Source of the DNA: a virus
DNA: 20,265 nt
Reading direction: 5' to 3' (one strand)
IMG/VR virus record: IMGVR_UViG_3300031707_004467
Coordinates: 1 to 20,265 of that record
Part shown: piece after piece, positions 1 through 20,265 of the stretch
How the letters are laid out: each line of letters begins with the position of its first letter
Numbering within the stretch: the stretch's first letter is position 1
Program-made: the position numbers and the translations under genes
Notes under the pieces: generated by a model
The model's database searches: none
Seen by the model: the letters and a program-made list of their open reading frames with translations, nothing else
Told to the model about the DNA's origin: nothing

Positions 1-477
1 CGAATATAGTCGAACCAATCGTTCGATCAATGTCAGCGGCTTCTCCCAGGGATGCTCGGGAGGCATGATCAGTCGATCGTCATAGACTCCGATCATTTGA
101 CTCCAGTGCAGAGTGTTGAAGGTCGACACCCCTCCACCATATCCGTGTCGCTTGACAAGAATCATTTCGACGAACCTCCCACACTTCTGGGAGAAGTTCT
201 TGGTCGAAGGTGTTTTGACCCAAAACAAGTATTCGTCAGGCTTGAAGAACTGATTCTCGGGCTTGCAGAAGACAACAATGTTCCCCCGACAAACTCGTTG
301 AAGCTCTTCCAAGTTGAAGTCCTTCGTATCATACTCGGGATCAGTGATGATACAATCTGCATAACCATCTTCGAGTGTTCTAAGACTCGCCCATGCCTCA
401 CCGTGAACAACTTGATGAAAGGGATGCTCGGGAGTACACTTCTGAACATGATCTCGATCAAAGATGAGAGTTGTCAT
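1..477 (-). CDS. DNA methyltransferase, N4/N6 amino type (partial, runs off left edge)
   Basis: This frame is open from ATG at 477 to base 1, giving 159 codons with no stop, so the C-terminus lies outside the window. It probably methylates an exocyclic amino group of adenine or cytosine in DNA, using S-adenosylmethionine. Seen: a motif-IV-like TDPEYD at about residues 46-51, in the place of the usual DPPY, and near the visible end HPWEKPLTLIERLV, which matches the HPxxKP-L-ERL signature of beta-class N4/N6 DNA methyltransferases. In that class the SAM-binding motif follows, which here would be beyond the edge. The start overlaps the stop of the preceding 56-residue gene (ATGA) and has a G-rich ribosome binding site. 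Proline to glutamate in motif IV is unusual. The class is fairly sure; the target base and site are unknown. Confidence 0.75.
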   Translation of the reverse strand, partial: MTTLIFDRDHVQKCTPEHPFHQVVHGEAWASLRTLEDGYADCIITDPEYDTKDFNLEELQRVCRGNIVVFCKPENQFFKPDEYLFWVKTPSTKNFSQKCGRFVEMILVKRHGYGGGVSTFNTLHWSQMIGVYDDRLIMPPEHPWEKPLTLIERLVRLYS

Positions 478-644
478 TTGGCACCCCCTGCGTGCATTGA
501 CGATATGACGAGTCTCACGATCTTCAGAACTAGATCATCGAGCTCTGCTAGCGGGAATAGAACTTGACAGCCTCCGTTTGGGCGCTTGACGATCCAAGGT
601 TTGAACAGCGATGCGACTTGACTCGTAAGAGAATACTTTCTCAT
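474..644 (-). CDS. Hypothetical protein, 56 aa
   Basis: This short gene fits exactly between two others. Its ATG overlaps the TGA of the primase-helicase gene and its TGA overlaps the ATG of the methyltransferase gene, both as ATGA. An AAAGGTGG site lies upstream of the start. The product begins MRKYSLTSQV and has a basic first half, then a hydrophobic amphipathic stretch (LAELDDLVLKIVRLVI, residues about 32-47). There is no signal peptide or known motif. I do not recognise the family. Position suggests an accessory role to replication or methylation, but that is only context. The evidence that it is real is the double translational coupling and the intact frame. Confidence 0.6.
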   Translation of the reverse strand: MRKYSLTSQVASLFKPWIVKRPNGGCQVLFPLAELDDLVLKIVRLVISSMHAGGAK

Positions 645-2497
645 GTTCTAAACCACCTTTCTTTCCGCGGACCACCCTTCTTACCATCTTCGGCAGAAGA
701 CTTCGCGCGATGAACGTGATTCGATGCTTCAAGAGCCTTCAGCGTTGATCGAATCATATAATCCGAGAACTCAGGTAGACCTTCGAGCAGCTGTTCTACT
801 GTCAATCCTTCTGGAGCTGCCTCGAGCAATTGTAACAACTTCAAGGAACTGTCAACAGCTTGTGAGCCCTTGACCATTTCCGCATCTGAGACTTCAACCT
901 CGTATCTCTCTGCTAAGTCGAGGAAGCGATATGACCAAGTAGTTCCTCCTGCTGACTTGAATTCAGACTCGACCGAGACCCAACCCTCTGCATTTGGACG
1001 ATCCCCTTTCAGGTACAACGTACCCTCCGAGAACGCATGAAATGCCATCGAGCCGTAGGAGGACTTCGAGTCACCCGCACCCTTCGATCGATGATGAACG
1101 AGAATCACCGAAGACTTCAATTCGGTCTGGATAATCTGAGCTGTTGCGAAGACGCTGTTCCCGACCTCAGAAGCTTTAAACTCATCTACATCTTCGAGCA
1201 TTCGAAGAGTAGGATCGAATATGACCAAAGCTAGACTCCCATGCCGTTCCTTGATTTCACGCAACCAAGCTAAAAGGTCAGCGGTATCCTTTGCGGTGAA
1301 GAGGAACTCTCTCGAGAGATCTAAGTACAACGGGAGGTGAATCTTCGGGAAGAAGACATCTGGGAGACTCACACGACCCCCCAAGCCTTTCGAAATCAAG
1401 ATCTTCTGAAAGCGGTCCTGCAGAAGGTAATCGGGGTCTTCTTTCGTAATGATGACGACCGGGCCGGCTACAGGGACCTCGAACTTCCCGAGAAATGGTT
1501 TGCCAGAAGCAACTGAGATTCCCATATCAAGGGCTAACCAGGACTTCCCCATCTTGGGAGCTCCAACAATCATCCCTACGGACTCCGCCAGTAGAGTCTG
1601 ATTGACAAGCCATCGACCTTCGCGAACTGGGGTCTCGAGAAATGTATCGAGCGAAGCTCTAGAGACTCGACGAGATCGTTTCCTCATCGTCTGATCGATC
1701 AGATGATCGATTAGTCGTGTCATCTCTTTGACATCATGGACTCGTAACCAGACATCGCGAAGATCTTTCTCACCACAGAAGGGGTCAAGTATCTTTGATA
1801 GCTCGCATGAGATTGGGACTATTCCCTCTTCGAGACACAACTCTACAATAGACTCTTGAGACTTCTGACCTGCTTCGTCGTAGTCGAACAGGAAGACAAT
1901 TTCGCGGACGCCGAGAGTCTTAAATTGAGCGAAACTGCGATCTAGATTCGGAGTCTGGGCTCCCTTCGTAACACCGAAGGCTGTTAGACCCAGATGCTTT
2001 AGAACCCCGCAGTCTGATTCTCCTTCAGCTAAGAAGATGCGAGAAGCAATGGTGCTCGGAGGGTCAGGCCAGAGAGGAGGTGTAGCTGCGCCTTGGGGAT
2101 ACCAGGAGTAGACTTTACCTCCGGCAGCTCGAAGCTTAGTGACTGAAGATCGCTCCCAAGTGAACTGAATGTTCTTGTCGTCAAAGACAACACCCCATGA
2201 CTCCCACTCAGCAGTAGGGACTCCAGTGTAGCTTTCCCACCATTCCGATGCGGATGTGGATACCGTAGGGGAGATTGTCGAGATTGAGATCGGTGTAGGA
2301 GTATCGAGCATCTTCACAATGTCTCCATAAGAGCATCCTGCAAAGCAATGAATGAGAACCCCTCCGTTGGAGGACTCGGTTATTGACAGCGAAGCTTTGA
2401 CATCGGCATGAGCAGGACACTTCGCAGAATACCCATTACCTGCTGGAGTAACATCTTCGAGGTGCTCCAGCCACCACGCGAGGGATCTCTTATCCAT
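641..2497 (-). CDS. DNA primase-helicase (CHC2 zinc finger, TOPRIM, RecA/RepA-like ATPase)
   Basis: This is a replication protein of 618 residues that should lay primers and unwind the fork. Domains seen in order: an N-terminal zinc-binding module with C27, H30, C51 and C55, in the style of DnaG zinc fingers; a TOPRIM domain with LAEGESD (156-162) and FDYDEAG (204-210); then a RepA/DnaB-like ATPase. The ATPase has Walker A GAPKMGKS (312-319), Walker B LVIFDP (424-429) and a VHHRSKG segment (467-473) typical of RepA-type helicases. The C-terminal 70 residues look like a winged-helix region. The start overlaps the polymerase stop as TAATG, so the two replication proteins are translated together. 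It is an analogue of T7 gp4, but with a hexameric RepA-type motor. The domain calls are strong; strand polarity cannot be read from sequence. Confidence 0.9.
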   Translation of the reverse strand: MDKRSLAWWLEHLEDVTPAGNGYSAKCPAHADVKASLSITESSNGGVLIHCFAGCSYGDIVKMLDTPTPISISTISPTVSTSASEWWESYTGVPTAEWESWGVVFDDKNIQFTWERSSVTKLRAAGGKVYSWYPQGAATPPLWPDPPSTIASRIFLAEGESDCGVLKHLGLTAFGVTKGAQTPNLDRSFAQFKTLGVREIVFLFDYDEAGQKSQESIVELCLEEGIVPISCELSKILDPFCGEKDLRDVWLRVHDVKEMTRLIDHLIDQTMRKRSRRVSRASLDTFLETPVREGRWLVNQTLLAESVGMIVGAPKMGKSWLALDMGISVASGKPFLGKFEVPVAGPVVIITKEDPDYLLQDRFQKILISKGLGGRVSLPDVFFPKIHLPLYLDLSREFLFTAKDTADLLAWLREIKERHGSLALVIFDPTLRMLEDVDEFKASEVGNSVFATAQIIQTELKSSVILVHHRSKGAGDSKSSYGSMAFHAFSEGTLYLKGDRPNAEGWVSVESEFKSAGGTTWSYRFLDLAERYEVEVSDAEMVKGSQAVDSSLKLLQLLEAAPEGLTVEQLLEGLPEFSDYMIRSTLKALEASNHVHRAKSSAEDGKKGGPRKERWFRT

Positions 2498-4953
2498 TAG
2501 AGTTCTCTCATATCACCCCAACGCTTCCCGATCTTGATGTCAACCTTCAACGGGATGTCGAAGATTGAGCCTTCGGGAAGAGCCCTGCAGACCTCCATCG
2601 TCGACTTGATTGTTGGGATCCACTCTTCGACCAATTCGTCGGGGATGAGAAACAAGATTGAGTCATGCACTGTCGAGATGATTCTGATTTCTGGGGGAAG
2701 AACATGTGCATGCAGATAGATCAGATTCGTCAAGCAGATATCCGAAGCCAGAGACTGAACTGGAGAATTGACACCCTTTCGTTCCATCAGGAAGGCGGTG
2801 TCTCTCATCATCAGGGGGAATCTTCGACGTCGACCCACCGGTGTCTCTACATAGCGTTGAGCACGAACGAGACGATGTTGTCGATCGATCCAATCCCGAA
2901 GACCCGGGAAGCCATTCAGAAAGTCCGACAAGAACTCTTCGGCTTCTTTGAGTGTCCATGGCGTGCCTCCCTGCTCTACAACATAATCCATCTCCCAGCC
3001 CTCGGCCAGAGACTTAGCTCCTCGCCCATAGATGATACCGAAGTCAACATACTTCGCCATGTATCGTTCTAGCTGAGTGATTTGAGCAGCAGGCTTCTTA
3101 AACATCGCCGCTGCAACCTCACGATGAATATCCCGACCTGTCCTGAAGATTGCTGTCATATTGAGGTCGCGAGAATACCAGGCTACTACCCGGAGTTCGA
3201 GCTGAGAATAGTCTCCTTCAGCTAGGACATACCCCTCAGGTGCCTCGAAGCCATCACGAACAATTCGACCCATTAGGATCGGGATGTTCTGAAGGTTTGG
3301 GTCTCGGCAGGATAGTCGACCTGTGTCTGCTCCTGTAAGCAGGAAGTCTGGGTGGACCCGACCATCGACCTGTCGGTCCAACAGACCAACCATGTAGGTC
3401 TGAAGTACCTTCGATTTCTGACGATAGTCCATCAACGTCGTCAAGAACTGTTTGACGGTCTCGGAAAGCTTTAGATGACGTTTGAGGAATGAGTTTACGA
3501 AGTCTCGTTCTGTCGACTCAAGTTCGACACCCATCCCAGCCATCACCTTCTTGATCTGAATGGGTGAGGCTGGGTTCAAGTCGTCGACCTCATACTCCTT
3601 AGCGATTGCCTTGAGTGTCGCCGAATATCCTTCGAGCTCTTTGATGAGCTTTTTTGACTGCTTCTCGAAGTACTTGATGCTAATTGGGAACCCTTCACGT
3701 TCGATCTGAGCAAATGCACAAGCTCCCGGAACGAGAACATTATTGACGAGACTCATCAGCTTGGGCGACTCTTCCATCAGTTCGCCGAGGAGATCGAAGT
3801 ATAGACGAATTGTACAATAGCAGTCCATCGCATGATAGATGTAGAGTGTCTCCCAAGGTCTCTCATCGTAAGGGATTTCCAGAAACTTGTCGAAGTTGAA
3901 ATGGTAGTCTGGGATGTCATATCGAATACGAGCCTGATCCTTCAAGCCTAGACCTTGAAAGCCTCGACCTGTGTTTGCATCTCCGGATCCTCGCTCATCC
4001 CGTGCATACTGCATCAACATCGTATCCCCTACATTGGCAGGCTCGAAGTCTACATCGAGCCAAGATTGAAAGAATTGTAGATCGAACTTGCAGTTATGAA
4101 ACACTGTGAGCCTCTTCGGGTCGTTCACAAGTTCGAGGATTGACTGAGTCACAATTGAGGTGTCTGCAAAATCAATCGGGATGATAACAGCAAGACCTTG
4201 GAGTGTGTTATCCTTATCAATCGCCCCAAAGCCAACCGAGAAGATCTCCCCCTTCAGGAAGTCGAACCCTGAGGTCTCTAGGTCGCAGGATATCACAGAC
4301 GCTGTCTTGAGGTAGCTGAGATATTCGACAGCAGACTCAGTCGAATCAGCAATCAAGATAGTAGTCTCTGGAGCAGGGAGGGGGGCAAAGTTGATGAACC
4401 ACTTTTGGATATCTGCAGAAAAGTCTCTGAAGAGATCTGGGGTTCGAGTTACAGCCGCAGGGTGGAAGGTGGGGACGAGATAAGTCTCACACTCATCCTC
4501 GACATCTGATTCACCTATGTAGGGCTTGACTGCATGCTTCCACATCATTCCCTGTCCTCGAACTTTTGTGATAGCGGTGGTCTTTCCTGGGGAGAGTAGA
4601 GCCGAAGCCGCAATCCCCCCAACTGTCAGGATCTTGGTTGGGGAGACATCGTAGAGTTCTTTCATCAATCGATCTGCACAAGCGTTTTGAGCTGTCTGCG
4701 ACGGGGTCTTGTTGTCAACAGGTCTGCACAGACAAACGTTTGTGTAGTAGACATTCTCTGATCCAATCCCGACAGCATCGAGAGTTGATCGAAGAAGCTG
4801 ACCCGAGACTCCAACAAAGGGCTTCTTCTGAACGACTTCAGTAGCTCCTGGAGCCTCTCCTATAACTGTGGGGGCGTTCTTGGGACCGACCCCGTAGACA
4901 GGTGGACAATCCTTAAGTGGACATTTTAGACAGGGTTCGTAGTCTGATATCAT
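2497..4953 (-). CDS. Family-4 uracil-DNA glycosylase fused to DNA polymerase I (family A)
   Basis: This 818-residue fusion should be the phage replicative polymerase. Residues 1-190 form a family-4 UDG. They show GEAPGATE (32-39), FVGVSGQLL (46-54), FHPAAVTR (163-170) and cysteines C8, C11, C76 (or C74) and C92, placed like the 4Fe-4S ligands of this family. Residues 195-395 are a 3'-5' exonuclease with DLE (224-226), D291 and Y373/D377. The polymerase follows, with motif A DYSQLELR (581-588), motif B R630-K634-F638-Y642 and motif C VHDS (762-765). All catalytic positions I can check are intact. The start has a GGGAGG site and lies 41 bases inside the end of the dpdA-like gene. A glycosylase that removes uracil on the replicase itself is notable in a phage that appears to modify its bases. 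Confidence 0.92.
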   Translation of the reverse strand: MISDYEPCLKCPLKDCPPVYGVGPKNAPTVIGEAPGATEVVQKKPFVGVSGQLLRSTLDAVGIGSENVYYTNVCLCRPVDNKTPSQTAQNACADRLMKELYDVSPTKILTVGGIAASALLSPGKTTAITKVRGQGMMWKHAVKPYIGESDVEDECETYLVPTFHPAAVTRTPDLFRDFSADIQKWFINFAPLPAPETTILIADSTESAVEYLSYLKTASVISCDLETSGFDFLKGEIFSVGFGAIDKDNTLQGLAVIIPIDFADTSIVTQSILELVNDPKRLTVFHNCKFDLQFFQSWLDVDFEPANVGDTMLMQYARDERGSGDANTGRGFQGLGLKDQARIRYDIPDYHFNFDKFLEIPYDERPWETLYIYHAMDCYCTIRLYFDLLGELMEESPKLMSLVNNVLVPGACAFAQIEREGFPISIKYFEKQSKKLIKELEGYSATLKAIAKEYEVDDLNPASPIQIKKVMAGMGVELESTERDFVNSFLKRHLKLSETVKQFLTTLMDYRQKSKVLQTYMVGLLDRQVDGRVHPDFLLTGADTGRLSCRDPNLQNIPILMGRIVRDGFEAPEGYVLAEGDYSQLELRVVAWYSRDLNMTAIFRTGRDIHREVAAAMFKKPAAQITQLERYMAKYVDFGIIYGRGAKSLAEGWEMDYVVEQGGTPWTLKEAEEFLSDFLNGFPGLRDWIDRQHRLVRAQRYVETPVGRRRRFPLMMRDTAFLMERKGVNSPVQSLASDICLTNLIYLHAHVLPPEIRIISTVHDSILFLIPDELVEEWIPTIKSTMEVCRALPEGSIFDIPLKVDIKIGKRWGDMREL

Positions 4954-5776
4954 CAGTGCCTCCCGAGACGACTGCGTCGAATACTTCGATGTTCTTTCGA
5001 ACGATTACAAGCTGTTCTTTAGAAAGTTCGGTGATGAAATAGTACTTGGATCGTTTAGGGTATGTCGGGGAGGGCTCTGCAGGATCGAGTAGGATCTTCG
5101 CTGCCCCATAGACCATTGGCTTGGCTGAGTCGATCGACCTAATTCGATCTCCGAAATCTTCGACGATCTGACGAAGTGCCCAAAGATCACGACCCCACCC
5201 AAGAAGATGAATCTGAACGTCAGGGAGAGTTGCTGCTACTGGGAGAACAGTCTTCTCTAGAAGACGATGCATCCCACCTTCCCACAGCTCGTAGTCTTTC
5301 GAGACACCAATTGTGGGGAGGAAGTTCAACGGGAATGCCGTCTTCTTCTGCGCAGCAAGAAATTCTTTGATCAGACCCTGAAGACAAAGCGAATACTCGA
5401 GGAGAGAGTTCCCTTGAGCTACGAGCATCATTCGGGGTATGGGGGTCATCTGATAAAGCCTCTTCTCGTTTGTCACGAAGAATTGAAGAGCTTCTCGTGT
5501 ACGACGAATCGTGTCGTCACTGTCGAACAGATGATCTGGGCAGACGATCTCGGAGACTCCAAGCTCTTCGGCCTGCGATAGAAGAGTTGCAGCAGCCTCC
5601 CCGAACTGTCGTTCGTGAGCTGAGTTGTCCAAGATGAGGTATGCACCTCCCAGAGACTGGGTAGCATAGAATCTCTTGTACGCCGGGATGTGCAGTAAGT
5701 GTGATAGAAGTAGGAGGTACTTCCGACCCGCTGCTAATTCAAGATTCGGGATCGGGGGGATGATAGTTGATATCAT
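4913..5776 (-). CDS. dpdA: DpdA-like DNA guanine transglycosylase (7-deazaguanine insertion)
   Basis: This 287-residue protein resembles the tRNA-guanine transglycosylase superfamily as found in phages (DpdA), which swaps guanine in DNA for a 7-deazaguanine base. Seen: YLILDNSAHE (46-55), with D50 as the likely general base; a CPD segment (79-81); LVAQGNS (118-124); a base-pocket-like HLLGWG (190-195); and RSIDSAKP (213-220), whose D216 fits the nucleophile of TGT enzymes. At 287 residues it is shorter than tRNA-acting TGT (about 370-390), and I see no C-terminal zinc site of the tRNA enzyme, which favours the DNA-type family. It overlaps its upstream neighbour by ATGA, has an AGGAGA site, and is followed directly by the polymerase gene. 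QueF and a precursor transporter nearby support the assignment. I do not assign the DpdA subfamily. Confidence 0.8.
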   Translation of the reverse strand: MISTIIPPIPNLELAAGRKYLLLLSHLLHIPAYKRFYATQSLGGAYLILDNSAHERQFGEAAATLLSQAEELGVSEIVCPDHLFDSDDTIRRTREALQFFVTNEKRLYQMTPIPRMMLVAQGNSLLEYSLCLQGLIKEFLAAQKKTAFPLNFLPTIGVSKDYELWEGGMHRLLEKTVLPVAATLPDVQIHLLGWGRDLWALRQIVEDFGDRIRSIDSAKPMVYGAAKILLDPAEPSPTYPKRSKYYFITELSKEQLVIVRKNIEVFDAVVSGGTDDIRLRTLSKMST

Positions 5777-6456
5777 GATTGTCTCCTGAATGGAATGACG
5801 TCTTTGAGTAGATACGATTCTACCAGGTTCGTCTTGATCTCGTGAAGATATGTGGGAATCCCGAAGTAGGACGCCCAGAAGTCATATCGATCGAGGATGT
5901 GAAGGTCTCTCTGTAGCTCTACAGGATCCCACTCGTAGGGCTCAGTATAGACACATTGAGCAGACTCTTCCCAACGCCAGGTTCGGGAGAAGCCTTTCTT
6001 CTTGAGCACCATCGTGGTATCAACATACTTCGAGATCTGAATGCGAGCCGATGCGTGACAAGCAAGTGGGTGATTCGGCCAGACGCCGCACCCAGTCGAT
6101 GATTCGAGAGGGCACGAGCTATGAGGCTTAGTGAGTGAATAGAATGCCTTCTCGTCGCCATCGACCCAAATAGACCTCTCTTCGAACTTGGCTTTGACAT
6201 CGAGAGGAAGTCGCGTCCATTCTACCTCACCTGGGACATAGTCAAGTGTCAATGGCCCAAACGATCTGCAACAGGCACGACACCCTGAAGTGCAAATGAA
6301 CTTGCGGAAGATCGACGGACCGATCTTGACATAGTCATTCGAGACTAGTCTCTCAGCAATCTTCCCGACACTGGCTTCAACTACTGTATGATTTCGGGAA
6401 AGCTGAACAAGATGTCCGAGTTCACGAACTACTGTATAGGAGAGGGCTAGAGTCAT
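5773..6456 (-). CDS. CxxxCxxCC metal-cluster protein (YkgJ-like)
   Basis: This 227-residue protein has a cysteine-cluster domain in its middle. The first motif is CTSGCRACC (C55, C59, C62, C63). It is followed by the second half with C115, C123 and LACHAS (C133, H134), the layout of the YkgJ family thought to bind zinc or an iron-sulphur cluster. The flanks are helical and not recognised. I chose ATG at 6456, which overlaps the preceding stop as ATGA, rather than GTG at 6462. The stop overlaps the dpdA-like start in the same way, so the two proteins are probably made in step. This coupling makes it a candidate partner or tailoring enzyme for the 7-deazaguanine pathway, but nothing in the sequence shows the chemistry. 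Confidence is high for the domain and low for the role. Confidence 0.75.
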   Translation of the reverse strand: MTLALSYTVVRELGHLVQLSRNHTVVEASVGKIAERLVSNDYVKIGPSIFRKFICTSGCRACCRSFGPLTLDYVPGEVEWTRLPLDVKAKFEERSIWVDGDEKAFYSLTKPHSSCPLESSTGCGVWPNHPLACHASARIQISKYVDTTMVLKKKGFSRTWRWEESAQCVYTEPYEWDPVELQRDLHILDRYDFWASYFGIPTYLHEIKTNLVESYLLKDVIPFRRQS

Positions 6457-6728
6457 GACCACTTCTTCTTCTGCAAGAAGGCCAGGAGGAACCCACAGTA
6501 GTTGATGATATCCTGAACTTCCATGCGAACCTTGTCCATCTCGCCATGCATCTCGTACCCAACGACCCTTGCTGCCTTCGTGAAGATCATGAAGGCTAAG
6601 TCTGCTGTCTTGTGAGGGAACATTTGATCGATAGCAACGATGTCGTTCTCTCCAGCATCAGTGTGAATCTGAATGATTTTCTGGCATTCTGAGATTTCTT
6701 CTTGTACGACTTCAATGAAGCTTGGCAT
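6453..6728 (-). CDS. Small helical protein, MazG/NMAD1-like
   Basis: This 91-residue, almost wholly helical protein ends in QKKKWS. The pattern HKTADLAFMIFTKAARVVG followed by EVQDIINYCGFLLAFL resembles the nucleotide-modification-associated domain 1 (DUF1599) and MazG-like all-alpha folds. There, a K-x-x-R helix is followed by an acidic helix ending D-I-x-N-Y. Proteins of this kind are found beside thymidylate or base-modification genes in phages, which fits this position. The start at 6728 has a strong AAGGAGG site. The stop overlaps the next gene as ATGA. The metal-binding acidic set of true MazG pyrophosphatases (ExxE...ExxD) is not clearly present, so hydrolase activity should not be assumed. 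The family call is tentative. Confidence 0.55.
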   Translation of the reverse strand: MPSFIEVVQEEISECQKIIQIHTDAGENDIVAIDQMFPHKTADLAFMIFTKAARVVGYEMHGEMDKVRMEVQDIINYCGFLLAFLQKKKWS

Positions 6729-6799
6729 AGCAGATCCTCCTTGTAGGACAGGTTAGGACACATTCGTTCGACGATCCTGGTATCTTCATACCCCAGGAG

Positions 6800-6874
6800 T
6801 GGACCCTCGAGGAGTCGAACCTCGATCGCCTGCGGGAGGACAGGCCATCTCCCAAGTCTTGAAAGTAAGGGCCC
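6800..6874 (-). tRNA. tRNA-like gene with non-standard anticodon arm
   Basis: A 75-base element has a perfect 7-bp acceptor stem (GGGCCCT with AGGGTCC, one G-U) and a textbook T arm (CGAGG, loop TTCGACT, CCTCG), with A as discriminator. The CCA is not encoded. The rest is odd. The D arm can only be drawn as TTTC/GAGA with a 9-base loop ending in GG. The anticodon stem GCCTG/CAGGC closes an 8-base loop (TCCTCCCG), or a 6-base loop if a T-G pair is added. No T33 falls in the right place in either form, so I cannot name the amino acid. A glycine (CCC or TCC) origin is possible. It may be a degenerate or specialised tRNA, or a tRNA mimic. Confidence 0.5.
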
Positions 6875-6877
6875 ATG

Positions 6878-6899
6878 CTGTCCCACTTTCATGGGACAG
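6878..6899 (-). other. Stem-loop between transporter gene and tRNA-like element
   Basis: A perfect 8-bp stem (CTGTCCCA with TGGGACAG) and a 6-base loop lie 10 bases after the transporter stop and 4 bases before the tRNA-like element. No T-run follows, so a classical intrinsic terminator is unlikely. Its place just upstream of the tRNA 5' end suggests a processing or spacing element. A similar arrangement stands before the tRNA-Met. Confidence 0.45.
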
Positions 6900-6908
6900 G
6901 CAGTACAT

Positions 6909-7547
6909 CTAGATACTTGCTTCGACTTTCTTGACCCAATTGACTGCGAGATATGTAAGTGGAGTCGCAAGAGCTTCATACGACGTCTTGAATGCCCAGG
7001 TCGACAGAGACATTGCAATCACTGCTGAGAATGGGATCACTCCTGTGAACGCGATGATCGCGAAGATGAAGGAATCGACACCCTCACCGACGATAGTGCT
7101 TCCAATAGTTCGTATCCACAGAAATCGAGTGCCTGTCAGCTCCTTGATCTTGACGAGTGTCCAAGCATTCACATTCGAGCCAATTAAGTAGGCAATGAAT
7201 GACCCGACGAGCAGTCGGGGTGTGAAGCCCAGAACTACCTTGAAAGCCTCCTGACCAGTCCAAAACCCTGGGGCAGGTAGCTGCAAGCATATCAGGAAGA
7301 ATACGACAGCGAACAGATTGGCAGCGAATCCTATGAGGATTGCTCTACGGGCTACCTGCAGACCATAGACTTCAGGAATGACATCCCCGACGATATACAC
7401 AATCGGGAACAGAAGTTCGGCTGTAGTCAGAATCAGACCGAAGGGAGCCGCCCAAAGCTTGCCCGCGATGATGTTCGAGACCACTAGGGCCACCGAACCG
7501 AGAACGACCAAGACGATGAGCAAAATCGAGAAACGTTTGTGCAACAT
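6909..7547 (-). CDS. yhhQ: Queuosine precursor transporter (YhhQ/QPTR, VUT family)
   Basis: This 212-residue integral membrane protein has about six hydrophobic segments (roughly residues 6-26, 34-52, 70-90, 107-123, 149-170 and 175-195). Family marks seen: FPIVYIVGDVIPEVYG followed by an R pair near residues 47-67, and the later IGSTIVGEGVDSFIFAI, both typical of the VUT/DUF165 family. Members import preQ0, preQ1 or related 7-deazaguanine bases, and the length matches YhhQ. I chose ATG at 7547 because an AAAGGAG lies 10 bases upstream; a longer open frame to 7682 lacks support and overlaps queF. It sits just after queF and four genes before polymerase, with dpdA nearby. It should act in the host inner membrane to bring in the precursor that the phage cannot make from genes seen here. 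Confidence 0.85.
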   Translation of the reverse strand: MLHKRFSILLIVLVVLGSVALVVSNIIAGKLWAAPFGLILTTAELLFPIVYIVGDVIPEVYGLQVARRAILIGFAANLFAVVFFLICLQLPAPGFWTGQEAFKVVLGFTPRLLVGSFIAYLIGSNVNAWTLVKIKELTGTRFLWIRTIGSTIVGEGVDSFIFAIIAFTGVIPFSAVIAMSLSTWAFKTSYEALATPLTYLAVNWVKKVEASI

Positions 7548-7600
7548 TTGAGTAATCTCCTTTAAGTAGTTTTGGATGGGTTGTCTACGACCATAGGTGC

Positions 7601-8059
7601 TCAGCCTAACATGAGAGCTGGTTCCTCCCTGTCGATCTTGAAGTCGGCGAGAGAGACAGGTAGAATAGATCCCTTGATCCAAGCTGAGGCTCGAATCCCT
7701 ACCCCACCGCGAGGAGTCTGGATAACAATGACTCCGATAGACTTCGCGTCAAGAACTTCCTGCACATCGTGAGCAATCTCGCTCGCAAGGGCTTCGCAGA
7801 AGGTTCCCTTCTCGCGAAATGTCATCAAGTATAGCTTCAGACTCTTCGACTCGAGACACTTGGTGTTAGGTCGATACGAAATCTCGACCGTCCCGAAGTC
7901 GGGCTGCCCAGTGACAGGGCAGAGAGAAGTGAATTCATGTGTCGTCATGACGACCTCGTCTACACGGTCGGGGGTCGTAAAAGTCTCGAGATGCTTGATT
8001 GCACCCCGAACATTCTGACCTAATGCATGAAATTGGTTACTCGCTGATGACGGTAGCAT
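7601..8059 (-). CDS. queF: NADPH-dependent preQ0 reductase, QueF type I
   Basis: This 152-residue protein has the length of the short (Bacillus-type) QueF, which reduces the nitrile of preQ0 to the aminomethyl group of preQ1. Seen: TSLCPVTGQPDFGT with the thioimide cysteine C47 and acid D54; the NADPH-binding QueF motif ESKSLKLYL (70-78); and FREKGTFCEA with E89. In the Bacillus subtilis enzyme the residue before that glutamate is H96; here it is C88. The intact QueF motif argues for a reductase rather than the QueF-like amidinotransferase of archaea. ATG at 8059 has AAAGGAG 5 bases upstream and lies 23 bases inside the end of the acetyltransferase gene. In this context it most likely serves DNA modification rather than tRNA queuosine. 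Confidence 0.88.
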   Translation of the reverse strand: MLPSSASNQFHALGQNVRGAIKHLETFTTPDRVDEVVMTTHEFTSLCPVTGQPDFGTVEISYRPNTKCLESKSLKLYLMTFREKGTFCEALASEIAHDVQEVLDAKSIGVIVIQTPRGGVGIRASAWIKGSILPVSLADFKIDREEPALMLG

Positions 8060-8693
8060 ATGAGCTCCTTTCGAGCATCTCCCGAAGTGCGGGAATGAGA
8101 TCGAGAGCCTTGCTCTCTTTCTTCAGATACAGCTCCATGTTCTTCGCCCAGAGATCTGCAGTGTAGGGATTCGTCTTCAGCTCGATGTGAAAGCCCGTAG
8201 GGCATCGCATATAGATATTCTCCCAAGCTAGATCCCAAAGCAGGGAGAGCTGATATAAGAAGATCGACTTCTCTGAAGCAGTTCGATGAACAAGCTCTCC
8301 AGCGAGACGAAAGCCCATCGTCGGTAGAGCAACCTTCTGAGCTTCGTTATCGCCGACGATGGTATCTTCAACCAACCGACGACCTTCGAGAACAGCTTGT
8401 GCAACGGCTGTGAAGTACAACACTGTCTCTACCCGCTTCCGACGGTATTCGGGGAGAACACCCACGTGACCGAGCTTGACCATGTGACTCTGGGGGCGAC
8501 CCCCGAACATGTGAGCCCCAACAATCTTACCATCGAGCTCTGCTACCCAAAGAGATGGGCGAACCTTGATGCAGTCGCGAATCTGATCCCTCATTGTGAA
8601 GCCACCGAGACCGGCAATGATGTCGGGATGATTGAAGAGATTCTGGATCGTATCCAGGTCTTCGACTTGACCAAATCTGACATTCAAGTTCAT
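8037..8693 (-). CDS. GNAT-family N-acetyltransferase
   Basis: This 218-residue protein has a GNAT domain in its first 150 residues. Seen: WVAELDGKIVGAHMF (beta2-beta4, residues 49-63), motif A HVGVLPEYRRKRVETV (76-91) in the place of the acetyl-CoA loop, and a C-terminal half of helices not recognised. The usual Q/RxxGxG/A loop is degenerate here (RRKRVE), so cofactor binding should be tested. ATG at 8693 has a strong AGGAGG and overlaps the stop of a 53-residue gene as ATGA. The substrate is unknown. Directly followed by queF, it is a candidate to acylate the primary amine of preQ1 or of preQ1-modified DNA; host-protein acetylation is an alternative. Domain call firm, role inferred. Confidence 0.78.
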   Translation of the reverse strand: MNLNVRFGQVEDLDTIQNLFNHPDIIAGLGGFTMRDQIRDCIKVRPSLWVAELDGKIVGAHMFGGRPQSHMVKLGHVGVLPEYRRKRVETVLYFTAVAQAVLEGRRLVEDTIVGDNEAQKVALPTMGFRLAGELVHRTASEKSIFLYQLSLLWDLAWENIYMRCPTGFHIELKTNPYTADLWAKNMELYLKKESKALDLIPALREMLERSSYATVISE

Positions 8694-8851
8694 TTGTTCC
8701 TCCTGAGCGGTATATCGATATGTGCCGGCTGATTGCCAGCAGCTGGTTTGATGGGTTGACCTGAAGACATAGCAATGCGAATCAGCAGCTTGAGTGGAGC
8801 TGTAACCCATATCCAATTCTTAGTACCCGATTGCTTGATCTTGACTTCCAT
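8690..8851 (-). CDS. Hypothetical protein, 53 aa
   Basis: This small gene lies between the tRNA-Met and the acetyltransferase. The ATG at 8851 is preceded by AAGGAG 7 bases upstream, and its TGA overlaps the next ATG (ATGA). The product begins MEVKIKQSGT, is basic, has a short hydrophobic part (WIWVTAPLKLLIRIAM, residues 13-28) and a proline-rich tail. No known motif. The ribosome binding site starts a few bases after the tRNA 3' end, so the transcript must be cut by tRNA processing just ahead of it. It may be a leader that couples translation of the acetyltransferase, or a genuine small protein. Confidence 0.6.
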   Translation of the reverse strand: MEVKIKQSGTKNWIWVTAPLKLLIRIAMSSGQPIKPAAGNQPAHIDIPLRRNK

Positions 8852-8864
8852 TCCATGCTCCTTG

Positions 8865-8937
8865 TTGCGGGGGATAGATTCGAACTATCGACCTCAAGGT
8901 TATGAGCCTAGCGAGCTGTCCTCTGCTCCACCCCGCA
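8865..8937 (-). tRNA. tRNA-Met (CAT anticodon)
   Basis: A complete 73-base cloverleaf. The acceptor TGCGGGG/CCCCGCA pairs in all seven positions and the discriminator is A. The D arm is GAGC/GCTC. The anticodon arm is CTAGG-CTCATAA-CCTTG with one T-T mismatch, the T arm is GATAG-TTCGAAT-CTATC, and the variable loop is five bases. The CCA is not encoded. The anticodon stem lacks the three G-C pairs of initiator tRNA, so this is an elongator type. A tRNA-Ile with modified CAT is a formal alternative. All the ATG-starting proteins around it would use methionine, but I see no special codon need. Confidence 0.93.
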
Positions 8938-9071
8938 AGGGTCCCTGCTGGGTCGTTCACCCCAGCAGGGGTTGTGCCTCGGTGTGCAGCGCATCCGAAC
9001 ACTGCCTCGGAAGTCCCATCAGGGGAACGACACCGATCCCTTCAGCACTACGCTAGCGCAATGCTTGCTGG
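8938..9071 (-). other. Gene-free structured spacer upstream of tRNA-Met
   Basis: These 134 bases hold no supported gene but several hairpins on the transcribed strand. An imperfect hairpin with loop CTAG lies at 9046-9063. A 6-bp stem (GCAGTG/CGCTGC) closes an 8-base loop containing TTCGGAT. A perfect 10-bp stem with an 8-base loop lies at 8943-8970. The octamer TGCCTCGG (plus strand) occurs twice, at 8975-8982 and 9003-9010. I tried to draw a second tRNA here and could not. No T-run follows any stem. It could be a terminator region, a tRNA leader or a small RNA. Confidence 0.45.
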
Positions 9072-9563
9072 CTATTTGAGCTTCAGAGCTGGGGCTTTCT
9101 TTGCAGGAGCAACCGGACCCTTAGAATTGACCACAAGAGCGGTCTTCTTGGCAGCAGCAGGTGCTTCACTGGCGCTCACAAGATCTTCCACGCGGTTCTG
9201 CGTTCGTCCCTGATAGAGTTCGACAGTGACGATGGCGATGGCCGGGATGCCTGAGAGTTCGGGAGAGATCACATACTTCGAATCTTCGTCGATGTCAAAT
9301 GACATCTGCTCTTCAAGGACGCCCAGGTTGCTGAGAACGGACTTCAGACGCCACAGGCTCTTCTCGGAAAGGGAGGTCGTGAAGAAGAGATGGCGACCAT
9401 TATACTCTTCACCACTCACGATCAAGTCCCAGGATAGATATGGGACATCGCTGGACTTCGAGTCACGCATTTCAACATGATCAACCGTGACAGTGTAGCT
9501 TCCTTCGGGAAGAGCAGCAAAGTCCTCTACTGCTCCGAAGTCAATCTGAATCTGCTTTGCCAT
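9072..9563 (-). CDS. Phage single-stranded DNA-binding protein (DUF669-like)
   Basis: This 163-residue protein has an OB-fold-like core: GSYTVTVDHVEMRDSKSSD, YLSWDLIVSGEEYNGRHLF and the later IVTVELYQGRTQNRVEDLV. This is the layout of the DUF669 family of phage ssDNA-binding proteins. A low-complexity tail rich in alanine, lysine and proline follows. The family usually has a C-terminal tail, but here it is basic rather than acidic, which is unusual for an SSB. ATG at 9563 lies one base after the recombinase stop, with AAGGTGA upstream; a GTG nine bases earlier is less likely. Adjacent Sak4-type recombinase and DUF669 proteins are a common phage recombination pair, which strengthens the call. 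Confidence 0.75.
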   Translation of the reverse strand: MAKQIQIDFGAVEDFAALPEGSYTVTVDHVEMRDSKSSDVPYLSWDLIVSGEEYNGRHLFFTTSLSEKSLWRLKSVLSNLGVLEEQMSFDIDEDSKYVISPELSGIPAIAIVTVELYQGRTQNRVEDLVSASEAPAAAKKTALVVNSKGPVAPAKKAPALKLK

Positions 9564-9564
9564 A

Positions 9565-10338
9565 CTATTCACCTTCTTTCTTTAGAGGGGTCTTCCCGAC
9601 CTTTGCCTTTTCGGGCATCGGGAAGTGGAGGATATCCATCAAGGATGTCACAGTCGGGTCGACGATCTCGTCGGGGACCTCAGCATCGAGTTCCTGCGGG
9701 ATACGAATCTTTGTACGGAACTTGGGGTAGTTCTTCAAGACCATCACGCGATGTGTCTCATTCTCGTTCGTATCAGGGTTCGGGATGTCGGAGAGGGCCA
9801 GGTATGCAACAACATCGAAGATCCCCATTACTTCGTCCGAGAAGGCCCCTGCTAATGCAGGCTTGATGACTGTTCCTTCGCGAGGGTCGATATCGGACTT
9901 CGACGTTGCTGTGCAGAAGACATGCACAGGGAGATCGCGGAACGTGCGAAGCAGGCGACGCATCTGAACGAGAGCAATCCCGTAGTCGCCTTGCTCGAGG
10001 AGGTCTGGGATCGACCGCTTGCGGTCCCCGGCGACAAGCTGCGCCAGGAGTGCGAACGTGTGAGTCTCAGAGATCGAATCCAGACCAATGGACTTGTACT
10101 GATGCTCCCCTGACAACATCGTGTACACTCGATTGTAATCTTCCCAGGATCGAATGCGTTCGATGTCGATATCCCGACCGACGAGCGACTGAGTTCCACC
10201 TTCATAGTCGATTAGGAGCATCGGGGAAGTTCGCTCGTCATCGTTCGCCGTGGCGATGAGACGAGTCTTCCCCGCCCCAGATGGGGCATGGATGAGACAC
10301 TTGAGAAAACGGTTACTTTCAGGTTTTGTGATTGGCAT
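9565..10338 (-). CDS. Sak4-like RecA-fold recombinase (AAA_24 family)
   Basis: This 257-residue ATPase is of the phage Sak4 type, single-strand annealing or Rad51-like proteins that work with a phage SSB. Seen: Walker A APSGAGKT (18-25), LLIDYEGG (41-48) typical of this family, and a Walker-B-like IGLDSIS (84-90). A sensor-like HVFCTAT region and a basic, proline-containing tail (PEKAKVGKTPLKKEGE) follow. ATG at 10338 has a GGAGGATAAACTT spacing. It is the first gene after a promoter candidate (10362-10405), so it probably opens a transcription unit that continues through SSB, tRNA-Met and the queuosine genes. Confidence 0.82.
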   Translation of the reverse strand: MPITKPESNRFLKCLIHAPSGAGKTRLIATANDDERTSPMLLIDYEGGTQSLVGRDIDIERIRSWEDYNRVYTMLSGEHQYKSIGLDSISETHTFALLAQLVAGDRKRSIPDLLEQGDYGIALVQMRRLLRTFRDLPVHVFCTATSKSDIDPREGTVIKPALAGAFSDEVMGIFDVVAYLALSDIPNPDTNENETHRVMVLKNYPKFRTKIRIPQELDAEVPDEIVDPTVTSLMDILHFPMPEKAKVGKTPLKKEGE

Positions 10339-10361
10339 AAGTTTATCCTCCGGTAGATTTA

Positions 10362-10405
10362 AGTCTAATTGCCCAAGATTAAGAGAACCTTAGAGACAGA
10401 TAAGG
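10362..10405 (-). promoter_or_regulatory. Candidate promoter with 11-base phased repeats (copy B)
   Basis: On the minus strand, a 29-base block (10405-10377) made of CTTATCT, CTAAGGT and CTTAATC-like repeats about 11 bases apart is followed after 9 bases by TAGACT (10367-10362), a -10-like hexamer. The block matches the one at 16732-16760 in 22 of 29 positions without gaps, with the same 9-base distance to TATACT. There is no good -35. The layout is like activator-dependent promoters where phased repeats replace the -35. It lies 24-67 bases before the Sak4-like start. Confidence 0.55.
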
Positions 10406-10406
10406 A

Positions 10407-11393
10407 TTACCCAATTCTATCAAACTGGGAATGGAGTAGAGCGTCTGCATCGCCACCGTCATCCATTGTTTTACAGACAGCGACTAGGGGACAATACCCG
10501 CATCGATAGATCGATCCAGACGGGTATGCGTAGATGTCTGGTTTCAAGATGCTCTTCTGAATCTCTTCGGCCTTTGCGATAGTACGCTTTTCGAATGCTT
10601 TCAGTTCCGCCAAGTTTCGATGACCTCCTTCCCGAATGAAATATCGCTTCCACCCTCGGGCTTTCAAGATGGCAAGATACTCTGCGTAATCCTCCAGGTT
10701 CAACCCCCGCTTCTGAATCTCTTCGAGATACAATGTGAAGGACGTTGGCTGATCTTGAGCTTTCGAAAGGCCTCCGCTTTTCAGAACAGCCGGGGGCATC
10801 GGGTAGTTCTTCACGAGGGTGTTGAACAAGAACCCCTGAGGGATCTTCCCTGTCTTCTTCCAGACAAGATAGATATACCCGGTGACCTGTTCATCTACCT
10901 CGAGAGCAGCAGACTCGAGTGGCCGACTTGCTGTCTTATGATCGATCACCCAGATCCCATCGGGACGCGAAAGTACGAGATCGATCTGACCAGAGAGCGT
11001 CACTTCCGAATTGGGAATTGCATAGTTGTGTCGCTTCTCGACTTCAATAATCTCCCCAGCAAGAGGCTCGACAGTATCATAATCAACATAGTTTCGAAAC
11101 ACTGCCCAGGCTGTATCCCAGTACTCGTCGAACTCTTTCTGAATGTTCGACCAGATTTCGCTGAACTCGCTTGCTATCTTCGACAGAGAGTCGTTAGCAC
11201 TCGTCGTCATTGCAAGCTCGCCTGCTTCACGATCTCGGTTGTTTGAGTAGTAGCCAGCGAGACCTGCGTGAACGACTGTCCCGAACCAAAGTGCAGGTTC
11301 AGGCTTGACGGGTCTCCAAGAAGAGAGGAGTACACTCTTTCTTCGACAGTCCAGGAAGTCCCGAAGTTGGGTTACTGAAATTGTATTATGCAT
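10407..11393 (-). CDS. Cas4/RecB-like PD-(D/E)XK nuclease with Fe-S cysteines
   Basis: This 328-residue nuclease resembles Cas4 and the AddB/RecB nuclease domain. Seen: H42 in GTVVHAGL, D138 in GQIDLVL and D151-K153 in WVIDHKTA, which form the catalytic set. The four cysteines C16, C298, C301 and C307 (CGYCPLVAVC) are placed as in the 4Fe-4S staple of Cas4. The enzyme probably degrades or resects DNA ends to make single strands for the recombinase next door. I chose ATG at 11393, which has AAAGGAG 5 bases upstream and overlaps the resolvase stop by 8 bases; a longer frame to 11522 is only open by chance inside the resolvase gene. No cas genes or repeats are nearby, so it is not part of a CRISPR system. 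Confidence 0.85.
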   Translation of the reverse strand: MHNTISVTQLRDFLDCRRKSVLLSSWRPVKPEPALWFGTVVHAGLAGYYSNNRDREAGELAMTTSANDSLSKIASEFSEIWSNIQKEFDEYWDTAWAVFRNYVDYDTVEPLAGEIIEVEKRHNYAIPNSEVTLSGQIDLVLSRPDGIWVIDHKTASRPLESAALEVDEQVTGYIYLVWKKTGKIPQGFLFNTLVKNYPMPPAVLKSGGLSKAQDQPTSFTLYLEEIQKRGLNLEDYAEYLAILKARGWKRYFIREGGHRNLAELKAFEKRTIAKAEEIQKSILKPDIYAYPSGSIYRCGYCPLVAVCKTMDDGGDADALLHSQFDRIG

Positions 11394-11790
11394 GTGTCTC
11401 CTTTGAGAGATAGAATTGAACAAGATGATATGCATCCCGCTGATGGGGTGTCGGCTTTGGGAACTGATTCGTCGGGAATGCTCCCTTCGCTGCACCCAGC
11501 TGCTTCCAAGTCCCTGGAGCAATCGTCACATGAACTGGGAATAGTCGAATGAGGTCTCCGATGATCTCTTGGAGTTCTCTATTCATCGACGAGCGTGTAG
11601 GGATGGGTGTATCTTCGATGATGACAGTTGCGTGGGGGTGACAGACGACATTTACCAAGATCGACTCCATCAAGTCCTCGTGTAGAAGATTCCCTGACTC
11701 GAGAAGAGTCCCGTCTCCGCTAACGATGGCATACCCCGTCGTAATCCCAGGATCGAGACCTACAAAGATCTTTACGTGATTCGAAATCAT
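11386..11790 (-). CDS. RuvC-like Holliday junction resolvase
   Basis: This 134-residue protein has an RNase H-fold RuvC-type pattern: VGLDPGITTGYAIV with D13, VIIEDTP with E59, and a C-terminal HQRDAYHLVQF with H116 and D119, which together give the acidic metal-binding set. It is shorter than cellular RuvC (about 170). Such proteins cut branched DNA during phage recombination and packaging. ATG at 11790 overlaps the stop of the coiled-coil gene (ATGA), and its ribosome site GGAGGT lies within that gene. The nuclease gene follows with an 8-base overlap, consistent with one recombination unit. Confidence 0.8.
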   Translation of the reverse strand: MISNHVKIFVGLDPGITTGYAIVSGDGTLLESGNLLHEDLMESILVNVVCHPHATVIIEDTPIPTRSSMNRELQEIIGDLIRLFPVHVTIAPGTWKQLGAAKGAFPTNQFPKPTPHQRDAYHLVQFYLSKETHA

Positions 11791-12086
11791 CCCTCCACCT
11801 CCGTGTGCGCTTTCAGCCACGCTACGGCGTAATCTCTTGCGTTTTCATTGTTCCAGTATGTCGCGACTTTCTCAATCACCTTCCGCGCCTCGTCCAAGTC
11901 GGCGCGGAGTCGGGCAATAGTCTGTTTGTCTTTTACGCTTTCGCTCAAAGCCTCTTGAAATTGAGTTGTTCTGGTTTCTAGTTCCTCTTTCAGTTCCGCG
12001 AGTTCGGCGGCGGCTTCTTTCACTAACCCGCTTGTTGGTTCTCCGTGTAGGTGCAGATACTTTTCAAGTGCTTTTGTGTCGCTCAT
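11787..12086 (-). CDS. Coiled-coil protein, 99 aa (paralogue of 12210-12584)
   Basis: This 99-residue protein begins MSDTKALEKYL and contains a long coiled coil (residues about 22-75, AAAELAELKEELETRTTQF and onwards), ending NARDYAVAWLKAHTEVEG. It aligns with the 124-residue product at 12210-12584 in the start (MS-D/E-TKAL), the AAAELA-x-L block, LR-x-DL-x-EA-x-x-VIE and the NAR segment near the end. ATG at 12086 has GGAGGATGACAAA upstream; the longer frame to 12101 starts within that site. No function known. Codon use lacks the CGA/TCG bias of the neighbours, which suggests later acquisition. Confidence 0.75.
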   Translation of the reverse strand: MSDTKALEKYLHLHGEPTSGLVKEAAAELAELKEELETRTTQFQEALSESVKDKQTIARLRADLDEARKVIEKVATYWNNENARDYAVAWLKAHTEVEG

Positions 12087-12090
12087 TTTG

Positions 12091-12213
12091 TCATCCTCCA
12101 AATTTATTGATTATCCATTTGCAAACTTCGACCACAAATACACAGACAGCCAGCACGATAGTCATAAAGCCGATAAATCCAAGAGCTGTTCTAATTGCTT
12201 CACCTGCGCTCAT
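12091..12213 (-). CDS. Small membrane protein, 40 aa
   Basis: This short gene lies between the two coiled-coil paralogues. It starts at ATG 12213, overlapping the previous stop as ATGA, with AAAGGAGAC just upstream. The product has one clear transmembrane segment (ALGFIGFMTIVLAVCVFVV, residues 10-28), a short N-terminus and a basic-aromatic tail ending WIINKFGG. The stop is 5 bases before the next ATG. Function unknown. Its place between duplicated cytoplasmic coiled-coil proteins suggests the three might act together at the membrane. Confidence 0.7.
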   Translation of the reverse strand: MSAGEAIRTALGFIGFMTIVLAVCVFVVEVCKWIINKFGG

Positions 12214-12584
12214 TTTGTCTCCTTTTCATCACCGCCGTGGTTTGAGAGGAAGGCGGTAACTTCGTCGTTTGCCTTTTCAATCGTGCGTCGAGCATTTTTA
12301 TCGTCAATCACAATTTCAAGGTGGTTTAGAAGTCCTTTTGTTCGTTCAATCACCCACATCGCCTCCTCCAAGTCGGTGCGGAGTTGGATGCGTTGCATAA
12401 GCAATTCTCCGTTCTGATTACACAACAGCAAACCCTTTCGCGTCAGGTCGGCATTTTCGGTGCGGAGTTGGGCGAGTTCGGCGGCGGCTTCGTTGTCCTG
12501 CGCTTTGACTATACAAGCCTCAAGAAAATTCAATTTATTCCAATCCTTTGCCGAAAGTTCGTCAAGTGCTTTTGTTTCGCTCAT
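12210..12584 (-). CDS. Coiled-coil protein, 124 aa (paralogue of 11787-12086)
   Basis: This 124-residue protein begins MSETKALDEL, with a central coiled coil (residues about 32-85, AAAELAQLRTENADLTRKG and onwards) and ends GGDEKETK. ATG at 12584 overlaps the helicase stop (ATGA), with GAGGTGAA upstream. It is a diverged duplicate of the gene at 11787-12086. The first 23 bases of the genes match in 22 positions, and a 20-base stretch is identical (11998-12017 and 12472-12491). No enzymatic motif. Function unknown. Confidence 0.75.
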   Translation of the reverse strand: MSETKALDELSAKDWNKLNFLEACIVKAQDNEAAAELAQLRTENADLTRKGLLLCNQNGELLMQRIQLRTDLEEAMWVIERTKGLLNHLEIVIDDKNARRTIEKANDEVTAFLSNHGGDEKETK

Positions 12585-14146
12585 TTCTTCACCTCAATTC
12601 GTTCTAGAAGAGCAAGTAGATCAGTGTTCGTGAGACGTGCTATATCCCGGAACTTCCCAATCAAGTTCTCTGTCACAAGATCATCAGTCGTCCCGGGACA
12701 TTGCAACGAGATGACAACTGGTGAATGATCCAACCCGATACGACGAACACGAAACGAGCTTTGAAAGATAGCATCTGCATCCCACGACCTATCACAGTAG
12801 ACGATTGAGTTAGCTTGTGTAAGTGTCAATCCATACTTGCCCGTACCAATCGAGATGATAAGTACTTCCAACTTCTTCGATTGAAATGCATCGATGATAG
12901 CTTGTCTCTCTTCGGGCGAAGTCTCTGAGAAGATCAACCCAACTTTCCAGCACTTCGATAGTCTCTTCTGAAGAGATCTAGCTGTCATGATCCAATGCGT
13001 CCAGATTAGAACAGGAGGTTCAGCCCGCTCTGTCTCGAGGAGATCTTCGATAGCATCAAACTTGCACGAGGTATCGTCGAACGACGTATCGAGAGTCTGG
13101 AGTCCAGAAACGACTTGTTGAAGTCGAACGAGCTGTGCCATTCGATTCACAACAGTCATCTCTTCGCCCGATGCAAGTTGTGTCTTGAACTCTTTGAGAA
13201 GATCCGTGTAGACGGCTTTCTGACCAGGGAGAAGATCAAGCTCGATCGTTTCTTGAAGTTCTTCGGGAAGATCGATGACGTCATCCATGCTACGAACGAA
13301 CATGATATCCTCGAACTCCTTCTGCATGTCAATATTCTGTCGGGAACCTGCAACACTCCATCCCCACTGATCCCGTACAACATAGCAGTACTCCTCGGCG
13401 AATCTCCAGTAGCTCGTAAAGACTTTCGGAAGCAGGATCTGGAATTGAGCAAACAGATCATCCAAGTACCTTGATGTAGGCGAGCCCGATAGAGCCCAGA
13501 TCTTCGTCGCATTCGCAGTCACTTTTCGAATGACCTTTGTACGCTTTGCAACTCGATTCTTCACGAGAATTGACTCGTCGAGAACGATTAGATCCCAATT
13601 ACGCACGAAGAAGTCTGGGTGTCGAACGACTGTATCATAGTTCGTGATCGTCCATCGTGCCCCCCAGAGAGGCTCCCCTCCGTGACAGAAGATGACTTCT
13701 TTATCAGGCTCGTTGCCCCAAGTCTTGATCTCGCGACCCCAAGTTCGTAGAAGTGTCAGTGGGGCAATGACGAGTATCTTCTTGAAGCCATACTCCTGTG
13801 CAGCGATGACTGCAACAGCAGTCTTTCCAAGCCCAGGTGACAGACAGATCATGGACCCCCGATGATGTGTCTCTGCGAGGAAGGTGACTGCCTCTTGCTG
13901 GAAGCTGTACAGTCTATCCCACATCGGGTGCTTCCCGAGGTGAACTGAGAAGTTGAGACCTACTTGCAACGGGACTGTCTTCCCGAGAGCTCTACAGAGC
14001 TGATGATAGCTAGCCCGAACGCCGGGGAGACGATACTGATCGACGAGGATCTGCTTCGCTCCTAGATTCTTCATGATAGCTTTGTCAGACGAAGACGTGA
14101 CGTCTTCGATGATGTAGCCAGTCGAGTCTTCGCGTGCGATCATCAT
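12581..14146 (-). CDS. SNF2-type DEAD/H helicase
   Basis: This 521-residue superfamily 2 ATPase of the SNF2/Rad54 branch is a type often found in phage replication blocks. Seen: a Q-like YSFQQEAVTFL (80-90), motif I SPGLGKT (103-109), motif II LDES (189-192, in place of DEAH), motif III SGSPT (220-224), and in the second lobe SIGTGKYGLTLTQA, then motif VI QSSFRVRRIG (462-471). Such proteins move along double-stranded DNA and remodel protein or branched structures rather than unwinding classically. The start ATGATG overlaps the previous stop, with GAGAGGG upstream. The next gene overlaps by ATGA. The RuvC-like, Cas4-like and Sak4-like genes downstream suggest work in recombination-dependent replication. 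Confidence 0.88.
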   Translation of the reverse strand: MMIAREDSTGYIIEDVTSSSDKAIMKNLGAKQILVDQYRLPGVRASYHQLCRALGKTVPLQVGLNFSVHLGKHPMWDRLYSFQQEAVTFLAETHHRGSMICLSPGLGKTAVAVIAAQEYGFKKILVIAPLTLLRTWGREIKTWGNEPDKEVIFCHGGEPLWGARWTITNYDTVVRHPDFFVRNWDLIVLDESILVKNRVAKRTKVIRKVTANATKIWALSGSPTSRYLDDLFAQFQILLPKVFTSYWRFAEEYCYVVRDQWGWSVAGSRQNIDMQKEFEDIMFVRSMDDVIDLPEELQETIELDLLPGQKAVYTDLLKEFKTQLASGEEMTVVNRMAQLVRLQQVVSGLQTLDTSFDDTSCKFDAIEDLLETERAEPPVLIWTHWIMTARSLQKRLSKCWKVGLIFSETSPEERQAIIDAFQSKKLEVLIISIGTGKYGLTLTQANSIVYCDRSWDADAIFQSSFRVRRIGLDHSPVVISLQCPGTTDDLVTENLIGKFRDIARLTNTDLLALLERIEVKK

Positions 14147-14517
14147 TTGACCCTCTCATATCTACTCTCGAGATTTCTCGATTGGATATTATAGAAGAAG
14201 CCTGGTGTCCCTTCGAGGTCAAGCTGAACTACCCCATCAAGGCTCAACTTCGCGTACTTGAAGATCTTCCCCGACTTGCGATGCTTCCATCTCGTCCCGA
14301 CGAGATCAGATGACACAGCGTCTGTACCCTTCAGGACTTTCGTCTTCTTGAGAGCTGCAATGACTGCTAGTGAGCTTTCCCGAAATGAGAAGAAGATGTC
14401 ATCGAGATGAACCAACCAAACAAGCTCAGGGATCGAAGGGTGAGCCCAGACTTGTCGATCGACCACACCTTCACCTTGGGGGGTTCGAACGAGGGAACCT
14501 ACTTTGATCTCGGGCAT
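14143..14517 (-). CDS. Hypothetical protein, 124 aa, probable small beta-barrel domains
   Basis: I do not recognise this 124-residue family. The first half (VGSLVRTPQGEGVVDRQVW ... ELVWLVHLDD, residues 6-41) reads like a KOW/Tudor-type small beta barrel. The second half (LVGTRWKHRKSGKIFKYAKL ... GVVQLDLEG) could be a second strand-rich domain. It is basic overall. ATG at 14517 lies within the end of a 39-residue gene. Its stop overlaps the SNF2 start, so it is made together with the helicase and may be a DNA-binding partner; that is inference from coupling. Confidence 0.65.
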   Translation of the reverse strand: MPEIKVGSLVRTPQGEGVVDRQVWAHPSIPELVWLVHLDDIFFSFRESSLAVIAALKKTKVLKGTDAVSSDLVGTRWKHRKSGKIFKYAKLSLDGVVQLDLEGTPGFFYNIQSRNLESRYERVK

Positions 14518-14618
14518 GTGGGCACCCCGACGGTGAGGTGCATCATGTACTGATCCACCTCGATCATCTTGCGGATGAGTATTACATACAGTAGAAGATG
14601 AAATAGTTGAAGAATCAT
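14499..14618 (-). CDS. Small hydrophobic protein, 39 aa
   Basis: ATG at 14618 overlaps the methyltransferase stop (ATGA), with AAAGGA upstream. The product begins MILQLFHLLLYVILIRKM, a likely single membrane segment, then an acidic and a polar part. It ends 19 bases inside the following gene. It is too short for homology by eye. Reality rests on the coupled start, ribosome site and filling of what would otherwise be a 97-base gap in a gene-dense block. It could instead be a leader that helps translation of the next gene. Confidence 0.5.
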   Translation of the reverse strand: MILQLFHLLLYVILIRKMIEVDQYMMHLTVGVPTCPRSK

Positions 14619-15388
14619 GAGTGTCCTTTCAATGCTGCTCTCGAATAGAACTTGCGAAGTGTTTCGGGCTTCGTCCAGCGAGTGTAGGGTGTCTTCTCGT
14701 CCTTGAGAAGAATCTTCCCGTCGTGCGTGATAAACAAGATGTGATAGATGCTCAGTGATTTCGAAGTATAAAACTTGTCTCCGAGATGAAATTCTTCTAC
14801 AGCGTCGAGAGATGTCGCAGGTGGGACTCGTCGATCATCGACTTCTAACCCGATGCAATCCCAGCCCGGGCGAGATCGCCTAGCAAAGACTTCTAGATAC
14901 GGCCCAGGGAGACTCTCTGCATAGATGTGAAGGCTCTCGGGCTTTCGCGAATGAGGGAAGTTCGGGGAGATGAGACCTAGCCATTGACTCTCGAGCGGGG
15001 GACGAGCTAACCCTCTACGCCCGATGAGAATTGGTTCGGAGCATCCCCGAGCCCAGAACCCCAGCCCGTATGCTATCCCATTCCCTGTAGTCGTAAGCTT
15101 GACCCATGGGAAGCCTGTAACATACTTGAAGTCCCATGCTTCGAGAGCTCTCACCGAGATGGTGAGCTTTGCCCAGGTCGTCCACAGAAGCAAGACGGCA
15201 TCGTCTGCAACAAAGTCCTGCAGGTTCAACCCTACGATCTCATCATCGTGAAGCGTCGAGTAGACTTCCGCAGACGACCCTGGGGCTTGATTCTCATAGC
15301 CCCAGGGAGGATCTACGATAAGTACTCGATACGCATTACCAACTCTAGATCGTAACTGAGCGTCTCGAATGTCTCCGAGAAAGATCAT
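14615..15388 (-). CDS. MT-A70-family adenine methyltransferase with C-terminal extension
   Basis: This 257-residue protein belongs to the MT-A70 family (N6-adenine methylation of DNA or RNA, SAM as donor). Seen: the catalytic VDPPWGY (25-31), LLLWTTWAKL, GFWARGCSEPILIGRRG and HSRKPESLHIYAESLPGPYLE, then GWDCIGLEV, all in the family order. About 70 residues after the family core hold LGDKFYTSKSLSIYHILFIT and a basic tail, not part of the usual domain. ATG at 15388 overlaps the DUF932 gene stop (ATGA); the longer frame to 15547 lies inside that gene. Phage members often methylate adenine in phage DNA to avoid host restriction. The target site is unknown. Confidence 0.87.
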   Translation of the reverse strand: MIFLGDIRDAQLRSRVGNAYRVLIVDPPWGYENQAPGSSAEVYSTLHDDEIVGLNLQDFVADDAVLLLWTTWAKLTISVRALEAWDFKYVTGFPWVKLTTTGNGIAYGLGFWARGCSEPILIGRRGLARPPLESQWLGLISPNFPHSRKPESLHIYAESLPGPYLEVFARRSRPGWDCIGLEVDDRRVPPATSLDAVEEFHLGDKFYTSKSLSIYHILFITHDGKILLKDEKTPYTRWTKPETLRKFYSRAALKGHS

Positions 15389-16413
15389 GAGCGTTTGGCT
15401 GCTCGGGTAGCATAGTCGAAGACGACTGAGTAAGCACGTTCGATTGCTGCTCCTCGCGCCCCAACCAGAACGGATTCTCCACGCGCCTGAACATTCGTAG
15501 TCCGGCGCCAATTCTCCCACTCTGCAACTGCGTTGTAGAACCCCCAACCAGTTCCGCTGCAGGCCTTGACTTCGAGACCTGTTCCCCTACCGTCGAAGAG
15601 TTCACGAACGGCCTGTCGTGATCGATCGAGTGTCTCGACAGTTGATGCATAGTACTCGAGACGTCGGGAAGAGAGGCCGAGATCGACTTCGGGGTCGTCC
15701 GGCTGACCGGGAGTAAGTGGGTAAGGGTAGACGTCTTCGATCATGTTCATGACAGTGCGTACAGAAGGAGAGTAGGATGCAAACATGTCAAATGCTTGCT
15801 GCAGAGTCTCAGTTCGCTGCTTCGCTCGACCCATCATCCCTGCCATCCAATTCGCTAAGCGCTTACGAGCATTGACATCGTGAGTGACGCGATAGACTTC
15901 AGTAGCCGCACGAGCTGCGGCACGAAGTGTGTTCTGACAAACTGGACGCTTGGGGGTGACCATCGTCTTGATGGATGCATTCCCAATATAGGGAGAAGTG
16001 AGAACCAGATAGTTCTCAACCAAATCGCCCTTCACGTCCAGATCGGGCAAGTGCACTGACATGAACAACGTCTCGCCCTTGCCGAGAGACCCCAGAGTCT
16101 GAATTGGAGTCTGAACAGCGTTGTCGAAGATTTCACAAATCTCCTGCGGCTCAATCAGGACGTAATCGTTGCCGATGACACCGAAGATACGTTCGATTGG
16201 ATCGTCGGGAACAGGTTCGCGTACAATCGCCCGGAAGCCCGAGTAGTCGTACTTTCCGTTCTGAAGCTTCAAGAACAGGTCTGACATCCGAACCGAGTAG
16301 GGCGTCATTCGACCCCAGGCCTCAGCTGCAGTCATGGGGACTTTGGAGATCTCTCCGAGGTCGTGCCACTCTGGGCGTGTAGAGAAGAAACGTTCGTCAA
16401 ATAAATCGTGCAT
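15385..16413 (-). CDS. DUF932 / phage-plasmid TIGR03299-family protein
   Basis: This 342-residue protein belongs to the DUF932 family, common in phages and plasmids and without settled function. Seen: an N-terminus with WHDLG and the PMTAAEAWGRM segment, YVLIEPQEICEIFDNAV, then TLGSLGKGETLFMSVHLP, VENYLVLTSPYIGNASIKTMVTPKR and the VCQNTL motif (all family marks, in order), followed by a helical C-terminal half. ATG at 16413 has GGAGGTGCGAG directly upstream. It starts the chain of overlapping genes that runs down to the SNF2 helicase. Proposed roles for the family include DNA metabolism; nothing here decides it. Confidence 0.82.
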   Translation of the reverse strand: MHDLFDERFFSTRPEWHDLGEISKVPMTAAEAWGRMTPYSVRMSDLFLKLQNGKYDYSGFRAIVREPVPDDPIERIFGVIGNDYVLIEPQEICEIFDNAVQTPIQTLGSLGKGETLFMSVHLPDLDVKGDLVENYLVLTSPYIGNASIKTMVTPKRPVCQNTLRAAARAATEVYRVTHDVNARKRLANWMAGMMGRAKQRTETLQQAFDMFASYSPSVRTVMNMIEDVYPYPLTPGQPDDPEVDLGLSSRRLEYYASTVETLDRSRQAVRELFDGRGTGLEVKACSGTGWGFYNAVAEWENWRRTTNVQARGESVLVGARGAAIERAYSVVFDYATRAAKRS

Positions 16414-16425
16414 CTCGCACCTCCT

Positions 16426-16674
16426 TTAGAACTCGAACTCTGATTGTGTTGGCGACCAAGCGGTCTGATCGATGAAGCCGGTCTTGAGAGAACATTCCCT
16501 GCAATGGGGCTCAGGGGGCGTAAACATCTTGAACGACCCGAACTTAGCTCCCTCCTCGGGAACAGTTCTACCACACTTGGCACAACACACAAACCCTCCA
16601 GGTGTGGCTCCTGAAAGGTCTGTTGACCAAAGATTCGCGGATGGGTCTGATTCGATGATTTGAGTTCGTGGCAT
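16426..16674 (-). CDS. Zinc-ribbon protein, 82 aa
   Basis: This small protein has one zinc-binding ribbon: C31-x2-C34 (CCAKCGR) and C58-x2-C61 (HCRECS), about 24 residues apart, with an extra C30 and H57 nearby. The N-terminus and the acidic, aromatic tail (SPTQSEFEF) are disordered-looking. ATG at 16674 has a GGGAGGT site. It is the first gene after the promoter candidate at 16717-16760, so it is probably an early or middle regulator, but no DNA-binding motif can be claimed beyond the ribbon. Confidence 0.72.
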   Translation of the reverse strand: MPRTQIIESDPSANLWSTDLSGATPGGFVCCAKCGRTVPEEGAKFGSFKMFTPPEPHCRECSLKTGFIDQTAWSPTQSEFEF

Positions 16675-16716
16675 GTTACCTCCCGATAGTATGACAAGAA
16701 TGTGGCCTGATTACTA

Positions 16717-16760
16717 AGTATAAGTGGTTGAGATTAAGAACAGATTAGACACAGATTAGA
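16717..16760 (-). promoter_or_regulatory. Candidate promoter with 11-base phased repeats (copy A)
   Basis: On the minus strand, three repeats (CTAATCT, CTAATCT, CTTAATCT) are spaced 10-11 bases apart in 16760-16732. They are followed after 9 bases by TATACT (16722-16717), close to the -10 consensus. No recognisable -35 is present. The block is matched by copy B at 10362-10405, with the same geometry. It precedes the zinc-ribbon gene by about 45 bases and probably starts the early/middle operon. Confidence 0.6.
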
Positions 16761-16786
16761 GCTTGCAGTTCGACTGGGTCGAGCAT

Positions 16787-16836
16787 AGCATAGTTAGTTT
16801 GGGCCCTATGTATATAGGGCCCAAACTAACTATGCT
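16787..16836. repeat. Perfect 23-bp inverted repeat with 4-base loop
   Basis: Arms 16787-16809 and 16814-16836 are exact reverse complements around GTAT, giving a 50-base near-palindrome centred on two GGGCCC blocks. The arms end with AGCATAG and CTATGCT. No T-run follows on either strand, so it is not a standard intrinsic terminator, although the stem is very strong. It separates the lysis genes from the early operon. Possible roles: factor-dependent or bidirectional terminator, RNase III site, or a replication or packaging signal. Confidence 0.85.
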
Positions 16837-16856
16837 CTCTGGGGGCTTTTGAGACA

Positions 16857-16890
16857 GGTTAAGCCCTCGTGAAATGAGGAGGGCTCAACC
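16857..16890 (-). terminator. Stem-loop after the lysis genes (possible terminator without T-tract)
   Basis: A 12-bp stem with one G-T pair (GGTTGAGCCCTC with GAGGGCTTAACC) and a 10-base loop lies 24 bases after the stop of the last lysis gene. It is followed within about 20 bases by the 23-bp inverted repeat. There is no T-tract, so termination, if it happens here, may need both stems or a protein factor. Confidence 0.45.
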
Positions 16891-16914
16891 AGCAAGACAG
16901 CGAGGGTTGACCGT

Positions 16915-17280
16915 CTACCTTTTCTTTAATGTTTCACCGATCGGGCGATACGCTAAGCTTACACTTGTGCTACCAATTGCCGCAATGAATATCTGTATCA
17001 AGTCTTCGGTCACCGGGAAGCCCGGCACGAATGCCCTAATAAAGATAAAGGCCAGACTGGTCAGCAGAGCCCAGAATTTAAACTGCTTCAGGATTGCCCA
17101 ACCCTTACCGGCATTTGCCACCGACTCGGCCACGATGAACAGGACGAACGCAGTGACACCACTGGTGATGGCAACTTGGTCCAGCTTGCTGGTGAAGGCT
17201 GGAAGGAAGAAAGCAAGCAGTACGAACACGATGGCGAAGAACGCTGCCCACACCCGAGACGAACCTAAAATCTTACTCAT
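16915..17280 (-). CDS. Small multi-pass membrane protein, holin candidate
   Basis: This 121-residue protein has three clear hydrophobic segments (about 10-29, 37-53, 68-83) and a weaker fourth (94-109), with a basic C-terminal tail (YRPIGETLKKR), as in many holins and membrane lysis proteins. ATG at 17280 has AAAGGAG 6 bases upstream; an earlier ATG at 17307 has no such site. It is the last of three genes after the endolysin. The holin role is inferred from size, topology and position; it could also be an accessory membrane protein. Confidence 0.65.
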   Translation of the reverse strand: MSKILGSSRVWAAFFAIVFVLLAFFLPAFTSKLDQVAITSGVTAFVLFIVAESVANAGKGWAILKQFKFWALLTSLAFIFIRAFVPGFPVTEDLIQIFIAAIGSTSVSLAYRPIGETLKKR

Positions 17281-17318
17281 CACAAACTCCTTTTCTAATT
17301 CCGGCAAAGCCGGTTGAC

Positions 17319-17609
17319 CTACTTACGTTTGGACGTAGCTGCCTTGGCTTGTGACAAAGCCATCTCATCCAAACGCTGATTTACAACATCACTAAACTTT
17401 TGAGTAGCTTCTACCAAGTCTTTTGTGACGGCGTTATTCTCCTCTCTTTGCTCTTTCAATGCGCACATATAAAGAGTTTGCTGGTTGGCAAGTGCAAGCA
17501 TAAAAGCAGCAGTCGAGTCCTTCATATGGCGCAAGAACAGAATAACCACCAGCACCACTACGCCCGCAAGCGGGATTTGCAACAAGAGATTTACTATGTT
17601 TTCATTCAT
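17319..17609 (-). CDS. Single-span membrane protein with coiled coil (holin or spanin-like candidate)
   Basis: This 96-residue protein has one N-terminal membrane segment (residues 7-27, LLLQIPLAGVVVLVVILFL), then a soluble helical part likely to form a coiled coil (residues 45-85) and a basic end (SQAKAATSKRK). ATG at 17609 lies 13 bases after the endolysin stop, with AAGGA upstream. Topology resembles type III holins or phage membrane lysis accessory proteins that sit next to endolysin genes. Which of the two membrane proteins is the true holin cannot be told from sequence. Confidence 0.65.
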   Translation of the reverse strand: MNENIVNLLLQIPLAGVVVLVVILFLRHMKDSTAAFMLALANQQTLYMCALKEQREENNAVTKDLVEATQKFSDVVNQRLDEMALSQAKAATSKRK

Positions 17610-17621
17610 GGTTCAATGTCC

Positions 17622-18494
17622 TTATATCGGAGCGAGAAATGAGAAGGTTATCCAGTTGCCATCGGTCATTTGGGCGTAGGTGTTGGTCACGCTTGCACTT
17701 TTCAGCAGGATAACAGCACCTGCTCTTTCGACCCGCACAACCGGATAATAGGTTGACGGACCAGACCGCACATTGGCATTGTTCCGGAGCACGAACCTCA
17801 GACCAACAGGTTGAGGGACTGGAACCGGTAGACTGCCGCCACAAAACAGAGCCAGCGCAATCTCGTCGCCGTTGAAACGGTTTCCATCTACTTGCAGGCT
17901 TTGACATCCAAACGCAATCCCGTTCAGCCTGTCAGTGAACTGCCAGAATGCCCACTGCTTCCACGGTTTCGGTGCACCCGTTCCGGTGTTGGCTAATGTG
18001 CGCAACCTGATATACCATTCACTGGCATACCACGGTAACCAATGCGGGAAACGTGCCCAACCAATTTTGTTACTTCCCCAGTCATTCCAGTGATAGTAGC
18101 CAGTGTAAACCATGGGGACTTTGCCGGTCAGCCTTTCTACCTCAATCATGAAATTCCACGCTTTTCCTTGTGCAACGTCGGCACTCAAACCGAAGGGTAG
18201 TGGGTTCATTTCATAATCAAGCACCGGAGGTAATTCACCCCAGTCGCCATTCATGGCATCACAAAAGATTTTGGCTTGCTTCAATTCGCTCAGCCCCCAA
18301 TCCAGATAATGGTAAGCACCACGAGGCAAACCAGCCGCCTTCGTGTTCTTCCAGTTTTCTTTGAACATGTGGTCTTCCACCCACTGACTGGCTTTGATGA
18401 ACACGAACTTCGCACCGTTGCTTTTGGCTTGGTACGGATTGAACACACCTTGGTGGTGACTAATATCTATGCCGAGTACTCTAGTGTCTACCAT
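17622..18494 (-). CDS. Endolysin: GH25 lysozyme with C-terminal SH3-like domain
   Basis: This 290-residue peptidoglycan hydrolase cuts the beta-1,4 link of muramic acid. The GH25 domain spans residues 6-215: GIDISHHQG (D10), FVFIKASQW, YHYLDWG, the catalytic VLDYEMN (D93, E95), MVYTGYYHW and WAFWQFTD. The C-terminal 65 residues (LRNNANVRSGPSTYYPVV ... WITFSFLAPI) form a bacterial SH3-like wall-binding domain. ATG at 18494 has AAAGGAGAACCT upstream; the longer frame to 18533 begins inside the previous gene's end and lacks a site. GH25 endolysins are common in phages of Gram-positive hosts but are not limited to them. It heads the lysis set. Confidence 0.93.
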   Translation of the reverse strand: MVDTRVLGIDISHHQGVFNPYQAKSNGAKFVFIKASQWVEDHMFKENWKNTKAAGLPRGAYHYLDWGLSELKQAKIFCDAMNGDWGELPPVLDYEMNPLPFGLSADVAQGKAWNFMIEVERLTGKVPMVYTGYYHWNDWGSNKIGWARFPHWLPWYASEWYIRLRTLANTGTGAPKPWKQWAFWQFTDRLNGIAFGCQSLQVDGNRFNGDEIALALFCGGSLPVPVPQPVGLRFVLRNNANVRSGPSTYYPVVRVERAGAVILLKSASVTNTYAQMTDGNWITFSFLAPI

Positions 18495-18504
18495 AGGTTC
18501 TCCT

Positions 18505-18867
18505 TTATATGCTTGCTTGAAACACAATTCCATTTAATGAGAAATAAGTATTGTTACCGGCATATGGAAGTACCAATCCCGCAGAAGTTACATCGCATCT
18601 ACCGATCGCTGCGTTTGATATTACCGCAAATGTCAATGTGGAAATAGGACGATAATTACCGGGAAGTATGAACAAGGGTACAGTTGTAGATATCGTACCT
18701 GATTTGACTTTTCCACGAAGATATACCAAACCTGTTTTTTCATCCTTAGCATATCCAACACCCTGCTCGGTAGCACTGAAATCTACCCATGCTGCAGTAA
18801 GCGCAGGGATCACCCAGACCATGGGAGTGCTTTCAATGCTTGGTATTCCCATAAAACCTTTATTCAT
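18505..18867 (-). CDS. Virion-associated protein, 120 aa (tail fibre or tip component)
   Basis: This 120-residue beta-rich protein contains WVDFSATEQGVGYAKDEKTG, YLRGKVKSGT and FILPGNYRP, a pattern seen in small phage tail-fibre or receptor-binding C-terminal domains (V-x-L-R-G-x-V-K ... LP-x-x-Y-R-P). This suggests a trimeric jelly-roll-like domain. ATG overlaps the previous stop as TAATG, with GGAGATTATTA upstream. It is directly before the endolysin. Structural role inferred from motif and position; exact part unknown. Confidence 0.65.
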   Translation of the reverse strand: MNKGFMGIPSIESTPMVWVIPALTAAWVDFSATEQGVGYAKDEKTGLVYLRGKVKSGTISTTVPLFILPGNYRPISTLTFAVISNAAIGRCDVTSAGLVLPYAGNNTYFSLNGIVFQASI

Positions 18868-19262
18868 TAATAATCTCCGGCCAGTACTACGACAGTCACA
18901 GTTTTATTGGCAGCCACAGCGACTACTGCATTTGCCTTGAGTAAATAAGCGTGATGAAGAGCAATGAAGTTTTGAAGGGCAGGTTTCAGGGCCAGAAGGG
19001 CATCTACTTTTACAACAGTAGTATATCCTGAGCCGATTGGAATTGCTACGTTACCGATATAAAAATCAGTGGCACCATCATTGATATAAAAAGCAAGGTT
19101 CTCTGCGGAACCACTATTCGAGCATACCAAAATACCATCAATGCGAGCTCCTTCTCCACCTGCCGTAAAGCAGGTTTTCAGGTTAGTAGCATCAGCATTT
19201 ACAAAAGTTTGTCCAGTGCATTGAGGCGTCAGTTCGAAAATTGGATTTACGTTTGCGGTCAT
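18867..19262 (-). CDS. Putative virion structural protein, 131 aa
   Basis: This 131-residue protein, rich in beta-forming residues, contains TCFTAGGEGARIDGILVCSNS, DFYIGNVAIPIGSGYTTVVK, then ALKPALQN and the tail NAVVAVAANKTVTVVVLAGDY. This resembles small phage proteins that coat or decorate tails and capsids, where similar stretches (VDAL..LP.D..G, L.p...L.V.....a....V.v...G.DY) occur. Start at 19262 has AGGAGATAAACT upstream. It belongs to a run of short late genes. The family is not proved. Confidence 0.6.
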   Translation of the reverse strand: MTANVNPIFELTPQCTGQTFVNADATNLKTCFTAGGEGARIDGILVCSNSGSAENLAFYINDGATDFYIGNVAIPIGSGYTTVVKVDALLALKPALQNFIALHHAYLLKANAVVAVAANKTVTVVVLAGDY

Positions 19263-19272
19263 AGTTTATCTC

Positions 19273-19443
19273 CTACTGACAGTTTGCATATAAGAACAGA
19301 TTTCCGGCAGGGACAGGGGATGTAATAGCGACAGTTATAGCTGTTCTTACTGCCTTTTCCGAAGGAATTTCCGTATCTGATCCCGGAGTTCCAACCGTAA
19401 GAACTACGGGTAATTGCTTGGTGGGGATTTTTGTTTGTGCCAT
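19273..19443 (-). CDS. Short late protein, 56 aa
   Basis: This 56-residue product begins MAQTKIPTKQL and has SDTEIPSEKAVRTAITVAI, a pattern common at the N-terminus of phage tail-fibre or fibre-associated proteins (V-G-x-x-G-S-D-T-x-I-P-T-E-x-A-V-R-x-A). I chose ATG at 19443, with AGAGGAAACT upstream; the longer open frame to 19503 would run into the preceding gene's end. It is possibly a detached fibre N-terminal segment. Confidence 0.62.
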   Translation of the reverse strand: MAQTKIPTKQLPVVLTVGTPGSDTEIPSEKAVRTAITVAITSPVPAGNLFLYANCQ

Positions 19444-19451
19444 AGTTTCCT

Positions 19452-19598
19452 CTAATGATTTTGAGCACCATACTTCTTTGGTATCTTTAAGAAAGGTTTC
19501 CACTCTACCATCACAAGAACTTGAGTAAAGCGAACGGTAGTAGCAGGTTTACTCTCAATTATAACTGCGATATTAGTTGTTCTTTTCGGGTTTGCCAT
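19452..19598 (-). CDS. Short late protein, 48 aa
   Basis: This small gene begins MANPKRTTNIAVIIESKPAT and ends KKYGAQNH. ATG at 19598 has AAAGGTG upstream, partly within the stop region of the large structural gene, and the stop is 8 bases before the next start. The product is basic with a short hydrophobic beta-like segment. No family recognised. The start resembles that of neighbouring short late genes (MA..K), which suggests a related structural or adaptor role. Confidence 0.5.
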   Translation of the reverse strand: MANPKRTTNIAVIIESKPATTVRFTQVLVMVEWKPFLKIPKKYGAQNH

Positions 19599-19600
19599 AG

Positions 19601-20265
19601 TTACACCTTTATGATTACTCCAGCTTGAATAGCATCGACATCGCTTACTTTGAAAGGTTCGTTATCGACAGGATTAATAGTCAATCCTGCAGTTCTTATT
19701 ACCCGTTTGGTATACGCATCTCCGAGATAGGTACTTGGGCTTTCAATGTCTGCTCCACCGGATGGCTTGATGATAGCGGCAGCTTGTTTCGCAGGAGCAT
19801 AGTTACCCGTTTTTGCTCTAGCCTCAGTCCATATTCTTGTAATAATATTATTCACAGGATCCAATCCACAAGCACTCATGTCATATATATCTTTCAAGTT
19901 TGCCGTAACTCCACCAACATAAGTAGTATCACTATCGTATGGAATTTCATCAACCAATAGATGATTGTCGGTAGTGTCAGCGTCTGATCCGGTGAGTTGG
20001 TTGGTTATAGTTCCGGTTGGAGTAAGCGCAATAATATGTCCATCTCCACACCACGAATTATCTTCTGAGCCATTACAGTCATTGATAGCAACGTCATCGA
20101 AGTAAGAGAGATTTCCATCTGACGCACTCAAATTTCCGTATAATTGCAGTTCACACATACCTGAATAAGTTCCAAGAGTATCGCCTACTATTCTGGCCTC
20201 AACTGCTCCTCCATCCACTCGTAATTCACAAAGTCCAGCAGCGTTAGAAAGTATGACATGACATT
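19601..20265 (-). CDS. Virion protein with LamG/concanavalin-like domain (partial, start outside window)
   Basis: The frame is open from 20265 to the stop at 19601 (about 221 residues); the true N-terminus lies off the right edge. Seen: LCELRVDGGAVEARIVGDT, YFDDVAINDCNGSEDNSW (residues about 56-73), then GDGHIIALTPTGTITNQLTG, HLLVDEIPYDSDTTYVGG and DIYDMS. This string of motifs is shared by many phage and metagenomic tail proteins with concanavalin-A-like (LamG) lectin folds that bind sugars or lie at the particle surface. The C-terminus ends AIQAGVIIKV. Good family likeness, exact virion place unknown. Confidence 0.75.
   Translation of the reverse strand, partial: CHVILSNAAGLCELRVDGGAVEARIVGDTLGTYSGMCELQLYGNLSASDGNLSYFDDVAINDCNGSEDNSWCGDGHIIALTPTGTITNQLTGSDADTTDNHLLVDEIPYDSDTTYVGGVTANLKDIYDMSACGLDPVNNIITRIWTEARAKTGNYAPAKQAAAIIKPSGGADIESPSTYLGDAYTKRVIRTAGLTINPVDNEPFKVSDVDAIQAGVIIKV

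Follow-up and report, generated by a model that had tools for sequence, protein, structure and literature searches.

Phages that encode the DNA-guanine transglycosylase DpdA without the genes for preQ0 synthesis were described as a third phage group, for which the use of host preQ0, or uptake, was suggested (Hutinet 2019, PMC6884629); salvage-fed DpdA phages are therefore a possibility already proposed. In the same study, some phages carried YhhQ, which correlated with no phage group, and dPreQ1 was measured in the DNA of Streptococcus phage Dp-1, a QueF-type phage (PMC6884629). In Enterobacter phage EC151 (Seuratvirus), a phage-encoded preQ0 transporter lies within the dpdA cluster, added to a retained set of folE, queD, queE and queC (PMC8310023). 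The locus analysed here shares with Dp-1 a QueF, with the third group a DpdA and, in the DNA covered, the lack of de novo genes, and with EC151 a transporter inside the dpdA cluster. It differs from the third group in that QueF and YhhQ are encoded in one operon with DpdA, and in that a sister phage, G008, gives the exact slot of the missing block; it differs from EC151 in that the transporter stands alone. The counterpart of EC151 is G008.

The window, that is, the whole stretch of 20,265 nucleotides that was analysed, is a linear 20 kb fragment of a phage of about 54 kb, taking G008 as yardstick. The original prediction had placed a preQ0/preQ1 importer, a preQ0 reductase and a DNA guanine transglycosylase close together. 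This held: dpdA, queF and yhhQ are found on the minus strand at the predicted positions, each with a ribosome-binding site, QueF and YhhQ scoring above curated cut-offs and DpdA being recognised by its relatives, profile and fold. Two further operon genes, at 5773-6462 and 8037-8693, had been missed, and they bear on the predicted product. The features are as follows.

8037-8693, minus strand: GNAT-family acyltransferase, 218 aa (PF00583, 4.6e-7; ribosome-binding site at ATG 8693)
7601-8059, minus strand: QueF, preQ0 to preQ1 nitrile reductase (TIGR03139; Cys47, Asp54, ESKSLK motif)
6909-7547, minus strand: YhhQ/COG1738 queuosine-precursor transporter, predicted preQ0/preQ1 importer, 212 aa (TIGR00697, Vut_1)
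6729-6908, no strand: junction, slot of queD-queE-folE-queC in sister phage G008 (alignment to G008)
6453-6728, minus strand: 91-aa protein, perhaps DUF1599/MazG-like (conserved beside dpdA in G008)
5773-6462, minus strand: PF03692-like cysteine-cluster (YkgJ-type) protein, candidate preQ1 N-methylase, DpdM-like (family match, gene context)
4913-5776, minus strand: DpdA, DNA-guanine transglycosylase, CP220/immuto-like subfamily (fold model, profile, D50/D216)
2497-4953, minus strand: UDG-3'-5' exonuclease-family A DNA polymerase fusion (PF03167, PF01612, PF00476)

The polymerase fusion, immediately downstream of dpdA, served as a synteny anchor; polA lies within 8 kb of dpdA in 26 of the 77 related dpdA loci. 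An Rfam scan of the window detected no preQ1 riboswitch, the sole credible match being a tRNA.

QueF scored 109.1 bits against NCBIfam TIGR03139 (cut-off 86.9) and 74.8 bits against Pfam QueF (cut-off 27.3), and carries the catalytic Cys47 and Asp54 of the family together with the ESKSLK NADPH motif at E70-K75. YhhQ, whose open reading frame opens at TTG 7682 and whose start was set at ATG 7547 by its relatives and ribosome-binding site, matched TIGR00697 at 119.6 bits (cut-off 50.95) and Pfam Vut_1 at 5e-48. It fell below the narrower equivalog NF008406 (44 bits against 252), a score that is uninformative on preQ0/preQ1 versus queuine; the choice among preQ0, preQ1 and queuine is not readable from sequence, and the protein is a putative importer. 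The YhhQ of phage MS1 is 45% identical to it; unlike the window, MS1 has full de novo genes and a DpdA of a different subfamily, and no cysteine-cluster protein was seen in the stretch of MS1 read. Tracing the host through YhhQ kinship was abandoned, the best bacterial matches (about 46-54%) being scattered over many phyla. MT836020.1 ('Bacteriophage sp.'), a candidate phage with both QueF and YhhQ, was rejected as its genes are bacterial.

The DpdA product gave no Pfam or NCBIfam match of its own, and was therefore identified via its relatives, a profile and its fold. A tblastn search matched it to the protein annotated as DNA guanine transglycosylase in phage immuto, and to CP220, Youna2 and BSP7. 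The best PDB match of a 46-member family profile was the DNA-guanine transglycosylase 7ui4 (E 3e-5). D50 (in LDNS) and D216 (in SID), the predicted catalytic pair, are invariant across these 46 sequences, and the SID motif lines up with that of 7ui4. The AlphaFold model (pLDDT 91.3, pTM 0.89) has the (beta/alpha)8 barrel of the TGT type; this barrel and the aspartate pair had been set beforehand as the structural check on the 4913-5776 product, and both are present. The PDB fold search with the model placed TGTs at the top and the solved DpdA, 7ui4, at rank 9. Since TGT and DpdA share their fold, the operon could be thought to serve tRNA, the transglycosylase using queuosine precursors to modify tRNA of the host or of the phage. 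We consider this very improbable: the protein groups with phage DpdAs, its gene adjoins the replicative polymerase, and a PDB search by sequence with the family profile retrieves the DNA enzyme 7ui4 and no tRNA TGT. Judged by homology and modelled fold, the product is DpdA, and base insertion into DNA is its predicted activity. Alignment and tree put it in the same subfamily as the enzymes of Campylobacter phage CP220 and Flavobacterium phage immuto, at about 25-27% identity; phage immuto, unlike the window, has de novo genes. This subfamily has reportedly been named DpdA3 by Cui and colleagues in 2023. The DpdA of G008 is 67% identical to that of the window.

As originally noted, folE, queD, queE and queC are all missing from the window, where the sole PF01227 match is QueF itself. 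None of the four was found either in three close relatives, the longest being G003 with 35.7 kb (G000-G003 including the window); these genomes are incomplete, the head and packaging module lying outside the covered DNA. Absence from a 20 kb fragment of a phage of about 54 kb is weak proof, and the argument therefore rests on the comparison with G008. In this 53.7 kb sister phage the gene order is GNAT-queF-yhhQ-queD-queE-folE-queC-p91-ykgJ-dpdA-polA, and the four de novo enzymes are recognised by NCBIfam. The queD-queE-folE-queC block occupies precisely the interval from yhhQ to the following gene, a slot that is empty in the window, whose flanks align with G008 across the junction. The stretch that immediately follows queC in G008 aligns with the window gap after yhhQ (score 96; none of 50 shuffles exceeded 33) and with the G003 sequence after yhhQ. 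Within the junction lie a hairpin and, at about 6797-6879 on the minus strand, a decayed tRNA-like element, which in G008 comes after queC.

The four genes might still be located in the unsequenced part of the genome: about a third of it is missing from G003, by the G008 yardstick, and in Vibrio phage PVA23 a long distance separates QueF from the cysteine-cluster gene. We give this only a slight chance. No que gene was found outside the operon across the 53.7 kb of G008, structural half included, and in the window the junction is clean, with a match to the G008 sequence that follows queC. Moreover, the distant phage G004 (53 kb), with terminase and capsid genes and with a queF-like gene, yhhQ, dpdA and UDG-polA, has no folE, queD, radical SAM or queC. 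The empty slot, taken with the gene sets of G008 and G004, points to a lineage that cleanly lost de novo synthesis and turned to salvage. As to direction, in the DpdA tree, which was built without G008, the closest relatives (L025-L027) carry de novo genes, and the que genes of G008 resemble those of this phage group; we infer a loss in the window lineage rather than a gain in G008. The branch of L128 in the DpdA tree is too long to place, so that one and two origins of the salvage state are not separable.

Clean loss does not in itself separate import from the use of host preQ0. The phage may depend on preQ0 made by its host, YhhQ merely topping up the pool during infection, in which case the transporter would be an enhancer and not a necessity. 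Most hosts of DpdA-only phages do make preQ0 (PMC6884629), and a transporter occurs together with all the de novo genes both in EC151 (PMC8310023) and in G008. Against this, YhhQ was kept after the block had gone (63% identity between window and G008, 57% with G004), and yhhQ was found within 8 kb in none of the 77 other related dpdA loci. Host dependence of this kind is in our opinion unlikely, though to be taken seriously.

The cysteine-cluster protein at 5773-6462 scores 15.7 bits by itself, below the 23 bits that Pfam requires for PF03692; of its 19 family members, however, 17 match PF03692, at best with 9e-8. C57, C61, C64, C65, C125, C135 and C170 are invariant (n=19) and include a CxxCxxCC-type cluster. 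Genes for its relatives adjoin dpdA and queF in unrelated phages of Cellulophaga, Mycobacterium and Pseudanabaena, and of 20 other viral loci with such a gene, 16 have que or dpdA genes within 8 kb. The clusters of Cellulophaga phi3ST:2, Mycobacterium Knocker and Pseudanabaena Pan1 resemble the window in keeping QueF, this protein and DpdA close together; they differ from it by a complete or almost complete set of de novo genes and another DpdA subfamily, and no YhhQ was found in the stretches read. A PDB sequence search with the family returned weak, chance-like matches only. PF03692 kinship and gene context suggest that the protein is probably a preQ1 methylase, which would make methyl-preQ1 the predicted base; a dPreQ1 methylase, DpdM, is reportedly present in phages, according to Cui and colleagues in 2023. 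FliB, whose cysteine motif is similar, is a [4Fe-4S] methyltransferase with a primary amine as its substrate (PMC8598068). The protein could instead assist QueF or DpdA as an iron-sulphur or zinc protein, leaving plain dPreQ1 as the base. The PF03692 annotation, putative metal-chelating only, would fit such a helper, as would the weak AlphaFold model (pLDDT 65), with which no solved fold was matched; in the light of FliB and DpdM we think it possible, but would sooner bet on the methylase.

The GNAT open reading frame extends to TTG 8816, and the gene shares 23 bp with the start of queF. The protein is 77% identical in G008; a search of 50,697 phage records gave no relative, and among viral contigs just four, each from the window's clade, contain one. 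The 91-aa protein (E 0.059 only against DUF1599) is kept beside dpdA in G008 (67% identity) and, weakly, in L030 (3e-6) and G004 (local match, E 5e-5). A bolder scheme can be drawn from these genes, in which base synthesis was outsourced, the de novo block being deleted as a unit after capture of the transporter, and in which a [4Fe-4S]-type methylase and a QueF-coupled GNAT would tailor salvaged preQ1 into an undescribed 7-deazaguanine, for example N-acyl or N-methyl-N-acyl preQ1. This has, we believe, a small chance of being right.

The best explanation, which we hold to be probable, is a salvage-fed 7-deazaguanine DNA-modification operon descended from preQ0-making phages. The DpdA fold and the empty slot defined by G008 support the salvage-fed DpdA/QueF pathway originally proposed, with import and host preQ0 as its two possible sources. 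YhhQ, in the host membrane, would take up preQ0 (or preQ1), or else the phage would draw on the pool of its host; QueF would reduce preQ0 to preQ1, and DpdA would swap guanines in replicated phage DNA for the preQ1 base. The cysteine-cluster protein would then probably methylate the aminomethyl group, the outcome being dPreQ1 or an N-methyl derivative, which may protect the DNA from restriction. As for ancestry, preQ0-making phages would have gained YhhQ beside queD-queE-folE-queC, the state seen in G008, before the block was cleanly lost.

The series from de novo genes only, through de novo genes with YhhQ, to YhhQ only suggests a route by which a phage can give up the four genes of a pathway and come to depend on imported bases. 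With a defined operon and a predicted base, the suggestion of salvage in DpdA-only phages becomes a testable case, and the cysteine-cluster partner of QueF and DpdA gains wide genomic support. If the salvage reading is true, the host supply of queuosine precursors would limit the protection of phage DNA.

The operon is a tight gene cluster on the minus strand of a linear virus record of 20,265 bases, with a recombination/replication block on one side and a UDG-PolA fusion on the other:

8037-8693, minus strand, GNAT
7601-8059, minus strand, QueF
6909-7547, minus strand, YhhQ
6453-6728, minus strand, 91-aa protein
5773-6462, minus strand, PF03692-like cysteine-cluster protein
4913-5776, minus strand, DpdA (287 aa)
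2497-4953, minus strand, UDG-PolA

Several of these genes overlap, and a purine-rich ribosome-binding site is clear before every operon gene except that of the cysteine-cluster protein. Both QueF and YhhQ exceed curated cut-offs, which bears out the identities first proposed for them. A tRNA-Met gene (8864-8937, minus strand), conserved in relatives, is found just upstream of GNAT.

The original prediction also held that the window lacks folE, queD, queE and queC, and family searches of the window and its close relatives (G000-G003) agree: QueC, QueD and radical-SAM families gave no match, and the sole match to the FolE family was QueF itself. Home-made profiles likewise found no de novo gene across the full 35.7 kb of the relative G003. 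Outside the window's clade, 60 related dpdA loci span 9 kb or more; one or more de novo genes lie within about 8 kb in 54 of these, and yhhQ in none of the 60. Two other phage contigs of 22 and 46 kb (L129 and L130, from G006 and G007) combine yhhQ, queC and another DpdA subfamily; no queD, folE or radical-SAM match was found on them, leaving QueC without its substrate pathway. Record L015 (MT836020.1), labelled Bacteriophage sp., resembles a bacterial chromosome with a YhhQ-QueC-QueF operon.

A GNAT search recovered a sister phage, G008 (L228, 53,650 bases), whose operon proteins are 59-77% identical to those of the window, in the order GNAT-queF-yhhQ-queD-queE-folE-queC-p91 (the 91-aa protein)-cysteine cluster-dpdA-polA. 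With NCBIfam, QueD and FolE scored above cut-off and QueE and QueC slightly below; no que genes were found outside the G008 operon. Window DNA following yhhQ aligns with G008 DNA following queC (score 96, against at most 33 in shuffles), over a tRNA-like element and the spacer up to the 91-aa gene, and the four genes are therefore missing as a single block. The tRNA-like gene lies between yhhQ and the 91-aa gene in G002 and G003 (L010:1217-1290, L013:4190-4263), where ARAGORN calls a four-base anticodon (ctcc); in the window (about 6797-6879) it is decayed and uncalled, and it is uncalled in G008 too. Loss of the block in the window clade is more likely than its gain in G008, because the closest DpdA relatives, L025-L027, have de novo genes, the window clade is their neighbour in the DpdA tree (98/87 and 97/94), and the G008 que genes are similar to those in other phages of the same group.

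The DpdA product had no Pfam match of its own. Its tblastn matches, at 24-27%, are a Flavobacterium phage immuto protein annotated as DNA guanine transglycosylase and proteins from CP220, Youna2 and BSP7. In Youna2 and BSP7 the gene adjoins queC, queD, queE and folE and directly precedes PolA, the neighbour that dpdA also has in the window. An IMG/VR scan gave 77 more dpdA loci beyond the window's clade. In an alignment of 46 sequences, L49-D50-N51-S52, E55, H190, G193 and D216 are invariant, and the derived profile has as best PDB sequence the DNA-guanine transglycosylase 7ui4 (3e-5), with the SID motif aligned. The AlphaFold model (pLDDT 91.3) matches TGTs, with 7ui4 at rank 9. The TGT fold and the D50/D216 pair, whose absence from a predicted structure was originally named as grounds for rejecting the assignment, are both there. 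A BFVD search gave as top match an unnamed protein of Cellulophaga phage phiST; its hits include several phage queuine tRNA-ribosyltransferases.

The three enzymes originally proposed thus stand, but the cysteine-cluster gene had been missed. Its family has a CxxxCxxCC cluster and additional invariant cysteines; PF03692 is recognised in 17 of 19 members, for the most part with weak scores. Relatives adjoin QueF and DpdA, the latter of a different subfamily from the window's, in Cellulophaga phi3ST:2, Mycobacterium phage Knocker and Pseudanabaena phage Pan1. The family occurs in 27 phage records, at least 20 of them also among the QueF matches listed. It is present at another 20 viral loci, and in 16 of these que or dpdA genes lie no more than 8 kb away. 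Cui et al. reportedly described in 2023 a dPreQ1 methylase of unusual fold, DpdM, with mdPreQ1 as the base; a DpdM-type function is a lead for our protein. Its cysteine motif is similar to that of FliB, a [4Fe-4S] methyltransferase acting on lysine amines (PMC8598068).

A distant phage, G004, whose 53,173 bases include genes for terminase and the major head protein, has the window's order: queF-like, yhhQ (57%), small protein, dpdA (28%), UDG-PolA. All four de novo families were looked for there and none was found. Its QueF-like protein (L128:7630-7986) lacks the ESKSLK motif and is perhaps not a nitrile reductase, so the chemistry may differ.

The window also encodes an MT-A70 adenine methylase (14615-15547, minus strand), and G003 a PF01555 N4/N6 DNA methylase (L010:7572-8195) whose window copy is apparently cut at the left edge; judging from these genes, two extra DNA modifications may accompany 7-deazaguanine.

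Salvage was already proposed for DpdA-only phages (PMC6884629), and EC151 has a transporter next to a full de novo gene set (PMC8310023), whereas the window operon has the transporter alone. As far as the literature consulted shows, an operon that unites transporter, QueF and DpdA but has no de novo genes, with a sister genome locating the missing block, is new. YhhQ, required in E. coli to salvage both preQ0 and preQ1 (PMC5372724), would import either precursor, QueF would yield preQ1, and DpdA would exchange it into DNA, where it is probably a substrate for methylation by the cysteine-cluster protein. The GNAT, which is coupled to queF and conserved at 77%, may target the same amine or act elsewhere. 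By extension from related modified phages (PMC6884629), the modified DNA would resist restriction.
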